A DNA stretch of 64,000 nt from Agromyces bracchium. Its GTDB lineage: Bacteria; Actinomycetota; Actinomycetes; Actinomycetales; Microbacteriaceae. The DNA is taken from positions 1 through 64,000 of the forward strand of contig NZ_WMLB01000043.1 in assembly GCF_009709675.1 (NCBI RefSeq), given 5' to 3'. The notes beneath the pieces are model-generated. The model was not told where the DNA came from. It was given only the letters and a program-made list of their open reading frames with translations, and searched no databases. Shown one piece after another: positions 1 to 64,000 of this stretch. The position numbers and the translations under genes were made by a program. How positions within the stretch are numbered: the first letter of the stretch is position 1; every line of letters begins with the position of its first letter.

Positions 1-38
1 CAGCGTTCGTCCTGAGCCAGGATCAAACTCTCCAAAAA
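1..38 (-). rRNA. rrs: 16S rRNA gene, 5' end only
   Basis: The reverse strand reads the universal 16S start (AGAGTTTGATCCTGGCTCAG and following bases), so these are the first nucleotides of a 16S rRNA gene transcribed leftward off the window. The mature 5' end is set by analogy with E. coli and may be off by a few bases. The A-run just outside it is leader. Confidence 0.96.
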
Positions 39-373
39 AAATGGTTCAACCAACCCCAAAAAGGAGAAGGTCAAGTTCAATCACTGACAGAGAAACAACT
101 GACTTCAAAAAATCAAATTGTCCATCAATCAAAGGAAACCCATCCCCACCAAAAAAGTGAGAACACGGGATTCAAAAATTGGCATTGAACATAGTGCACG
201 CTGTTGAGTTCTCAAGGAACGGACGCACCCGAGTTCCAGCCTCACGGCCTGCCCTCAGGGCAACTTCCCTACTGTACCACGCGCTCCTGCGGATCCGATC
301 CATCCGGCTGAGCCGGACTCACGGTTCCGATCGCCCGACAGCCCTGAGGTCGTCGAGTTCGAGGAGGTATGGA
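39..373 (-). other. rRNA operon leader
   Basis: No protein gene is supported here. On the reverse strand the region carries TGAGAACTCAACAGCGTGC (196-214), a block I recognise from actinobacterial rrn leaders, where it is tied to antitermination and precursor processing. The part next to 16S is AT-rich, unlike the rest of the window, as expected for a processed leader. The short forward ORF at 179-436 is judged spurious. Confidence 0.8.
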
Positions 374-379
374 ATCGTC

Positions 380-408
380 ATCTTAGGCTTGAAGCAACCG
401 AGTCGCAA
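380..408 (-). promoter_or_regulatory. rRNA operon promoter (sigma-A type)
   Basis: On the reverse strand a -35 of TTGCGA (403-408) is separated by exactly 17 bp from a -10 of TAAGAT (380-385). The predicted start is near 373, giving a leader of about 335 nt before 16S. Spacing and hexamers fit a housekeeping promoter. Further rrn promoters may lie upstream, but none is as clear. Confidence 0.65.
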
Positions 409-614
409 TGGAGCGCCTTCGAGGCTGTTTGGCTAAGACCTGACCGCTTCGCCAGGGGCGTTCGCTCCCGGCCGCCGCGGCGACGGGTACAACCATATGC
501 AGCGCTGCCCCCCGATCACAAATCGGTCTCGGATCCCGCGCGTGTCGCGGCATCCGCCCGCCCCCATCGGGGGTTCGACCACCCGGTCGAACCCCCGATC
601 AGCCGCGGGATCGC
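409..614. other. Intergenic region upstream of rrn
   Basis: This stretch lies between the rrn promoter and the convergent end of the aldo/keto reductase gene. It holds GC-rich sequence with an inverted element around 570-600 (gggggttcgacc facing ggtcgaacccccg), which could terminate the reductase transcript. I see no gene. Confidence 0.4.
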
Positions 615-2218
<1,604 letters not shown>

Positions 2219-2267
2219 CCCTGAATTCTACGCACATATCTGTTCGATCAATTGACACGGCACCGGC

Positions 2268-2282
2268 AACGGTCGTACCGTT
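2268..2282. promoter_or_regulatory. Candidate TetR operator
   Basis: AACGGTCGTACCGTT is a perfect inverted repeat (6-bp arms, 3-bp spacer) in the 106-bp gap between the divergent TetR and FAD oxidase genes. It overlaps a possible -10 (TACCGT, 2276-2281) that lies 18 bp after a TTGACA (2252-2257). This is where a repressor would block the oxidase promoter. Confidence 0.6.
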
Positions 2283-2324
2283 TGTTTCGTTGCACACCCA
2301 TGTTCTCCGAAAGGCAGCACCCCG

Positions 2325-3686
2325 ATGACCACGATCGACACCGCCGACGCGACGTGCACCGTCCTCTCACCGGAGGACGACGGCTGGGACGAGGCTCGCG
2401 CCACGTTCAACCTGCTCGACGACCAGCGGCCGGAGCTCATCGCGCTCCCGCGCGATGCGGAGGAGGTCGCCCAGGCCGTCGCACTCGCCAGGAACGCCGG
2501 TCTCCGGCTCGCGGCGCAGGGCACCGGCCACGGCGCATCGTCACGCGACACGCTCGCGGGAGCCATGCTCGTGAACACGTCGCGCATGACGGACGTCGAG
2601 ATCGACCACGTCGCGCGGCGCGTCCGGGTCGGGGCCGCAGCCAAGTGGGAGCACGTCGCGCCGATGCTCTCCGAGCGCGGGCTCGCCGGACTGCACGGCT
2701 CCTCGCTCGACGTCGGCATCGCGGGGTACTCGATGGGCGGCGGCATCGGATGGCTCACCCGGCGCCACGGGCTGCAGGCCAACGCCGTCCGAGCGATCGA
2801 ACTCGTCACCGCCGAGGGTGCGCTCGTCCGCACGGACGCCGAACACCACGCCGACCTCTTCTGGGCGCTTCGCGGCGGCGGCGGCAACTACGGCGTCGTC
2901 ACGGCGATCGAGTTCGAGGTCGTCGACGTGCCCGAACTCACGGCCGGATCCTTCTTCTTCCCCGTCGATCGAACCGCCGAGGTGCTCCGCACCTGGACGC
3001 CCCTCCTGCCGACGTTCCCCGAGGAACTCACGACCTGGGTCACCGTCATCCACTTCCCTCCGACGCCCGACGTGCCCGAGGTCGTCCGCGGTCGGTCGTT
3101 CGCGATCGTGATGGCGGCGCACCTGGGCGGCGAGGAGGAGGCACGGCGGCTGCTGCGTCCGATCCAGGACCTGGGTCCGGCGATGGACACGCTCGGCACG
3201 CAGGAGCCGATCGCCCTCGGGACGCTCGCCATGGACCCGGAGTCGCCGCTGCCCTATCGCTCGACGACCGCGCTGCTCGACGGCCTCCCGGACGAGACGA
3301 TCGATGCGGTGGCCGAGATCGCGGGAACCGGCGGATCGCTCGCGATGCTCCAGATCCGCCACATCGGCGGCGCATTCGGCCGGCGACCGGCCGACGCGGG
3401 CGCCCGAGCGACGATCGACGGCGAGATCCTCGTGTTCGGGCTCGGCGTGCCGATGGATGCCGCGTCCGACGCCGCGGTGGCCGCCGGGCTCGGCGCGCTC
3501 GACGACGTCCTCGAACCGCAGACCGTCGGCGAGTACCCGAACCTCGTCGAGCACCCGGTCGATGCGAGCCGGTTCTTCGACGACGCGACCTGGCAGCGGC
3601 TGCGCGCGGTGAAGGCGGCATGGGATCCCGAAGACCGCGTCCGGGGCAACCACCACGTCCCACCCGCCGCCGAGCCCGCCGCCTGA
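2325..3686 (+). CDS. FAD-binding oxidoreductase (BBE-like family)
   Basis: This 453-residue flavin oxidase has an N-terminal PCMH FAD-binding domain (about residues 35-205) and a C-terminal BBE segment ending in the typical WDPEDRVRGNHHVPP. The histidine that carries covalent FAD in this family is present (GTGHG near residue 69). The cysteine used for the second covalent bond in bicovalent members appears to be Ser (HGSSLDVG), so monocovalent attachment is expected. The gene is divergent from a TetR regulator, suggesting inducible oxidation of a small compound, sugar or aromatic. ATG 2325 follows a GAAAGG ribosome site. Confidence 0.88.
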   Translation: MTTIDTADATCTVLSPEDDGWDEARATFNLLDDQRPELIALPRDAEEVAQAVALARNAGLRLAAQGTGHGASSRDTLAGAMLVNTSRMTDVEIDHVARRVRVGAAAKWEHVAPMLSERGLAGLHGSSLDVGIAGYSMGGGIGWLTRRHGLQANAVRAIELVTAEGALVRTDAEHHADLFWALRGGGGNYGVVTAIEFEVVDVPELTAGSFFFPVDRTAEVLRTWTPLLPTFPEELTTWVTVIHFPPTPDVPEVVRGRSFAIVMAAHLGGEEEARRLLRPIQDLGPAMDTLGTQEPIALGTLAMDPESPLPYRSTTALLDGLPDETIDAVAEIAGTGGSLAMLQIRHIGGAFGRRPADAGARATIDGEILVFGLGVPMDAASDAAVAAGLGALDDVLEPQTVGEYPNLVEHPVDASRFFDDATWQRLRAVKAAWDPEDRVRGNHHVPPAAEPAA

Positions 3687-3770
3687 GCGACCCGAGACCG
3701 GCGCGGCCGGAGGGATCGAGACCTCCGGCCCCGCGCCTGCCCGTGCGAGGCGCGGCTAGGATGGAGGGCT

Positions 3771-6700
3771 ATGCCCGCGCCCGTCCCCGCCACGATCACG
3801 TACCCGGCCGACCTGCCGGTCAGCGGTCGACGTGACGACATCGCGCGCGCCATCCGCGACCACCAGGTCGTCATCGTCGCCGGCGCGACCGGCTCGGGCA
3901 AGACGACCCAGCTGCCCAAGATCTGCCTCGAGCTGGGGCGCGAGTCGATCGCGCACACGCAGCCGCGCCGCATCGCGGCGCGCACGATCGCCGAGCGGGT
4001 CTCCGAGGAGCTCGGCGTCGAGCTCGGCGACCTCGTGGGCTACCAGGTGCGATTCACCGATCGCGCGAGCGAGGCCACGCGGATCAAGGTGATGACCGAC
4101 GGCATCCTGCTGAACGAGATCCATCGCGACCGCGACCTGCGCCGGTACGACACGATCATCATCGACGAGGCGCACGAGCGCAGCCTCAACATCGACTTCC
4201 TGCTCGGGTACCTGAAACGCCTGCTCCCCCGCCGGCCGGACCTGCGCGTGATCATCACGAGCGCGACGATCGACCCCGAGAGCTTCGCGGCGCACTTCGC
4301 GGATGGCTCGGGCACGCCTGCCCCGATCATCGAGGTGTCCGGGCGCACCTACCCGGTCGAGGTCCGGTACCGCCCGCTCGTCGCGGAGTCCGCGGGATCG
4401 GGCCAGGGCGAGGACGACGACGAGGGCGCGGCGGCCGAGGACCGCGACGTGCAGCAGGGCATCCTCGACGCGCTCGACGAACTCGGGCGCGAGGCATCCG
4501 GCGACGTCCTCGTGTTCCTCTCCGGCGAGAGCGAGATCCGCGACGCCGAGGTCGCCGTGCGCGCCCACGCCGCGCGTCGCGGGGCGGCCGACGTGACCGA
4601 GGTGCTCCCCCTCTACGGCCGGTTGTCGTCGGCCGACCAGCACCGCGTGTTCGAACCGTCGAAGGTCGCGGGACTGCGGCGACGCGTGGTGCTCGCGACG
4701 AACGTCGCCGAGACGAGCCTCACGGTCCCCGGCATCCGGTACGTCGTCGACGCCGGCACCGCGCGGATCAGCCGGTACTCGGCGCGGTCGAAGGTGCAGC
4801 GCCTTCCGATCGAGCCGATCTCGCAGGCCTCGGCGAACCAGCGCTCGGGCCGTTCCGGCCGCACGAGCGACGGCATCGCCATCCGCCTCTACTCCGAGGA
4901 CGACTTCGAGAAGCGATCGGAGTTCACCGACCCCGAGGTCCTGCGCACGAACCTCGCGGCCGTCATCCTCCAGATGGCCTCGCTCGGGCTCGGCGCGGTC
5001 GAGGACTTCCCGTTCCTGACCCCGCCCGACGCCCGAGGCATCCGCGACGGCGTCGACCTGCTCCGCGAGCTCGGCGCGATCGACGAGGCGGATGCCGCGG
5101 CCGGGCCGCAGCTGACCCGCATCGGTCGCCAGCTGGCCCGCCTGCCGATCGAGCCGAGGTTCGCGCGCATGGTGCTCGAGTCGAAGGCGCAGGGCGTGAG
5201 CCGCGAGGTGCTCGCGATCGTCGCGGGACTCACGATCCAGGACCCGCGCGAGCGCCCGCTCGAGCGGCGCGAGCAGGCCGACGAGATGCACCGGCGGTTC
5301 GTCGACCCGACGAGCGACTTCCTGACACTGCTGAACCTCTGGAACCACCTCGAGGAGCAGCAGCGCGAGCTGTCGGGCAGCGCGTTCCGCCGCATGTGCC
5401 GCACCGAGTACCTCAACTACCTGCGCGTGCGCGAGTGGCAGGACCTCTACCGCCAGCTGGTGCGGCTCGCGAAGCCGCTCGGCCTCCACGTGGCGAGCGC
5501 GGCGGGCGCGCCGAACCCCGACGGCATCCATCGGTCGCTGCTCGCCGGGCTGCTCTCGCAGATCGGCATCCGCGACGACAGCCGCACCTCGAGCGGCCGG
5601 GGCGGCGCGGGGACCCAGCGCGAGGCCGAGCGCCGCGGACGGCGCCAGCAGGCCGAGTTCGCGGGGGCGCGCACTACGCGCTTCGTGGTGTTCCCGGGCT
5701 CGGCCCTCGCGAAGAAGCCGCCGGCCGCGATCATGGCGGCCGAGCTCGTCGAGACGAGTCGCCTGTTCGCACGAACCGCCGCGGCGATCGATCCGGCCTG
5801 GGCCGAGCAGCTCGCCGGCCCCCTCGCGAAGCGCTCGTATTCCTCGCCGCGCTGGGAGCGCCGGCAGGGCTCGGCCGTCGCCGACGAGAAGGTGCTGCTG
5901 TTCGGCGTCCCGATCATCCCGAAGCGCCGCATCCAGCTGGCCCGGGTCGATGCCGCGCTCGCGCGCGAGCTGTTCATCCGCCATGCGCTCGTCGAGGAGG
6001 ACTGGGACTGGAACCGGCTCGACACGCGGGTGTTCGCGTTCGTGCGACGCAATCGCGAGCTGCGTCGCGAACTCGGCGAGCTCGAGGAGCGGACTCGTCG
6101 CCGCGACGTGCTCGCGGGCGACGAGGCCGTGGTCGCCTTCTACGAGCAGCGACTGCCGGCGGAGGCCACGGACGCGCGCGCGTTCGAGCGGTGGTGGCGG
6201 GGCGAGCATCGGGCGCACCCCGACCTGCTCACGATGACGCGCACCGACCTCCTCGGCGAGGACGAGGTCTCGTCCGACGGCGGACTGCCCGATCGGTGGC
6301 GGCAGGGCGACCAGACCCTCACGCTCCGCTACCGGTTCGAGCCCGGCGCCGACGACGACGGCGTGACCGTGCAGGTGCCGCTCGTGCTGCTGCCGCGACT
6401 CGAGCCGACGGGCTTCGACTGGCAGGTTCCGGGCTTCCGCGACGACCTCATCACCGCGATGCTGCGGACGCTCCCCAAGGTGCTGCGCCGCCAGGTCGTG
6501 CCCGCAGCGGAGTGGGCGGCGAAGATCGCGGCCGAGCTGCCCGACGGGCCCGAGACGGGCGAGGCGCGAGCCCCGTTCGCCGAGACCGTGGCCGGCGTCA
6601 TCAAGCGCCTCACCTACGCGCCCGTGACGGCCGACGACTTCGACCTCGAGCGGGTGCCGCCGCACCTTCGCGTGACGTTCCGGGCGGTCGACGAGCGCGG

Positions 6701-7814
6701 GCGGGCCGCGGGCGACGACAAGGACCTCGCCGCGCTGCAGGCGCGCCTCGCCGAGCGCGCGGGCCGGGCGGTCGCCTCGACGTTCGCCGATGCGCCCACC
6801 CGCCGCGGCCAGGGTGGGGCGGATGCCGCGGGCTCGGCTTCGGGCGGGTCGGCGACCGGCACGGATTCCGCGGGCCGCGACGGCGTCGGCCCGTCCCGTC
6901 GCGGTCGCCGAGGCGGGGTGCCCGGCGGCACCTCCGGCCCGACCTTCGCCGAGCGCACCGGCCTCACGACCTGGGACTGGGACGACCTGCCCGCCCACGT
7001 CGACACCCGCCAGGCCGGCAACGTCGTGCGTGCGTATCCCGCGCTCGTCGACGAGGGATCGTCCGTGGCACTGCGGCTGGTCGCGACCGACGACGAGCGT
7101 GATCGCGCGTCGCGCCGCGGCATCCGTCGCCTGCTGATCCTCGCGACGCCGACGCCGGTGGCGTACGTGCAGGAGCACCTGTCGAACCAGGAGAAGCTCG
7201 CGCTGGCCTCGAGCGCCTACGCCGGCCCGCGCGCGCTGCTCGACGACTGCCTCGCCGCGGTGGTCGACGCCGAACTGCGCGAGCGGCACGCCGACGGGCT
7301 CGTGCGCACGCGCGCCGAGTTCGAGGCCGCGCGCGACGCGGTCTCGGCGAACGTCATGGATCGGATGTTCGAGACGGTGGCCCTGGTGTCGAGGATCCTC
7401 GTCGCGGCCCGCGACGCCGACCGGGCGATCTCGAAGGCGTCGAGCCTGCAGCTCATGTCGGCGCTCGCCGACGCCCGGTCGCAGCTCGAGGCGCTCGTGC
7501 CATCCGGTTTCGTGTCGACCACCGGGCTCGAACGGCTGCGGCACCTGCCGCGCTACCTCGAGGCGATCACCGTCCGGGTGCGCCGGATGCAGGAGAACCC
7601 GGGCCGTGACCGCCAGGTGCTGACCGAGTTCGACCAGGCCCGCACGGCCTACGAGAAGGCCGGCGGCACGTTCCCGATCGCCGCCGAGGCCGATGCACGG
7701 CTCGTGCGGGTCAGGTGGATGCTCGAGGAGCTCCGAGTCGGCCTCTTCGCCCAGGAGCTGCGCACGGCCGAGACCGTCTCGGTCAAGCGCGTGGTCAAGG
7801 CGCTCACCGAGTGA
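3771..7814 (+). CDS. hrpA: ATP-dependent RNA helicase HrpA
   Basis: This 1347-residue DEAH-box RNA helicase unwinds structured RNA and is linked in other bacteria to ribosome rescue and mRNA processing. Visible motifs in order are Walker A ATGSGKTTQLPK (near residue 40), DEAHERS, SAT, the ATNVAETSLTVPG motif V and QRSGRSGR motif VI. A helicase-associated/OB region and the long DUF3418-type C-terminal half follow. The length matches full HrpA. A -10 hexamer TAGGAT (3757-3762) is 8 nt before ATG 3771, so the transcript is probably leaderless. The 3' end overlaps the convergent SRPBCC gene by 11 bp. Confidence 0.96.
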   Translation: MPAPVPATITYPADLPVSGRRDDIARAIRDHQVVIVAGATGSGKTTQLPKICLELGRESIAHTQPRRIAARTIAERVSEELGVELGDLVGYQVRFTDRASEATRIKVMTDGILLNEIHRDRDLRRYDTIIIDEAHERSLNIDFLLGYLKRLLPRRPDLRVIITSATIDPESFAAHFADGSGTPAPIIEVSGRTYPVEVRYRPLVAESAGSGQGEDDDEGAAAEDRDVQQGILDALDELGREASGDVLVFLSGESEIRDAEVAVRAHAARRGAADVTEVLPLYGRLSSADQHRVFEPSKVAGLRRRVVLATNVAETSLTVPGIRYVVDAGTARISRYSARSKVQRLPIEPISQASANQRSGRSGRTSDGIAIRLYSEDDFEKRSEFTDPEVLRTNLAAVILQMASLGLGAVEDFPFLTPPDARGIRDGVDLLRELGAIDEADAAAGPQLTRIGRQLARLPIEPRFARMVLESKAQGVSREVLAIVAGLTIQDPRERPLERREQADEMHRRFVDPTSDFLTLLNLWNHLEEQQRELSGSAFRRMCRTEYLNYLRVREWQDLYRQLVRLAKPLGLHVASAAGAPNPDGIHRSLLAGLLSQIGIRDDSRTSSGRGGAGTQREAERRGRRQQAEFAGARTTRFVVFPGSALAKKPPAAIMAAELVETSRLFARTAAAIDPAWAEQLAGPLAKRSYSSPRWERRQGSAVADEKVLLFGVPIIPKRRIQLARVDAALARELFIRHALVEEDWDWNRLDTRVFAFVRRNRELRRELGELEERTRRRDVLAGDEAVVAFYEQRLPAEATDARAFERWWRGEHRAHPDLLTMTRTDLLGEDEVSSDGGLPDRWRQGDQTLTLRYRFEPGADDDGVTVQVPLVLLPRLEPTGFDWQVPGFRDDLITAMLRTLPKVLRRQVVPAAEWAAKIAAELPDGPETGEARAPFAETVAGVIKRLTYAPVTADDFDLERVPPHLRVTFRAVDERGRAAGDDKDLAALQARLAERAGRAVASTFADAPTRRGQGGADAAGSASGGSATGTDSAGRDGVGPSRRGRRGGVPGGTSGPTFAERTGLTTWDWDDLPAHVDTRQAGNVVRAYPALVDEGSSVALRLVATDDERDRASRRGIRRLLILATPTPVAYVQEHLSNQEKLALASSAYAGPRALLDDCLAAVVDAELRERHADGLVRTRAEFEAARDAVSANVMDRMFETVALVSRILVAARDADRAISKASSLQLMSALADARSQLEALVPSGFVSTTGLERLRHLPRYLEAITVRVRRMQENPGRDRQVLTEFDQARTAYEKAGGTFPIAAEADARLVRVRWMLEELRVGLFAQELRTAETVSVKRVVKALTE

Positions 7815-8307
7815 GCGCGGCGAGCCGCGCGGCGTAACCCGGCTCGAGCTCCTCGAACCGGGCGTCCCACCGGGCGCGGTCCTTCGGGGCGGCCGGGTCG
7901 GCGAGGTGCCAGGCGAGGCTCTCGAGGTAGGTGTGCCAGCCGGGCCCGTAGTCGGGCCGTGTCACGTGCTCGTGCTGCAGGCTGAGTCGCGTGCGCGCCC
8001 CCTGTGGCTCGAGGCGCACGGTCAGCAGGGTCGGCGCCTCGCCGACCACGGTCCAGGTCGTCGTGAAGCCGTTGGGCCGGTCGCACGAGACGACCTCGCC
8101 GTCGCAGTAGACCTCGCCGTCGCGCGTGAGCGCCTGCCAGCGCCCGCCCGGCCGGAAGTCGCCGCGGTACGCGGCCATCCAGCGCGCGAGTCGCTCGGGC
8201 GTGGTGACCGCCTCCCACAGGTCGTCGGGGTCGGTGTCGTAGACCTCGTCGAACGAGAGCCGGAAGCCGGGCTCGTCGGCGTGGATCTCTCCGGTCACGG
8301 CCATCAT
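7804..8307 (-). CDS. SRPBCC (AHSA1/activator of Hsp90 ATPase-like) protein
   Basis: This 167-residue START/Bet v 1-fold protein carries the family marks of bacterial AHSA1 proteins (PDDLWEAVTTPERLARW, FRPGGRW, and a C-terminal GWHTYLESLAWHLAD helix). The fold binds hydrophobic ligands, but the ligand here is unknown. The start codon overlaps the stop of the ArsR gene (ATGA), so the two are translationally coupled. ArsR-SRPBCC pairs are common in actinobacteria. The tail overlaps hrpA by 11 bp on the opposite strand. Confidence 0.87.
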   Translation of the reverse strand: MMAVTGEIHADEPGFRLSFDEVYDTDPDDLWEAVTTPERLARWMAAYRGDFRPGGRWQALTRDGEVYCDGEVVSCDRPNGFTTTWTVVGEAPTLLTVRLEPQGARTRLSLQHEHVTRPDYGPGWHTYLESLAWHLADPAAPKDRARWDARFEELEPGYAARLAALTR

Positions 8308-8639
8308 GCGTCCTTCCGTCGGGCGCGCACGCCGCGCGCGATCTCGGTGTGCAGCGCGTCGAGCCGCTGCGGCCAGAGCCGGCGGTAGCGCTCGAGCTGC
8401 GCGCCCGCCTCGTCGAGCCCGGTGCGCTCGAGCGCGTAGATCCGGCGAGCGCCGTCGGCACGGACGGTCGCGAACCCGTGCTCGCGCAGGATCCGCAGGT
8501 GACGCGACACGGCCGGCTGCGTGATGCCGAACTCCCCCGCGACGACGTCGACCACCGAGCCCGCCGGACGCTCGCCGTCGGCGAGGAGGTCGAGGATGCG
8601 GCGGCGCACAGGGTCGCCCAGGACATCGAACGCGTGCAC
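8304..8639 (-). CDS. ArsR-family winged-helix regulator
   Basis: This 111-residue regulator matches the ArsR fold from its first residues (FDVLGDPVRRRILDLLADGERP) through a recognition helix (QPAVSRHLRILREHG). No metal-binding cysteine pair is present, so it is one of the non-metal ArsR proteins that accompany SRPBCC partners. The start is GTG 8639. A TAGGAT -10 (8646-8651, reverse strand) is 6 nt upstream, predicting a leaderless mRNA. The AT-rich block 8646-8682 between it and the divergent MFS gene is the likely operator region. Confidence 0.9.
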   Translation of the reverse strand: MHAFDVLGDPVRRRILDLLADGERPAGSVVDVVAGEFGITQPAVSRHLRILREHGFATVRADGARRIYALERTGLDEAGAQLERYRRLWPQRLDALHTEIARGVRARRKDA

Positions 8640-8734
8640 GGCGTCATCCTATCATTCTGTAGTTATATATGGAAGGACTGATGCGATCGAGCTGCACGGG
8701 CGGGCGGCATCCGCGTCGATAGGATCGAGCCACC

Positions 8735-9943
8735 GTGGCCGGCTACACAGATCTCCTCAGGACCAAGGGCGTCGCGCGCATCATCGCCGCCCAGCTGACC
8801 GCACGATTCCCCTCCGGCATGCTCTCGCTCGCCTTCCTGCTGCACGTCGAGCAGCAGACCGGCTCGTACGGCGCGGCCGGCCTGGTGCTCGCCGCCACCT
8901 CGATCGGGCAGGCCATCGCCGGCCCCCTGACCAGCCGGCTCATGGGCCGGTTCGGCATGCGACCCGTGCTCATCACGACGCTCGTCGTGTGCGTGGCATC
9001 CGTCGTCGCCATCGGCGTGCTGCCGCTCACGGTGCCGCTCTACATGGCGATCGGCTTCGTGTGCGGGCTCTCGACGCCGCCCGTGCAGCCGGCCGTCCGC
9101 ACGATCTACCCGAAGATGGTCAACTCCCGGCAGCTGACCCCGCTGTTCTCGCTCGACGCCTCCGCGCAGGAGATCATCTGGGTCGTCGGCCCGGTCGTCA
9201 CGACCTTCGTCTCGACGCAGATCGGCACGGTCTGGGGCATCCTGCTCGCCGCGGCGCTCATGGTCGTCGGCGGCATCTGGTTCATCTCCTCGCCCGAACT
9301 CGGGCGCGTGCGCATCCCCCGCTCGAAGCGCGCGTTCGGCAAGGTGCTCACGCGCCCGCCCGTCATGCTCGCGACGATCGTCGGCTTCCTCCTCATCGGC
9401 GCGTGCGCCGCCATCGAGGCCGGCGTGGTCGCGGCGTTCGGCCACGACGGCGCCGAGGCCGGCATCGTGCTCGCGATCTTCTCGATCGGCAGCCTCGCCG
9501 GCGGCCTCGGCCTCGGGCACGTCCCGATCGGCCCGTGGTCGACGGCCCGCCGCATGTTCATCGTGTTCGTCGGCACGGCGCTCGCCGCCTTCTCGATGGA
9601 CTTCTGGTGGCTCGCGCTCACCCTCTTCATCGCGGGCATCGGCATCGCGCCGGCCCTCGCGGTGCTCTTCGCGATCGTCTCGGCGAGCGTGAAGTTCTCC
9701 GACACCGCCGAGGCGTACGGATGGGTCGGCACGGGCCAGCTCATCGGCGCCGCGCTCGGCTCGGCGCTCGCGGGCTTCCTCATCGACGGCTTCGACGCGG
9801 TCGGCGCGTTCTGGGCGGCGACCGTGCTCGCCTTCCTCGGCTTCGTCGTGCCGGCGCTCGCTCGCCGGTGGCATCCCGACCTGCGAGGTCGCGACGCGAG
9901 CCCGATCCCCGACACCGAACCGGTCACGATCACGCCGAGCTGA
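8735..9943 (+). CDS. MFS transporter
   Basis: This 402-residue integral membrane protein has about twelve hydrophobic segments in two halves, separated by a basic loop (LGRVRIPRSKRAFGKVL). It has the look of the major facilitator superfamily, sugar-efflux/YfcJ-like branch. GTG 8735 lies 9 nt after a TAGGAT -10 (8720-8725). It is divergent from the ArsR-SRPBCC pair and is followed 43 bp later by an aldo/keto reductase. The substrate is unknown; drug or metabolite efflux is an inference. Confidence 0.85.
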   Translation: MAGYTDLLRTKGVARIIAAQLTARFPSGMLSLAFLLHVEQQTGSYGAAGLVLAATSIGQAIAGPLTSRLMGRFGMRPVLITTLVVCVASVVAIGVLPLTVPLYMAIGFVCGLSTPPVQPAVRTIYPKMVNSRQLTPLFSLDASAQEIIWVVGPVVTTFVSTQIGTVWGILLAAALMVVGGIWFISSPELGRVRIPRSKRAFGKVLTRPPVMLATIVGFLLIGACAAIEAGVVAAFGHDGAEAGIVLAIFSIGSLAGGLGLGHVPIGPWSTARRMFIVFVGTALAAFSMDFWWLALTLFIAGIGIAPALAVLFAIVSASVKFSDTAEAYGWVGTGQLIGAALGSALAGFLIDGFDAVGAFWAATVLAFLGFVVPALARRWHPDLRGRDASPIPDTEPVTITPS

Positions 9944-9986
9944 CGTGGCTCGACGCCGACGCGATCCAGAGACGAAAGGCGAACGG

Positions 9987-10817
9987 ATGCCGCATCCGCC
10001 CCTCGCACCCATGATCCCCCTCGCCGACGGCCGCGCGATCCCGCAGGTCGGCTACGGCATGTACAAGGTGCCGGCGGCGGATGCCGCGCGGCTCGCGCTC
10101 ACTGCGATCGAGCTCGGCTACCGGCACCTCGACACCGCGGCCCTCTACGGCAACGAGGCCGAGGCCGGCGTCGCCGTGCGCGAGTCCGGCCTGCCCCGCG
10201 AGGAGCTCTTCGTCACGAGCAAGGTCTGGAACGACGACCACGGCTATGACGAGACGCTCCGCGCGTTCGATGCGGCGATGGAGCGCTTCGGGCTCGACCG
10301 GCTCGACCTCTTCCTCATCCACTGGCCGGTGCCGTCGCGCGACCGGTACGTCGACACCTGGCGGGCGCTCGTTCGCCTCCGCGACGAAGGCCGGACGACC
10401 TCGATCGGCGTCTCGAACTTCCACGCGCACCACCTCGAGCGCATCATCGGCGAGACCGGCGTCGCGCCCGTGGTGAACCAGGTGGAACTGCACCCGTGGC
10501 TGCCGCAGCGCGAACTCCGCGCGTTCCACGAGGGGGCGGGCATCCGCACCGAGGCCTGGTCGCCGCTGGCCCGCGGTCGCCTCCTCGGCGACCCCGTGCT
10601 CGAGCCGATCGCCGCGAAGCACGGCCGCTCGGTCGCGCAGGTGGTGCTCGCGTGGCACGTCGCGCAAGGCACGATCGTGATCCCGAAGGCCTCCAGCCCG
10701 GAGCGCATCGCCGAGAACCTCGACGTGTTCTCATTCGAGCTCGACGACGCGGATGTCGCGGCCATCGCGACGCTCGAGTCCGGCGAGCGCACGGGCCGGG
10801 ACCCCGATTCCGACTGA
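9987..10817 (+). CDS. Aldo/keto reductase
   Basis: This 276-residue NADPH-dependent reductase belongs to the same subfamily as the one at 615-1460. The catalytic tetrad is Asp49, Tyr54 (DTAALYGNE), Lys79 (TSKVWN) and His112 (LIHWPVP). The cofactor segment reads IPKASSPERIAENLDVF. ATG 9987 is preferred over the upstream in-frame GTG 9945 because an AAAGG ribosome site stands 7 nt before it and the extra 14 residues are an uncharacteristic Arg-rich run. The gene is probably co-transcribed with the MFS gene. Confidence 0.9.
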   Translation: MPHPPLAPMIPLADGRAIPQVGYGMYKVPAADAARLALTAIELGYRHLDTAALYGNEAEAGVAVRESGLPREELFVTSKVWNDDHGYDETLRAFDAAMERFGLDRLDLFLIHWPVPSRDRYVDTWRALVRLRDEGRTTSIGVSNFHAHHLERIIGETGVAPVVNQVELHPWLPQRELRAFHEGAGIRTEAWSPLARGRLLGDPVLEPIAAKHGRSVAQVVLAWHVAQGTIVIPKASSPERIAENLDVFSFELDDADVAAIATLESGERTGRDPDSD

Positions 10818-10943
10818 CGGGCGCGCGGGGCGCGGCATCCGCCGACCGGGGCCGATCGCTCACAGCGCGCCGCAACCGGATCGTGATCCGACTTGCAGCC
10901 GGCGTCCAGACATCGGATCCCGCCGCGGGGCTACGGTGACCGC

Positions 10944-11918
10944 ATGACCAGCCGAGGGATCCGAATCGCAGGGCTCATCGCCTTCTCCGCGCTCCTCCTC
11001 ACGGGCTGCAGCATGGCCTCGGGGGGCTCCGACAGCGGGACGTCGGAGCCCGACGTCGGGATGGAGGCACCCGCCGACGGAGGCGCCGTCGCGCCGCGCG
11101 ACGAGGAGCCGTTCACGGAGGACGAGCAGGCCGGCTCGATCGAGGAGGACCAGGACGTCATCAAGACCGGCTGGATGGCGATCACCGTCGACGACCCCAT
11201 CGACTCGGCCGCCGAGGTCGCCGCGCTGGTGGACGCCGCCGGCGGACGCATCGACAGCCGCAACGAGACCCCCGGCACCGAGACCCAGCAGGCGCGGGCG
11301 ACGCTCGTCGTGCGGATCCCCGCCGACCGCTTCGACGACGTGCTCGCCGATCTCAGGGAGCTCGGCGAGGTCGACTCGGTCCAGCTCGACTCCACCGACG
11401 TGAGCCAGCAGCGTCGGGACCTCGACTCGAGGATCGAGTCGCTGCGCACCTCGGTCGATCGGCTCCGCACGCTGATCGCGCAGGCCGACGACGTCGGCGA
11501 CCTCATCGCGATCGAGTCCGAGCTCACCACCCGCCAATCGGAGCTCGACGCGCTCACGGCCCAGCGCGACGCCCTCGTCGACCAGGTCGACTACTCGACG
11601 CTCACGGTCGAGCTGCTGTCGGAGGGCCTCGCGCCCGAGGCCGGCCCGAACGACTTCTGGAGCGGCGTCGTCGCCGGATGGAACGGGCTGGTCGGGTTCG
11701 TCTCGGGCCTGCTCGTGGTGATCGGCGTCATGCTGCCGTGGCTCGCGCTGCTCGCGGTGATCGCCGCGATCGTGGTCGGGATCATCGTGCTCGCGACCCG
11801 CGGCGGGCGCGGGCCGCGCGGGGGCGGCAGGGCGACAGGTACGGGGGACGCCGCGGCGTCGCCGGGCGCGACCGGCGCCCCGCAGGGGTCCGACACGGGT
11901 GCCGACCGCCCGGCGTAG
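10944..11918 (+). CDS. DUF4349 lipoprotein
   Basis: This 324-residue protein has a lipoprotein signal with lipobox LLTGC (Cys22), an acidic linker, and a DUF4349 domain (about residues 75-235) including a coiled coil (QQRRDLDSRIESLRTSVDRL). One membrane-spanning segment (about 240-275) precedes a Gly/Ala-rich tail. It is expected to be lipid-anchored outside the membrane. ATG 10944 follows a TACGGT -10 (10932-10937) by 6 nt, which rules out the longer upstream frame. DUF4349 proteins have no settled function; a cell-envelope role is likely. Confidence 0.88.
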   Translation: MTSRGIRIAGLIAFSALLLTGCSMASGGSDSGTSEPDVGMEAPADGGAVAPRDEEPFTEDEQAGSIEEDQDVIKTGWMAITVDDPIDSAAEVAALVDAAGGRIDSRNETPGTETQQARATLVVRIPADRFDDVLADLRELGEVDSVQLDSTDVSQQRRDLDSRIESLRTSVDRLRTLIAQADDVGDLIAIESELTTRQSELDALTAQRDALVDQVDYSTLTVELLSEGLAPEAGPNDFWSGVVAGWNGLVGFVSGLLVVIGVMLPWLALLAVIAAIVVGIIVLATRGGRGPRGGGRATGTGDAAASPGATGAPQGSDTGADRPA

Positions 11919-11927
11919 GCTGGCGCC

Positions 11928-13094
11928 GTGACCGCCGACACGACCCCGGGAACCCTGCTCGACGACGACCTGCTCACCCGGTTCCGCGAACGCGCGGCCG
12001 GCTACGACCGCGAGAACGCGTTCTTCGCCGAGGACCTCGCCGAGCTCGCGGACCTGGGCTACCTCGGGGCACTCGTGCCCGCCGATCTCGGCGGCCTCGG
12101 CTGGAGCCTCGCCGACGTCGTGCGCGCGCAGTCGCGGCTCGCGACCGCGGCCCCCGCGACCGCCCTCGGCGTGAACATGCACCTGGTCTGGACCGGCGTC
12201 GCGCGCCTCCTGCACGACCGCGGCGACGACGCGCTCGACTTCGTGCTGTCCGAGGCGGCCGCCGGCGAGGTCTTCGCGTTCGGGATCAGCGAGGCCGGGA
12301 ACGACCTCATGCTGTTCGGCTCGGGCACCGTCGCCGATCCGCAGCCCGACGGGAGCGTCCGGTACACGGGCCGGAAGATCTTCACCTCGCTCTCGCCCGC
12401 GTGGACGCGGCTCGGGGTGCACGGGCTCGACACGGCGTCGGTGGACGGCCCGAAGCTCGTGTACGGCTTCATCGACCGCGAGGACCCCGACGTGCGCACC
12501 CTCGACGACTGGGACACGATCGGCATGCGCGCCACCCAGAGCCGCACCACGGTGCTCGACGGCGCGGTCGCGGCATCCGACCGGATCGTGCGGCGACTCG
12601 ACCCCGGTCCGAACCCCGACCCGTTCGTCTTCGCGATCTTCGCGTGCTTCGAGCTGTTCCTGAGCGCCGTCTACGCGGGCCTCGCCGAGCGGGCGCTGGC
12701 GATCGCGGTCGACGCCGCCCGCTCGCGCACGTCGGCTCGCACCGGCCTGCCCCGATCCGAGGATCCCGCGGTGCGCCGGCGCATCGCCGAGGCCGCACTC
12801 GCACTCGACGCCGTCGCGCCCCAGCTCGTCGCACTCGCGGACGATGTCGCCGACGGCACCGACCACGGCGCCTTCTGGTTCGCCAAGCTCTCGGGCGTGA
12901 AGGTGCGGACCGTGCAGACGGCGCGCGAGGTCGTGGACGCCGCCGTCCGGGTCGCCGGCGGCGCGACCTACTTCGCCGGGAACGAGCTCGGGCGACTCCA
13001 GCGCGACGTGCTCGCGGGCGTCTTCCACCCCTCGAGCGACGATGCCGCGCTGAACACGATCGCGAACGCCTGGCTCGGACCTGTGCAGGACTGA
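11928..13094 (+). CDS. Acyl-CoA dehydrogenase family protein
   Basis: This 388-residue flavoprotein has the N-terminal helical domain, a middle beta domain (FAFGISEAGNDLM, then GRKIFTSLSP) and a C-terminal helical domain with RTVQTAREVVDAAVRVAGGATYF. These resemble FadE-type and DszC/hydroxylase-like acyl-CoA dehydrogenases. No clear catalytic Glu position can be assigned by eye, so dehydrogenase versus flavin monooxygenase is open. GTG 11928 is 6 nt after a TAGGCT -10 (11916-11921). Confidence 0.85.
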   Translation: MTADTTPGTLLDDDLLTRFRERAAGYDRENAFFAEDLAELADLGYLGALVPADLGGLGWSLADVVRAQSRLATAAPATALGVNMHLVWTGVARLLHDRGDDALDFVLSEAAAGEVFAFGISEAGNDLMLFGSGTVADPQPDGSVRYTGRKIFTSLSPAWTRLGVHGLDTASVDGPKLVYGFIDREDPDVRTLDDWDTIGMRATQSRTTVLDGAVAASDRIVRRLDPGPNPDPFVFAIFACFELFLSAVYAGLAERALAIAVDAARSRTSARTGLPRSEDPAVRRRIAEAALALDAVAPQLVALADDVADGTDHGAFWFAKLSGVKVRTVQTAREVVDAAVRVAGGATYFAGNELGRLQRDVLAGVFHPSSDDAALNTIANAWLGPVQD

Positions 13095-13168
13095 GGGCCC
13101 CGCGCGGGACCCCGTCCCATGGCTAGACTGGCGCCGCGGCGGTCCGCCGCGTCCGAAGGAGGTCCCTC

Positions 13169-13348
13169 GTGAGCGTGTTCCCGTTCCTCATCGCCATGGC
13201 GCTGTTCGTACTCGGAATGTGGGTGTTCAGCATCGCCGACGTGGTGGTCGGCTTCGAGGCGCCCGTCTTCTTCGGCGGCATCGTGCTCGTGTCGCTCTCG
13301 CTCGCCATCCCGTTCAACGTCCTCGGCCGGCGCGAGTCCGGCGTCTGA
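13169..13348 (+). CDS. Small two-TM membrane protein
   Basis: This 59-residue protein has two hydrophobic stretches (FLIAMALFVLGMWVF and FGGIVLVSLSLAIPF) and a short basic tail. A strong ribosome site (GAAGGAGG) precedes GTG 13169, and a TAGACT -10 lies at 13124-13129. Its stop overlaps the ATG of the AlaX gene (TGATG), so the two are translationally coupled. I do not recognise a family. Confidence 0.75.
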   Translation: MSVFPFLIAMALFVLGMWVFSIADVVVGFEAPVFFGGIVLVSLSLAIPFNVLGRRESGV

Positions 13349-14220
13349 TGGGGCTGCCCGACACCGACACGATCGTCACCTATCCGGCCGGCGACCTGCG
13401 CGCCGAGGCCCGCGTCCTCGCGGTCGCACCGCACGGCGACCGCCTCGCCGTGATCACCGACCGGACGAGCGTCCACCCCGTCGATGCCGCCTGGCCCGAC
13501 CAGCCCGCCGACGCGGGCGTGCTCCGCCTCGGCGCTCGAGAGTACGCGATCCGCGATGCGGTGGTCGCCGCGACCGACGGCGGCGAACTGCACGTCGGCG
13601 CGCTCCCCGTGCGTCCCGGCACCGAGGGCTGGTCCTTCCTCGTCGCGCACCTCCTCGACGCCGACGCCGACGTCCACGAGGGCGACGAGGTCGAGCTCGA
13701 GGCGGATGCCGCGACCCGTCGAGCGCTCTCGATCGGCCACACCGCGTGCCATGCGGCCTCGCTCGCCCTGAACCGCGCGCTCGCGGGCCGCTGGTCGAAG
13801 GCCGCGCGCGAGGATGCACTCGGCTCCCCCGACTTCGACGGCATCGCGATCGCGTCGTCGCAGATCCAGCCGTCGGCGTCGGTCGATCGCTACCGACTGA
13901 ACAAGTCGCTGCGCCGGGCCGGCTTCGACGCGACCGGGCTCGCCGACGGCCTCGGCGAGCTCGCGGCATCCGTCGACGCGACGCTCGCCGAATGGGTCGG
14001 CGCCGACGCGAGGGTCCGCATCGAACGCGTGGGCGACGACCTCACCGACCGCCGCACGTGGGTGTGCGAACTCCCGCACGCCTCCGCGCGGATCCCGTGC
14101 GGCGGCACGCACGTCGACTCGCTCGGCGAGCTGGGTGCGGTCCGCGTCTCGTTCACCGTCGAGGACGACGGCGGCACGCCGGTGCTCGAGATGACGACGC
14201 GCGCCGCCGCATCCGCGTGA
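13348..14220 (+). CDS. Alanyl-tRNA editing protein (AlaX-like)
   Basis: This 290-residue stand-alone editing domain hydrolyses mischarged Ser- or Gly-tRNA-Ala. The zinc-binding HxxxH (His131, His135 in GHTACHAASLAL) and CxxxH (Cys251, His255 in PCGGTH) motifs of the AlaRS editing domain are both intact. The N-terminal beta-barrel half precedes them, as in AlaX-L proteins. The start at ATG 13348 overlaps the previous stop; a longer in-frame extension from 13219 lies inside the small membrane protein gene and is rejected. Confidence 0.9.
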   Translation: MGLPDTDTIVTYPAGDLRAEARVLAVAPHGDRLAVITDRTSVHPVDAAWPDQPADAGVLRLGAREYAIRDAVVAATDGGELHVGALPVRPGTEGWSFLVAHLLDADADVHEGDEVELEADAATRRALSIGHTACHAASLALNRALAGRWSKAAREDALGSPDFDGIAIASSQIQPSASVDRYRLNKSLRRAGFDATGLADGLGELAASVDATLAEWVGADARVRIERVGDDLTDRRTWVCELPHASARIPCGGTHVDSLGELGAVRVSFTVEDDGGTPVLEMTTRAAASA

Positions 14221-14331
14221 AACGGCGCCGGCTCGGCGATGAGCCGACGGATCCCGAAACGGGAATGCGCACCGCTGAATCCTGAGCGTTCCTCGGACCG
14301 GACGTCCCCGGACGGGTCTAGCATGGCGGAC

Positions 14332-14826
14332 GTGGGAATTCGCATCGAGAAGGTCGACCTGCCCGGGATCGGCTTCCGCCACGACCTCGTGACCGAGAGC
14401 GGCCGGCGGATCAGCGTGGTGTCGCACCGGGACGGCGAGCGCGATCTCGGGGTCTTCGACGAGGACGACCCCGACGAGTGCCGCGACACCATTCCGCTGA
14501 GCGACGACGAGGCCGCAGCCCTCGCCGACGTGCTCGGCGCCTCCGTCATGCTCGCCCGGCTCACCAGCCTCTCCGACCTGACGACCGGGCTGTTCACCGA
14601 GCAGATCGCCCTGCCGACGGACTCGCCCTACCTGAACCACCCCCTCGGCGACACCAAGGCGCGCACCCGGACGCACTCGTCGATCGTGGCGATCATGCGC
14701 GACGGCGAGGTGATCCCGTCGCCGACCCCCGCAGACGTGCTGCGCGCCGGCGACGTGATCGTGGCCGTCGGAACGCGCGACGGACTCGACGGACTGGCCC
14801 GACTGCTCGCCAACGGCCCCGACTGA
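14332..14826 (+). CDS. Cation:proton antiporter regulatory subunit (KhtT-like, TrkA-C)
   Basis: This 164-residue soluble protein has a KhtT-like N-terminal part (DLPGIGFRHDLVTESGRRI) and a TrkA-C/RCK_C domain at the end (IVAIMRDGEVIPSPTP then LRAGDVIVAVG). That domain senses nucleotide ligands such as c-di-AMP in relatives. It sits 13 bp before its antiporter. GTG 14332 is chosen because TAGCAT (14319-14324), a likely -10, overlaps the alternative ATG 14323 and predicts a leaderless start at the GTG. Confidence 0.87.
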   Translation: MGIRIEKVDLPGIGFRHDLVTESGRRISVVSHRDGERDLGVFDEDDPDECRDTIPLSDDEAAALADVLGASVMLARLTSLSDLTTGLFTEQIALPTDSPYLNHPLGDTKARTRTHSSIVAIMRDGEVIPSPTPADVLRAGDVIVAVGTRDGLDGLARLLANGPD

Positions 14827-14839
14827 CCCCGGGGGCCCG

Positions 14840-16042
14840 ATGCACGAGACCACGCTGCTCCTCATCGAAGTCGGCGCGCTGCTCCTCGCCATGAGCCTCC
14901 TGGGGCGCCTCGCCATCCGCATCGGCCTCTCCCCGATCCCGTTCTACCTGCTGCTCGGACTCGCCTTCGGCAACGGCGGCCTGCTCCCCTTCGACGCGAG
15001 CGAGGAGTTCTTCGCCACCGGCGCCGAGATCGGCGTCATCCTGCTGCTCGCGCTGCTGGGCCTCGAGTACACCGCCGAGGAGCTCGTCATCGGCCTGCGG
15101 TCCTCGCGGCGCGCCGGGATCCTCGACGCCCTGATGAACGCCCTGCCCGGCGCGGCGTTCGCGCTCCTGCTCGGTTGGGGGCCCATCGCGGCCGTCGCCC
15201 TCGCGGGCGTCACGTGGGTCTCGTCGTCTGGCGTCATCGCGAAGCTCCTGCGCGACCTCGGGCGGCTCTCCAACCGCGAGACGCCCGGGGTGCTGGCCAT
15301 CCTCGTCATGGAGGACCTCGCCATGGCGTTCTACCTGCCGGTGCTGTCGGCGCTGGTCGTCGGCGCGAGCCTCGTCCAGGGCGCGATCGGCGTCGCGATC
15401 GCCGTCACGATCGTGGTCGTCATCCTCTTCCTGGCGCTCCGCCACGGCCACGTGATCTCCCGCTTCTTCCCCGCCGAGCACGCCGAGCCGCTGCTGCTCG
15501 GGGTGCTCGGACTCGTCATGCTCGTCGCCGGGCTCGCCGCCGAGGTCAGCGTCTCGGCCGCGGTCGGCGCCTTCCTCGTCGGCATCGCGCTCTCGGGTCG
15601 GGTGGCGGCGAACGCGAGCGCCGTGCTCACGCCCCTTCGAGACCTGTTCGCAGCGATCTTCTTCGTCTTCTTCGGGCTCGCGACCGACTCGTCGGCGATC
15701 CTCTCGATGCTGCTGCCGGCCGCCGCGCTCGCGGCCCTGACGATCCTCACCAAGCTCATCTCGGGCGCGTACGCCGCACGGCGCGCCGGAGTGGGCACGC
15801 TCGGCCAGTGGCGCGCCGGGCTCGTGCTCGCCCCGCGCGGGGAGTTCTCGATCGTCATCGCCGGGCTCGCGGTCGGCTCGGGCATCGAGCCCGCGCTCGC
15901 GCCGCTCGCCACCGGCTACGTGCTGATCACGATCCTGGCGGGCAGCTTCCTGGCCCGGTTGCCGGATGCCGAGTGGTTCCGCACCGCGGTGCGACGTCGG
16001 TCGGCCGCGAAGCGCGCCGGGCTGTCCGCGGCGAAGCCGTAG
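14840..16042 (+). CDS. Cation:proton antiporter, CPA2/KhtU-like
   Basis: This 400-residue membrane protein has about twelve hydrophobic helices of the Na+/H+ exchanger fold. It includes the unwound-helix region GLEYTAEEL and WVSSSGVIAKLL typical of CPA2 members, and RGEFSIVIAGLA near the end. It lacks its own RCK domain; the adjacent KhtT-like protein supplies one. Together they should expel K+ (or Na+) in exchange for protons. This resembles B. subtilis KhtTU and actinobacterial CpaA-type pairs. Confidence 0.9.
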   Translation: MHETTLLLIEVGALLLAMSLLGRLAIRIGLSPIPFYLLLGLAFGNGGLLPFDASEEFFATGAEIGVILLLALLGLEYTAEELVIGLRSSRRAGILDALMNALPGAAFALLLGWGPIAAVALAGVTWVSSSGVIAKLLRDLGRLSNRETPGVLAILVMEDLAMAFYLPVLSALVVGASLVQGAIGVAIAVTIVVVILFLALRHGHVISRFFPAEHAEPLLLGVLGLVMLVAGLAAEVSVSAAVGAFLVGIALSGRVAANASAVLTPLRDLFAAIFFVFFGLATDSSAILSMLLPAAALAALTILTKLISGAYAARRAGVGTLGQWRAGLVLAPRGEFSIVIAGLAVGSGIEPALAPLATGYVLITILAGSFLARLPDAEWFRTAVRRRSAAKRAGLSAAKP

Positions 16043-16046
16043 TCGA

Positions 16047-16087
16047 CCCCGGTCAGGCGCCGGGAGCTGCCCCGGTCAGGCGCCGGG
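16047..16087. repeat. 18-bp direct repeat at end of LLM oxidoreductase gene
   Basis: Two perfect copies of ccccggtcaggcgccggg lie at 16047-16064 and 16070-16087, 23 bp apart. The second contains the stop codon of the LLM oxidoreductase gene and the first repeats it just downstream. It looks like a small tandem duplication of the gene's end. Confidence 0.7.
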
Positions 16088-17185
16088 CGTCGCCGGGGTC
16101 GCGTCGGCGTCGCCTGCGGCATCCGTCTCGCCCGTGGCATCCGCCTCGTCGGCGGCGAGCAGTTCCCGCACTCGCGGGACCACCTCGGTCGCGTAGAGCT
16201 CGATCGTGCGGAGCATCGCCTCGTGCGGCAGCGTGCCGTTGGAGTACTTCAGGTCGAAGCGCTGCGCGCCGAGAGCGCGCAGCGTTGCGGCGATCTTCTG
16301 CGCGACGGTCTCGGGCGAACCCGCGTAGAGCGCACCGTTCGGGCTCGCCTCGCCCTCGAAGTGCTCGCGGGTGACCGCACCCCAGCCGCGCTCGCGCCCG
16401 ATGCGATTCATGATGACCTCGTAGTGCGGCCACAGCGTCTCGAGCGCCTGCTCGTCGCTGTCGGCGACGATGCCCGGGGAGTGCACCGCGATCGGCTGCG
16501 ACTCGTGGCCGAACTGCGCGAGCGCCTTCCGGTAGAGGTCGGCGAGCGGGGCGAATCGTGCCGGACTGCCCCCGATGATGGCGAGCACCAGCGGCAGGCC
16601 GTAGTGCGCCGCACGGACGACGGATTCCGGGCTGCCGCCGACCCCGACCCACGTGCGCAGGCTGCCGTGCTCGACCTTCGGGAAGACCTCCTGGTCGGTC
16701 AGCGACGAGCGCAGCTTGCCGGTCCAGGTCACCGGCTCCTGCGGCAGCAGGGCCGAGAACAGGTTGAGCTTCTCCTCGAACAGGTCCTGGTACTGGCTGA
16801 GGTCGTAGCCGAACAGCGGGAAGGACTCGATGAAGGAGCCGCGGCCGAGGATGACCTCCGCACGTCCGCCCGAGACGGCGTCGAGCGTCGCGAAGCGCTG
16901 GTAGACGCGCACGGGGTCGTCCGAGCTCAGGACCGTGACGGCCGAGCCGAGGTGGATGCGCTCGGTGCGGCCGGCGATGGCCGCGAGCACGACCTCGGGC
17001 GCCGAGATCGCGAACTCGTGCCGGTGGTGCTCCCCCACGCCGAAGAAGTCGAGGCCGAGGCGATCGGCGAGTTCGGCCTCCTCGACGACGTTGCGGAGGA
17101 CCTGCGCCTGCGGCAGCGGCTCGCCGTCCGGGCCGAGGGTCACGTCGCCGAAGGTGTCGAGTCCGAATTCGTGGTTGCGCGCCAT
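16076..17185 (-). CDS. LLM-class flavin-dependent oxidoreductase
   Basis: This 369-residue luciferase-like monooxygenase has a TIM barrel with flavin-binding marks (FFGVGEHHRHEFAISAPE, LGSAVTVLSSDDPVRVYQRF, SGGRAEVILGRGSF). Such enzymes use reduced FMN or F420. ATG 17185 has GGGAGC upstream; the 13 extra N-terminal residues of the longer frame are rejected. The C-terminal tail is an acidic low-complexity Ala/Asp/Thr run. It is divergent from an F420/NADP-type dehydrogenase, which may regenerate its cofactor; that link is inference. Confidence 0.88.
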   Translation of the reverse strand: MARNHEFGLDTFGDVTLGPDGEPLPQAQVLRNVVEEAELADRLGLDFFGVGEHHRHEFAISAPEVVLAAIAGRTERIHLGSAVTVLSSDDPVRVYQRFATLDAVSGGRAEVILGRGSFIESFPLFGYDLSQYQDLFEEKLNLFSALLPQEPVTWTGKLRSSLTDQEVFPKVEHGSLRTWVGVGGSPESVVRAAHYGLPLVLAIIGGSPARFAPLADLYRKALAQFGHESQPIAVHSPGIVADSDEQALETLWPHYEVIMNRIGRERGWGAVTREHFEGEASPNGALYAGSPETVAQKIAATLRALGAQRFDLKYSNGTLPHEAMLRTIELYATEVVPRVRELLAADEADATGETDAAGDADATPATPGA

Positions 17186-17208
17186 CCGCTGCTCCCGTCG
17201 TGTGATCG

Positions 17209-17220
17209 ATGCACGTGCAT
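17209..17220. promoter_or_regulatory. Palindrome between divergent oxidoreductase genes
   Basis: ATGCACGTGCAT is a perfect 12-bp palindrome located 23 bp upstream of the LLM gene start. No regulator gene is adjacent, so a binding protein cannot be named. Confidence 0.4.
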
Positions 17221-17368
17221 GCACCTGATCGGAACCCCGTCTGCTGAGAGACTATTCCGTGGGGCTCCGGGAATGCCCGTCCCGGCGGGCGCGTTCACGA
17301 TGGAGACGGCGCCGGACGGCCGACATCGCGTCGGCGCGCCCGGCGGCCGGGCGGGAATGGAGGAGCGC

Positions 17369-18022
17369 GTGGCGGAACGACCGACGATCGGCATCTTCGG
17401 CGCCGGCAAGGTGGGCACCGCGCTCGCGCGCCTGCTCGTCGATGCGGGCTACGAGGTCGCGCTCACCGGCTCACCCCGTCAGACGGCGCTCGAACTCCTC
17501 GTCTCGGTGGTCGCGCCAGGGGCCCGCGTGGCCGACGGCGACCGCCTCGCCGCGGACTCCGACGTGATCGTCGTCGCGGTGCCGTTCGGCAAGGCGCCGA
17601 CCGTGCCGTGGAGCGCGTTCGACGGCAAGGTCGTGGTGGATGCCACGAACTACTGGCCGCCGGTCGACGGGCACATCCCCGACGTCGACGCCGACGAGCG
17701 CACCACGAGCGAGATCCACGCGGCGCTGAACCCCGCGGCCCGCGTCGTGAAGTCCCTCAACCACCTCGGCTACCACGACATGGAGGACGACCCCATGCCG
17801 TCGGGCTCGCCCCTCCGACGCGCGATCGCGGTCGTGGGCGACGACGCCGATGCGCGCGCGGCGGTCGCGCGCATCATCGACGACCTCGGCTTCGACCCGG
17901 TCGACGGCGGCGTGCTCGCGAACGGTCGCGCGCTCGAGCCGGGCCACCCGGCGTTCGGGCGGGAGCTCTCGGCGCGGGAACTCGCCCGACTGCTCGAGGC
18001 CGAGCGCGCCGTGGCCGCCTGA
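17369..18022 (+). CDS. NADPH-dependent F420 reductase-like Rossmann protein
   Basis: This 217-residue protein starts with a nucleotide-binding fold (IGIFGAGKVGTALARLL, then TGSPRQ) and continues with the F420_oxidored pattern (VVVDATNYWPP, ARVVKSLNHLGYHDME). It likely moves hydride between NADP(H) and a flavin or F420-type cofactor. GTG 17369 is chosen because GGAGGA lies 4 nt before it; ATG 17357, four codons upstream, is the alternative. It is divergent from the LLM oxidoreductase. Confidence 0.82.
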   Translation: MAERPTIGIFGAGKVGTALARLLVDAGYEVALTGSPRQTALELLVSVVAPGARVADGDRLAADSDVIVVAVPFGKAPTVPWSAFDGKVVVDATNYWPPVDGHIPDVDADERTTSEIHAALNPAARVVKSLNHLGYHDMEDDPMPSGSPLRRAIAVVGDDADARAAVARIIDDLGFDPVDGGVLANGRALEPGHPAFGRELSARELARLLEAERAVAA

Positions 18023-18073
18023 CCGCGCGCGCGCCGGCCGGCTGACGCGCCGGCACGGTCCCCGATGGCACGC

Positions 18074-19660
18074 TCAGGCCGAGACGGGCCCGTCGCTCTC
18101 CGGGTCGATCAGGGGCCGGGCCTGCGTGTCACCGTCGGAGGACTCGCGCTCGCGCTCACGCTCGACCTCACGCTCACGCTCACGCTCACGCTCGCGCTCG
18201 CGGCGCGTGCCGCCGAGGCGCTGCCGGAGGTCGACGAGGCCGACGACGAGCGCGACGACGAGGAGCGCCCCCACGGCCGCGATGCCGACCGCGTACGCCT
18301 GGTGGAACACGTCGATGCGGGGCTCGGCACCCTGCTCGCGGTACACCGTCGAGTAGAACAGCGAGAGCGCGACGGCGGTGCCGATCGCCGTGCCGATGCG
18401 CTGGCCGAGCTGCCCCACCGACCCCGCGAGCCCGCCTCGCTGCACCGGGATGTCGGCGAGCGCGAGCACCTGGTTCGGCGCGATGACGAGCCCGCCGCCC
18501 GCCCCGCCGACCAGCATCACGGCGGCCATGAGCCACGGCGTGAGCTCGGGCGGCGTGGCCACGGCGACCAGCACGAGCAGGCCGAACCCGATGAGCAGCA
18601 GGACCAGGCCCCCGACCACGAGCGGGCGCCCGACGCGGTTCACGAGCCGCCCGCCGAGCCACGACGTGTAGGCGCTCGTGAGCGCGAAGCCGATCGTCAC
18701 CATGCCGGCGAAGACCGGCTCGAGACCGAGCCCCTGCTGCAGGTACAGCGTCGTCAGCAGGAACGACGCCGGCATCGCCGCGAAGTACACGGTCGCGAGC
18801 AGCGTGCCGTTGCGGTACGAGCGGAGCGAGAACAGGTCGAGGGGCACGAGCGGGGCACGGCCGGATGCCGCGTACCGCCGCTCCCACCAGAGGAACGCGC
18901 CGAGCGCGACCGCGAAGACGACGAGCGTCCACCACCGCGCCGGGTCGTCGTCGGGCGAACCCGTGGTGAGCAGGAACGGCCACATGAGCGACGCGACGAC
19001 GACCCCGAAGATCACGACCCCGACGGGGTCGAGCGAGATCCGCCGGGCATCGCCGGGCGGCCGTCCGGGCAGCAGGCGCGCGGCGAACGCGATGGCGATG
19101 AGCGCGAGGGGCACGTTCATCCAGAAGATCCCGCGCCATCCGTCGTCGGGCCCGCCGATCGCGATCGCGAGACCGCCGAGCGTCGGGCCGAACGCCGTCG
19201 CGATGCCGATCGTCGCGCCGAAGAGGCCGAAGGCCGCCCCGCGCTCGGCGCCCTGGAAGAGCTGCTGCACCATGCCGAGCACCTGCGGCATCTGGATGCC
19301 GGCGGCCACGCCCTGCAGCAGGCGGCCGGCGAGGAGCACGGGCGCGCTCGGCGCGATCGCGCAGACGAGGCTCGTCAGCGCGAACAGGCTGAGACCGACG
19401 ATGAACATCGTCTTGCGCGAGCCCTGGTCGCCGAGTCGTCCCGCGGGCACGAGCGTGAGCCCGAACGCGAGCACGAAGCCCGAGACGAGCAGGCCGAGCT
19501 CGGTCGGCCCGGCCCCGAGCGCCTCCTCGATCGACGGCAGTGCGACGTTGACCTTGGTCAGGTCCATGATCGTCAGTGCGGCGACGCCGACGCACACCCA
19601 GTAGGCGCGCCAGCGGTGATCGTTCGCCTCGCGAACGGGAGGCACCGGGGGTTGCGACAT
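18074..19660 (-). CDS. DHA2-family MFS drug exporter
   Basis: This 528-residue transporter has about fourteen membrane segments of the EmrB/QacA type (DLTKVNVALPSIEEALG in helix 1; LAGRLLQGVAAGIQMPQVL in the motif C region). It should export drugs or metabolites using the proton gradient. A TAGGCT -10 (19668-19673, reverse strand) is 7 nt before ATG 19660, so the longer ORF start is rejected. The C-terminus after the last helix is a highly charged Arg-Glu repeat encoded by a hexanucleotide repeat. Confidence 0.9.
   Translation of the reverse strand: MSQPPVPPVREANDHRWRAYWVCVGVAALTIMDLTKVNVALPSIEEALGAGPTELGLLVSGFVLAFGLTLVPAGRLGDQGSRKTMFIVGLSLFALTSLVCAIAPSAPVLLAGRLLQGVAAGIQMPQVLGMVQQLFQGAERGAAFGLFGATIGIATAFGPTLGGLAIAIGGPDDGWRGIFWMNVPLALIAIAFAARLLPGRPPGDARRISLDPVGVVIFGVVVASLMWPFLLTTGSPDDDPARWWTLVVFAVALGAFLWWERRYAASGRAPLVPLDLFSLRSYRNGTLLATVYFAAMPASFLLTTLYLQQGLGLEPVFAGMVTIGFALTSAYTSWLGGRLVNRVGRPLVVGGLVLLLIGFGLLVLVAVATPPELTPWLMAAVMLVGGAGGGLVIAPNQVLALADIPVQRGGLAGSVGQLGQRIGTAIGTAVALSLFYSTVYREQGAEPRIDVFHQAYAVGIAAVGALLVVALVVGLVDLRQRLGGTRREREREREREREVERERERESSDGDTQARPLIDPESDGPVSA
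18144..18201. repeat. Hexanucleotide repeat in exporter C-terminus
   Basis: About ten units of cgctcr (r = a or g), with one interruption, encode alternating Arg-Glu residues on the reverse strand. Because units are 6 bp, gain or loss of copies changes tail length without a frameshift. Confidence 0.8.
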
Positions 19661-19742
19661 CCGCTCCAGCCTACGCCTGCGCGTCGCAGGCACCGGCCCG
19701 CGGCGCCGTCGCCTCGGGCCGATCGCCGCGACCGGATACGTC

Positions 19743-20453
19743 CTACGGCTGGAGACGGCCGATCCGCCACGGCGACCCCGCCGCGGCCTCCGGATCGCGG
19801 TCGAACACGATCCGGTCGTGCAGCCGAGAGGTCCGCCCCTGCCAGAACTCGATCCGCCACGGGCGCAGCCGGTAGCCGCCCCACCGATCCGGCCGACGGA
19901 TGTCGTCGACGCCCGCGTACTCCTCCTCGAGCTCGCGCACGCGCTCCTCGAGCTCGGCTCGCGAACCGATGGGCTGCGACTGGCGGCTCGCGGTCGCGGC
20001 GATGCGCGACCCGTACGGGCGGGTCGCCCAGTACGCGTCGGACTCCTCGTCGGGGACCGGATCGACGACGCCCGTGACGATGACCTGCCGGTGGATCAGG
20101 TACCACGGGAAGAGCAGCGTCGCGGTCGGGGACGCCGCGAGCGCCCGCCCCTTGCGCGACGAGCGGTCGGTGTAGAACACGAACCCGCGATCGTCGACGC
20201 CACGCAGCAGCACGGTCCGGCTCGACGGCGTGCCGCCTGCGCCGACCGTGCCGAGCACCATCGCGTTCGGCTCGTACACGTCGCGCTCGTCGGCCTCGGC
20301 GAGCCAGCGGTCGAACTGCACGAACGGGTCGGCGGCGAGCGCCGCCTCGTCGAGGCGCTCTTCGCCGTAGTCCTTGCGCCGGGTCAGGGCGTGCTCGACG
20401 GCCCGGTCGATCCGGTCGGCGCCCATGCGGTCGGGGTCGATCGCGTCGCTCAT
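19743..20453 (-). CDS. pdxH: Pyridoxamine 5'-phosphate oxidase
   Basis: This 236-residue FMN enzyme makes pyridoxal 5'-phosphate in the vitamin B6 salvage pathway. FMN and substrate motifs are present (SRTVLLRG, YTDRSSRKGRALAASP, HRQVIVTG) and the C-terminus is the usual WRIGRLQP. A TACGCT -10 (20460-20465, reverse strand) lies 6 nt before ATG 20453, giving a leaderless start. The longer reading frame upstream is a translation of tRNA-Ala and is discarded. Confidence 0.95.
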   Translation of the reverse strand: MSDAIDPDRMGADRIDRAVEHALTRRKDYGEERLDEAALAADPFVQFDRWLAEADERDVYEPNAMVLGTVGAGGTPSSRTVLLRGVDDRGFVFYTDRSSRKGRALAASPTATLLFPWYLIHRQVIVTGVVDPVPDEESDAYWATRPYGSRIAATASRQSQPIGSRAELEERVRELEEEYAGVDDIRRPDRWGGYRLRPWRIEFWQGRTSRLHDRIVFDRDPEAAAGSPWRIGRLQP

Positions 20454-20521
20454 GGCTCCAGCGTACGAGCGGACGACGAAGCCCCCGGGATCCGATCGGA
20501 TTCCGGGGGCTTTCATCAGGT

Positions 20522-20597
20522 TGGTGGACCCAGGGGGATTCGAACCCCCGACCTTCTCATTGCGAACGAGACGCGCTACCAACTGCGCCATGGGCCC
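20522..20597 (-). tRNA. tRNA-Ala (anticodon CGC)
   Basis: The reverse strand folds into a complete cloverleaf. The acceptor stem is GGGCCCA with TGGGTCC, the anticodon loop is TTCGCAA (anticodon CGC, codon GCG), and the T loop is TTCGAAT. The 3' CCA is encoded. It reads codon GCG, the favoured Ala codon of this genome. Confidence 0.96.
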
Positions 20598-20647
20598 GAG
20601 CCGTGAACGACTCTACCATCCTCCGAAGGGTGGTCCGGACCACCCGA

Positions 20648-21733
20648 TCAGACGGCGGTGCGACGGCGCCGCAGCACCTGGTCGAGGTCGCCCATGCCCG
20701 GTTCGGCACCGTCGACGATGCCCATGCGCGCGTACGGGTTGGCGGGTTCGGACGCCGAACCGGCCCGGCGGTGCGCCTCCGCGTCGCCGGCCGCCTGGGT
20801 CGGTGCGTCCTCGACGGATGCCGCGGTCGGCCGGAGCACGGGAACCTGCCGTTCCATCCGCTCGGCGCGCTCGGCGAACTCGGCCTCCGTCGCGGCGCGC
20901 TTGAGCTGCTCGGCTTCGGCGATCGAGGCCATGACGCTCGCCGCGATCGTGCCGCGCGAGAGGTGGAGCGGCTTCGGCAGCGGCTGCGGCGTCCAGCCGG
21001 CTCCCTCGGAGGGGTCGGCCTCCTCGACGTCGATGGGCTCGAAGGGCTCGGAGACGGGCACCGCGACGGGCGCCGCGACGACCGGGATCGGCCGGCGGCG
21101 GGCGAGCACCGCGAGGCCGCTCATGGCCGCGACGATGCCCAGGCCGCCGGCGAGGGTGACCAGGCCCGTGCCACCCAGGGCGAGCACGACGAGGCCGACG
21201 ACGAGCGCGACCAGCGAGGCCAGGAGCAGCAGCGAGCACATCGCGCGACGGCGACGCCGTCCGCGGCGGGCGGCGCGGGCGTCGGCAGCGGCGGGCGCCG
21301 TCGTCCCGTGACGAGCCGCGGCATCCGCCTCGGCCGCGAGCGCGGCGGTGCGCCGTGCGGCCGCCGCGCGCTCGGCGGCCGCCGCCCGCTCCGCCTGCGC
21401 CGCGACCTCGCGTTCGGCGGCGGCGGCGGCCTCCTCGGCGGCGATGCGCTCGGCGATCGCGAGGTTCTCGGCGGCCTGCGCCTCGAGGCGCGAGGCGAGC
21501 TCGTGTTCGTGGAGGATCCGTTCCTGCGCGGCGACCTCGCGCGCGGTCACGCCCGTGCGGACCTCCTCCGGCGCCTCGGCCGTCTCGGCGAGGATCCGCA
21601 GGGTCTGCTGCAGGCGCACCGCGTTGCGCTCGGTGGCGAGGTACTGTCGCCGGCGGAGCCAGCTCGGGAGCAGATAGGCGATCCAGAGCGTCGCGGCGAC
21701 CGCCACGAGCACGCCACCGCCGATCGGATCCAT
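20648..21733 (-). CDS. Membrane protein with Ala-rich coiled coil, unknown function
   Basis: This 361-residue protein has an N-terminal membrane anchor (residues about 6-24, then basic LRRRQ). A long Ala/Glu-rich coiled coil follows (about 60-140), then a basic patch (RRGRRRRR) and two further hydrophobic segments (about 165-215). The cytoplasmic tail is acidic and Pro-rich. A TAGCGT -10 (21740-21745, reverse strand) is 6 nt before ATG 21733. I do not recognise a characterised family. Its place beside galU and an acetyltransferase suggests a conserved chromosomal gene with an envelope or division role, which is only inference. Confidence 0.75.
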   Translation of the reverse strand: MDPIGGGVLVAVAATLWIAYLLPSWLRRRQYLATERNAVRLQQTLRILAETAEAPEEVRTGVTAREVAAQERILHEHELASRLEAQAAENLAIAERIAAEEAAAAAEREVAAQAERAAAAERAAAARRTAALAAEADAAARHGTTAPAAADARAARRGRRRRRAMCSLLLLASLVALVVGLVVLALGGTGLVTLAGGLGIVAAMSGLAVLARRRPIPVVAAPVAVPVSEPFEPIDVEEADPSEGAGWTPQPLPKPLHLSRGTIAASVMASIAEAEQLKRAATEAEFAERAERMERQVPVLRPTAASVEDAPTQAAGDAEAHRRAGSASEPANPYARMGIVDGAEPGMGDLDQVLRRRRTAV

Positions 21734-21785
21734 GGCACCACGCTAGGTCACCGGGCGCCGGCGATCCCGCTCGCCGTGGGGCGTG

Positions 21786-22448
21786 TCAGCGATCCCCCAC
21801 CCGAAGGGGGGTGCGCGCGGCCTCGCGGTCGGCCTCGGGGATCGCGGCGGCGTCCGTCGGCGCGCGACCCTCCCGCCAGCGACGGAGCACCCCGCCGGGC
21901 ACCTCCTCGGCGACGAGCGCGAACGCGAAGTGGTCGCGCCAGTCGCCGTCGATGTGGATGAATCGGCGGCGCAGCCCCTCGTAGCGGAAGCCGAGCTTCT
22001 CGACGACCCGGAGCGACGGCCCGTTCTCCGGGCGGATGCAGATCTCCATGCGGTGCAGGCGCAGCGTGCGGAAGCAGTGGTCGGTCGCGAGGGCGACCGC
22101 GGTCGGGGTGATGCCGCGGCCGGCGACCTCCTTCGCGACCCAGTACCCGATGGATGCCGACGCGAGCGACCCGTGCGTGATCGAGGAGACGTTCAGCTGC
22201 CCGACGAGCTCCTCCTCCCATTCGATGACGAACGGGAGCGCCGTGCCGGCGCGTGCGTGGGCGTTCAGGTTGCGGATGCTCGCACGCGCGTCGATGACCG
22301 TGCCCCCGCCGGGGTAGGTCGCCTCCCAGCGCCGCAGCCACGCGCGATTGTCGAGCAGCACCCGTTCGAGCTGGCGCGCGTCTCGCACCCGGATCGGACG
22401 GAGCGTCAGCGACCCGTCGACGAGGGTCGGAACGGATGCCACCGGCAC
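21786..22448 (-). CDS. GNAT acetyltransferase, RimJ/RimL type
   Basis: This 220-residue N-acetyltransferase has the RimJ pattern (LRPIRVRDARQLERVL, SASIGYWVAKEVAGRGITPTA, RMEICIRPENGPSLRVVEKLGF). It acetylates N-terminal amino groups, typically of ribosomal proteins, using acetyl-CoA. GTG 22448 is chosen because a GAGG ribosome site inside the end of galU stands 5 nt before it. Its start lies just past the galU stop (TGAC-GTG), so it is co-transcribed and coupled. Confidence 0.87.
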   Translation of the reverse strand: MPVASVPTLVDGSLTLRPIRVRDARQLERVLLDNRAWLRRWEATYPGGGTVIDARASIRNLNAHARAGTALPFVIEWEEELVGQLNVSSITHGSLASASIGYWVAKEVAGRGITPTAVALATDHCFRTLRLHRMEICIRPENGPSLRVVEKLGFRYEGLRRRFIHIDGDWRDHFAFALVAEEVPGGVLRRWREGRAPTDAAAIPEADREAARTPLRVGDR

Positions 22449-22449
22449 G

Positions 22450-23349
22450 TCAGCCTCGTTCGAGACCGGCGGCGAACTCGACGAGCCAGGCCCGCAGGTC
22501 GGCGCCGAGGTCGTCGCGATCGGAGGCGAGCTGGACGACGGCCTTGATGTAGTCGAGCTTGTCGCCGGTGTCGTAGCGACGACCCCGGAAGACGACGCCG
22601 TACACGCCGCCCGTTCTCTCGACGTCGCCCGCCATCTCCATGAGCGCATCGGTGAGCTGGATCTCGCCGCCCTTGCCGGGCTCGGTGCGGTGCAGCACCT
22701 CGAACACCTCGGGCTTCAGTACGTAGCGGCCGATGACGGCGTAGTTCGAGGGGGCGACCTCCTTCGCGGGCTTCTCGACGAGGCCGGTGATCCGGACGAC
22801 GTCGGGGTCGTCGGTCTCCTCGATCTCGGCGGCGCCGTACAGGTGGATGCTGTCGGGGTCGACCTCGAGGAGGGCCACGATGCTCGCGTCGCGGGCGACC
22901 TGCTCGTCGAGCATGCGCGTGAGCAGCACGTCGCGTTCGTCGATGATGTCGTCGCCGAGCAGCACCGCGAACGGCTCGTCGCCCACGTGCATCTCGGCGC
23001 GCATCACCGCGTGGCCGAGGCCCTTCGGGTCGCCCTGGCGGACGTAGTGCATCTGCGCGAGCTCGGTCGACTCGTTGACTTTCTGCAGCTTGGCCGTGTC
23101 GCCCTTCTGCTCGAGCGTGTACTCGAGCTCGGCGACCCGGTCGAAGTGGTTCTCGAGCGCGTTCTTGTTGCGGCCGGTGATCATGAGCACGTCGGTGAGG
23201 CCCGCGCCGACGGCCTCCTCGACCACGTACTGGATGGCGGGCTTGTCGACGACCGGCAGCATCTCCTTCGGCATCGCCTTGGTCGCGGGCAGGAAGCGCG
23301 TTCCCAGGCCGGCAGCGGGGATGACGGCCTTCGTGATCCGTTCAGTCAT
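22450..23349 (-). CDS. galU: UTP-glucose-1-phosphate uridylyltransferase
   Basis: This 299-residue nucleotidyltransferase makes UDP-glucose for cell-wall and exopolysaccharide synthesis. It opens with the activator/nucleotide loop KAVIPAAGLGTRFLPATKAMPKEMLP and keeps VVEEAV, GDDIID and GLVEKPAKE. A TACGCT -10 (23357-23362, reverse strand) is 7 nt before ATG 23349. The promoter faces that of the formyl-THF cycloligase gene. Confidence 0.96.
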   Translation of the reverse strand: MTERITKAVIPAAGLGTRFLPATKAMPKEMLPVVDKPAIQYVVEEAVGAGLTDVLMITGRNKNALENHFDRVAELEYTLEQKGDTAKLQKVNESTELAQMHYVRQGDPKGLGHAVMRAEMHVGDEPFAVLLGDDIIDERDVLLTRMLDEQVARDASIVALLEVDPDSIHLYGAAEIEETDDPDVVRITGLVEKPAKEVAPSNYAVIGRYVLKPEVFEVLHRTEPGKGGEIQLTDALMEMAGDVERTGGVYGVVFRGRRYDTGDKLDYIKAVVQLASDRDDLGADLRAWLVEFAAGLERG

Positions 23350-23356
23350 GGGCTTC

Positions 23357-23404
23357 AGCGTAGCCGTACGGCATCGGCCTCGGACGGATGCATCGTCCTA
23401 GGAT
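23357..23404. promoter_or_regulatory. Divergent leaderless promoters of galU and the cycloligase gene
   Basis: The reverse-strand -10 TACGCT (23357-23362) is 7 nt from the galU ATG, and the forward -10 TAGGAT (23399-23404) is 7 nt from the cycloligase ATG 23412. Only about 60 bp separate the two coding starts, so both transcripts should begin at or within a base or two of the start codon. Confidence 0.6.
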
Positions 23405-23411
23405 GGCTGCC

Positions 23412-23990
23412 ATGCCCGACGATCCGACCGTGGTCAAGCGGATCCTCCGCGCCGAGCTCCGCGAGCGCCGCCGGAACATGCCCGCGCACGAACGAGAACT
23501 GGCGACCGAGGGCTTCACCTCCCGCCTGCAGGAGCTCGTGGGCTCCACCGAGGCGGCGTCGATCTCGTGCTACCTCTCGATGCCGACCGAGCCCGACACG
23601 CGCCCGTTCGTGAACTGGGCGGAGGCGAGGGGCATCCGCGTCCTCTTCCCGATCACGAGGGAGGACGGCCTGCTCGACTGGACCGTCGGCGAGGAGGAGG
23701 ACGAGGTGACCGGGCTGCACGGCATGCCGGAGGCCGTCGGCGAGCTCCTCGGCCCGATGGCGATCAACGACGTCGACCTGATCCTCGTCCCGGCTGCGGC
23801 GGTGGATGCCACGGGCATGCGTCTCGGCTGGGGGCGCGGGTATTTCGACAAGACCCTCGGTTCGATGGGAAAATGTCCTCCGGTGTACGCCATCGTCTTC
23901 GACGGCGAGTTCGTCGAGGAGGTGCCGCGAGAGGTGCACGACCAGCCGGTGAACGGCGTCGTGACCCCCACGCGGATCGTCGCGTTCTGA
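23412..23990 (+). CDS. 5-formyltetrahydrofolate cyclo-ligase
   Basis: This 192-residue folate enzyme converts 5-formyl-THF to 5,10-methenyl-THF with ATP. Family marks are KRILRAELRERRRNM at the N-terminus, LVPAAAVDATGMRLGWGRGYFDKTL (ATP and folate loop) and a C-terminal VHDQPVNGVVTPTR. ATG 23412 is preferred because TAGGAT (23399-23404) ends 7 nt upstream and overlaps the earlier in-frame ATG 23403. Confidence 0.93.
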   Translation: MPDDPTVVKRILRAELRERRRNMPAHERELATEGFTSRLQELVGSTEAASISCYLSMPTEPDTRPFVNWAEARGIRVLFPITREDGLLDWTVGEEEDEVTGLHGMPEAVGELLGPMAINDVDLILVPAAAVDATGMRLGWGRGYFDKTLGSMGKCPPVYAIVFDGEFVEEVPREVHDQPVNGVVTPTRIVAF

Positions 23991-24038
23991 CCTCGCGCCG
24001 CGTACCCGACCTCCACCGACGGACATCGAGAGATCACC

Positions 24039-24362
24039 ATGCCCACCTATTCCTACCGCTGCACCGAGTGCGGCGAGGCCTTCGACATCCAGCAGGCCTT
24101 CACCGACGACTCCCTGACCGAGTGCCCGGCCTGCTCCGGTCGGCTGCGCAAGCTCTACGGCACGGTCGGCGTGACCTTCAACGGCTCGGGCTTCTACCGC
24201 ACCGATTCGCGCGAGTCGGGCTCGAAGGGCGCGAAGGGGGGCCCCGGCTCGGAGTCGGGCACCGGCGGGTCCTCGTCCTCGTCCGAGTCGGCCTCGTCCG
24301 GGTCGTCCTCGTCCACCGCATCCTCGAGCTCGACGACGAGCTCCTCGTCGACCGCCGCGTAG
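24039..24362 (+). CDS. FmdB-family zinc ribbon protein
   Basis: This 107-residue protein begins with a zinc ribbon (MPTYSYRCTECGEAFDIQQ, then CPACSG) of the FmdB regulatory-protein family. It ends in a long Ser-rich low-complexity tail (about residues 75-107). FmdB-like proteins are widespread, and their role is unknown in most bacteria. The gene sits between the cycloligase and mscL, as I recall for actinobacteria. Confidence 0.87.
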   Translation: MPTYSYRCTECGEAFDIQQAFTDDSLTECPACSGRLRKLYGTVGVTFNGSGFYRTDSRESGSKGAKGGPGSESGTGGSSSSSESASSGSSSSTASSSSTTSSSSTAA

Positions 24363-24410
24363 GTCGACGTCCTGTCCACGCACACCGGAACGGAAGCGAA
24401 GGGGGCCCGA

Positions 24411-24851
24411 GTGCTCAAGGGATTCAAGGAGTTCATCCTCAGGGGGAACGTCATCGACCTCGCGGTCGCGGTCGTCATCGGCGCCGCGTTCACGGCGGTC
24501 GTCAACTCGATCGTGAACAACCTGTTCAACCCGCTGATCGGTGCGCTGTTCCGCGCCGACAGCCTCGACTCCGCGTTCGTGTGGGAGATCCCCACGATGG
24601 ACGGCAGTGTCGCCGAGGTGAAGTTCGGCGCCGTGCTCGGCGCGATCCTCACCTTCCTCATCGTCGCCGCGGTCGTGTACTTCGTCTTCGTCATGCCGAT
24701 GAACGTCCTCAAGGAGCGCGCGGAGGCCCGTCGGCAGGCCGGCGAGCCGAAGGCCGAGGACCCCGAGACCGAGCTCACCGTGCTCGCCGAGATCCGCGAC
24801 CTGCTCGCCGCGGAGCGACAGGGTCAGTCCGGATCCCACCGGGCCGACTAG
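24411..24851 (+). CDS. mscL: Large-conductance mechanosensitive channel MscL
   Basis: This 146-residue channel opens under hypo-osmotic shock. It shows the conserved N-terminus (KGFKEFILRGNVIDLAVAVV), pore-lining TM1 (IGAAFTAVVNSIVNNL), a periplasmic loop, TM2 (AILTFLIVAAVVYFVFV) and a C-terminal cytoplasmic helix. The start is GTG 24411, preceded by GGAAGCGAAGGG. Confidence 0.95.
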   Translation: MLKGFKEFILRGNVIDLAVAVVIGAAFTAVVNSIVNNLFNPLIGALFRADSLDSAFVWEIPTMDGSVAEVKFGAVLGAILTFLIVAAVVYFVFVMPMNVLKERAEARRQAGEPKAEDPETELTVLAEIRDLLAAERQGQSGSHRAD

Positions 24852-24911
24852 CCGCGCCTCGCACCCGACCCGGGCGCGCGTCGACCTCGCTCGGCGGGCG
24901 CCTCCGTCGTC

Positions 24912-25142
24912 TCACCAGTGCGGCGGGCGCTCGCGCGTGATCCGGTCGTCCTCGGGACGCGCCTTCGGCGCCGGCCCGCCCTCGCGCTCGTCGTGGGCGC
25001 CCGGCACGGCCGACTCCGGCGCGGGATCCGTGCCCGGCGCGGGGGTCAGACGTGCGCGACGCGCGCCGCGCGCGCGCTCGACGCGTTGACGCGGGGGCGG
25101 GCCATCCGCCTCGCCGTCGTCGTCATGGGACGGGCCCGTCAC
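24912..25142 (-). CDS. Small charged protein coupled to the helicase-like gene
   Basis: This 76-residue, Pro/Arg/Asp-rich and probably disordered protein has no recognisable domain. Its GTG start overlaps the stop of the helicase-like gene (GTGA), so it is translated by coupling. No Shine-Dalgarno independent of the upstream gene is evident. It may be a lineage-specific partner or simply a degenerate tail gene. Confidence 0.5.
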   Translation of the reverse strand: MTGPSHDDDGEADGPPPRQRVERARGARRARLTPAPGTDPAPESAVPGAHDEREGGPAPKARPEDDRITRERPPHW

Positions 25143-28100
25143 GCGGTCTCGGCCTCCTCGACCGCCGGGGTTCCCCGACCGAGCAGCGAGGCGACGCGCT
25201 CGGCGACCGCCTCGGGGTCGCCGAAGAGCTCGAAGCTGTGCACGCGCAGGTAGTGCCATCCGAGTCGGCGCAGCACGTCGGGCCGGAGCCGGAGCGACTC
25301 GCGAAGGCTCTGCCCGACGAGCGCCTGGTCGGTCTCGACGACGACCGCCCTCCCCGCGTGCGACGCCGCGAGCGAGAGCGTGTCGCGGTGGCCCACGCTC
25401 ACGCGGATGCCGCGGCGCTCGAGCCGCGTCGCGAGGTCGACCAGCATGGGGTCCCCGCGACCGCGGTCGCGGACCGCGTCCTTCTGCTCCTCGGTGTGCG
25501 AGAGCACGCTCGCGAGCGCGACGACGCCGTGGCGCTGGCGATCCTCGTCGATGTCCTCCGGGCGGAAGGCCGAGACGATGTCCATCGAGCGACGCGCGCG
25601 CGTCATGGCGACCGCGAGCAACCGCTCGCCGCCGGGCTCGCCGAGCGCGCCGAAGTTGGACAGCAGCCGGCCGTGCGGCGTGCGGCCGTAGCCGATCGAG
25701 AACACGACGCGATCGCGGCTCTGCGCCACCGCCTGCTCGAGCGTGAGCACCGTGAACGGCTCGGCGCGGTCGCGCAGGATGAAGTCGGACAGGTCGCTGC
25801 GCTTGGCGAACGCGGCGAGCACCGCCTGGTGCACGCGGGCCGCGTGCCGCGCGCTCGCAGTGATGACCATAAGCGACTCGCGCGGCCGCTTCACCGCGTG
25901 CTCCATCACGAGCTCGACGACCTTCGCGACCTCGGCGTCGAGGCTCTCGACCGTGCCGGTCACGGGATCGGGCAGCCCGTTGCCGCGAACGTAGTGCAGT
26001 CCGAGGCTGCCGTGGCCGAGGAAGCTGCCCGCCCACGGCATCGACACGATGCGCCCGCCGTAGAACCGGCGGTTGACGAGCTCGGCCAGATCCTCGCCGC
26101 CGGCGCGGTAGCTGCGCGTGAGGGTCATGGTCGGCAGCAGGTCGGCGAGGCGCGCGAGCGCCGAGTCGGCGTGCAGCGCGTCGACGCCGTGCTCGGCACG
26201 CGGACGCTCGTCGGCATCGGCCCGGATCGCGAGCTCGAACCGAGTGGGCGTCTGCGTGACCGGGTCGCCGAAGGCGACGACCTGGGTCGCGCGGCGGATC
26301 GCACCCAGGTTCTCGGCGATGGTCGTCGCGCCCGCATCCACGAGGAGCACCGTGTCGAACCGGATCGCGTCGTCGATCTCGGGCACCTCGTACGGCGACG
26401 CGAGCCAGACGGGAGCGAGCAGCCGGAACAGGTGGGGCGCCTCGCGGTGCAGCCGCTCCGGACGGACGCGGTCGCCGCGGAGCATCCGCCGCAGTCGTTC
26501 GGCCTCGTCGGGCTGGTCGACCAGCGCGACCCGCCAGGCCTCGGCGAGGCGCCACGCGAGAAGCGGCCCGGCCGCCGAGGCGTGCGCGTCGTCGACGAGC
26601 CGGAAGTCGGATTCGAGCCGGTCGAGCACGCTCGTGTTCGCCCCGAGGAGCGCGGGGTCGCCCGCGAGCACGATCTCGAACACCGACTGCCACCAGGCGA
26701 GCTCGAGCTCGGAGGCGACCTGCTGCTCGGGGACGTGACGCTTGGCCAGGTCGACGAGCAGCGGGTCGAGCCCGAGCCCGCGGAGCTTCTGGAGCAGCGC
26801 CGTCCGCTCCTGCAGGTTGAGCAGCACCTCGGACTCCGCGGCGAGGCCGACGAGGGTGGCCTCGAGGTCGCGCAGCGGGCGAGCGCCGAGCCGCTTGGGC
26901 GTTCCGGCCAGGCCGAGCGGCGCGTCGAGTTCCTGCAGGTCGGCGGCGACCGTGTGGTACGCCACGTGCACGTCGTCGAGCCCGACGGGCACGCTCGGCA
27001 CGGCGCCCGCCTCCGAGTACCGGTGCCAGAGCGTGCGCTGCTGCTGGATGCCGCGGAGCGACGCGTTCAGGTCGCCGACGTGCACCCCGGGGCGCACGTA
27101 CTCGAGCGCGAGGCGCTTGAGGCGTCGGCGGTTCGCGCCCGACATGCCGGTCTCGCGGCGCGGCGCCGTCGCCGCGATGAGTTCGCCGAGCGGACGGTCG
27201 TAGACCGACGGCAGGAACTTGTCGAGCGTGTCGCGGACGTCGTGCAGCAGTCGGAGGAAGACGCCGAGCTCGGCGACCGACTCGAACTGACGCAGGCGGG
27301 TCTGCGCGATCAGCGCGCGAGCGCGGTCCAGGAGGCGCGGCACGTCGGTCGCGCTCAGCCGCTTGGCGAGCTCGTGGGCGGCGGTCGCCTCCTCGGAGGT
27401 GGCGAAGTCGGCGCCGTACCAGGGCGAGTCGCCCGGGCCGTAGCGGAACTCGCCGAGCGTCGCGGCGCGGACGAGGTCGGCCGCGACCGCGTCGCGGCCC
27501 GCGGCGAGCGCGACGAGCGAGCCGCGGTCGAGCCGCGCGGTGGTGTCGGGCGGCTCGGGCATCGAGGCGAGTCCGGCGAGCGCGGTGAGCGCATCCAGCA
27601 CCGAGACCCCGAGTTCGCCGTCGTGGCGGGTGAGCGCGTGCCGGTAGTCGAGCAGCACACGGCGCAGGCGCACGAGCGCGTCGTCGATGTCGGCGATGCG
27701 CGGCTGCTCGGCCTTCTCGTTCCGGGTGATCGACTGGATGAGGTCGCGGCGGAGGCGATCGGTGCCAACGGCCAGCCCGCCGAGGCCGACCTGGCCGAGT
27801 CGATGCGCGATGCCGTCGAGGCTGGCGCGTCGGCCGCCCACGACGAGGACGCGCCGCTCGTTGGCCACGAGTGCCCCGATCGCGTTCACGATGGTCTGCG
27901 TTCCGCCGGTCCCCGGAAGGGTCTTCACGACGATCGAGTCGCCCTGCTCGATCCGGGCGATCACCTGCTCCTGCTCCGGGTCGGCGTCGAGCAGCAGCCG
28001 GTCGGTCGAGGGCGGCCGCTCGTCCTGCGGGACGATGCTCGGCGCCTCGGCCTGGCGGGACACGGCGGCACGGGCGTTCGGATTGCCGGCGATCGCGTCG

Positions 28101-28894
28101 ATGACGGGATGCTCGAGCCGCGAGGCATCCGCCCCCATCGCCGGCCCGACCTCGGCGAACGAGGAGACCACGAGACGTGGAGCGACGTGGAAGTACGGCA
28201 GGTGCGAGGTCAGGCCGCGCAGCCGATCGATCACGGGCTGCGGCTTGAAGACGCCGTTCGTGATCGCGAGCGCGACGAACGCGTCGGCGTCGAGGGTGAT
28301 CTGGAAGCGCTCGTGCAGTTCGCGAGCCAGTGCGGGGTTGAGGAAGGGCTGGCCCTTGAGCTTGAGTTCGAAGTCGCGGCCGTAACGGCGGATGGCGAGC
28401 GGCCGGAGCAGTACGGGCGCGAGGAAGTCCTCGCCAGCGGACTGCCACGACGCGAGGCCGATGGCGAGGTGCACCGACTCGATGCCGCGGACGGATCGGA
28501 GTTCGACGCCCTTCTGCGTGATCTCGGCCGCCGCGAGACGCGCGTTGCGCAGGGCCAGCTCGTCGCGGATGAGGCTCGAGAGGAGCGTGGACTTGCCCGT
28601 GATGAACTGCGGCAACCCGCCCGGGTGGGTCGTCGAGAGTTCGATGCGCGTTCGCGGCGCATCGTCGAAGTGAACCAGCGGGGAACGTCCGCCGAGGTCG
28701 CGGAGCTCCGCGTGCCAGCGCCGCCAGCTCGGCTCGGCGATGTTGCCCGCGACGACCGAGGGATCGCCGATCGTCACCGCGTGCGGTGTCGCGGGGTCGC
28801 GTTCGGGAACCGTCGACCCGGCACGCTCGGCGGCAGGGGTCTCGGTGCCGTCGTCGGGGAACTCGTCCCCGTCGTTCCGATCGAGCCGTTGCAC
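25139..28894 (-). CDS. SF1 helicase-like protein with degraded catalytic motifs and nuclease-like C-terminus
   Basis: This 1251-residue protein has the layout of DUF4011-type superfamily 1 helicases. An N-terminal domain is followed by RecA-like domain 1, a long helical insertion, RecA-like domain 2 (GGERLLAVAMTRARRSMDI, motif VI, Args kept) and a C-terminal domain resembling REase_MTES_1575 (GWHYLRVHSFELFGDP). The P-loop reads PGTGGT with Gly331 in place of the catalytic Lys. Walker B reads D853-A854-G855 where DE is expected. The nuclease-like region has ETD where the active members I recall have an ECDG-like motif. The reading frame is intact. GTG 28894 is chosen from a TATGGT -10 (28901-28906) 6 nt upstream. 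ATP hydrolysis is doubtful; a scaffold or DNA-binding role is inference. Confidence 0.8.
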   Translation of the reverse strand: MQRLDRNDGDEFPDDGTETPAAERAGSTVPERDPATPHAVTIGDPSVVAGNIAEPSWRRWHAELRDLGGRSPLVHFDDAPRTRIELSTTHPGGLPQFITGKSTLLSSLIRDELALRNARLAAAEITQKGVELRSVRGIESVHLAIGLASWQSAGEDFLAPVLLRPLAIRRYGRDFELKLKGQPFLNPALARELHERFQITLDADAFVALAITNGVFKPQPVIDRLRGLTSHLPYFHVAPRLVVSSFAEVGPAMGADASRLEHPVIDAIAGNPNARAAVSRQAEAPSIVPQDERPPSTDRLLLDADPEQEQVIARIEQGDSIVVKTLPGTGGTQTIVNAIGALVANERRVLVVGGRRASLDGIAHRLGQVGLGGLAVGTDRLRRDLIQSITRNEKAEQPRIADIDDALVRLRRVLLDYRHALTRHDGELGVSVLDALTALAGLASMPEPPDTTARLDRGSLVALAAGRDAVAADLVRAATLGEFRYGPGDSPWYGADFATSEEATAAHELAKRLSATDVPRLLDRARALIAQTRLRQFESVAELGVFLRLLHDVRDTLDKFLPSVYDRPLGELIAATAPRRETGMSGANRRRLKRLALEYVRPGVHVGDLNASLRGIQQQRTLWHRYSEAGAVPSVPVGLDDVHVAYHTVAADLQELDAPLGLAGTPKRLGARPLRDLEATLVGLAAESEVLLNLQERTALLQKLRGLGLDPLLVDLAKRHVPEQQVASELELAWWQSVFEIVLAGDPALLGANTSVLDRLESDFRLVDDAHASAAGPLLAWRLAEAWRVALVDQPDEAERLRRMLRGDRVRPERLHREAPHLFRLLAPVWLASPYEVPEIDDAIRFDTVLLVDAGATTIAENLGAIRRATQVVAFGDPVTQTPTRFELAIRADADERPRAEHGVDALHADSALARLADLLPTMTLTRSYRAGGEDLAELVNRRFYGGRIVSMPWAGSFLGHGSLGLHYVRGNGLPDPVTGTVESLDAEVAKVVELVMEHAVKRPRESLMVITASARHAARVHQAVLAAFAKRSDLSDFILRDRAEPFTVLTLEQAVAQSRDRVVFSIGYGRTPHGRLLSNFGALGEPGGERLLAVAMTRARRSMDIVSAFRPEDIDEDRQRHGVVALASVLSHTEEQKDAVRDRGRGDPMLVDLATRLERRGIRVSVGHRDTLSLAASHAGRAVVVETDQALVGQSLRESLRLRPDVLRRLGWHYLRVHSFELFGDPEAVAERVASLLGRGTPAVEEAETA

Positions 28895-28957
28895 ATCGAC
28901 ACCATACGGCCGAGTGCGGCGATCCTCCGGAGCATCGCCGCACTCCGCAGGATTTCG

Positions 28958-28989
28958 ATACCCGCCGGGTATTGATACCATGGGGGTAT
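28958..28989. promoter_or_regulatory. Tandem CstR/CsoR-type operators
   Basis: ATACCCGCCGGGTAT (28958-28972) is a perfect 6-3-6 palindrome. ATACCATGGGGGTAT (28975-28989) is a second copy with one arm mismatch, 17 bp further on. The ATACCC/GGGTAT arms resemble operators known for CstR and CsoR repressors. The second copy overlaps the likely -10 (TATGCT, 28987-28992) of the rhodanese operon, as expected for repression. Confidence 0.75.
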
Positions 28990-29025
28990 GCTTTCCCTGG
29001 CACACCAGCGTACGAGGAGCAGCAG

Positions 29026-29334
29026 ATGAAGTCGATCTCCCCCAACGAGGCCCACGCCGTCGCCGACGCGTGGATCCTCGACGTCCGCGAGGGTCACGAG
29101 CTCGAACAGGCCCGCCTCGAGGACGCCCACCACATCCCGCTCGGAACGCTCGTCGAACGCCTCGACGAGGTGCCCCGCGACCGCACCGTCTACGTGATGT
29201 GCCACGCCGGCGGCCGGAGCGCGCAGGCGACCGAGTACCTGACGACGCAGGGCGTCGACGCCGTGAACATCTCGGGCGGCATCACCGAGTGGTACCGCTC
29301 CGGACTCCCCCTCACCATCGGAGGTGCCGAATGA
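29026..29334 (+). CDS. Single-domain rhodanese
   Basis: This 102-residue sulfurtransferase carries sulfane sulfur on Cys59 in the active-site loop ([11 protein letters not shown]), with the CDC25-like substrate loop and ILDVREGHE upstream. It likely handles persulfide from sulfide or thiosulfate metabolism. A GAGGAG ribosome site precedes ATG 29026. Its stop overlaps the start of the CstR-like gene (ATGA), and tandem ATACCC-type palindromes lie upstream, so the operon is probably autoregulated. Confidence 0.92.
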
Positions 29335-29627
29335 CCGCGAACGTGGCGACCGAGTCGACCGCAGACGCCCAGCGCCGCATCGCCAACCGCCTGAAGCGCG
29401 CCCGCGGCCAGCTGAACGCCGTGATCGACGCCGTCGAGTCGGGCGCCGACTGCCGCACCGTCGTGAACCAGCTCGCGGCGGTGTCGAGTGCGCTCGACCG
29501 CGCGGGCTTCGCGGTCATCTCGACCGCGATGCGCGACTGCGCCGCCGACCCCGACGGCAAGGTCGACGGCTCCGGCGAGCGGCTCGACTTCGACGAGCTC
29601 GAGAAGCTGTTCCTCTCGCTCTCCTGA
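29331..29627 (+). CDS. CstR-like persulfide-sensing repressor (CsoR/RcnR family)
   Basis: This 98-residue four-helix-bundle repressor of the DUF156 family has Cys41 and Cys70, spaced 29 residues as in both CsoR (36/65) and CstR (31/60). The copper-binding His that sits four residues before the second Cys in CsoR is Ala66 here. This points to a disulfide/persulfide sensor of the CstR type rather than a copper sensor. Coupling to a rhodanese gene agrees. It should bind the two palindromes at 28958-28989 and release them on persulfidation. Confidence 0.85.
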
Positions 29628-29676
29628 TACGCCGGCACTCCGGAGACACCGGCTCTCCTGACACGCCGGCAGACGC

Positions 29677-29721
29677 CACGACGGCCGCCGCCCGATTCGA
29701 ATCGGGACGGCGGCCGTCGTG
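29677..29721. terminator. Strong bidirectional hairpin
   Basis: A 13-bp perfect outer stem (CACGACGGCCGCC with GGCGGCCGTCGTG) encloses an 8-bp inner stem (CCCGATTC with GAATCGGG, 29691-29706). It lies between the convergent cstR-like and ald genes and can terminate both. There is no T-run, as is common in high-GC actinobacteria. Confidence 0.8.
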
Positions 29722-29755
29722 TGCTCACGGAGCGCCTGGTGGGGCACCCCGGCGT

Positions 29756-30856
29756 TCAGACGAGGGAGGACAGCTCGAGTCCGTGCGCCTTGGCGACGCC
29801 CTCGTTGGTCAGCTTGCCGGCCGTGGCGTTGAGTCCCTTGGCGAGGGCCGGGTCCGCGGCGAGCGCGGCCTCCCAGCCGAGGTCCGCGATCTTCAGCGCG
29901 TACGGCAGCGTGGCGTTGGTGAGTGCCGGCGTCGAGGTCGCGGGGACCGCGCCGGGCATGTTCGCGACGCAGTAGTAGATCGCGTCGTGCACCTGGTACG
30001 TCGGGTCGGCGTGGGTCGTCGCGCGCGAGCCCTCGAAGCAGCCGCCCTGGTCGATCGCGATGTCGACGAGCACGGCGCCGCGCTTCATGGTGGCGACCAT
30101 CTCGTCGGTGACGACCTTCGGCGCCGCCGCACCCGGGACGAGGACCGCGCCGATCACGAGGTCGGCGTCACGGACCTGGCGGGCGGTCTCGTAGGGCGAG
30201 GAGGCGAGGGTCTTGACCCGGTGCTCGTAGCGGGCGTCGATCTCGCGGAGCTTGGGCAGCGAGATGTCCATGACGGTGACATCGGCACCCATGCCCATCG
30301 CGGTCGCCGCGGCCTGCTCGCCGGCGACGCCGCCGCCGATGACGAGCACCTTCGCCGGGGCCGTGCCGGGCACGCCGGCCAGGAGCACGCCGCGGCCGCC
30401 CTTCGACGCGTGCAGCGACGACGCGCCGACCTGCGGGGCGAGCCGGCCGGCCACCTCGCTCATCGGGGTCAGCAGCGGCAGCGACCGGTCGGCGAGCTGC
30501 ACGGTCTCGTAGGCGATCGCGGTCACGCCCGAATCGAGGATCGCGCGGGTCAGCGGCGGGTCGGCCGCGAGGTGGAGGTAGGTGAACAGCGTGAGGTCGG
30601 CGCGCAGGAACCGGTACTCCTGCTCAATGGGCTCCTTGACCTTCAGCACGAGCTCGGCCGCCCACGCCTCCTCGGCGGTCGCGACGATGTTCGCGCCTGC
30701 GGCGCGGTACTCGTCGTCGTGGTAGCCCGCACCCTCGCCGGCACCCGCCTGGATGTCGACGCGGTGGCCGCGCAGCGAGAGCGCGTTCGCTCCCGCCGGC
30801 GTCATGGCGACGCGGAATTCGTTGTTCTTGATCTCTGCAGGCACGCCGACGTGCAT
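29756..30856 (-). CDS. ald: Alanine dehydrogenase
   Basis: This 366-residue NAD-dependent enzyme converts L-alanine to pyruvate and ammonia, and the reverse. It shows the N-terminal signature [18 protein letters not shown], substrate residues in VKEPIEQEY, the NAD loop [14 protein letters not shown] and the C-terminal [16 protein letters not shown] 30856 gives the normal length; an extended start about 15 residues upstream (MEATIHTAF) is possible but atypical. It is divergent from an Lrp-type regulator, with phased repeats between them. Confidence 0.95.
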
Positions 30857-30904
30857 GGTGGTCGCTCCGAATGCTGTGTGGATGGTTGCTTCCATGGTCG
30901 CCGC

Positions 30905-30973
30905 ATGTTCGTTGTTTGTGAAGTGGTTCCGCATGATGTTCGGTAGACTCACGGCATCCGTCTCGAATGTTCG
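30905..30973. promoter_or_regulatory. Three ATGTTCG boxes phased at 31 bp
   Basis: ATGTTCG occurs at 30905-30911, 30936-30942 and 30967-30973, exactly 31 bp apart each time (about three helical turns). The boxes lie between ald and its divergent Lrp/AsnC-type regulator and flank a likely -10 (TAGACT, 30944-30949). They are good candidates for the regulator's operator array. Confidence 0.65.
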
Positions 30974-30988
30974 TACAGGAGCCCCGCC

Positions 30989-31492
30989 GTGACCGATCTG
31001 CCGAAGTTCAGCGAACCCTCCCGAGTCGTCCTCGACGACATCGACCGGCAGATCATCGCGCTCCTGCACGAGAACGCCCGCATCCCGAACGTCGATCTCG
31101 CGCGCGAAGTCGGCGTCTCGCCGTCGACCTGCCTCGCACGGGTGCGCTCGCTGCGCGAGCGCGGCGTCATCACGCGCTACACGGCGGAGATCAACCCCGC
31201 GGCGCTCGGCTTCACGCTCCAGGCGCTCGTCTCGGTCCGGATCCGCCCCGGCGCGCGTCACCTCATGGAGCAGATCTCCGACGACCTCCGGCGCGAGCCC
31301 GAGGTCGCGCAGCTCTTCTTCCTCGGCGGCAGCGAGGACTTCCTCATCCACGTGCGCGTGCGCGACAGCGAGCACGTCCGCCAGTTCGTCCTGAAGAACC
31401 TCTCGGCGAACCCGGCCGTCGCCCTCACCGAGACGAACCTCGTCTTCGAGCACCACACCGCCGACTCGGCGGGCCTTCGCGCAGTCCTCTGA
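30989..31492 (+). CDS. Lrp/AsnC-family regulator (AldR-like)
   Basis: This 167-residue regulator has an N-terminal helix-turn-helix (LDDIDRQIIALLHENARIPNVDLAREVGVSPSTCLARVRSL) and a RAM ligand-binding domain (LVSVRIRPGARHLMEQ, FFLGGSEDFLIHVRV). By homology and position it should sense an amino acid such as alanine and control ald, as AldR does in mycobacteria. GTG 30989 has an AGGAG ribosome site 7 nt upstream. Confidence 0.92.
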   Translation: MTDLPKFSEPSRVVLDDIDRQIIALLHENARIPNVDLAREVGVSPSTCLARVRSLRERGVITRYTAEINPAALGFTLQALVSVRIRPGARHLMEQISDDLRREPEVAQLFFLGGSEDFLIHVRVRDSEHVRQFVLKNLSANPAVALTETNLVFEHHTADSAGLRAVL

Positions 31493-31526
31493 CCGCACGC
31501 TCCGCGACGGATGCCACGCCCCCGCG

Positions 31527-32594
31527 TCAGCGCGTCACGGGCAGGATCTCGGCGAGGTCGAGCCCGTCGGGCGACTCGAGCTGCTCGTAGGTGCAGCTCG
31601 CGGGCTCGCGGTCTGGGCGCCAGCGCCGGAACTGCGCCGTGTGCCGGAACCGGTCGCCCTCCATGTGGTCGTACGCCACCTCGACGACCAGCTCCGGGCG
31701 CAGCGGCACGAACGAGAGGTCCTTGCCCGCGCTCCACCGACTCACCGCGCCCGGCATCCGGCCGCTGCGATGGGGATCCTGGTCGGCCCACTCCCCCCAC
31801 GGATGCCGCGACAGGTCCTCCTCGACGTACGGCGCCAGGGTCTCGACGAGCTCGCGCCGCTTCGCCATCGGGAACGACGCCGCGACGCCGACGTGATGCA
31901 GGCGCCCGTCGTCGCCGTACAGCCCGAGCAGCAGCGAGCCGATGATCCCGCCCGTCTTGTGCCAGCGGTACCCCGCGATCACGCAGTCGGCGGTGCGCTC
32001 GTGCTTGACCTTGAACATCGTCCGCTTGTCGGGCTGGTACGTGCCGTCGAGGGGCTTCGCGACCACCCCGTCGAGCCCGGCCCCCTCGAACCGGGCGAAC
32101 CAGTCCTCGGCCTCGGCGAGGTCGGCCGTGGCCGGCGTCGCGAAGACCGGGTCGGATGCCGCGGCGAGCGCCTCGACGAGGAGGGCGCGCCGTTCGGCGA
32201 ACGGCCGAGCCGTGAGGTCGTCGTCGCCGAGCGCGAGGAGGTCGAATGCGACGAACGAGGCCGGCGTCTGCTCGGCCAGCAGCTTCACCCGGCTCGCCGC
32301 CGGGTGGATGCGCTGCTGGAGCGCGTCGAAGTCGAGCCGGCCATCGGTCACGAGCACGATCTCTCCGTCGACGACGCACCGCTCGGGGAGGTGCCGCTTG
32401 AGCGCCTCGACGAGCTCTGGGAAGTACCGCGTCATCGGCCGCTCGTTGCGGCTGCCGAGTTCGACCTCGTCGCCGTCGCGGAAGACGATCGTGCGGAAGC
32501 CGTCCCACTTGGGCTCGACGTGCCCGACGTCGGGGATGCCCTTCACCGACTTCGCGAGCATCGGCTTGACGGGCGGCATCACCGGCAGGTCCAT
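31527..32594 (-). CDS. ATP-dependent DNA ligase (LigC-like)
   Basis: This 355-residue ligase joins nicked DNA using ATP. The adenylated lysine is Lys29 in EPKWDGFR (motif I), followed by VDGEIVL (motif III), GLDGVVAKPL (motif IV) and FKVKHERTADCVIAGYRWHK (motif V). The rest is an OB-fold ending in RFRHTAQFRRWRPDREP. It is the size of mycobacterial LigC, with no polymerase or phosphoesterase domain of LigD. ATG 32594 is in a region with two other nearby ATGs. It lies next to a group of small lineage-specific genes. Confidence 0.92.
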   Translation of the reverse strand: MDLPVMPPVKPMLAKSVKGIPDVGHVEPKWDGFRTIVFRDGDEVELGSRNERPMTRYFPELVEALKRHLPERCVVDGEIVLVTDGRLDFDALQQRIHPAASRVKLLAEQTPASFVAFDLLALGDDDLTARPFAERRALLVEALAAASDPVFATPATADLAEAEDWFARFEGAGLDGVVAKPLDGTYQPDKRTMFKVKHERTADCVIAGYRWHKTGGIIGSLLLGLYGDDGRLHHVGVAASFPMAKRRELVETLAPYVEEDLSRHPWGEWADQDPHRSGRMPGAVSRWSAGKDLSFVPLRPELVVEVAYDHMEGDRFRHTAQFRRWRPDREPASCTYEQLESPDGLDLAEILPVTR

Positions 32595-32776
32595 CCGCCC
32601 ATCATGCTCCGCTCCCCCGACATGCGCACCCGGGCGCCGGCGAGCCGCGGCATCCGCTCGGGTAGCACCACCCCCACGGGCGATCAAGGGCCTGCCGCCG
32701 ACGGACCGCTCGGCGTAGCCTCGTCGACGGGGATCGCGTTCGGGGCGCACGGACCACCGGAGGGGTGAGTGGAACC

Positions 32777-32953
32777 ATGTCCGAATCGGAGGGACACAGA
32801 CCGCAGGGCGACCGATCGGAGGAGGATCTCGTCGCCGATGCCGCGGTCGACGAGGTCGAGCGACGGGCACGGGCGCAGGAGGACGCCGACGCCGACGAAC
32901 GCGTCGCGGTCCGCGACGATGACGGGCGGATCATCGAGGAGCGCGCGCAATGA
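32777..32953 (+). CDS. Small acidic hypothetical protein
   Basis: This 58-residue, highly charged protein (Asp, Glu, Arg) is probably disordered or a single helix. ATG 32777 is preferred over GTG 32765, because AGGGG directly overlaps the GTG. Its stop overlaps the next gene's start (ATGA). I do not recognise a family. Confidence 0.6.
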   Translation: MSESEGHRPQGDRSEEDLVADAAVDEVERRARAQEDADADERVAVRDDDGRIIEERAQ

Positions 32954-33219
32954 GCTCCGTGATCGACCGGCCCGACCACGAGACCGACCACCAGCGTCGC
33001 CTGCTGCCGTCCATCGGCGTCTGGTGGCCGATGCTCGAGGCGCCGCTGCAGCGCGAGATCCTCGAGCATCCGACCGCACCGCTCCGCGCCGCGGTCGTCC
33101 GGCGCATCCTCGAACTGTGCGAGCTCGACGATCGGCCGATGCCGCGCTCGGGAGTCCGGCTCGACCAGAACGAACGCGCCTACCTCGCAGGGTGGACGCA
33201 CGCCACCGACTGGACCTGA
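32950..33219 (+). CDS. Small hypothetical protein
   Basis: This 89-residue protein with a hydrophobic-aromatic middle (PSIGVWWPMLEAPLQREI) and an Asn/Glu-rich end (DQNERAYLAGWTHATDWT) was not recognised. It is coupled by ATGA to the preceding acidic protein. Third-position GC is high throughout, which supports coding. Function is unknown; the pair may act together. Confidence 0.65.
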   Translation: MSSVIDRPDHETDHQRRLLPSIGVWWPMLEAPLQREILEHPTAPLRAAVVRRILELCELDDRPMPRSGVRLDQNERAYLAGWTHATDWT

Positions 33220-33302
33220 GGATGGTGTCCGGATGAGACCACGTCGCGCCCGCGAACGCAAGCGGTTGAGACGATCCGATCCGGGCCGATAGACCAGCAG
33301 GT

Positions 33303-33656
33303 ATGGACCGGATCCACTACGCAGGCGGTGAGCTGCTCACCGGGAGTGCGATCGCCGACGCGATCGTCGACTACGCGGCCGCGCTCGCGTCGCGTCGGTC
33401 CGCGGCATCCATCGACATCCCCATCCGTGCGGGCGACGGGTCGACCGCACGCGCGCACCTGCTGATCGGGCCGGCGAGCCAACTCCTCACCGAACCGGTG
33501 GAGACCGACCTCGACGAACTCGTCGACGAGGACCTCGTGTCGCGTCTCCGCGCCGCGACGACGGCGCTCTCGTCGATCCGGCCCGTCGTCGGGGAGTCCG
33601 AGGACGGGTCGGACGACGGCGACACCGACGACCTGGAGTGGCCGCCGATCAGGTGA
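33303..33656 (+). CDS. Hypothetical protein with acidic C-terminus
   Basis: This 117-residue protein has a small alpha/beta core (DRIHYAGGELLTGSAIADAIVDYAAAL) and a strongly acidic tail. A TAGACC -10 (33290-33295) stands 7 nt before ATG 33303, suggesting a leaderless transcript. The middle (SIDIPIRAGDGSTARAHLLIGPASQLL) recalls the beta-strand plus 'L-GPG-P' part of the neighbour at 33685-33990 (QPAQLLVGPGIPISIV), so the two may be distantly related. Confidence 0.65.
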   Translation: MDRIHYAGGELLTGSAIADAIVDYAAALASRRSAASIDIPIRAGDGSTARAHLLIGPASQLLTEPVETDLDELVDEDLVSRLRAATTALSSIRPVVGESEDGSDDGDTDDLEWPPIR

Positions 33657-33684
33657 CGCGCCCTCGGCGCGGGCTCCCCGAGGC

Positions 33685-33990
33685 TCAGCCGACGAGGTCG
33701 GGCGATTCGCCGCCGCCTTCGCGCGCCCGCTCGCGGCCGCCCTCGCCCTTGGGCTCGCCCTCGCCCTCGCCGGGGAGCGGGTCGTCGGCCGGGATCGGGA
33801 CGATGCTGATCGGGATGCCGGGGCCCACGAGCAGTTGCGCCGGCTGCGGCCGGCCCTCGCCGAAGTTCACGGTGATCCAATCGGCCAGCCCGCGCTCGTG
33901 CGCGCGCTCGATCGCCTCCTTGATCGCCTCGACGTCGGCCTCGCCGACGGAGTACTGCGCCCCGCCGTACATGATGTTCACGCGCTTCAC
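33685..33990 (-). CDS. Small protein partner of DUF7882
   Basis: This 101-residue protein has a compact N-terminal alpha/beta domain (VNIMYGGAQYSVGEADVEAI, then DWITVNFGEGRPQPAQLLVG) and a Gly/Glu-rich disordered tail. It is coupled to the DUF7882 gene by an ATGA overlap. I recall such small proteins in Microbacteriaceae but cannot assign a function. Confidence 0.65.
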   Translation of the reverse strand: MKRVNIMYGGAQYSVGEADVEAIKEAIERAHERGLADWITVNFGEGRPQPAQLLVGPGIPISIVPIPADDPLPGEGEGEPKGEGGRERAREGGGESPDLVG

Positions 33991-34319
33991 GACTCGTGGC
34001 CCCCGTTCGCATCGGCGTTCCTCGCCTCGGGTTCGGGAACGAGCACGAGGCCGCCCGGCGAGTTCGCCGTCGCCATGAGCGCGTCGACCCAGGCGCGATT
34101 GATCGAGGGCTGACGACCGCCCGCGTACTTGAAGACGAGCGGGATCCGCGGGTGCATCCAGAGCGTGCTCCGACCGTCGCCGATCGCGGGATCATCCCGC
34201 CAACTGAAGTAGAAGGACTCGCCCCGGCGGAGCTTCGCGCCGATCACGAGCTGCAGATGGGCGAGCACGCGATCGTCGAAGTCCACCCCGAGGGTCGAGT
34301 CGTACGTCAACTTCCCCAC
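33987..34319 (-). CDS. DUF7882-family protein
   Basis: This 110-residue protein matches a Microbacteriaceae-specific family that opens with GKLTYDSTLGVDFDDRVLAHLQLVI and continues with LRRGESFYFSW, GRSTLWMHPRIPLVFKYAG and INRAWVDALM. It is often annotated as ATP-dependent DNA ligase by context, although no ligase motif is present. GTG 34319 is preferred over TTG 34340 because GGAGG lies 5 nt before it. Notably, a true LigC-like ligase is 1.4 kb away. Confidence 0.8.
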   Translation of the reverse strand: MGKLTYDSTLGVDFDDRVLAHLQLVIGAKLRRGESFYFSWRDDPAIGDGRSTLWMHPRIPLVFKYAGGRQPSINRAWVDALMATANSPGGLVLVPEPEARNADANGGHES

Positions 34320-34430
34320 GTCCACCTCCGGCGCTGCCAACCTGACGCACAGCGTAACGCCGAGGCGGCCCGTGGAACAGGGGTTGCCCTCATGCCGCCG
34401 GACCGTCCGCCGGCCGGTCGCGCTCGGCGC

Positions 34431-36113
<1,683 letters not shown>

Positions 36114-36200
36114 CCGCCTCACGCTACCCGCCCCGACCGGGTGCGTGAACCCGTGCGACGCCGGGCTACGGGAGCGATCCGGATGCGGCATCCGCCGAGG

Positions 36201-36272
36201 TGCCCCTGGAGGGACTCGAACCCCCAACCCTCTCCTTAGGACGGAGCTGCTCTTCCATTGAGCTACAGAGGC
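36201..36272 (-). tRNA. tRNA-Arg (anticodon CCT)
   Basis: The reverse strand gives a full cloverleaf. The acceptor is GCCTCTG with CAGGGGC, the D arm is GCTC/GAGC, and the anticodon loop GTCCTAA has anticodon CCT, which reads the rare codon AGG. The T loop is TTCGAGT. CCA is not encoded. Confidence 0.94.
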
Positions 36273-36347
36273 TGACCGGTCGAGTCTAGCGGGCACAGGG
36301 AACGGCCCGACCGCCGGGCGCGCTCTGAACCGGAGGGGACGGAGGGC

Positions 36348-36446
36348 TCAGTTGTAGCCGAGCACCACGATCGCCGACGTCGACGGGGCGAGCTCGTCGA
36401 CGAACCCGTTCTCGTCGAACCGGTTGTCGTCTGAGGGCTGCGTCAT
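36348..36446 (-). CDS. 32-residue peptide gene
   Basis: The short ORF (MTQPSDDNRFDENGFVDELA, then PSTSAIVVLGYN) is too small for routine gene calling. Coding is supported by G or C at the third position of 31 of its 32 codons and by an AAGGTGA ribosome site 5 nt before the ATG. The N-terminal part is acidic and hydrophilic and the last third is hydrophobic, a shape seen in leader-core peptide precursors. No modification enzyme is nearby. It stands alone between tRNA-Arg and the CHAP gene; the function is unknown. Confidence 0.6.
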   Translation of the reverse strand: MTQPSDDNRFDENGFVDELAPSTSAIVVLGYN

Positions 36447-36585
36447 CGCGGTCACCTTGCTTCGCTACTCTGGCGGGGGATCTCAGGCTACCGTCGGCGA
36501 CTCGACCCGGTCATTGTCCGGAACGTCCAACTTCGGCCGGACGTTTCGCCATGATGTCACCCAACGGCGCCCACGACGGGCTCGA

Positions 36586-38223
36586 TCAGGCGGGCGGGTA
36601 CAGGTACAGCGCCTCGCCGACCGGGATCGTCCGCACGTGGTACGAGTGGTCGGAGTTCCAGTTGTACTCCTCGATCGTGACCGTGCCGTCGCCGTTGACC
36701 GACTGCACGTAGGCGACGTGGTTGTACGGGAACCACGCGACCGCACCGACCACGGGCTCGCTGCTCGACGGCCAGCCCTTGGCGGCCCACTCGTCGGCCC
36801 ACATCCAGGCGCTGCCCGAGGCGAGGTTGCTCCAGTCCCACTTCCACGGTGCGCCGGTCACGCCGGCGTCGCGGTTGAGGCGCCAGGCCACGAAGTCGAC
36901 GCACTCGCGGTAGTAGTAGCGCAGCGGGGAGAGCCCGCCGCCGTAGTCGTCGGGCGTCTCGTACCACCACGGGTAGTCGTCGCCCTCGGCCTGCTGGGCG
37001 ACGATCGCGTACTCGCCCGTTCCGCGGGAGGCCAGCTCGGCCTCCCAGGCCGCGCGCTCGGCCTCGGCCGCCGCCGCGTCGATCTCCTCCTTCGTCGTGA
37101 CGGAGAAGCTGTCGCTCGACACGGCGGCGCCGGCGGCGAGGTCGGAGACCTCGAGCCCCTGGGCCTCGGCGATCGACAGGCTGAACTTGGTCGGCGCGCC
37201 GCCCGGCAGGTGGCCGCCCGGAAGGAACGCGTACGCCGGCAGGGCCACGGTGCCGACGAGCGCCGGAACGAGGAGGACGGTGGCCGCGACGCGCATCGGG
37301 CCGTTGCGACGCGAGACGGGGCGCGAATCGCGAGCGCCCACGGGAGCGGACGGCCTCACGGCACGTGCGGCGATGGTCCGGACGGCGGCTCGACGACGGC
37401 CCATGGTCGGCATCACCGACGAGGATGCCTCGCCGGCTGCAGCGGCGACGGCCACCGACGAGGCGCCCGTTGCACGAGCGTCGACCGTGGCGACGGCCGG
37501 GATCCCGGCGGGGTCGGCGTGGGACGCAGCCGGCACCGCGACGGCGTCGGGGAACGGCGGGCGCCCCGCGACCGGAGCGGCGGCTCGTTCGACGGGCGGT
37601 CGCGACGCCGGGTTCGGCATCGGCGGACGGTGGCCGGGGGCGCCGCCGGAGCCCGCAGGGCGGACGGGCCGAGCGGACGCCAGGGGCTGGTCGAATGCCG
37701 GCCTCGCGGGCCGGTCGGGTGCCGGCCGCGCGGGCCGGTCGGGTGCCGGCCTCGCGGACCGGTCGAGGTTCGGCCTCGCGGGCCGGTCGGGGTTCGGCCT
37801 CGCGGGCCGGTCGGGGTTCGGCCTCGCGGACCGGTCGAGGTCCGGCCTCGCGGACCGGTCGAGGTCCGGCCTCGCGGACCGGTCGGGGTTCGGCCTCGCG
37901 GACCGCTCGAGGTCCGGCCTCGCGGACCGCTCGTGCCCGGGCGCGAGCGGCCGTACCGGAGCTGCTCCGGTCTCCCGCAGGGCCGAGCGGTCGCGGAGCG
38001 CCGCACCCTCCCCACCGACCATCCCGTCGGTCGGACGCCGGCGATCGGTGCGGCGACCTGTCGCGGGCGGCCCGGACGCGGCATCCGGATGCGTCACGGA
38101 ATCCGGATGCGGTCCAGCACGACGGGAATCGGGCGCCCAGCCGACGGTGCCGTCTGCGGGCAGGGCCGAGTGCCGTCGGGGCCGCATGGTCGGGGGCTGG
38201 CCGTGCGCGTCGTCACCGTACAA
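36586..38223 (-). CDS. CHAP-domain cell-wall hydrolase with Arg/Pro repeat N-terminus
   Basis: This 545-residue protein has three parts. The first is a Pro/Arg-rich N-terminus with octapeptide repeats (about residues 95-175). The second is a signal-like hydrophobic segment at about 311-332 (VLLVPALVGTVALPAYAF). The third is an extracellular part ending in a CHAP amidase/endopeptidase domain (Cys441 in YRECVDFVAWRLN, His in PYNHVAYV). It should cut peptidoglycan peptides. TTG 38223 has GGAGG 10 nt upstream, but ATG 38187 or a much later start is possible. The segment around the membrane anchor resembles that of the NlpC/P60 protein at 39215-40072. Confidence 0.78.
   Translation of the reverse strand: MYGDDAHGQPPTMRPRRHSALPADGTVGWAPDSRRAGPHPDSVTHPDAASGPPATGRRTDRRRPTDGMVGGEGAALRDRSALRETGAAPVRPLAPGHERSARPDLERSARPNPDRSARPDLDRSARPDLDRSARPNPDRPARPNPDRPARPNLDRSARPAPDRPARPAPDRPARPAFDQPLASARPVRPAGSGGAPGHRPPMPNPASRPPVERAAAPVAGRPPFPDAVAVPAASHADPAGIPAVATVDARATGASSVAVAAAAGEASSSVMPTMGRRRAAVRTIAARAVRPSAPVGARDSRPVSRRNGPMRVAATVLLVPALVGTVALPAYAFLPGGHLPGGAPTKFSLSIAEAQGLEVSDLAAGAAVSSDSFSVTTKEEIDAAAAEAERAAWEAELASRGTGEYAIVAQQAEGDDYPWWYETPDDYGGGLSPLRYYYRECVDFVAWRLNRDAGVTGAPWKWDWSNLASGSAWMWADEWAAKGWPSSSEPVVGAVAWFPYNHVAYVQSVNGDGTVTIEEYNWNSDHSYHVRTIPVGEALYLYPPA
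37701..37939. repeat. Ten 24-bp tandem repeats in CHAP gene
   Basis: Ten direct copies of a 24-bp unit (gcctcgcggaccggtcgagg plus four bases) run without spacers, the last one base short. On the reverse strand they encode the octapeptide D-R-S/P-A-R-P-x-x. Copies differ at a few positions, mostly G/A and T/C changes. Confidence 0.92.
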
Positions 38224-38377
38224 GGATGTGGAACCTCCGGTCCGGCACCGGCTCGGGGGAGGCGGTGGCGGGGCGTTGCGGGTCTGCCGGAGCCGGGGGT
38301 GCTCCGGACTCGTACCACCCTAGGGCACCGCCCGAGCGCTTGTCACGATGCGCCGCACCGGCGCGCCGAGCCGAGGC

Positions 38378-38875
38378 TCAGGCTGCACGTTCCAGGAAGT
38401 CGCTCCACTGCGGCAGCGGGCGCTCGAACCCGCGCACCACCCACCCGCGCCCGTGCGGCATGCGCGGCGTGATCCGCAGCGTCCAGCCCATCTCGGCGGG
38501 CGTGTGGTCGCCCTTGGCGTTGTTGCACCGCAGGCAGCAGGCGACGAGGTTCTCCCACGTGTCGCGTCCACCGCGCGAACGCGGCAGCACGTGGTCGATC
38601 GTCCCGGCCGACTTGCCGCAGTAGGCGCAGCGGTGCTCGTCGCGGCGCAGGACGCCGCGACGGCTGACCGGCACCTGGTGCACGCGCGGAGTCCGCACGT
38701 ATCTCGTGAGGAGGATGACGCTGGGTCGGACCCAGTCGCCGGTCGTGCCGTGGACCGGATTCCCCTCGTCGTGCAGGATCACGGTGGCCTTCTCGTTCAT
38801 GACGAGCAGGAGGGCGCGCTTGAACGAGACGACCGCGAGGGGCTCATATCCGGCGTTGAGCACGAGGGTGCGCAT
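38378..38875 (-). CDS. HNH endonuclease
   Basis: This 165-residue protein has an N-terminal beta domain (MRTLVLNAGYEPLAVVSFKR) and a zinc-bound HNH nuclease domain (RCAYCGK, then TIDHVLPRSRGG, then CCLRCNNAKGDHTP). I recall this type as widespread, single-copy and chromosomal in actinobacteria, not tied to phage. ATG 38875 has AAAGG 7 nt upstream. Its cellular role is not established; DNA repair is often assumed. Confidence 0.9.
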   Translation of the reverse strand: MRTLVLNAGYEPLAVVSFKRALLLVMNEKATVILHDEGNPVHGTTGDWVRPSVILLTRYVRTPRVHQVPVSRRGVLRRDEHRCAYCGKSAGTIDHVLPRSRGGRDTWENLVACCLRCNNAKGDHTPAEMGWTLRITPRMPHGRGWVVRGFERPLPQWSDFLERAA

Positions 38876-38973
38876 GGGGTGCCTTTCGATCGGTGCTGGA
38901 TGGCTTCCAGCCGCGTGAAGGGAAGGACGATCCGGATGCCGCGGGGTGCGCGGAACCGCCCCGGAGACGCGAA

Positions 38974-39002
38974 ACGGGCACCGTCGTGAAGACAGTGCCC
39001 GT
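38974..39002. terminator. Hairpin upstream of HNH gene
   Basis: ACGGGCACCGTC and GACAGTGCCCGT pair over 12 positions with one mismatch or G-U pair around a 5-nt loop. It lies in the 339-bp gap between the HNH start and the NlpC/P60 stop. Besides this hairpin and the one at 39156-39183, I see no gene in that gap. Confidence 0.55.
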
Positions 39003-39155
39003 CGGCATCCCGGCGCGGTCGCGACTCGGCTGACTACTGCGCCGCTGGTCGAAGAGCACGCGCGCACCCGCGGAATGGGTGCTGCTGCGCGGACCGACCA
39101 TCGGACTTCCCCTACCCGGTATTCGGAATCGTCAGGGTCAAGGCTACGACACGAA

Positions 39156-39183
39156 TGGCGTGCCGGGTCCTCCCGGCACGCCA
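39156..39183 (-). terminator. Terminator of NlpC/P60 gene
   Basis: TGGCGTGCCGGG and CCCGGCACGCCA form a perfect 12-bp stem with a 4-nt loop about 31 nt after the NlpC/P60 stop codon. It is followed on the reverse strand by TTCGTGTCG, without a long T-run. Confidence 0.75.
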
Positions 39184-39214
39184 CTCGCGACACGCTTCAC
39201 ACGCTGTTCACACG

Positions 39215-40072
39215 TCAGATCCGCACGATCCAGTAGTCGCTCGTCCAGATCGGCTGGGTCCGCACGACCGTGCCCTCGTACGGCGCGTGGAGGATCATGC
39301 CGTTGCCGGCGTAGAAGCCGATGTGGCCGCTCATGACGACGAGGTCGCCGGGAACCGCCTCGGAGACGGGGATCTGCGTGCCGGCGGCACCCTGCGCGGA
39401 GGACGAGTGCGGGAGGCTGATGCCGAACTGCGCGTAGACGTACTGCACGAGGCCGGAGCAGTCGAACCCGGCCGGCGTCGCGCCGCCGTAGACGTACGGG
39501 ACGCCGAGGTACTGCTGGGCGACGGCGAACACGCTGGCCGGATCCGCCGAACCGTAGACGGCGGCCGGGGTGTACTCGCTCGCGGCCGCGGCGTAGGAGG
39601 TCATCTGCTCGGCGGCGGCCTGACGTGCGGCCTCGGCGGCGGCGGCCTCCTCGGCCGCGCGCTGCGCCTCCTCGGCCGCGCGGATCTCCTCGCCCGAGAC
39701 GGCGTCGTAGCCGTCCTCCGAGATGGGCGCCGCGATGACGTCCTCGGCGACCTCGACGTCCTGCGGGGCCGCCTTGGTCAGCTGGGTGCTCGCGGTGGCG
39801 CCGAACTGGATGCCGTCGGTGCCGGGCGCGAACGCGTAGGCGGGGATCGCGAGCGTGCCGACCAGGCCGGCCGCGACGGACATCACCATCACGTTCTTGG
39901 CGCTGCCGCGGCGGAGCCGGCGACCCAGCGAGTCCTTCTGGAGCTTCGCCTCCGCTGCGACGTCGGGCGTCGCCGCGGGCGCCGCCGGAGTCGCGCGACG
40001 CACGAGTGCGGTTCCGGTCCTGGGCTTGGGGGCGGTGGTCGCGCCGGAGCGGCGCCGGGGGAATCGAGCCAA
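39215..40072 (-). CDS. NlpC/P60 family peptidoglycan endopeptidase
   Basis: This 285-residue hydrolase has a basic N-terminus, a membrane/signal segment (VAAGLVGTLAIPAYAFAPG), an Ala/Glu coiled coil and a C-terminal NlpC/P60 domain. The catalytic Cys205 is in FDCSGLVQ, with His in SGHIGFYAG and ILHAP. It cleaves D-Glu-diaminoacid bonds in wall peptides. TTG 40072 is supported by GGAGG 7 nt before it. A promoter is placed at 40217-40245, giving a leader of about 137 nt. IdeR is encoded next upstream on the same strand. Confidence 0.9.
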   Translation of the reverse strand: MARFPRRRSGATTAPKPRTGTALVRRATPAAPAATPDVAAEAKLQKDSLGRRLRRGSAKNVMVMSVAAGLVGTLAIPAYAFAPGTDGIQFGATASTQLTKAAPQDVEVAEDVIAAPISEDGYDAVSGEEIRAAEEAQRAAEEAAAAEAARQAAAEQMTSYAAAASEYTPAAVYGSADPASVFAVAQQYLGVPYVYGGATPAGFDCSGLVQYVYAQFGISLPHSSSAQGAAGTQIPVSEAVPGDLVVMSGHIGFYAGNGMILHAPYEGTVVRTQPIWTSDYWIVRI

Positions 40073-40216
40073 AACGTGTCCTCCGCCCCACGAGGCCGAA
40101 GCTCCGTCTCACCTGTGCGCTTGGGGGCGCGTCACGGGTATCGGGGCCGAGCGGTGAGCGCGGGAGGCGTCTCGACCCTGTTCCTCCGGCTGGCTTGTCG
40201 CCGGCGGACTCGATCG
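40073..40216 (-). other. Long structured 5' leader of NlpC/P60 gene
   Basis: About 137 nt of GC-rich transcribed leader separate the predicted start from the TTG codon. Local inverted segments are visible (CCGCCGGC facing GCCAGCCGG; GGAGCTTCGGCCTC). Actinobacterial wall-hydrolase genes are often controlled by c-di-AMP (ydaO) riboswitches, but I could not match the conserved core convincingly. Confidence 0.35.
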
Positions 40217-40245
40217 AGAATACGCGAGAGGTCGTCGATTGTCAC
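40217..40245 (-). promoter_or_regulatory. Promoter of NlpC/P60 gene
   Basis: On the reverse strand a -35 GTGACA (40240-40245) is 17 bp from a -10 TATTCT (40217-40222). The AT content here is locally high. The predicted start is near 40209. Confidence 0.65.
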
Positions 40246-40348
40246 ATTTCGATCACGGAGCGCCGGATTCCGCGCCCTGCGACGGTCGCCGATGCCGGAT
40301 CCGAACGCGACGCGCGCCGGGCACCCCGCCCGCACGGGACCGTCCGGA

Positions 40349-41041
40349 TCAATCCCCGATGAAGAGGTGACCGGCCAGCTCGGACGGCAGCTCGAGCGAG
40401 TCGTCGCGACCCTCGACCGAGACCGCCACGGAGGCCCCGTCGCGACGCAGCGTCACCCGGGTGCCGGGAAGCACGCCGGCCGCCTTGAGCCGCGCCAGCA
40501 GCTCCGGCTCGAACTGCGCGGGCTCGGCGAGTCGGCGGATCACGCCCTCGGCCGAACCGCCGCCCTCGTCGAGGGCCGTGAGCACGTTGCGCACGCCCTG
40601 CATGAACGGCGCGGCGGGCGGGGCGCCCAGCTCCTCCAGCCCGGGGATCGGATTGCCGTAGGGCGAGTGCGTGGGCTGGCCGAGGATCTCGACGAGGCGA
40701 CGCTCGACGTGCTCGCTCATCACGTGCTCCCAGCGGCACGCCTCTTCATGGACGTACTCCCAGTCGAGGCCGATCACGTCGGCGAGCAGGCGCTCGGCGA
40801 GTCGGTGCTTGCGCATGACGTGCACGGCCTTCTGGCGGCCGTCGGCCGTGAGCTCGAGGTGCCGGTCGCCGGAGACCACGACGAGGCCGTCGCGCTCCAT
40901 CCGCGCGACCGTCTGCGACACGGTGGGACCGGAGTGCCCGATGCGCTCGGAGATGCGGGCGCGGAGCGGCACGATGCCCTCCTCCTCGAGGTCGAGGATG
41001 GTGCGCAGGTACATCTCGGTCGTGTCGATGAGGTCGGTCAA
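40349..41041 (-). CDS. ideR: Iron-dependent repressor IdeR/DtxR
   Basis: This 230-residue metalloregulator represses iron uptake and storage genes when bound to Fe2+. With TTG 41041 as residue 1, the known DtxR ligands fall at the same numbers: Met10, His79, Glu83, His98, Cys102, Glu105, His106. Cys102 marks the iron (not MntR-type manganese) branch. A winged helix (SGPTVSQTVARMERDG) and a C-terminal SH3-like domain are present. GGGGGAG precedes the TTG by a few bases, which settles the start. Confidence 0.95.
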   Translation of the reverse strand: MTDLIDTTEMYLRTILDLEEEGIVPLRARISERIGHSGPTVSQTVARMERDGLVVVSGDRHLELTADGRQKAVHVMRKHRLAERLLADVIGLDWEYVHEEACRWEHVMSEHVERRLVEILGQPTHSPYGNPIPGLEELGAPPAAPFMQGVRNVLTALDEGGGSAEGVIRRLAEPAQFEPELLARLKAAGVLPGTRVTLRRDGASVAVSVEGRDDSLELPSELAGHLFIGD

Positions 41042-41184
41042 TTCGCTCCCCCTCGGCCGTCGGGCGCCTCGTGCATCAGAACAGACTACTGGCCGCAGCC
41101 GACATGCCGCCGAGCCCATCGGGTGGACACGACGAACGACGGGGACGGCGTCATCCGCCGCCATGGCGAATGCGCCGCGTCTAG

Positions 41185-42309
<1,125 letters not shown>

Positions 42310-42319
42310 GGTGACGGCC

Positions 42320-42589
42320 ATGCGGCTGTGGCTCTCCGAGTCCGAGCGGCGTCCGGATCCGGAGCCGGTCCGGGCGGACGCGCGCAAGGCGCTGCTCGCC
42401 GGGACCATCGGCTGGATCATCGCGCTCGGCTTCGCGCTGGCGTTCTCCGGCTCACTCGCCGATGCGGGGTTCGGATGGTTCGTCGCCGCCGCCGCGATCG
42501 GGGTCGGTCTCGGCCTCGTCGGGCTCGTCGTCGTGCAGCTGCGACGTCGCCGTGATCGTCAGGGTCCGGACGGACCGCCCGCCCCCTGA
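42320..42589 (+). CDS. DUF2530 membrane protein
   Basis: This 89-residue protein has two membrane helices (GTIGWIIALGFALAF and FVAAAAIGVGLGLVGLVVVQL) followed by a basic tail, which matches DUF2530 of actinobacteria. ATG 42320 is chosen because TAGGGT (42307-42312), which overlaps the serC stop codon TAG, lies 7 nt upstream. It could therefore have its own leaderless transcript besides read-through from serC. Confidence 0.85.
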   Translation: MRLWLSESERRPDPEPVRADARKALLAGTIGWIIALGFALAFSGSLADAGFGWFVAAAAIGVGLGLVGLVVVQLRRRRDRQGPDGPPAP

Positions 42590-42605
42590 ACGCGGACCGG
42601 ACGGC

Positions 42606-43343
42606 TCAGTCCGACTCGTCCGTCGGGTGCTCGTCCCCGGTTCCCTCGTCGTCTCGGTCGTCCTCGTCGTCGTCGTCCGCCGCGCGGTCGTCACCGACGT
42701 CCGCGGCATCCTCGTCATCGGCGCCGTCGCCTCCGGACCCGCCGGATGCGTCGAGCGCGTCGATGTCGATGCCGTCGAAGACGTCGTCACCCGCGTCCTC
42801 GTCGCCGAAGTCGTCGTCGGCGTCGGCGGGGCCGTCGTCCTCGAGCTCGTCGTCCTCGGCCCCGTCGTCGACTCCATCGGCCTCGTCGGACTCGTCGTCG
42901 ACCGGCTCGGCCTCGGCGGCGGCCGCGAGCTGGGCCGCCCGGTACTCGGCGAGCCGTTCGGACCACGGCACCCACTCTGGCGCGAGGAGCGCCCGCTCGC
43001 CCGGGAGCAGCTCGGTCTCGAGCACGGTCGGGTCCGCCCCCTCGACCCTGGCGAGGGTGACCGACCAGTGCCACCCGGGGTACCCGGGCAGGTCGGCGGC
43101 GAAGTGCAGCGAGAGCACGTGGTCGTCGTTGGCCACGTGGCCGATCACGGAGCCGACCGTCTGCGGCGCGGTGACCTCGAGCAGCGCGCCACGCGCGAGG
43201 TCCACCGCGGCGAGCAGCACCTCGTCGGCGACGATCGGAGCCCGCTCCTCGGTGATCCCGGCGCGGTCGGATGCCTCGACCTCGCCCGGTTCGGACGCCT
43301 CGGTCGCCTCGGCCGAATCGCCGGGGAACTCCTCGTCAGGCAT
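42606..43343 (-). CDS. DUF3027 protein
   Basis: This 245-residue protein has a DUF3027 domain in the first two thirds (GSVIGHVANDDHVLSLHFAA, PGYPGWHWSVTLARV, LLAPEWVPWSERL) and an extremely acidic Asp-rich tail of about 85 residues. ATG 43343 overlaps the end of the cold-shock-domain gene by 8 bp, so the two are coupled. The domain is actinobacterial and uncharacterised. Confidence 0.87.
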   Translation of the reverse strand: MPDEEFPGDSAEATEASEPGEVEASDRAGITEERAPIVADEVLLAAVDLARGALLEVTAPQTVGSVIGHVANDDHVLSLHFAADLPGYPGWHWSVTLARVEGADPTVLETELLPGERALLAPEWVPWSERLAEYRAAQLAAAAEAEPVDDESDEADGVDDGAEDDELEDDGPADADDDFGDEDAGDDVFDGIDIDALDASGGSGGDGADDEDAADVGDDRAADDDDEDDRDDEGTGDEHPTDESD

Positions 43344-43716
43344 CCAGCTCGTCCGCAACCTTGCGCAGGAGGGCCGCGATCTTCCGGCTGTGCGCGTTGT
43401 CGGGGTAGCGGCCGCGCTTCAGGTTCGCGCCGATCCCGTCGAGGAGCTTCACGAGGTCCTCGACGATGACCGCCATGTCGTCGGCCGGCTTGCGGTGCAT
43501 GCGCGCGAGGCTGGGCGGGGCGTCGAGGACGCGGACCGACAGCGCCTGGGCGCCGCGCTTGCCCTGTGCGATCCCGAACTCGAGCCGGGTGCCCGAGCGC
43601 ACGGTCGCGCCGGCGGGAAGCGCGGAGGCGTGGAGGAAGACCTCCTGGCCGTCATCGCCGCTGATGAAGCCGAACCCCTTCTCCTCGTCGTAGAACTTGA
43701 CCTTGCCGGTGGGCAT
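43336..43716 (-). CDS. Cold-shock-domain protein with C-terminal helical extension
   Basis: This 126-residue protein starts with a cold-shock domain (TGKVKFYDEEKGFGFISGDDGQEVFLHASAL; RNP1-like KGFGFI) that binds single-stranded nucleic acid. It adds about 60 residues (DMAVIVEDLVKLLDGIGANLKRGRYPDNAHSRKIAALLRK), like mycobacterial Rv0871-type proteins. It is coupled to DUF3027. ATG 43716 is the only start that gives an intact domain. Confidence 0.9.
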   Translation of the reverse strand: MPTGKVKFYDEEKGFGFISGDDGQEVFLHASALPAGATVRSGTRLEFGIAQGKRGAQALSVRVLDAPPSLARMHRKPADDMAVIVEDLVKLLDGIGANLKRGRYPDNAHSRKIAALLRKVADELDA

Positions 43717-43825
43717 CGATGGAACTCCCGCTGTCTCGGTGGGCGCGCCGGAAACCGCGGCGACGTCGGCCCCCAGTCTACGGTCCGGCACCCATCGGAA
43801 CCGCCGTGGGGCCTATTCTGGGACG

Positions 43826-44101
43826 GTGAGCAATCAGGGCCCGATCACCGATCATCGTCTCGAGCGCATCCTCGCCTACATGGTGGCCGCGACCGTCGGG
43901 CTCTCGATCATCGCGTTCTTCGCGGTCATGATCGGCACGCTCGCGGGGGTCGGCGCCGACGACGGGTTCAGCGAGGGGATCTGGCCGTTCGTGCTCGTGC
44001 TCCCCCTCATCGGGCTGCCCATCGGCTTCGTCCTGCTGGTGGCACTCCTCATCGTCAACGGCCTGCGACGCTCGCGGGAGTCCCGGCAGGGCACGGACTG
44101 A
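43826..44101 (+). CDS. Small two-TM membrane protein
   Basis: This 91-residue protein has two hydrophobic helices (ILAYMVAATVGLSIIAFFAVMI and PFVLVLPLIGLPIGFVLLVALLI) and a basic tail. TATTCT (43814-43819) is 6 nt before GTG 43826, ruling out the longer frame. It precedes the helicase-associated gene by 5 bp, so the two form an operon. It is similar in layout to small proteins beside XPB genes in related actinobacteria. Confidence 0.78.
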   Translation: MSNQGPITDHRLERILAYMVAATVGLSIIAFFAVMIGTLAGVGADDGFSEGIWPFVLVLPLIGLPIGFVLLVALLIVNGLRRSRESRQGTD

Positions 44102-44106
44102 CGGCC

Positions 44107-45981
44107 ATGCTGGTGCTCGCCGCGAGCCTCCGCGCGATTCCGCGCGAGCGCCTCGCGGCCGCGCTGGCCGTTCGCGAACTCGATCACTCGAGCGTCCGCG
44201 ATCTCTTCGACCTCGCCGAAGCCCTCACCGCCGCCGACTCCATCGATCACGCCGTCGACCGGCTCGAGCGGCCGTCGCTCGCTGTCCTCGCCGCCGCCGC
44301 GGAGACCTCCGACGACGCGGGCTGGACCGACCTCGACCGACTCGCCGGCGAACTCCGCCGACTCGGTGCCGACGACCTCGCCGACGCCCTGGTCCACGAC
44401 CCGGGCGCGGTGCTCGAGCGCCTCGAGGCGCGTCTCCTGGTGCTGCGCGACGGCACCCGGATCCACGTGCCGACCGAGATCGCCGCCCGGTTGGGCACGC
44501 GGCTCGACGACGACCTGCCGAGCCTCGAGTCCCTCGCCGCGCACGCCCCGCCGGTCGCCGTGCCAGGTGAGCGCCCCGACACGGGCCTGCTCGACCGGCG
44601 GGCCGCCGAGACGGCGCACAGCACCGTCGCCGCGACGGCCGAGCTGCTCTCCGGACTCGCCGTGCAGCCGGCCCGCGAACTCGCGAAGGGCGGCTTCGCG
44701 CTGCCCGATGCCAAGCGACTCGCCGAGGCCGCCGGGGTCGAGCTCGACGAGTTCCCGCGTCTCGTGCGCCGCGCGACCGAGGCGGGGCTGATCGTCCGCG
44801 ACGGCCCGGTGTGGCTCGAGTCCGATGCGGGCGCGGAGTGGATCATGCTCGGCACGGGGTCCCGGTGGACCCGGCTCGCTGAGGCCTGGCGGGCCCGCAT
44901 CCCCGCCCCGCTGCGCGACCTCGTCGTCCGGCGCAGCGAGGCCCTGAGCTCCTCGTCCATCCGGGACGACGTCGCCTGGTACTACCCCGGCGGGGGCGCG
45001 TGGCTCCGCGACGGCATGGACCGGCTGCTGGAGGACGCCGAGGCGCTCGGCCTCGCGGTCGCGGGCGAGCCCCTCGAGACGGCGTCCCTCGTGCTCTCCG
45101 GCGACCTCGCAGGCGCTGCCGAGCGCCTCTCCCGGCACTTCCCGCAACAGGTCGACAAGGTCTACGTGCAGCACGACCTGACGATCGTCTCCCCCGGCCC
45201 GCTCGAGCCCTCCCTCGACGCCCGGCTGCGGGCCTTCGCCGAGGTCGAGGGTCGCGACCTCGCGTCGAGCTACCGCGTGACCGCGGCATCCGTCAACCGC
45301 GCCCTCGCCGCGGGAGACAGCGAGGAGGGGATCCGCGCCTTCCTCGAGGAGATCTCGCTGACCGGCATCCCCCAGCCGCTCGCCTACCTGCTGAGCGAGT
45401 CCGCGGCGCGGTTCGGCGCCGTCCGGGTCGGTGCCGCCGATCCGTCCGAGGCGCCCGCGCGGGCATCGGTGCGATCCGAGGACCCCCAGCTCATCGGCAC
45501 GCTCCTCGTCGACCAGTCCCTCTCCTCGCTCGGGCTCCGACAGGACGGCGCGCACCGCCTGCTGTCCCGCTTCACGCCCGACGTGGTGTTCTGGGGCCTG
45601 AGCGACGCGCGCTACCCGGTCGCCGCGGAGGACGCGGAAGGGCGCATCGTGCGCCTGCGCCGGCATCACGTCGGGCACGCGCCGGCGCCGGCCCCGCGCA
45701 CCGACCCGCTGGAGGCCCTGCTCGACCGACTCGCCGAGGCCGATGCCGAGGGCGGGACGGAGCAGGCCTGGCTCGCGCGCCAGCTCGAAGCCGCCGCCCG
45801 CGCGAAGGAGACCCTCACGGTGACGGTGCGGATGCCGGGCGGCGACACGGCCGACTACCTGCTCGCCCCGGCGAGCGTCGCGAACGGGCGGCTCCGCGCG
45901 CGCGACCGCAAGTCCGACATCGAGCGGACGCTGCCGATCTCCGCCATCGCAGCGGTTGCGCCGGCTCCGGCGGGGAGCTGA
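44107..45981 (+). CDS. Helicase-associated domain protein (partner of XPB)
   Basis: This 624-residue protein is helical at the N-terminus, with winged-helix-like repeats. It carries the Helicase_C_3/XPB-associated domain around residues 345-480 (KVYVQHDLTIVSPGPLEPS, YRVTAASVNRALAAGD, GIPQPLAYLL). The C-terminal part resembles a small beta domain (VRMPGGDTADYLLAPASVANG). In mycobacteria its homologue Rv0862c is encoded next to XPB, as here. It has no helicase motifs and probably assists XPB on DNA. Confidence 0.88.
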   Translation: MLVLAASLRAIPRERLAAALAVRELDHSSVRDLFDLAEALTAADSIDHAVDRLERPSLAVLAAAAETSDDAGWTDLDRLAGELRRLGADDLADALVHDPGAVLERLEARLLVLRDGTRIHVPTEIAARLGTRLDDDLPSLESLAAHAPPVAVPGERPDTGLLDRRAAETAHSTVAATAELLSGLAVQPARELAKGGFALPDAKRLAEAAGVELDEFPRLVRRATEAGLIVRDGPVWLESDAGAEWIMLGTGSRWTRLAEAWRARIPAPLRDLVVRRSEALSSSSIRDDVAWYYPGGGAWLRDGMDRLLEDAEALGLAVAGEPLETASLVLSGDLAGAAERLSRHFPQQVDKVYVQHDLTIVSPGPLEPSLDARLRAFAEVEGRDLASSYRVTAASVNRALAAGDSEEGIRAFLEEISLTGIPQPLAYLLSESAARFGAVRVGAADPSEAPARASVRSEDPQLIGTLLVDQSLSSLGLRQDGAHRLLSRFTPDVVFWGLSDARYPVAAEDAEGRIVRLRRHHVGHAPAPAPRTDPLEALLDRLAEADAEGGTEQAWLARQLEAAARAKETLTVTVRMPGGDTADYLLAPASVANGRLRARDRKSDIERTLPISAIAAVAPAPAGS

Positions 45982-46098
45982 CGCGAAGCGACGGACGTCG
46001 ACGGCGAGCCGGGCGCGGACGCCGCGCCGGGCCCGCCACGCCGTGGCATCCGTCGCCCTCGGCCCCGCCCTCGGGAATCCCAGATAGACTGGTCCGCT

Positions 46099-47742
46099 AT
46101 GTCAGACGGCCCCCTGATCGTCCAGAGCGATCGCACCGTGCTCCTCGAGGTGGCGAACCCGCTCGCCGAGGATGCTCGGCACGACCTCGCCATCTTCGCC
46201 GAGCTCGAGCGCGCACCCGAGCACATCCACACGTACCGCATCACGCGGCTCGGCCTGTGGAACGCGCGTGCGGCGGGGCACACGGCCGACGACATGCTCG
46301 GCACGCTCGAGCGCTACGCGAAGTTCCCGGTCCCGCAGACCGTCGCCGTCGACATGCGCGAGACCGTCGACCGCTATGGCCGGCTCGTGGTCGACCGCAC
46401 CGACGACGGCGAGCTGCGACTGCGCAGCGACGACCTCGCCGTGCTGACCGAGGTCGCGGGCGCGAAGCGCGTCTCACCGCTGCTCACCGAGCGCATCGAC
46501 GACACGAGCTTCCTCGTCGAGGCGTGGGCGCGCGGCGCGTTGAAGCAGGAGCTCGTGAAGCTCGGCTGGCCGGCCGAGGACCTCGCCGGCTACACCCCGG
46601 GCACGCCGCACGAGATCGACCTCGAACAGGACGGCTGGCACCTGCGCGACTACCAGCAGAAGGCCGTCGACAACTTCTTCGAGTGCGGCTCGGGCGTGGT
46701 CGTCCTGCCGTGCGGCGCGGGCAAGACGCTCGTGGGCGCGGGCGCGATGGCCACCGCGAAGACCACCACGCTGATCCTCGTGACGAACACCGTGAGCGCG
46801 CGCCAGTGGCGAGACGAGCTCCTGCGCCGCACGAGCCTCACCGCCGAGGAGATCGGCGAGTACTCCGGCCAGACCAAGGAGGTCAAGCCGGTCACGATCG
46901 CCACGTACCAGATCCTGACCGCGAAGCGGAAGGGCGAGTACGCCCACCTGGCGCTGCTCGACGCACTCGACTGGGGCCTGGTGGTCTACGACGAGGTGCA
47001 CCTGCTGCCCGCACCCGTCTTCAAGCTCACCGCGGAGCTGCAGGCCCGCCGCCGGCTCGGCCTCACCGCGACGCTCGTGCGCGAGGACGGCCGCGAGGGC
47101 GACGTCTTCTCGCTCATCGGCCCCAAGCGGTTCGACGCGCCGTGGAAGGAGATCGAGGCCCAGGGCTTCATCTCGCCCGCCGCCTGCTACGAGGTGCGCA
47201 TCGACCTGCCGCAGTCCGAGCGGCTCGCGTACGCGGCATCCGCCGACGACGAGCGCTATCGCCTCGCCGCGACCGCACCCGCGAAGCTCGGCGTCGTGAA
47301 GGAGCTCGTGGCCAGGCACGCGGGCGAGCGCATCCTCGTCATCGGCCAGTACCTCGACCAGATCGACGAGCTCGCGGAAGCGCTCGGCGCGCCGCAGCTG
47401 ACCGGCGCCACCCCCGTCGACGAGCGGGAGCGGCTCTTCCAGGAGTTCCGCGAGGGCGCGACACCGGTGCTGGTGGTGTCGAAGGTCGCGAACTTCTCGG
47501 TCGACCTGCCGGAGGCGACGGTCGCGATCCAGGTCTCGGGTTCGTTCGGCTCACGTCAGGAGGAGGCGCAGCGCCTCGGCCGCCTCCTGCGTCCGAAGGA
47601 GTCCGGACTGTCGGCGAACTTCTACACGCTCGTCGCGCGCGACACGGTCGACCAGGACTTCGCGCTGAACCGCCAGCGGTTCCTCGCCGAGCAGGGTTAC
47701 AGCTACACGATCCTCGACGCGCACGCCCTCGAGGCCGCCTGA
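46099..47742 (+). CDS. DNA repair helicase XPB
   Basis: This 547-residue superfamily 2 3'-5' helicase has a damage-recognition-like N-terminus, Walker A PCGAGKT (about residue 205), DEVH (about 297), the RED motif in LTATLVREDG, and helicase domain 2 with FSVDLPEATVAIQVSG and RQEEAQRLGRLLRP. Bacterial XPB acts in DNA strand separation and repair. TAGACT (46085-46090) is 8 nt before the ATG. It follows its helicase-associated partner. Confidence 0.95.
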   Translation: MSDGPLIVQSDRTVLLEVANPLAEDARHDLAIFAELERAPEHIHTYRITRLGLWNARAAGHTADDMLGTLERYAKFPVPQTVAVDMRETVDRYGRLVVDRTDDGELRLRSDDLAVLTEVAGAKRVSPLLTERIDDTSFLVEAWARGALKQELVKLGWPAEDLAGYTPGTPHEIDLEQDGWHLRDYQQKAVDNFFECGSGVVVLPCGAGKTLVGAGAMATAKTTTLILVTNTVSARQWRDELLRRTSLTAEEIGEYSGQTKEVKPVTIATYQILTAKRKGEYAHLALLDALDWGLVVYDEVHLLPAPVFKLTAELQARRRLGLTATLVREDGREGDVFSLIGPKRFDAPWKEIEAQGFISPAACYEVRIDLPQSERLAYAASADDERYRLAATAPAKLGVVKELVARHAGERILVIGQYLDQIDELAEALGAPQLTGATPVDERERLFQEFREGATPVLVVSKVANFSVDLPEATVAIQVSGSFGSRQEEAQRLGRLLRPKESGLSANFYTLVARDTVDQDFALNRQRFLAEQGYSYTILDAHALEAA

Positions 47743-47749
47743 GCCGCGT

Positions 47750-48481
47750 TCAGACGGATGCCTCGGCGACGGGCCGCGCGCGGCGAAGCCGCGTGCCGAC
47801 CCACCAGGCGAGCCGGTCGAGCGCCATCACGACGAGCCCGAGCACCGCGATGTACGCGACGACCCGGAGCATCTCGAGCAGCGAGCCGAGCGCGCCGAGC
47901 GCATCGGTGTCGAGGAACGGGTACGGGAACCGGTCGGGCACCTCGGGCAGCGCCAGCGCGCGCCAGAGGAAGAGGAGCCCGTACACGGCCGGGTAGGCGA
48001 GCCACCACGCGGCATCCCGCCACCGCACCACGCGGTGCGGCCCGAACGCGACCCAGTCGACGAGCACCATGAGCGGCACGACGTAGTGCATCGCGAAGAT
48101 CGCCCGATTGGCGAGCTGGTCGGTCGGGTCCGCGACGAAGAGACCCGGGATCGGGTTCTCGAAGTGGTTGAGCAGGACGTGCGAGACGACCATCGTCGTG
48201 AGGATCCAGGTGGTCACCCCGCCGCGCAGGATCGGCGCCGGGGGCGCAGCGCGCCCGCGCCGCACCATCCAGTAGAGCGCGCCCGCGAAGTACGCGAAGA
48301 CGATGACGTTGCTCTGCGTCGTGAAGTACGCCAGGCGGCGCTCGCCCGCGACGAGTCCCCAGAGCACCACGAGCACGATCCCCACGCGCCACCAGAATGC
48401 GGGCGTCGCCCAGACGTTCACGCGCGCCTCCGACTCGGGGCACTCTGCGGGCCGGGTCCGGTCGGCGGCGTCGACGCTCAC
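47750..48481 (-). CDS. Pr6Pr/FAR-17a-like membrane protein
   Basis: This 243-residue protein has six predicted membrane helices. The motif AYFTTQSNVIVFAYF and the conserved HYVVPLMVLVDW and FPYPFLDTDALG match the Pr6Pr (FAR-17a/AIG1-related) family. Eukaryotic relatives of that fold hydrolyse fatty-acid esters of hydroxy fatty acids with an Asn/Thr and His pair; activity here is untested. GTG 48481 has GAGGAAGAGG upstream. It is convergent with xpb. Confidence 0.82.
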   Translation of the reverse strand: MSVDAADRTRPAECPESEARVNVWATPAFWWRVGIVLVVLWGLVAGERRLAYFTTQSNVIVFAYFAGALYWMVRRGRAAPPAPILRGGVTTWILTTMVVSHVLLNHFENPIPGLFVADPTDQLANRAIFAMHYVVPLMVLVDWVAFGPHRVVRWRDAAWWLAYPAVYGLLFLWRALALPEVPDRFPYPFLDTDALGALGSLLEMLRVVAYIAVLGLVVMALDRLAWWVGTRLRRARPVAEASV

Positions 48482-48582
48482 CCCACCACCTCTTCCTCGT
48501 CATCGGGCGGGCGCGTCGCGCACCGCACGCAGAGGCTAGGCGTCGTCGTCGGAGCGTGTCAATGCGTTGAAGATCGGAGCGC

Positions 48583-49335
48583 TCATCGCCGCGAATAGCG
48601 GAGGAACAGCATGCGCTCGCCCGGGATCGCGTGCACGAGCCGCATCGCGCGCGGACGCTCGGTCGCCGACTCCGAGATGCGCGGGGCGGCGCCGCCGACG
48701 AGCACCGGGCTGAGCGTCACGCACAGCTCGTCGACGAGGTCGTCCTCGGCAAGCGCCCCGAGCAGGCCGGGCCCGCCCTCCGAGAGGATCGAGCGGAGGC
48801 CCCGCCGTCCGAACTCGGCGAAGGCCGCGGCGAGGTCGACGCGCCGGTCGCCCGCGACGATCACGTCGGCGACGCCGTCGAGCGCCTCCCGCCGGTCGGG
48901 CGGTGCAGCTGCGCTCGTGACGACGAGCGGCCGCGAGACGGCATCGGCGAAGAACGGATGCTCCGGCTCCAGCTCGAGCCCCGACGAGACCACGGCGAAC
49001 CGTGGCTGCGGGTCGCGTCCGCGCGCCGCCCGCCACGCGGCATCCGCCTCGACGACCGCGGCACCGCCGTAGCCCTCTGCGCGGACCGTGCCCGAGCCGA
49101 CGAGCACGACGTCGGCGTGCGACCGGAGCACCGACATGAGCCGCTGGTCCTCGTCGTCGCCGAGGCCGCCGCTGCGCCCGGCGAGCCTCGCCGCGCCGTC
49201 GAGGCTCTCGACCATGTTGACCCGGCAGAAGACCGCGTCGGCGCCGCCCGAGTCGACGACGTCGACGGCGTAGGCGGCGTGCATCCGATCCGCGTCGAAC
49301 GGCCCCCGGTCCGCTGCCGTGGTGCCGGCGGTCAC
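48583..49335 (-). CDS. RibD C-terminal-domain reductase
   Basis: This 250-residue NADPH-dependent pyrimidine/pterin reductase of the DHFR-like fold shows NMVESLDGAA, GSGTVRAEGYGG (NADP loop) and SEGGPGLLGALAEDDLVDEL. No deaminase domain is attached. Stand-alone RibD_C proteins can act as dihydrofolate reductase substitutes (mycobacterial Rv2671). Its GTG overlaps the stop of the FolP2-like gene (GTGA), so a pterin-related role is more likely than riboflavin synthesis. This role is inference. Confidence 0.88.
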   Translation of the reverse strand: MTAGTTAADRGPFDADRMHAAYAVDVVDSGGADAVFCRVNMVESLDGAARLAGRSGGLGDDEDQRLMSVLRSHADVVLVGSGTVRAEGYGGAAVVEADAAWRAARGRDPQPRFAVVSSGLELEPEHPFFADAVSRPLVVTSAAAPPDRREALDGVADVIVAGDRRVDLAAAFAEFGRRGLRSILSEGGPGLLGALAEDDLVDELCVTLSPVLVGGAAPRISESATERPRAMRLVHAIPGERMLFLRYSRR

Positions 49336-50216
49336 GACGCACCGCCCGGCCGCAGGTTGTGCTCGAGGAACGCCGGCTCGCGCCATCCCTCGATCGCCTC
49401 GACCATCCGGACGGCGTCGACCGTCTCGCGCACGTTGTGCACGCGCACGATGCGCGCCCCTCGGTCGATGCAGTACACGGCCGCCGCGAGCGACCCGGCG
49501 AGCCGGTCGCGCCGGTCGCGGCGCCCGAGGCTCTCGCCCACGAAGTCCTTGTTCGAGAGGGCGACGAGCAGCGGCGGCCCGATCTCGGCGATCTCGCCGA
49601 GGCGCCGTGTCAGCTCGAGCGAGTGCAGCGTGTTCTTGTTCAGGTCGTGCCCGGGATCGATGACGATGCGTTCGTCGGGCACGCCGTGGGCGCGGGCGAG
49701 GTCGATGCGTTCGCGGAGGAACGCGGCGACCTCGGCGACGACGTCGCCGTACTCCGGCATCGGGTGCGGCCGGCGCGGCGCGGCGAGGCTGTGCGTGATC
49801 ACGATCGTCGCGTCGCTGTCGGCGACGACGTCGGCCATGACCGGGTCGTGGATGCCGGTGGTGTCGTTGATCACGTGCGCGCCCGCCGCGATCGCCCGAC
49901 GCGCCACCTCGGGGTGGAACGTGTCGACCGAGACGACGGCGCCCGATCCGGCGAGCGCGGCGACGACGGGCACCACGCGATCCGCCTCCTCCTCGACCGG
50001 GATCGGCGGCCCCGGAGCGAACTTCGCGCCGCCGATGTCGACCCAGTCCGCACCGTCGGCCACCGCGGCCTGCGCCGCCTCGACCGCGCGGTCGAGCGCG
50101 AAGGTCGCGCCCCGGTCGTAGAACGAGTCGGGCGTGCGGTTCACGATCGCCATGACCGCGACCTGCCGGGCGAAGTCGAACTCGCGCGGGCCGATGCGGC
50201 GGACCATCCCGCTCAC
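49332..50216 (-). CDS. FolP2-like dihydropteroate synthase homologue
   Basis: This 294-residue TIM-barrel protein of the pterin-binding family resembles mycobacterial FolP2: VNRTPDSFYDRGAT replaces the usual VNVTPDSFSDGG. The pterin motifs are altered (INDTTG, DPGHDLNKNT, LSNKDFVGESL instead of SRK, RVHNV instead of RVHDV). In mycobacteria FolP2 lacks dihydropteroate synthase activity. GTG 50216 overlaps the stop of the ferredoxin reductase gene; ATG 50207 is the alternative. It is coupled on both sides, implying one pathway. Confidence 0.88.
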   Translation of the reverse strand: MSGMVRRIGPREFDFARQVAVMAIVNRTPDSFYDRGATFALDRAVEAAQAAVADGADWVDIGGAKFAPGPPIPVEEEADRVVPVVAALAGSGAVVSVDTFHPEVARRAIAAGAHVINDTTGIHDPVMADVVADSDATIVITHSLAAPRRPHPMPEYGDVVAEVAAFLRERIDLARAHGVPDERIVIDPGHDLNKNTLHSLELTRRLGEIAEIGPPLLVALSNKDFVGESLGRRDRRDRLAGSLAAAVYCIDRGARIVRVHNVRETVDAVRMVEAIEGWREPAFLEHNLRPGGAS

Positions 50217-51445
50217 GCGGCGCCGATTCCGCCAAGGGGCACCGCGGGGTCGGCGAGCACCGCGGGGTCGACCGCGACGCGGTCGCGGATGAGCCGCTGC
50301 ACCTCGTCGTTCACGTCCCACACGTTGACGTTCATTCCCGCCACGACCCGCCCGTCGAGGACCCAGAACGCGATGCACTCGCGGGCCGCGAGGTCGCCGC
50401 GCACGACGAGGTCGGCGCGCTCCGCGAGCTCGCCGTATCCCGAGTACTCCATGCCGAGGTCGTACTGGTCGGTGTAGAAGTACGGGATCTCGTCGTACTC
50501 GAGCGGCTCGCCGGCGAGCACGCGCCCGACGGCGCGCCCGCTCGCGTCGGCGTTCGCCCAATGCTCGACGCGCAGCCGGTGGCCGAGCGTCGGGTTGAAC
50601 ACGTTCGCGACGTCGCCCGCGGCGTACACGCCGTCCGCGCTCGTGCGGAACGAGGCATCCGTCGCGATGCCGTCGTCGACCGTGAGGCGAGCGGATGTCG
50701 CGAGCCCGACGTTCGGCGTCGCCCCGATGCCGACGACCACGAGGTCGGCCGGCACCTCCTCGCCGGTCGAGAGGACGACGCCGCGCACGCGGCCCCGCTC
50801 GCCGGCGATCGCCGACACCGCGACCTCGGTGCGCACCTCGACGCCGTGCTCGCGGTGGAGTTCGGCGAACATGCCGCCGAGCTCGCGCCCGACCGCGCCG
50901 ACGAGCGGCGCCTCGCTCCGCCCCAGCACCGTGACGGCGTCGCCGTACCCGCGTGCCGCGGCCGCCACCTCGAGGCCGATCCAGCTCGAACCGATGACCA
51001 CGACGCGCCGGTCGCCGGCACGGAGCGCGGTGCGCAGGTGCGTGGCGTCGGGCAGCGACCGCAGATGGTGGATGCCGCGGAGACCCGCACCGGGTCCGTC
51101 GAAGCGCCGTGGCGATGCGCCGGTCGCGATCAGCAGGCGGTCCCAGGCGAGGTCGCCCGCGTCGGTCTCGAGCGTCCGCGCATCGGCGTCGAGTGCGGTC
51201 GCACGCACGCCGAGCCGGAGTTCGACGTCGTGGTCGCGGTACCACGCGGCATCCAGCGGGTAAATGGCGCTCGACGGGTCATCGCCCGCGAGGTACCCCT
51301 TCGAGAGCGGGGGCCGTTCGTACGGGCGGCGGCGCTCCTCGGTCACCACCACGATCTCGTCGGCCGACCCGTGCTCGCGCATCGACTCGGCCGCTCGCGC
51401 CGCCGTGAGGCCCCCGCCGACGATCACCACCCGTTCGCGTGCCAT
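50213..51445 (-). CDS. FAD-dependent ferredoxin/rubredoxin reductase
   Basis: This 410-residue flavoprotein has an FAD loop (VVIVGGGLTAARAAESM), the ERPPLSKGYL motif of ferredoxin reductases, an NADH-binding second Rossmann fold (VVVIGSSWIGLEVAAAARG), the FAD segment VYAAGDVANVF and a C-terminal reductase domain. It passes electrons from NAD(P)H to a ferredoxin or monooxygenase. It is the first gene of a tightly overlapping operon with FolP2-like and RibD_C proteins. Confidence 0.92.
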   Translation of the reverse strand: MARERVVIVGGGLTAARAAESMREHGSADEIVVVTEERRRPYERPPLSKGYLAGDDPSSAIYPLDAAWYRDHDVELRLGVRATALDADARTLETDAGDLAWDRLLIATGASPRRFDGPGAGLRGIHHLRSLPDATHLRTALRAGDRRVVVIGSSWIGLEVAAAARGYGDAVTVLGRSEAPLVGAVGRELGGMFAELHREHGVEVRTEVAVSAIAGERGRVRGVVLSTGEEVPADLVVVGIGATPNVGLATSARLTVDDGIATDASFRTSADGVYAAGDVANVFNPTLGHRLRVEHWANADASGRAVGRVLAGEPLEYDEIPYFYTDQYDLGMEYSGYGELAERADLVVRGDLAARECIAFWVLDGRVVAGMNVNVWDVNDEVQRLIRDRVAVDPAVLADPAVPLGGIGAA

Positions 51446-51557
51446 GTCGCGAGTCTTGCACGGCCTCCCGCGTGCGTCGAAGGCTCATGGCATCCGCTCG
51501 CATCGCATTCGAGCAATTCCCAGCCAAGATTCAGCCCACGCGCAGCAGAATCGTTGC

Positions 51558-52247
51558 ATGAGTGACGGACCTCGCATCCTCATCGTCGACGACGAGCCCA
51601 ACATCCGCGACCTCCTGACGACGAGCCTCCGGTTCGCGGGCTTCGCGGTGCGCGCGGTGGCCAACGGCGCGCAGACCATCTCGGCCGTGCTCGAGGAGGA
51701 ACCCGACCTGATCATCCTCGACGTCATGCTGCCCGACATGAACGGCTTCGGCGTCACCAAGCGCCTCCGGTCGGCCGGGTACACGGCGCCGATCCTCTTC
51801 CTCACCGCGAAGGACGACACGGAGGACAAGATCACCGGCCTCACGGTCGGCGGCGACGACTACGTCACGAAGCCCTTCAGCCTCGACGAGATCGTCGCTC
51901 GCATCCGCGCCATCCTGCGCCGCACGATGCACGCCGAGGAGGACGCGGTGATCCGCACCGGCGAGCTCACGATGGACCAGGACACGCACGAGGTGCTCGT
52001 GGGCGACGTGCCCGTCGAGCTCTCCCCCACCGAGTTCAAGCTGCTGCGCTACCTGATGCTGAATCCGAACCGGGTGCTGTCGAAGGCCCAGATCCTCGAC
52101 CACGTCTGGGAGTACGACTTCAACGGCGACGCGGGCATCGTCGAGAGCTACATCTCGTACCTGCGCCGCAAGCTCGACCAGCACTCCTCCGAGCCGCTCA
52201 TCCAGACCAAGCGCGGCTTCGGGTACATGCTGAAGTCGAAGTCGTAG
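51558..52247 (+). CDS. OmpR-family response regulator
   Basis: This 229-residue regulator has a receiver domain (ILIVDDEPNIRDLL, phospho-acceptor Asp55 in LIILDVMLPD, LFLTAKD, Lys in YVTKPFS) and a C-terminal winged helix (LSPTEFKLLRYLMLN, VWEYDF, SYISYLRRKLD, TKRGFGYML). It closely resembles TcrA/MtrA-type actinobacterial regulators. ATG 51558 fits a CAGAAT -10 6 nt upstream. The sensor kinase follows 41 bp later. Confidence 0.94.
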   Translation: MSDGPRILIVDDEPNIRDLLTTSLRFAGFAVRAVANGAQTISAVLEEEPDLIILDVMLPDMNGFGVTKRLRSAGYTAPILFLTAKDDTEDKITGLTVGGDDYVTKPFSLDEIVARIRAILRRTMHAEEDAVIRTGELTMDQDTHEVLVGDVPVELSPTEFKLLRYLMLNPNRVLSKAQILDHVWEYDFNGDAGIVESYISYLRRKLDQHSSEPLIQTKRGFGYMLKSKS

Positions 52248-52288
52248 TACAGGCCCGGTACAGGGAGGATCCGTAGACTCGGCCCGCC

Positions 52289-54103
52289 ATGCACCAGACC
52301 CTCGCCGACCGTTGGAGCCGGATCTCGCTCCGGACCAAGATCACGGGCGTCACCGTCCTCATGCTGACGCTCGGCCTCCTGGTCTCCGGCATCGGCACGG
52401 CGGCGATGCTGCGCTCGTACGTCGAGTCGCAGCTCGAGGCGAAGCTCGAGTCGATCGCGTCCAGCAGGATCTCCGAGTACCTCACGCGCGGTGACGGCGG
52501 CTCGTCTGGATCCGAGGGTGCGTTCGACTTCAACGCCTCCGACGACGTGTTCGTCGCGATCTACGACGCGAACACGGGCATGTTCGTCGACCACAACTGG
52601 GGCGCACGCGAACCCGGGGCGTTCCCGCTCATCCCCAAGCAGCTGACGCAGGCGGATGTCTACGCCCAGAACGCCGGCGGCGGGTACCGCGTCTTCTCCC
52701 TCCCCGACGCCAACGGCGACCTCACGTTCCGCGGCGTGTACGCCGTCATGTACGCCGACGAGCAGGGCAACCTCGCCCCGATCATCATCGCGATCTCCTC
52801 GCAGGACACCGAGCGGCTGCTCGCCGCGTACCTCACGATCTTCCTCGGCTTCGGCATCGGCGTGGTGCTCGTCGGCGCGCTGCTCACCCGCATGCTCGTC
52901 ACCACCACGTTCACTCCGCTCCGCGAGGTCGAGGCCACGGCCGCCGCGATCGCCGACGGCGACTTCAGCCAGCGGCTCGGCGGCGCGACGCCGAACACCG
53001 AGGTCGGGCGCCTGAACCGTTCGCTCAACACGATGCTGAACCGCATCGACCGGGCGTTCCGCGACCGCGCGCGCACGATCGACCAGATGCGCCGCTTCGT
53101 CGGGGACGCCTCGCACGAGCTCCGCACCCCGCTGGTCTCGGTGCGCGGCTACGCCGAGCTGTACCGCATGGGCGCCCTGCAGAACCCGGAGGACGTCGCC
53201 CAGGCGATGGACCGCATCGAGAAGGAGGCCATCCGCATGGGTGGCCTCGTCGAAGACCTCCTCGCCCTCGCCCGTCTCGACGAGGCGAAGCCGCTCGACC
53301 TCGCCGAGGTCGACCTCGTGCCGCTCGCACGCGACGCCGCGCTCGACGCCATGGCGGCGAACCCGGGGCGCACCGTGACCGTCATCGCACCCGAGGCGAT
53401 CGCCACCGGCTCGACGGAGGTGGTCCCCGCCGACGTCGAGGTCGACCTCGACGCGACGGCGGCGCGTTCGTCGGGCCCCATGGCGTTCGCCGGGGCGACC
53501 CTCGCCCGCCTGCGCGGACGTCGCGCGAACGAGCCGGCCGACGACGCCGCCACGCCGCGAGGAGGCCGCCGTAGCGGTCGCGGCGGCGCGACGGCACGGA
53601 CGGGTCGAGGCGGGTCCGCGCGCGCGACCGTCGCGGCGGATGTCGCCGCGGATGCCTCCGTGACGACGGCTCCCGCCGAGGCCCCGGCAGCGGTCGTCCC
53701 GGTGCGCCGGGCGACCGTGCTCGCCGAGGAGAACAAGATCCGCCAGGTGATCACCAACCTGATGGGCAACGCGGTCCGCTTCACGCCCGTCGAGAGCCCG
53801 ATCGAGATCCGCGTTTCGGTCGATGACGACGCCGAGCGGGCGCTCCTCGAGATCGTGGACCACGGCGAGGGCATCCCGCCCCAGATCCGCGAGAAGATCT
53901 TCCAGCGGTTCTGGCGCGCCGACACCTCCCGCACCCGGGAGACGGGCGGATCCGGCCTCGGACTCGCGATCGTCTCGTCGATCGTCTCGGCGCACAACGG
54001 CCACGTCGACGTCGTCGAGACGCCGGGCGGTGGAGCAACGTTCCGCGTGGCGCTCCCCCTCGCGGGATCGAGCGCGGCGCCGCAGTCCGTCGCCCACGCC
54101 TGA
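52289..54103 (+). CDS. Sensor histidine kinase with low-complexity insert
   Basis: This 604-residue kinase has two membrane helices (about residues 18-40 and 183-205) around an extracellular sensor domain, then HAMP, HisKA (His276 in DASHELRTPLVSVRG) and a HATPase domain (N box ENKIRQVITNLMGNAVRF, then ETGGSGLGLAIV). About 95 residues of Ala/Arg/Gly/Thr low complexity (roughly 380-475) interrupt the start of the ATPase domain, which is unusual. TAGACT (52274-52279) is 9 nt before ATG. It pairs with the upstream regulator. Confidence 0.93.
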   Translation: MHQTLADRWSRISLRTKITGVTVLMLTLGLLVSGIGTAAMLRSYVESQLEAKLESIASSRISEYLTRGDGGSSGSEGAFDFNASDDVFVAIYDANTGMFVDHNWGAREPGAFPLIPKQLTQADVYAQNAGGGYRVFSLPDANGDLTFRGVYAVMYADEQGNLAPIIIAISSQDTERLLAAYLTIFLGFGIGVVLVGALLTRMLVTTTFTPLREVEATAAAIADGDFSQRLGGATPNTEVGRLNRSLNTMLNRIDRAFRDRARTIDQMRRFVGDASHELRTPLVSVRGYAELYRMGALQNPEDVAQAMDRIEKEAIRMGGLVEDLLALARLDEAKPLDLAEVDLVPLARDAALDAMAANPGRTVTVIAPEAIATGSTEVVPADVEVDLDATAARSSGPMAFAGATLARLRGRRANEPADDAATPRGGRRSGRGGATARTGRGGSARATVAADVAADASVTTAPAEAPAAVVPVRRATVLAEENKIRQVITNLMGNAVRFTPVESPIEIRVSVDDDAERALLEIVDHGEGIPPQIREKIFQRFWRADTSRTRETGGSGLGLAIVSSIVSAHNGHVDVVETPGGGATFRVALPLAGSSAAPQSVAHA

Positions 54104-54263
54104 ACCACACCCGCGCTCGGCCGCCCGACCTCCACCCGCTCGTCCTCCCGCGCTCGTCCTCCACACGCGCGCGGAAGTCGCGCGCGCCGCCGGTTCGCGA
54201 GACACCGCGGCGTGACCGCGCGACACGTAGCTACGGTCGCAGCACCACGACGAGAGGAAGACC

Positions 54264-54554
54264 ATGACGAGGTACCAGGTCGACAGCGAGCAGGTGCACG
54301 CCGCGACGCAGGGCATGCAGGCGACGATCGGGCGCATCCAGTCCGAGGTGGCAGCGCTCCTCGCTCAACTCACCGGGCTGCAGGGCTCCTGGTCGGGCCA
54401 GGCGTCGTCGGCGTTCCAGGCCGCGGTCGCCGACTGGCGGGTGACGCAGCAGCACGTCGAGCAGAGCCTCGCCGGGCTGAACCAGGCGCTCGGGGCCGCC
54501 GCGATGCACTACGCCGATGCCGAGCAGTCGAACGCGCGCCTGTTCGTGCGGTGA
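54264..54554 (+). CDS. WXG100-family protein
   Basis: This 96-residue helical hairpin protein has WSG at the turn (LQGSWSGQASSAFQAAVADW) and matches the ESAT-6/WXG100 family. Such proteins are secreted as dimers by type VII systems. No EccC/FtsK-like ATPase or partner is encoded in this window, so its export route is unknown. GAGAGGAAG precedes the ATG. A strong terminator follows. Confidence 0.9.
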   Translation: MTRYQVDSEQVHAATQGMQATIGRIQSEVAALLAQLTGLQGSWSGQASSAFQAAVADWRVTQQHVEQSLAGLNQALGAAAMHYADAEQSNARLFVR

Positions 54555-54592
54555 GCCGCCGGGCGGCCTGCTCGCGGCTCGCCCGGACACGA

Positions 54593-54624
54593 CGAAGGGC
54601 GCCTCCCGGAGGAGGCGCCCTTCG
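54593..54624. terminator. Bidirectional terminator between WXG100 gene and groEL
   Basis: CGAAGGGCGCCTCC and GGAGGCGCCCTTCG form a perfect 14-bp stem with the tetraloop CGGA. The two flanking genes are convergent, so the hairpin can end both transcripts. Confidence 0.85.
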
Positions 54625-54672
54625 CGCGTGGTGCGGCGGATGCCGCGGTGCGGATCGGGATCCGCGGGAGGA

Positions 54673-56319
<1,647 letters not shown>

Positions 56320-56333
56320 CTAAGAACCGTGGG

Positions 56334-56360
56334 TTGGCACTCGAAACGAGTGAGTGCTAA
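56334..56360. promoter_or_regulatory. CIRCE operator (HrcA site)
   Basis: TTGGCACTC, nine bases, then GAGTGCTAA matches the CIRCE consensus (TTAGCACTC-N9-GAGTGCTAA) with one mismatch. It covers the predicted groEL transcription start near 56358, so bound HrcA would block initiation. Confidence 0.95.
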
Positions 56361-56364
56361 ACCG

Positions 56365-56393
56365 ATTCTGGCACTCGCCTGCGTCGAGTGCAA
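56365..56393 (-). promoter_or_regulatory. groEL promoter
   Basis: On the reverse strand -35 TTGCAC (56388-56393) and -10 CAGAAT (56365-56370) are 17 bp apart. The predicted start falls within the CIRCE element. Confidence 0.75.
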
Positions 56394-56429
56394 GCGAGCG
56401 TGACGTCGGTTCGCGGCGCGCGGACATGC

Positions 56430-56463
56430 GGAAGCGCCGCCGGGGGCATCCGGCGGCGCTTCC
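56430..56463 (-). terminator. Terminator of cspA
   Basis: GGAAGCGCCGCCGG and CCGGCGGCGCTTCC form a perfect 14-bp stem with a 6-nt loop, 12 nt after the cold-shock gene stop. Confidence 0.88.
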
Positions 56464-56475
56464 GAAGAATCGAAC

Positions 56476-56679
56476 TCAGGCGGGGCGGACCGCCTCGGCC
56501 TGCGGGCCCTTCGAGCCGGAGCCCACCTCGAAGGTGACCTGCTGGCCCTCCTCGAGGACCTTGTAGCCGGACATGTCGATGGCGGAGTAGTGGACGAAGA
56601 CGTCCTGGCCCCCACCGTCGACGGTGATGAATCCGTATCCCTTTTCAGCGTTGAACCACTTCACGGTTCCGTTCGCCAT
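56476..56679 (-). CDS. cspA: Cold shock protein CspA family
   Basis: This 67-residue single cold-shock domain ([20 protein letters not shown] with RNP1; DVFVHYSAI with RNP2) binds single-stranded RNA and acts as an RNA chaperone. GGGAG precedes the ATG. A possible promoter lies about 120 nt upstream (TATCTA near 56810), which would give the long leader typical of csp genes. Confidence 0.95.
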
Positions 56680-56890
56680 GCGTTGCTCCCATGTTGCCGT
56701 GTATCGAAGTCAGCACGTGCCGTCGGCTGTACCGGGCCGTCGTCGTGCCGACGTCGACGACGGGGACCGGCGCCGGGTGCTCACACGGGTGTTTCGAGCG
56801 GCCGTTTCTAGATACTCACGGCGCGGCGGCCGTGCACAAGACTTCGAACGCAACGATTGGTCGCAGAATGGCAACGATTCGGTCACCGGC
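56680..56890 (-). promoter_or_regulatory. cspA upstream region with paired GCAACGAT boxes
   Basis: No gene is seen. On the forward strand GCAACGAT occurs at 56850-56857 and 56871-56878, 21 bp apart (two helical turns). A reverse-strand TATCTA/TTGTGC pair (around 56805-56840) may be the cspA promoter. The boxes would lie just upstream of it. Confidence 0.35.
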
Positions 56891-57433
56891 TCATTCGGCG
56901 ACCGCGTCCGCGTAGTCCGCACCGAGGACCACGACGAGCTGCATGCCCTCCTCGCCGAACTCCTCCGACAGCCTCACCTCGGCCTCGGGGAGCTGCTGGG
57001 CGACGCCGCGTGCCGCACCTTCGAGGTCGGCCGAGGCGTAGTAGACGACGGTCTGCTCGATGTCGTTGCGGTCGGCGTTCGTGGTGATCCCGACGGGGAC
57101 ACCGGCCGCCGTGAGCGTCTCGCCCGCCCGGGCGGCGAGCCCGGTCGTCGAGGTGCCGTTCAGGACCGCGACGGTCACGTCCGGGGCGAGCGTCGGCTCG
57201 GCCGTCGGCACGGCCGAGGCCGGTGCCGTCGGAAGCACCGTGTCGTCGAAGTCGAGCCGCTGGTTGTAGGCGGCGACGGCGGCGATGCCGGCACCCGCGA
57301 GCACGACGGTCGCGAGCGCCGCCCATGCGAAGGCCACCCAGCGCCGTCCGCGACGCGCGGGAGCGCGGTGCGCGCCGACCCGGTCCATGCCGTGCGGGAT
57401 CGAGTCGAACCGGTCGCGGGGGAACTTCTGCAC
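56891..57433 (-). CDS. LytR_C-domain membrane protein (VirR-like)
   Basis: This 180-residue protein has a short cytoplasmic N-terminus, one membrane helix (residues about 33-56) and an extracellular LytR C-terminal domain (VTVAVLNGTSTTGLAARAGETL ... LVVVLGADYADAV). It corresponds to mycobacterial Rv0431/VirR, a cell-envelope and vesicle-related protein, which is likewise near a DUF3263 gene and groEL2. GTG 57433 begins 24 bp after the DUF3263 stop. Confidence 0.87.
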   Translation of the reverse strand: MQKFPRDRFDSIPHGMDRVGAHRAPARRGRRWVAFAWAALATVVLAGAGIAAVAAYNQRLDFDDTVLPTAPASAVPTAEPTLAPDVTVAVLNGTSTTGLAARAGETLTAAGVPVGITTNADRNDIEQTVVYYASADLEGAARGVAQQLPEAEVRLSEEFGEEGMQLVVVLGADYADAVAE

Positions 57434-57457
57434 CTGTGGTCCAGTCGGTCGGGGCGC

Positions 57458-57727
57458 TCAGGCGAGCGGCCGGGCGGTCGGGATGGTTCGGCGCGCGCGC
57501 GACTGCGCACGTGCGTCGCGCTGCCGCTGCAGGCGACCGATGAGCATCGGGTCGAACCGCAGGGCGGCCGGCGAGTCGACGAGCGTGCCGAGGAGGCGAT
57601 AGTACCGGGCGGCGGAGAGTCCGAGTTCCTCGCGGATCGCGTCGGCCTTGCGAGCGGGGTCGCGCCACGACCGCGATTCGAAGGCGAGGATCGCGCGCTG
57701 CGCCTCGTCCAGACCGTCCGCGTCCAT
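57458..57727 (-). CDS. DUF3263 protein
   Basis: This 89-residue helix-turn-helix-like protein (LDEAQRAILAFESRSWRDPARKADAIREELGLSAARYYRLLGTLVD) matches DUF3263, an actinobacterial family probably binding DNA. ATG 57727 has GAGGTGAG directly upstream. It heads an operon with the VirR-like gene. A basic C-terminus (RQRDARAQSRARR) may contact nucleic acid. Confidence 0.9.
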   Translation of the reverse strand: MDADGLDEAQRAILAFESRSWRDPARKADAIREELGLSAARYYRLLGTLVDSPAALRFDPMLIGRLQRQRDARAQSRARRTIPTARPLA

Positions 57728-57964
57728 CTCACCTCGTTCCTCTGCGTCCGCCGTCGACCACATCCTAGAGAGCGGATGCCGCGAGCCCGCCCCACGCGAC
57801 GGCGCGGCCCGAACGTGAGCGGCCTCGCGCCGATCCGGCCCGCATCGACGCCGACGGGCCGGCCGGCCGCCGGCCGGGAACAGCGTCGCACCGGGACACG
57901 TTGCACTCGACGTCCCGCAAAGCTGCGACGATGGAAGACGGCCGGCCGAACCCGAGGAGACCGC

Positions 57965-58366
57965 ATGGCGTACCAGGTGAACAAGTCCGACGACGAGTGG
58001 CGCGCAGCCCTCGACGACGAGCAGTACGCGGTGCTGCGCGAGGCCGCGACCGAGCGCCCGTGGACGGGCGAGCTCCTCGACGAGGAACGCGCGGGCGTCT
58101 ACGCGTGCGCCGCATGCGGCAGCGAGCTCTTCAAGTCGGGCACGAAGTTCGACTCCGGCTGCGGCTGGCCGAGCTTCTACGAGTCCGTGCGCCCCGAGGC
58201 GGTCGAGCTCATCGAGGACACCTCGCTCGGGATGGTGCGCACGGAGGTGCGGTGCGCGAACTGCGGCTCCCACCTCGGCCACGTCTTCCCCGATGGCTTC
58301 GGCACCCCCACGGGCGACCGGTACTGCATGAACTCGATCGCGCTCGACTTCACCCCCGAGCCCTGA
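57965..58366 (+). CDS. msrB: Peptide-methionine (R)-S-oxide reductase
   Basis: This 133-residue repair enzyme reduces methionine-R-sulfoxide in proteins. Two CxxC zinc pairs (CAACGS and CANCGS), GWPSFYE and the catalytic Cys in RYCMNSIALDF are all present. GAGGAG precedes ATG 57965. A nitroreductase-family gene begins 2 bp after its stop. Confidence 0.96.
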   Translation: MAYQVNKSDDEWRAALDDEQYAVLREAATERPWTGELLDEERAGVYACAACGSELFKSGTKFDSGCGWPSFYESVRPEAVELIEDTSLGMVRTEVRCANCGSHLGHVFPDGFGTPTGDRYCMNSIALDFTPEP

Positions 58367-58368
58367 TC

Positions 58369-58920
58369 GTGGGCGCCGCCCGGGACGCGGTCCTCGCGCG
58401 TCGGTCCTGGCCGAAGGTGACGGATGCCGCGCCGACCGACGCCGAGCTGCTCGACCTCGTCCAGGCCGCCTCGACCGTCGCCGACCACGCAGCCCTGGCG
58501 CCGTGGCGCGTGATCGCGCTGCGCGGCGATGCCCGGGTTCGACTCGGGGAGGCCCTCGTGGAGGCGTCCGGATCCGAGGGCTCCGCCGCGGAGAAGCTCG
58601 CGGGCAAGCCGCTCCGCGCTCCCCTGCTCATCGCGCTCGTCGCGGCCGTGCGTCCGCACCCGAAGGTGCCCGCATGGGAGCAGGAGGCGTGCGCCGCCGG
58701 CGTCGGCCATACGCTCGCCCTGCTGCTCGACGACGCGGGGTGGGGCGTCATGTGGCGCACCGGGCCGTTCACGCGGCATCCGGCCGTCGCCCGCATGCAC
58801 GGGCTGGGCGATGGCGAGCACCTGCTCGGCTGGCTCTACGTGGGCGGCCGCAGCGCGGCCGACCGGCCGCAGCGCCGCATCGGGACCCGCGCGGCCGACC
58901 GCTTCACGGCGCTCGACTGA
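58369..58920 (+). CDS. Nitroreductase-family protein
   Basis: This 183-residue FMN-dependent oxidoreductase-like protein shows AVLARRSWPKVTDAAPTDAEL, a typical RRS FMN contact, HAALAPWRVIALRG and the C-terminal GLGDGEHLLGWLYVG. It resembles YdjA-type minimal nitroreductases. GTG 58369 follows the msrB stop by 2 bp, so the two form an operon, perhaps in oxidative stress. The 3' end overlaps the convergent DMT gene by 17 bp. Confidence 0.88.
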   Translation: MGAARDAVLARRSWPKVTDAAPTDAELLDLVQAASTVADHAALAPWRVIALRGDARVRLGEALVEASGSEGSAAEKLAGKPLRAPLLIALVAAVRPHPKVPAWEQEACAAGVGHTLALLLDDAGWGVMWRTGPFTRHPAVARMHGLGDGEHLLGWLYVGGRSAADRPQRRIGTRAADRFTALD

Positions 58921-60001
58921 CGTCGCCGGGCTGCGCGCCCGGCATCGCCGGAACCTCCGCCGCGAGGTGCCGCGCGGGGCGCCAGCGGATGCTCGCGAGC
59001 GCCACCGCCACGAGCGCGAGCACGGTGCCGCCGACGGTCGCGAAACCCACCGGCCGTGCCGACGTGGGCAGCAGCAGGTCGAGGGCCAGCGCGACGGCGA
59101 GCTGGCCGGCGACGAGGCCGAGCGCGAGCACGAGCACGCCCACGCGCCGCACGAGCACCGCCTGGGCGGCGATGAACACGCACCCGATCGCGCCGCCGGC
59201 GTAGAGCCACGGCGCCGTCGGGAACGAGTTCGGCCAGCCGACGGATGCCGCGTGCACGAGCATCACGACGACGAGCACGATCGTGCCGACGAGGAAGTTC
59301 GTGAACGTGGCCGCGAGCGCGCTCGCGGACGCGGTGCGCACGCGACCGTTCATCGCCTGCTGCCAGGATGCGCCGACCCCGGCCGAGAAGGGCAGCAGCA
59401 TGAGCCAGAGCGGGACGGCCTCGGCGACCTGGGCGGACACCGCCCAGCCGATCGCGACGAGCGCCAGCACCGCGCCGGCGATGCGAGTGGGGCTGAGCGG
59501 ACGCCGACCGCCCGGGCCGAGCCCGATCGCGTCGAACACGACGCCGCCGAGGGTCTGGCCGGCGACGATGGCGACGGTGAAGAGCGCCACGCCCAGGACC
59601 CCGGCCGCGAGACCCTGGGTGGCGACGAACCACGCACCGGCGACGCCGCCGAGCAGCATCCACCACGCGAGCCGCCGTGCGCGCACCGCGGTGCGGAGTC
59701 GAGCGAGGCCCCGCCGGCCCGCCGGCCACAGCACCGCGAGCAGCGACAGGATCACGAGCCCCGAGCCGAACGAGATCGCCGCCGCGACCGCGAAGTCGTC
59801 GAGCTCGCGCGAGAGCTCGCCGTTGACGCGGGACTGCAGGGCGACGAAGCCGCCCGAGACGATCGTGAGCGCGATGGCGACCCACATCGGCATCCGGGAG
59901 GGCTCGGCGTGGGCGTGGTGGTGGGCGTGCTCCGGGCCGCCCGGAGCGCCGTGCGAGGGCACCGCCGGAGCCGGCCTCGGAGGACCGGAGGACGTCGACA
60001 T
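58904..60001 (-). CDS. DMT-superfamily transporter (two YdcZ/DUF606 halves)
   Basis: This 365-residue protein has about ten membrane helices in two similar halves (ALTIVSGGFVALQSRVNG in the first; FSAGVGASWQQAMNGRV in the second), typical of fused DUF606/YdcZ drug/metabolite transporters. The N-terminus holds a His-rich segment (HAHHHAHAE) that could bind metal. ATG 60001 begins only 2 nt after tRNA-Thr; M37 or M39 are alternative starts. Confidence 0.85.
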   Translation of the reverse strand: MSTSSGPPRPAPAVPSHGAPGGPEHAHHHAHAEPSRMPMWVAIALTIVSGGFVALQSRVNGELSRELDDFAVAAAISFGSGLVILSLLAVLWPAGRRGLARLRTAVRARRLAWWMLLGGVAGAWFVATQGLAAGVLGVALFTVAIVAGQTLGGVVFDAIGLGPGGRRPLSPTRIAGAVLALVAIGWAVSAQVAEAVPLWLMLLPFSAGVGASWQQAMNGRVRTASASALAATFTNFLVGTIVLVVVMLVHAASVGWPNSFPTAPWLYAGGAIGCVFIAAQAVLVRRVGVLVLALGLVAGQLAVALALDLLLPTSARPVGFATVGGTVLALVAVALASIRWRPARHLAAEVPAMPGAQPGDVSRAP

Positions 60002-60003
60002 CG

Positions 60004-60076
60004 AGCCGGCTACGGGACTCGAACCCGTAACCACCGCTTTACAAGAGCGGTGCGCTACCAATTGCGCCAAGCCGGC
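60004..60076 (-). tRNA. tRNA-Thr (anticodon TGT)
   Basis: The reverse strand forms a full cloverleaf: acceptor GCCGGCT with AGCCGGC, D arm GCGC/GCGC, anticodon stem CCGCT/AGCGG with loop CTTGTAA (anticodon TGT, codons ACA/ACG), and T loop TTCGAGT. CCA is not encoded. The DMT transporter ORF starts 2 nt after its 3' end. Confidence 0.95.
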
Positions 60077-60105
60077 ATGGAACCCTGCCATCCTACCGAG
60101 GCGCC

Positions 60106-60165
60106 GGCCGGGCACGCACGGCGACGGCCGGGCACGCACGGCGACGGCCGGGCACGCACGGCGAC
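60106..60165. repeat. Three perfect 20-bp tandem repeats
   Basis: ggccgggcacgcacggcgac is repeated three times without change between tRNA-Thr and the DsbA-like gene. It is non-coding. The next bases form the palindrome at 60167-60186. Confidence 0.93.
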
Positions 60166-60166
60166 G

Positions 60167-60186
60167 GCCCGGCCGATCGGCCGGGC
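60167..60186 (-). terminator. Palindromic terminator of DsbA-like gene
   Basis: GCCCGGCCGATCGGCCGGGC is a perfect 20-bp palindrome 20 nt after the stop codon of the DsbA-like gene. It can form a strong hairpin or cruciform. Confidence 0.75.
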
Positions 60187-60206
60187 TGTCGAGGTCGCGA
60201 TCGGGG

Positions 60207-61127
60207 TCAGCCCGCGTCGGGCGTGGGCGTCGGGGTCGGCGTCGCCTCGGACTCCGAGTAGCTCTCGCCGGTGGCCTGGAGGACGAACGCCTGGAACTCG
60301 GCGGGGTCCTCGAGGGAGCCGACGTACTGCTTGCCGTTCACGAGCACGGTGGGCGTGCCGGTCACCGACTCGAGGTCGGAGTTCGGGATCGGCTCGGTGA
60401 GCGCGCGCTCCGTGGCATCCTGCACCCAGCTCTTGAAGCGGGTGTCGTCGATGCAGGAGTCGACCGACGCGGCCGCCCCCGCCTCCGCCGCGAGGTCCTT
60501 GATCTCGTCGTTCGTGAGGCCCGCGGTGAGCTCCTCGGGCTGGTTCTCGAACATGAGCGCGTTGAAGTCGAAGAACGCCTCGGGCGACTCCTCCGCCACG
60601 CACGCGGCGGCGTTCGCGGCGCGGAGCGAGTACTGCGTGCCGGCGGACTTGTTCGTCAGGATGGCGATCGGGTGGATCTCGAGCGTCGCGGCGCCCTGCT
60701 CGACCATCGTGCGCATCGTCTCGGAGTTCGTCGTCTCGAACTGGCCGCAGAACGGGCACAGGTAGTCGATGTAGACGACGATGTTCGCGACGGTGCCGCT
60801 CTCGTCGGGCACCGTCGGGGTCGGCTGGCCGCCCGCCGGGATCGCCGGGGTCTCGACGGCCTCGATGCCGTTCTCGCCGCCGACGAGGAGGATCCCGTCG
60901 CTCGCCATGTTCTGCGGGCCGGGGCCCTCCGGACGGATGCTGTTGAAGATCAGGCCGCCGATCAGCGCGGCGACCGCCACGATCGCGAGGACCACGCCGC
61001 CCTGGATGAGGAACCTGTTGCGGCGATCGCGCTTGCGCTGCTCCTCACGGAGGACGCGGGCCTTCTCGCGGGCCGCCTCGCGGCGTTGGTTGCGGGTGGG
61101 GCGTGGCTCTGATCCGCCAGTGCTCAT
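60207..61127 (-). CDS. DsbA-like membrane-anchored thiol oxidoreductase
   Basis: This 306-residue protein has a charged cytoplasmic N-terminus (residues 1-37), one membrane helix (about 38-62) and an extracellular thioredoxin fold with CPFC (Cys124, Cys127 in YIDYLCPFCGQF). The cis-Pro loop is TGTPTVLVNG. It should form or isomerise disulfides in exported proteins. A TAGACC -10 (61133-61138, reverse strand) is 5 nt before ATG 61127. The C-terminus is a Pro-Thr repeat. Confidence 0.92.
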   Translation of the reverse strand: MSTGGSEPRPTRNQRREAAREKARVLREEQRKRDRRNRFLIQGGVVLAIVAVAALIGGLIFNSIRPEGPGPQNMASDGILLVGGENGIEAVETPAIPAGGQPTPTVPDESGTVANIVVYIDYLCPFCGQFETTNSETMRTMVEQGAATLEIHPIAILTNKSAGTQYSLRAANAAACVAEESPEAFFDFNALMFENQPEELTAGLTNDEIKDLAAEAGAAASVDSCIDDTRFKSWVQDATERALTEPIPNSDLESVTGTPTVLVNGKQYVGSLEDPAEFQAFVLQATGESYSESEATPTPTPTPDAG

Positions 61128-61403
61128 CGTGGGGTCTACTCCGGGTCGCTGTGGGGGCGCGCGCGCATGCAGGCGCACGCACCGAAGAGTGTAGGAGCGA
61201 TCACTGGGAATCGTCCAAACGACGCCCGGACGCGGGCTGGACGCGGCATCCGCTCGGCACGCCCCGACCGGTCACGGCCGATGCCGCGGAATCGGCCGCT
61301 CGGCGAACCCATGGCATACTGGGTGGGCGTCGACATCGAAGTCGACGTTTCCATTCACAACGGATCGTCCGGCACGTACCTGCCGGTGAAGGAGAACAGA
61401 ACC
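61128..61403 (+). promoter_or_regulatory. Upstream region of msmK/ugpC-type gene
   Basis: No gene is supported. A perfect hairpin CGTCGAC-ATCGAA-GTCGACG (61328-61347) lies in the probable 5' leader, followed by a short AT-richer stretch and AAGGAG before ATG 61404. An in-frame extension from ATG 61314 reads through this hairpin and is judged non-coding. Confidence 0.45.
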
Positions 61404-62504
<1,101 letters not shown>

Positions 62505-62520
62505 TCGACTCCGGTCGTCC

Positions 62521-62557
62521 ACGAAGCCGGTCGGGCCCTCGGCCCGGCCGGCTTCGT
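62521..62557 (+). terminator. Terminator of the ABC ATPase gene
   Basis: ACGAAGCCGG and CCGGCTTCGT pair perfectly over 10 bp, with an inner GGGCC/GGCCC stem. It lies 17 nt after the stop codon. Confidence 0.88.
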
Positions 62558-62580
62558 CGTTCCCCGGTACGCTGTCCATG

Positions 62581-63897
62581 ATGAGCGGCACTCTCTCGAT
62601 CACGTCGGCGATGACCGACCCCGCACTGCTCGACCTCCCGTGGGACCTCCCACTCGAGGCCTGGCCGAGCGAGAACATCGCCGCGCTGCCCAAGGGCATC
62701 TCGCGGCACCTCGTGCGCTTCGCGCACCTCGGCGGGCACGTCGTGGCGATCAAGGAGACGACCGCCGAGATGGCCAAGGGCGAGTACGAGATGCTCCGCA
62801 CGCTCCAGCGTCTCGAGATCCCGTGCGTCGAGCCGGTGGCCGTGATCACGAACCGCACGGATGCCGACGGCGAGGCCCTGGCGCCCGTGCTCGTGACCCG
62901 GCACCTCCGCTTCTCGCTGCCATACCGCGCGCTCTTCTCGCAGACGCTCCGCCCCGATACCGCGACCCGCCTCGTCGACGCCCTCGCGGTGCTGCTCGTG
63001 CGCCTGCACATCATCGGGTTCTTCTGGGGCGACGTCTCGCTCTCGAACACGCTGTTCCGGCGCGATGCGGGTGCGTTCGCGGCGTACCTCGTCGACGCCG
63101 AGACCGGCAAGCTGTACGAGGGCGGGCTCTCGAACGGCCAGCGCGAGAACGACCTCGAGATCGCCCGGGTGAACATCGCGGGTGAACTGCTCGACCTCGA
63201 GGCGGGCGGGCGCGTCGCCGACGAGCTCGACCCCGTGCGCATCTCGAACGGCATCGTCGACGCCTACCGGAACCTGTGGCGCGAGCTCACGGGCAGCGAG
63301 TCCTTCGGCATGGCCGAGCGCTGGCGCATCAACGAGCGCGTCAACCGCCTCAACGACCTCGGGTTCGACATCGAGGAGCTCGCGATCCGCACCGACGAGT
63401 CGGGCACGACGCTCCGCATCCAGCCCAAGGTCGTCGACGCCGGGCACCACCAGCGGCGCCTGCTGCGCCTCACCGGCCTCGACGCCGGCGAGAACCAGGC
63501 GCGTCGACTGCTCAACGACCTCGACTCCTACCGAGCCGCGTACCGGAGGGACGCCGACGAGGAGATGGTGGCCCACGAATGGCTCATGCGCGTGTTCGAG
63601 CCGGTCGTGCGCGCGGTGCCGCCCGAGCTGCGCGGCAAGCTGGAGCCCGCCGAGATCTTCCACCAGCTGCTGGAGCACCGGTGGTACATGGCCCAGACGG
63701 CGGGGCGCGACATCCCCCTCGCCGAGGCCCTCACCTCGTACATCAACGACGAACTCCGCCATCGCCGCGACGAGGCGACCGTCATCGGGCCGCCGACCGA
63801 GGCGATCACGACCGCGATGCCCGCGATCGCACCAGACACCGCGGCCGTGCCGGTGCACGATCCCGACGACGAGGGCGACTGGCGCCTCAAGGTCTGA
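62581..63897 (+). CDS. DUF4032 protein, protein-kinase-like fold
   Basis: This 438-residue protein contains a lipopolysaccharide-kinase-like core. VVAIKETTAEMAKGEYEML looks like the Lys/Glu pair, HIIGFFWGDVSLSNTLFR the catalytic loop and YLVDAETGK the metal-binding DFG equivalent. The DUF4032 C-terminal region follows. The substrate is unknown. ATG 62581 is preferred over ATG 62578 because the TACGCT -10 (62568-62573) is then 7 nt upstream. It is alone after a terminator. Confidence 0.85.
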   Translation: MSGTLSITSAMTDPALLDLPWDLPLEAWPSENIAALPKGISRHLVRFAHLGGHVVAIKETTAEMAKGEYEMLRTLQRLEIPCVEPVAVITNRTDADGEALAPVLVTRHLRFSLPYRALFSQTLRPDTATRLVDALAVLLVRLHIIGFFWGDVSLSNTLFRRDAGAFAAYLVDAETGKLYEGGLSNGQRENDLEIARVNIAGELLDLEAGGRVADELDPVRISNGIVDAYRNLWRELTGSESFGMAERWRINERVNRLNDLGFDIEELAIRTDESGTTLRIQPKVVDAGHHQRRLLRLTGLDAGENQARRLLNDLDSYRAAYRRDADEEMVAHEWLMRVFEPVVRAVPPELRGKLEPAEIFHQLLEHRWYMAQTAGRDIPLAEALTSYINDELRHRRDEATVIGPPTEAITTAMPAIAPDTAAVPVHDPDDEGDWRLKV

Positions 63898-63923
63898 CCC
63901 GCCGCGCCCCGCCCGCGCGCCGT

Positions 63924-64000
63924 TGGTCGAGTAGGACGCGGAGCGCCCGTACCGAGACCGGCCGTCCGGTGGTCGAGTAGGACGCGGAGCGCCCGTACCG
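63924..64000. repeat. REP-like dispersed repeat, two copies, cut by window edge
   Basis: A 31-bp sequence beginning tggtcgagtaggacgcgg occurs at 63924-63954 and again at 63970-64000, 46 bp apart. The ggtcgagta...taccgagacc ends are inverted. Similar elements (ggtcgagtag...gtatcgagacc) are, as I recall, scattered between genes in Microbacteriaceae. The element continues beyond the window. Confidence 0.75.

Follow-up and report, generated by a model that had tools for sequence, protein, structure and literature searches.

A near-universal DUF4011 helicase-nuclease relative beside mscL that appears to have lost its catalytic sites

The window, a stretch of 64,000 nucleotides from Agromyces bracchium, holds a reverse-strand gene whose product has the DUF4011–SF1B–REase architecture, next to three forward-strand genes that serve as locus markers (Table 1). 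As the initial annotation had stated, the frame is long and intact: translation gives 1251 aa and a stop, with no internal stop. A longer frame of the same gene, from 29005, is also present. The neighbouring mscL is convergent and not co-transcribed with it, the zinc-ribbon protein is presumably of the FmdB type, and no partner gene conserved beside the helicase-like gene was seen at the compared loci. Pfam returned solely DUF4011, AAA and REase matches on the 1251-aa protein, mostly under their cut-offs; DUF4011 (PF13195) lies just over its cut-off of 22.2 (22.5 bits on the protein, 24.3 bits for the region in Table 1).

Table 1. Features of the locus, in window coordinates
Feature	Position	Strand	Remarks
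5-formyltetrahydrofolate cyclo-ligase, third locus marker	23388..23990	+	PF01812
Zinc-ribbon protein, second locus marker	23991..24359	+	PF09723; stop-to-stop frame, start codon not set
mscL	24411..24851	+	PF01741, 127 bits; convergent neighbour; locus marker in many order members
Putative pseudo-helicase/pseudo-nuclease gene, DUF4011-SF1B-REase architecture	25139..28894	-	GTG start; stop at 25139-25141
REase (MTES_1575/Vsr-like) domain remnant	25187..25444	-	PF18741, 25.1 bits, cut-off 38.2
Motif VI AVAMTRARR, residues 1094-1102	25589..25615	-	arginines retained
Motif IV LTRSYRAGGE, residues 925-934	26093..26122	-	YR retained
Motif III remnant GDPVTQTPT, residues 876-884	26243..26269	-	by alignment with relatives
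Degenerate Walker B DTVLLVDAGA, residues 847-856	26327..26356	-	Val852/Asp853 replace Asp/Glu
Lys-less P-loop TLPGTGGTQT, residues 325-334	27893..27922	-	Gly331 at 27902-27904
DUF4011 (PF13195) region	28322..28699	-	24.3 bits, cut-off 22.2

Both nucleotide-binding motifs of the motor are altered. In the translation and in alignment with relatives, Gly331 occupies the position of the P-loop lysine (T325-L-P-G-T-G-G331-T-Q-T334), as originally proposed. The proposal for Walker B was right that the motif has lost its catalytic Glu but placed it one residue off: alignment to relatives reading DVVIFDEASQ puts Val852 on the canonical Asp and Asp853 on the canonical Glu (VDAGA being residues 852–856), so that Ala854, which had been assigned to the Glu position, falls on the residue following DE. 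A profile alignment to Ighmbp2 gives the same register (FDvVvlddAsq over FDVVVIDECAQ). The window protein therefore has neither the GK[ST] of motif I nor the DE of motif II (Gly331; Val852-Asp853). Motif III retains its GD, with the QLPP of active-type relatives changed to TQTP and the motif III Gln gone; the QGDE of motif V in active-type relatives is altered as well, which suggests that nucleic-acid coupling may also be gone. The arginines of motif VI persist, in agreement with the initial annotation, and so does that of motif IV: among 59 family rows R930 of motif IV is retained in 59/59, R1099 in 54/59, and R1101 and R1102 in 59/59.

The Lys-less P-loop is itself strongly conserved in the window's family. 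In a set of 14 family rows, taken from genome searches, hand-picked for spread and free of scan-pattern bias, the P-loop stretch ranks first of 1170 ten-residue segments, with a mean identity of 0.96 compared with 0.59 for the whole protein. It ranks 33 of 1191 in the 59-row set, a rank that favours the loop, which was part of one of the two scan patterns (11 of the 59 rows lack the exact P-loop pattern). Further stretches conserved specifically in the family lie at residues 485-494, 759-768, 952-961 and 1070-1079. Elsewhere in the order, in families other than this one, the P-loop is no longer recognisable (APAGADVAGT and similar), so binding a ligand would not be a general role of the loop.

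The nuclease-like C terminus scores below the cut-off of 38.2 for the MTES_1575 REase model (PF18741), with 25.1 bits, or 29 bits in another search. The catalytic roles of the acidic residues in REase domains are known from Vsr. The first acid, the Asp of IDLAV at column 1174, is Ser1174 in the window protein; an Asp stands there in 9/9 active-type rows, compared with 1/59 and 0/71 rows in two family sets. The REase acid stretches are conserved below the protein average in the 14-row set. The second acidic pair is nonetheless retained, with D1189 and an E or D at 1187 present throughout both family sets. The claim that the nuclease-like end had lost its acidic pattern thus stands for the first acid (missing from 58/59 and 71/71 rows) but not for the second pair.

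Matches to the protein were found in 59/60 genomes of the genus, 197/199 of the family and 146/149 of the order (E-value threshold 1e-10 at these ranks, 1e-6 for the class), tallies that may include giant relatives or fragments and, in the order, some weak matches (for example, family f19, which was left out of the rows fetched). In the family genome G182 the best match reaches only 6.4e-28. The two family genomes that gave no match, G152 (1.7 Mb, 82% complete) and G241 (1.4 Mb, 94% complete), are small, suggesting that some reduced lineages may be able to do without the gene; by hand count, 31 of the 33 family genomes of up to 1.8 Mb have one. The order genomes without a match are G307 (62% complete), G320 (92%) and G378 (95%). 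Twelve small-genome members, chosen among those already known to match, have frames of 1175–1369 aa, all without Lys331. Every one of 71 aligned family rows lacks both the Lys at 331 and DE, which argues that the motif loss is not chance, and no close homologue with GKT and DE was seen. The 59 main genus matches are all free of stops, and dN/dS against the three nearest relatives is 0.041, 0.052 and 0.054, far from 1 and a sign of strong purifying selection; values reach 0.25 at larger distance, where they are unreliable because dS is limited by codon bias. Low dN/dS, near-universal presence up to the order and retention in small genomes support the original suggestion of selection for a non-catalytic role. 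Judged from sequence comparison, the protein is very probably catalytically dead and under selection.

Relatives with active-type motors still exist. In the order, 8/140 rows, in two families, keep GK[ST]QT and DE; all seven active-type loci with flanks adjoin mscL, as do many dead-type ones. In the three relatives with these motifs that were tested (L073, L089 and L147) the DUF4011, AAA and REase models are all above their cut-offs. Set aside before the motif counts were L102, L104, L106, L107, the duplicate L001 and L168, a 2-base placeholder; L158, cut at a contig end with an unreadable P-loop, was scored as lost from its Walker B motif only, and the class rows L100, L101 and L105, giants whose P-loop aligned to gaps, lie outside the order count. 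The Lys and the DE pair co-vary (neither is present in 74 rows, both are in 9, and no row is mixed) in a tally that adds four outgroup giants set by hand to "both", one of which, L178, showed DE alone. Motor and nuclease may have been lost at different times, since the dead-motor relative L085 still scores above the nuclease cut-off and the dead-motor families f6 and f7 still have the first nuclease acid. With rows thinned by hand to 87 and 48, respectively, a quick tree gives three motif-state changes, two of them forced by starred branches, and a careful tree four, three of them forced (bootstrap range 3–5); a single change occurs in 0% of 200 bootstrap trees. The AU test gave no formal rejection of one lost clade (p 0.0568), or of a grouping of the big clade with L099/L129 (p 0.0556) or with family f38 (p 0.181).

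The AlphaFold (AF2) model is confident (pLDDT 85, pTM 0.72) and predicts an Upf1-like SF1B fold with two RecA domains, in which motifs Ia and II are separated by a large helical insert. The best Foldseek matches (best E = 5.8e-14) are Senataxin, Aquarius, Sen1, Upf1, Dna2 and Ighmbp2, and the top 39 among the 50 entries listed, out of 814 in total, are Senataxin/Sen1, the spliceosomal Aquarius, Upf1, Ighmbp2 or Dna2. Over the whole length, the listed PDB matches have low TM-scores (0.13–0.31, query-normalised) because the core alone aligns, and the best local fit is to Dna2 (362 columns, rmsd 4.6). A phmmer search with the single protein matched no solved structure, and profile searches did.

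A predicted fold that is kept, catalytic residues that are lost clade-wide and purifying selection together characterize a pseudoenzyme, and dead-looking sites in a gene intact in nearly all relatives examined suggest that its job is probably non-enzymatic. By analogy with AddB/RecC, we lean slightly towards a former helicase-nuclease that has become a fixed core component, a scaffold or sensor that binds nucleic acid without catalysis; on the scaffold or sensor mechanism taken by itself, we consider the balance even. The ancestor would have had the architecture of the PDC-S37/ProA/Hhe anti-phage proteins, a DUF4011–SF1B helicase joined to a Vsr-like nuclease at its C terminus, and would have become fixed beside mscL in the core genome, passed on by vertical inheritance. 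The capacities to hydrolyse ATP and to cleave DNA, both presumably absent now, would have been lost afterwards, with the two RecA folds, the DUF4011 region and the large helical insert retained. The RecA-like cleft may grip DNA or RNA without translocating and recruit partners, acting as a scanner in the manner of the inactivated helicase domains of AddB/RecC, and the conserved Lys-less P-loop may have a structural or non-hydrolytic ligand role in the window's family. A more far-reaching history is conceivable, if somewhat doubtful: an immune-type helicase-nuclease may have been domesticated once beside mscL in Actinomycetes and its motor may then have died several times independently, the protein staying valuable even in most genomes below 2 Mb. 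Its present job would never have needed ATP hydrolysis, and the Lys-less P-loop of the window's family would have become a pocket, strictly conserved, that holds a ligand without hydrolysis or acts allosterically.

It is rather unlikely that the protein is instead still a defence factor, a non-catalytic sensor of foreign nucleic acid that triggers other effectors against phage. Its best profile matches are to anti-phage proteins (PDC-S37 of PADLOC, 326 bits; ProA, NF058533, 307 bits; Hhe, NF042953, 150 bits), and the active-type relatives L073 and L089 score 808–916 bits on ProA and PDC-S37. However, its ProA and Hhe scores are far under the NCBI cut-offs of 1500 and 2000 (none is given for PDC-S37), and the gene, near-universal and set among housekeeping genes, does not have a patchy distribution. 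Small genomes have usually shed their defence genes, whereas this gene is kept in nearly all the small family genomes counted above.

We give still less credence to slow ATP hydrolysis through substitute residues, such as a relocated lysine (for example, K324) or Asp853 as the Walker B acid. The P-loop is highly conserved, position 324 is K or R in 56/59 family rows and Asp853 is present in 59/59 and 71/71, but motif V has been lost too, along with the Gln of motif III and the Asp of Walker B. K324 also occurs in relatives with the normal lysine (L073, L074 and L089) and is therefore not a new substitute, and in 8 of the 12 members from reduced genomes the position is taken by H, G or E; on these grounds K324 was rejected as a compensating lysine. 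The initial annotation's idea of a regulator of an active paralogue, whether or not as a dimer, finds little room: within the window's genome the protein matches itself alone and DUF4011 occurs once (an AAA_12 protein at C8 has no DUF4011 match), and although 3/60 genus genomes have giant-frame matches (2177–2191 aa), a second match in 4/60 is too rare to account for near-universal retention, making this very improbable. Recent decay, a frameshift or an assembly error could account for the loss of several catalytic motifs, but the motif state shared by 71/71 family rows, dN/dS of about 0.05 and the stop-free genus frames effectively rule this out.

Under the preferred reading of a non-catalytic scaffold or sensor, the locus would suggest a route from a defence-type protein to a core cellular component. 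The locus offers a natural series of motors, from active-type through dead to unrecognisable, and it thereby becomes testable which part of a helicase-nuclease serves once catalysis is lost.

By its sequence, the window protein is a chromosomal cousin of the DUF4011 helicase-nuclease anti-phage proteins, with long matches over the helicase core and the REase-like end. Systems of the ProA, Hhe and PDC-S37 type are mobile, whereas the window protein is the product of a core gene and lacks their catalytic residues; the available part of the literature listings under these three names contains nothing on it. As far as the accessible text describes them, the MTES_1575-type giants from Microbacterium testaceum combine an SF-I helicase with Vsr REase, HEPN, transglutaminase and wHTH domains (PMC3710099). 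The window protein shares their fusion of an SF1 helicase to a Vsr-like REase, but Pfam shows no HEPN, transglutaminase or wHTH domain in its 1251 residues. The Upf1-like SF1B helicases (Senataxin, Sen1, Upf1, Ighmbp2 and Dna2) have the predicted fold in common with it, and its motifs profile-align to Ighmbp2, which, unlike the window protein, keeps GKT and DE. Senataxin, Sen1, Upf1 and Dna2 keep them as well. The model of the window protein is further set apart by its large helical insert. PriA of Deinococcus radiodurans, for its part, belongs to SF2, a helicase family other than that of the window protein, and to an unrelated lineage.

Among proteins described as pseudohelicases in the accessible text of a 2022 paper, Utp25 and Deinococcus radiodurans PriA have lost helicase motifs with the protein retained, as here, and Utp25 also keeps its fold; Utp25 is a DEAD-box-like SF2 protein, from another helicase family and a lineage unrelated to the window protein (PMC9539457). 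Descriptions of pseudohelicases are rare: that paper calls its own only the second case proposed (PMC9539457). In the open-access literature we found no pseudohelicase that is a gene of 1250 residues kept in nearly all members of an order. RecC has a dead nuclease fold, as the window protein probably does, and neither AddB nor RecC is among the 50 of 814 PDB matches listed. According to the available part of the source, AddB/RecC are UvrD-like SF1 proteins that associate stably with an active helicase-nuclease, unlike the window protein, which has an Upf1-like predicted fold and no partner gene seen at its locus. The likeness lies in how they may work: in the same partial source, the inactivated SF1 helicase domains of AddB/RecC recognise Chi (PMC4824097), a precedent for an SF1 fold that scans or binds DNA without motor motifs, as the window protein may do.

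The DUF4011 gene (see table) translates as one unbroken frame, and the losses reported for its motor by the initial annotation are largely real. Gly331 stands at the position of the P-loop lysine, and the motif VI arginines persist, both as had been claimed. The Walker B motif is indeed lost, although the proposed register was off by one residue: aligned to the active-type DVVIFDEASQ and to Ighmbp2, Val852 is at the Asp position and Asp853 at the Glu position. Motif III retains GD and has lost QLP, the YR of motif IV is retained, and the QGDE of motif V is gone. The supposed loss of the nuclease acids was partly right. The first acid of the REase-like domain is absent from 58 of 59 family (Microbacteriaceae) rows in one set and 71 of 71 in the other, but the second acidic pair is present in every family row of both.

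In Pfam searches, the 1251-aa protein is barely above the DUF4011 cut-off and below those of the MTES_1575 REase and AAA_11/AAA_12 helicase models. This pattern appears to be that of a degenerate DUF4011-helicase-nuclease, because three relatives with intact motifs (L073, L089, and L147) pass all of these cut-offs and three dead-motor relatives (L065, L130, and L085) pass few or some; L085 is above cut-off for the REase, DUF4011, and AAA_11 models. The protein has no second match besides itself in its own 4.16 Mb genome. Another SF1-type helicase encoded there (L268) is not of the DUF4011 kind.

Features of the locus and its genome
Feature	Position	Strand	Remarks
DUF4011 pseudo-helicase gene	25139-28894	-	unbroken frame, 1251 aa
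Open frame antisense to it	25052-28975	+	1307 aa
Rhodanese-domain protein and CsoR-type metal-sensitive repressor	28786-29627	+	immediately upstream, divergent from the DUF4011 gene
NlpC/P60 protein and DtxR/IdeR-type iron-dependent repressor	39218-41338	-	~10 kb upstream of the DUF4011 gene
Other SF1-type helicase, own genome	G000:C8:47045-47584 (L268)		AAA_11/AAA_12; frame 1565 aa, 719 aa of it read

Comparison across genomes indicates that the lost-catalysis state is old and selected. Close homologues with GKT and DE were not found, as Lys331 and DE are absent from all 71 aligned family rows. The dN/dS ratio is 0.041-0.054 against the three nearest relatives, beyond which dS is limited by codon bias, and is thus not near 1. 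Matches occur in 59 of 60 genomes of the genus (the sole miss is 77% complete), 197 of 199 genomes and 85 of 85 genera of the family, 146 of 149 genomes and 63 of 64 genera of the order, and 34 of 148 genomes of the class, a count that includes order members and giant relatives. Among the matches listed (at least 595 stretches, of which the best 80 were kept), 585 of 595 encode a relative, and the named records are mostly from Microbacteriaceae genera.

The gene also persists in reduced genomes, with a match in 31 of 33 family genomes of 1.8 Mb or less. The only two family genomes lacking one are G152 (1.7 Mb, 82% complete) and G241 (1.4 Mb, 94% complete), so that either the gene was truly lost in a reduced lineage or its sequence is missing. 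In 12 small genomes, all chosen from those having a match and one of them consisting of just one contig (927,303 bases), the frames span 1175-1369 aa, the match being split over two stretches in G072. None of the 12 has the P-loop lysine; their loops read PGTGGTQT, PGTGATQT, PGTGSTQT, PGAQVTQ, and PGCGYTQT, among others. The most changed loops belong to several reduced genomes that retain the gene (L275-L284; G074:C1:781723-785190); there the lysine is replaced by Tyr, Ile, or Val, and therefore a small residue is not required at this site.

Across the order, 132 of 140 rows are non-canonical, lacking the GK[ST]QT P-loop and Walker B DE (71 from Microbacteriaceae and 61 from 17 other families, with L158 scored from Walker B alone), and the eight canonical rows are both rows of family f5 and six of eight from family f18. 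In f38, a family of another order, 10 of 10 rows are non-canonical, with Arg for Lys. Lys and the DE pair co-occur: 74 rows have neither, nine have both, and none is mixed, where L099, with Glu but no Asp, was scored as lost, and four outgroup giants were additionally set to "both" by hand (in L178, DE alone is seen and the P-loop aligns to a gap). On trees built without the motif columns, we counted three state changes in a quick tree and four in a careful LG+C20 tree, at least three of them forced by starred branches, and a single change was recovered in 0% of 200 bootstrap trees. Recurrent loss of the motor is thus favored but not proven, because AU tests reject neither a single lost clade (p 0.0568) nor two partial mergers, of the big clade with L099/L129 (p 0.0556) or with f38 (p 0.181). 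The clearest case would be loss inside f18, in which L099 and L129 represent two dead-motor genera and the motifs are preserved in five further genera of the sample. Their placement has modest support (82/71), and the AU test narrowly fails to exclude the alternative. Set against their active-type f18 kin, these two offer a ready-made comparison of the protein's function with the motor and without it.

Across 14 family rows, no ten-residue window of the protein is more conserved than the P-loop (rank 1 of 1170; 0.96 versus a mean of 0.59), and both REase acid stretches fall below average. The loop ranks 33 of 1191 in 59 rows, a set biased towards it because one of two scan patterns contained it. 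Elsewhere in the order, other families have a drifted loop or none; thus, a role of the loop is maintained in some clades, and what the protein does at its core does not depend on the loop everywhere. Residues 485-494, 759-768, 952-961, and 1070-1079 reach 0.91-0.96 within the family and only percentiles 25-44 in active-type relatives, making them candidates for a new function.

In many order members, three genes converge on the DUF4011 gene, namely mscL, one for a zinc-ribbon protein, and one for 5-FTHF cyclo-ligase; they were seen in 45, 51, and 42, respectively, of 77 loci longer than 8.5 kb, some of which stop at contig ends. Active-type order members share this setting: mscL lies 127-448 bases downstream on the opposite strand in all seven rows fetched with flanks (the eighth, L073, was fetched without). 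The active-type L171 locus, which belongs to a different order, lacks all of these marker genes. Matches to the NlpC/P60 and DtxR/IdeR proteins occur at 19 and 16 of the 77 loci, on the gene's own strand with one listed exception. They lie 1.2-7.5 kb upstream in relatives, and the greater distance here therefore suggests an insertion or rearrangement in this lineage. The antisense frame has mirrored matches in 20 of 77 relatives; the simplest explanation is that it follows from GC-rich codon use together with a conserved sense protein.

An AlphaFold2 model of residues 41-1240, built with 58 relatives (pLDDT 85, pTM 0.72), has Senataxin, Aquarius, Sen1, Upf1, Dna2, and Ighmbp2 as its top PDB matches in Foldseek, which make up the SF1B group. 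Whole-length TM-scores are low (at most 0.31 on the query) because the core alone aligns. The main rival to the scaffold or sensor reading given below is that the protein retains a role in defense. Its nearest profiles are those of anti-phage DUF4011 proteins, but it falls under the curated cut-offs; the active-type L073 and L089, at 808-916 bits on ProA and PDC-S37, are also under NCBI's. A 2013 study describes Microbacterium testaceum-type giants in which an SF-I helicase is fused to a Vsr-like REase, HEPN, and further modules, and proposes a defense role for them (PMC3710099). In Pseudomonas aeruginosa, a DUF4011 gene forms a core flank of a defense hotspot (PMC10250203). The 1251-aa protein is most likely a nucleic-acid-binding scaffold or sensor that would have ceased to move or cut. 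The closest working parallel, one of analogy and not kinship, is AddB/RecC, whose inactivated SF1 domains scan for Chi (PMC4824097).
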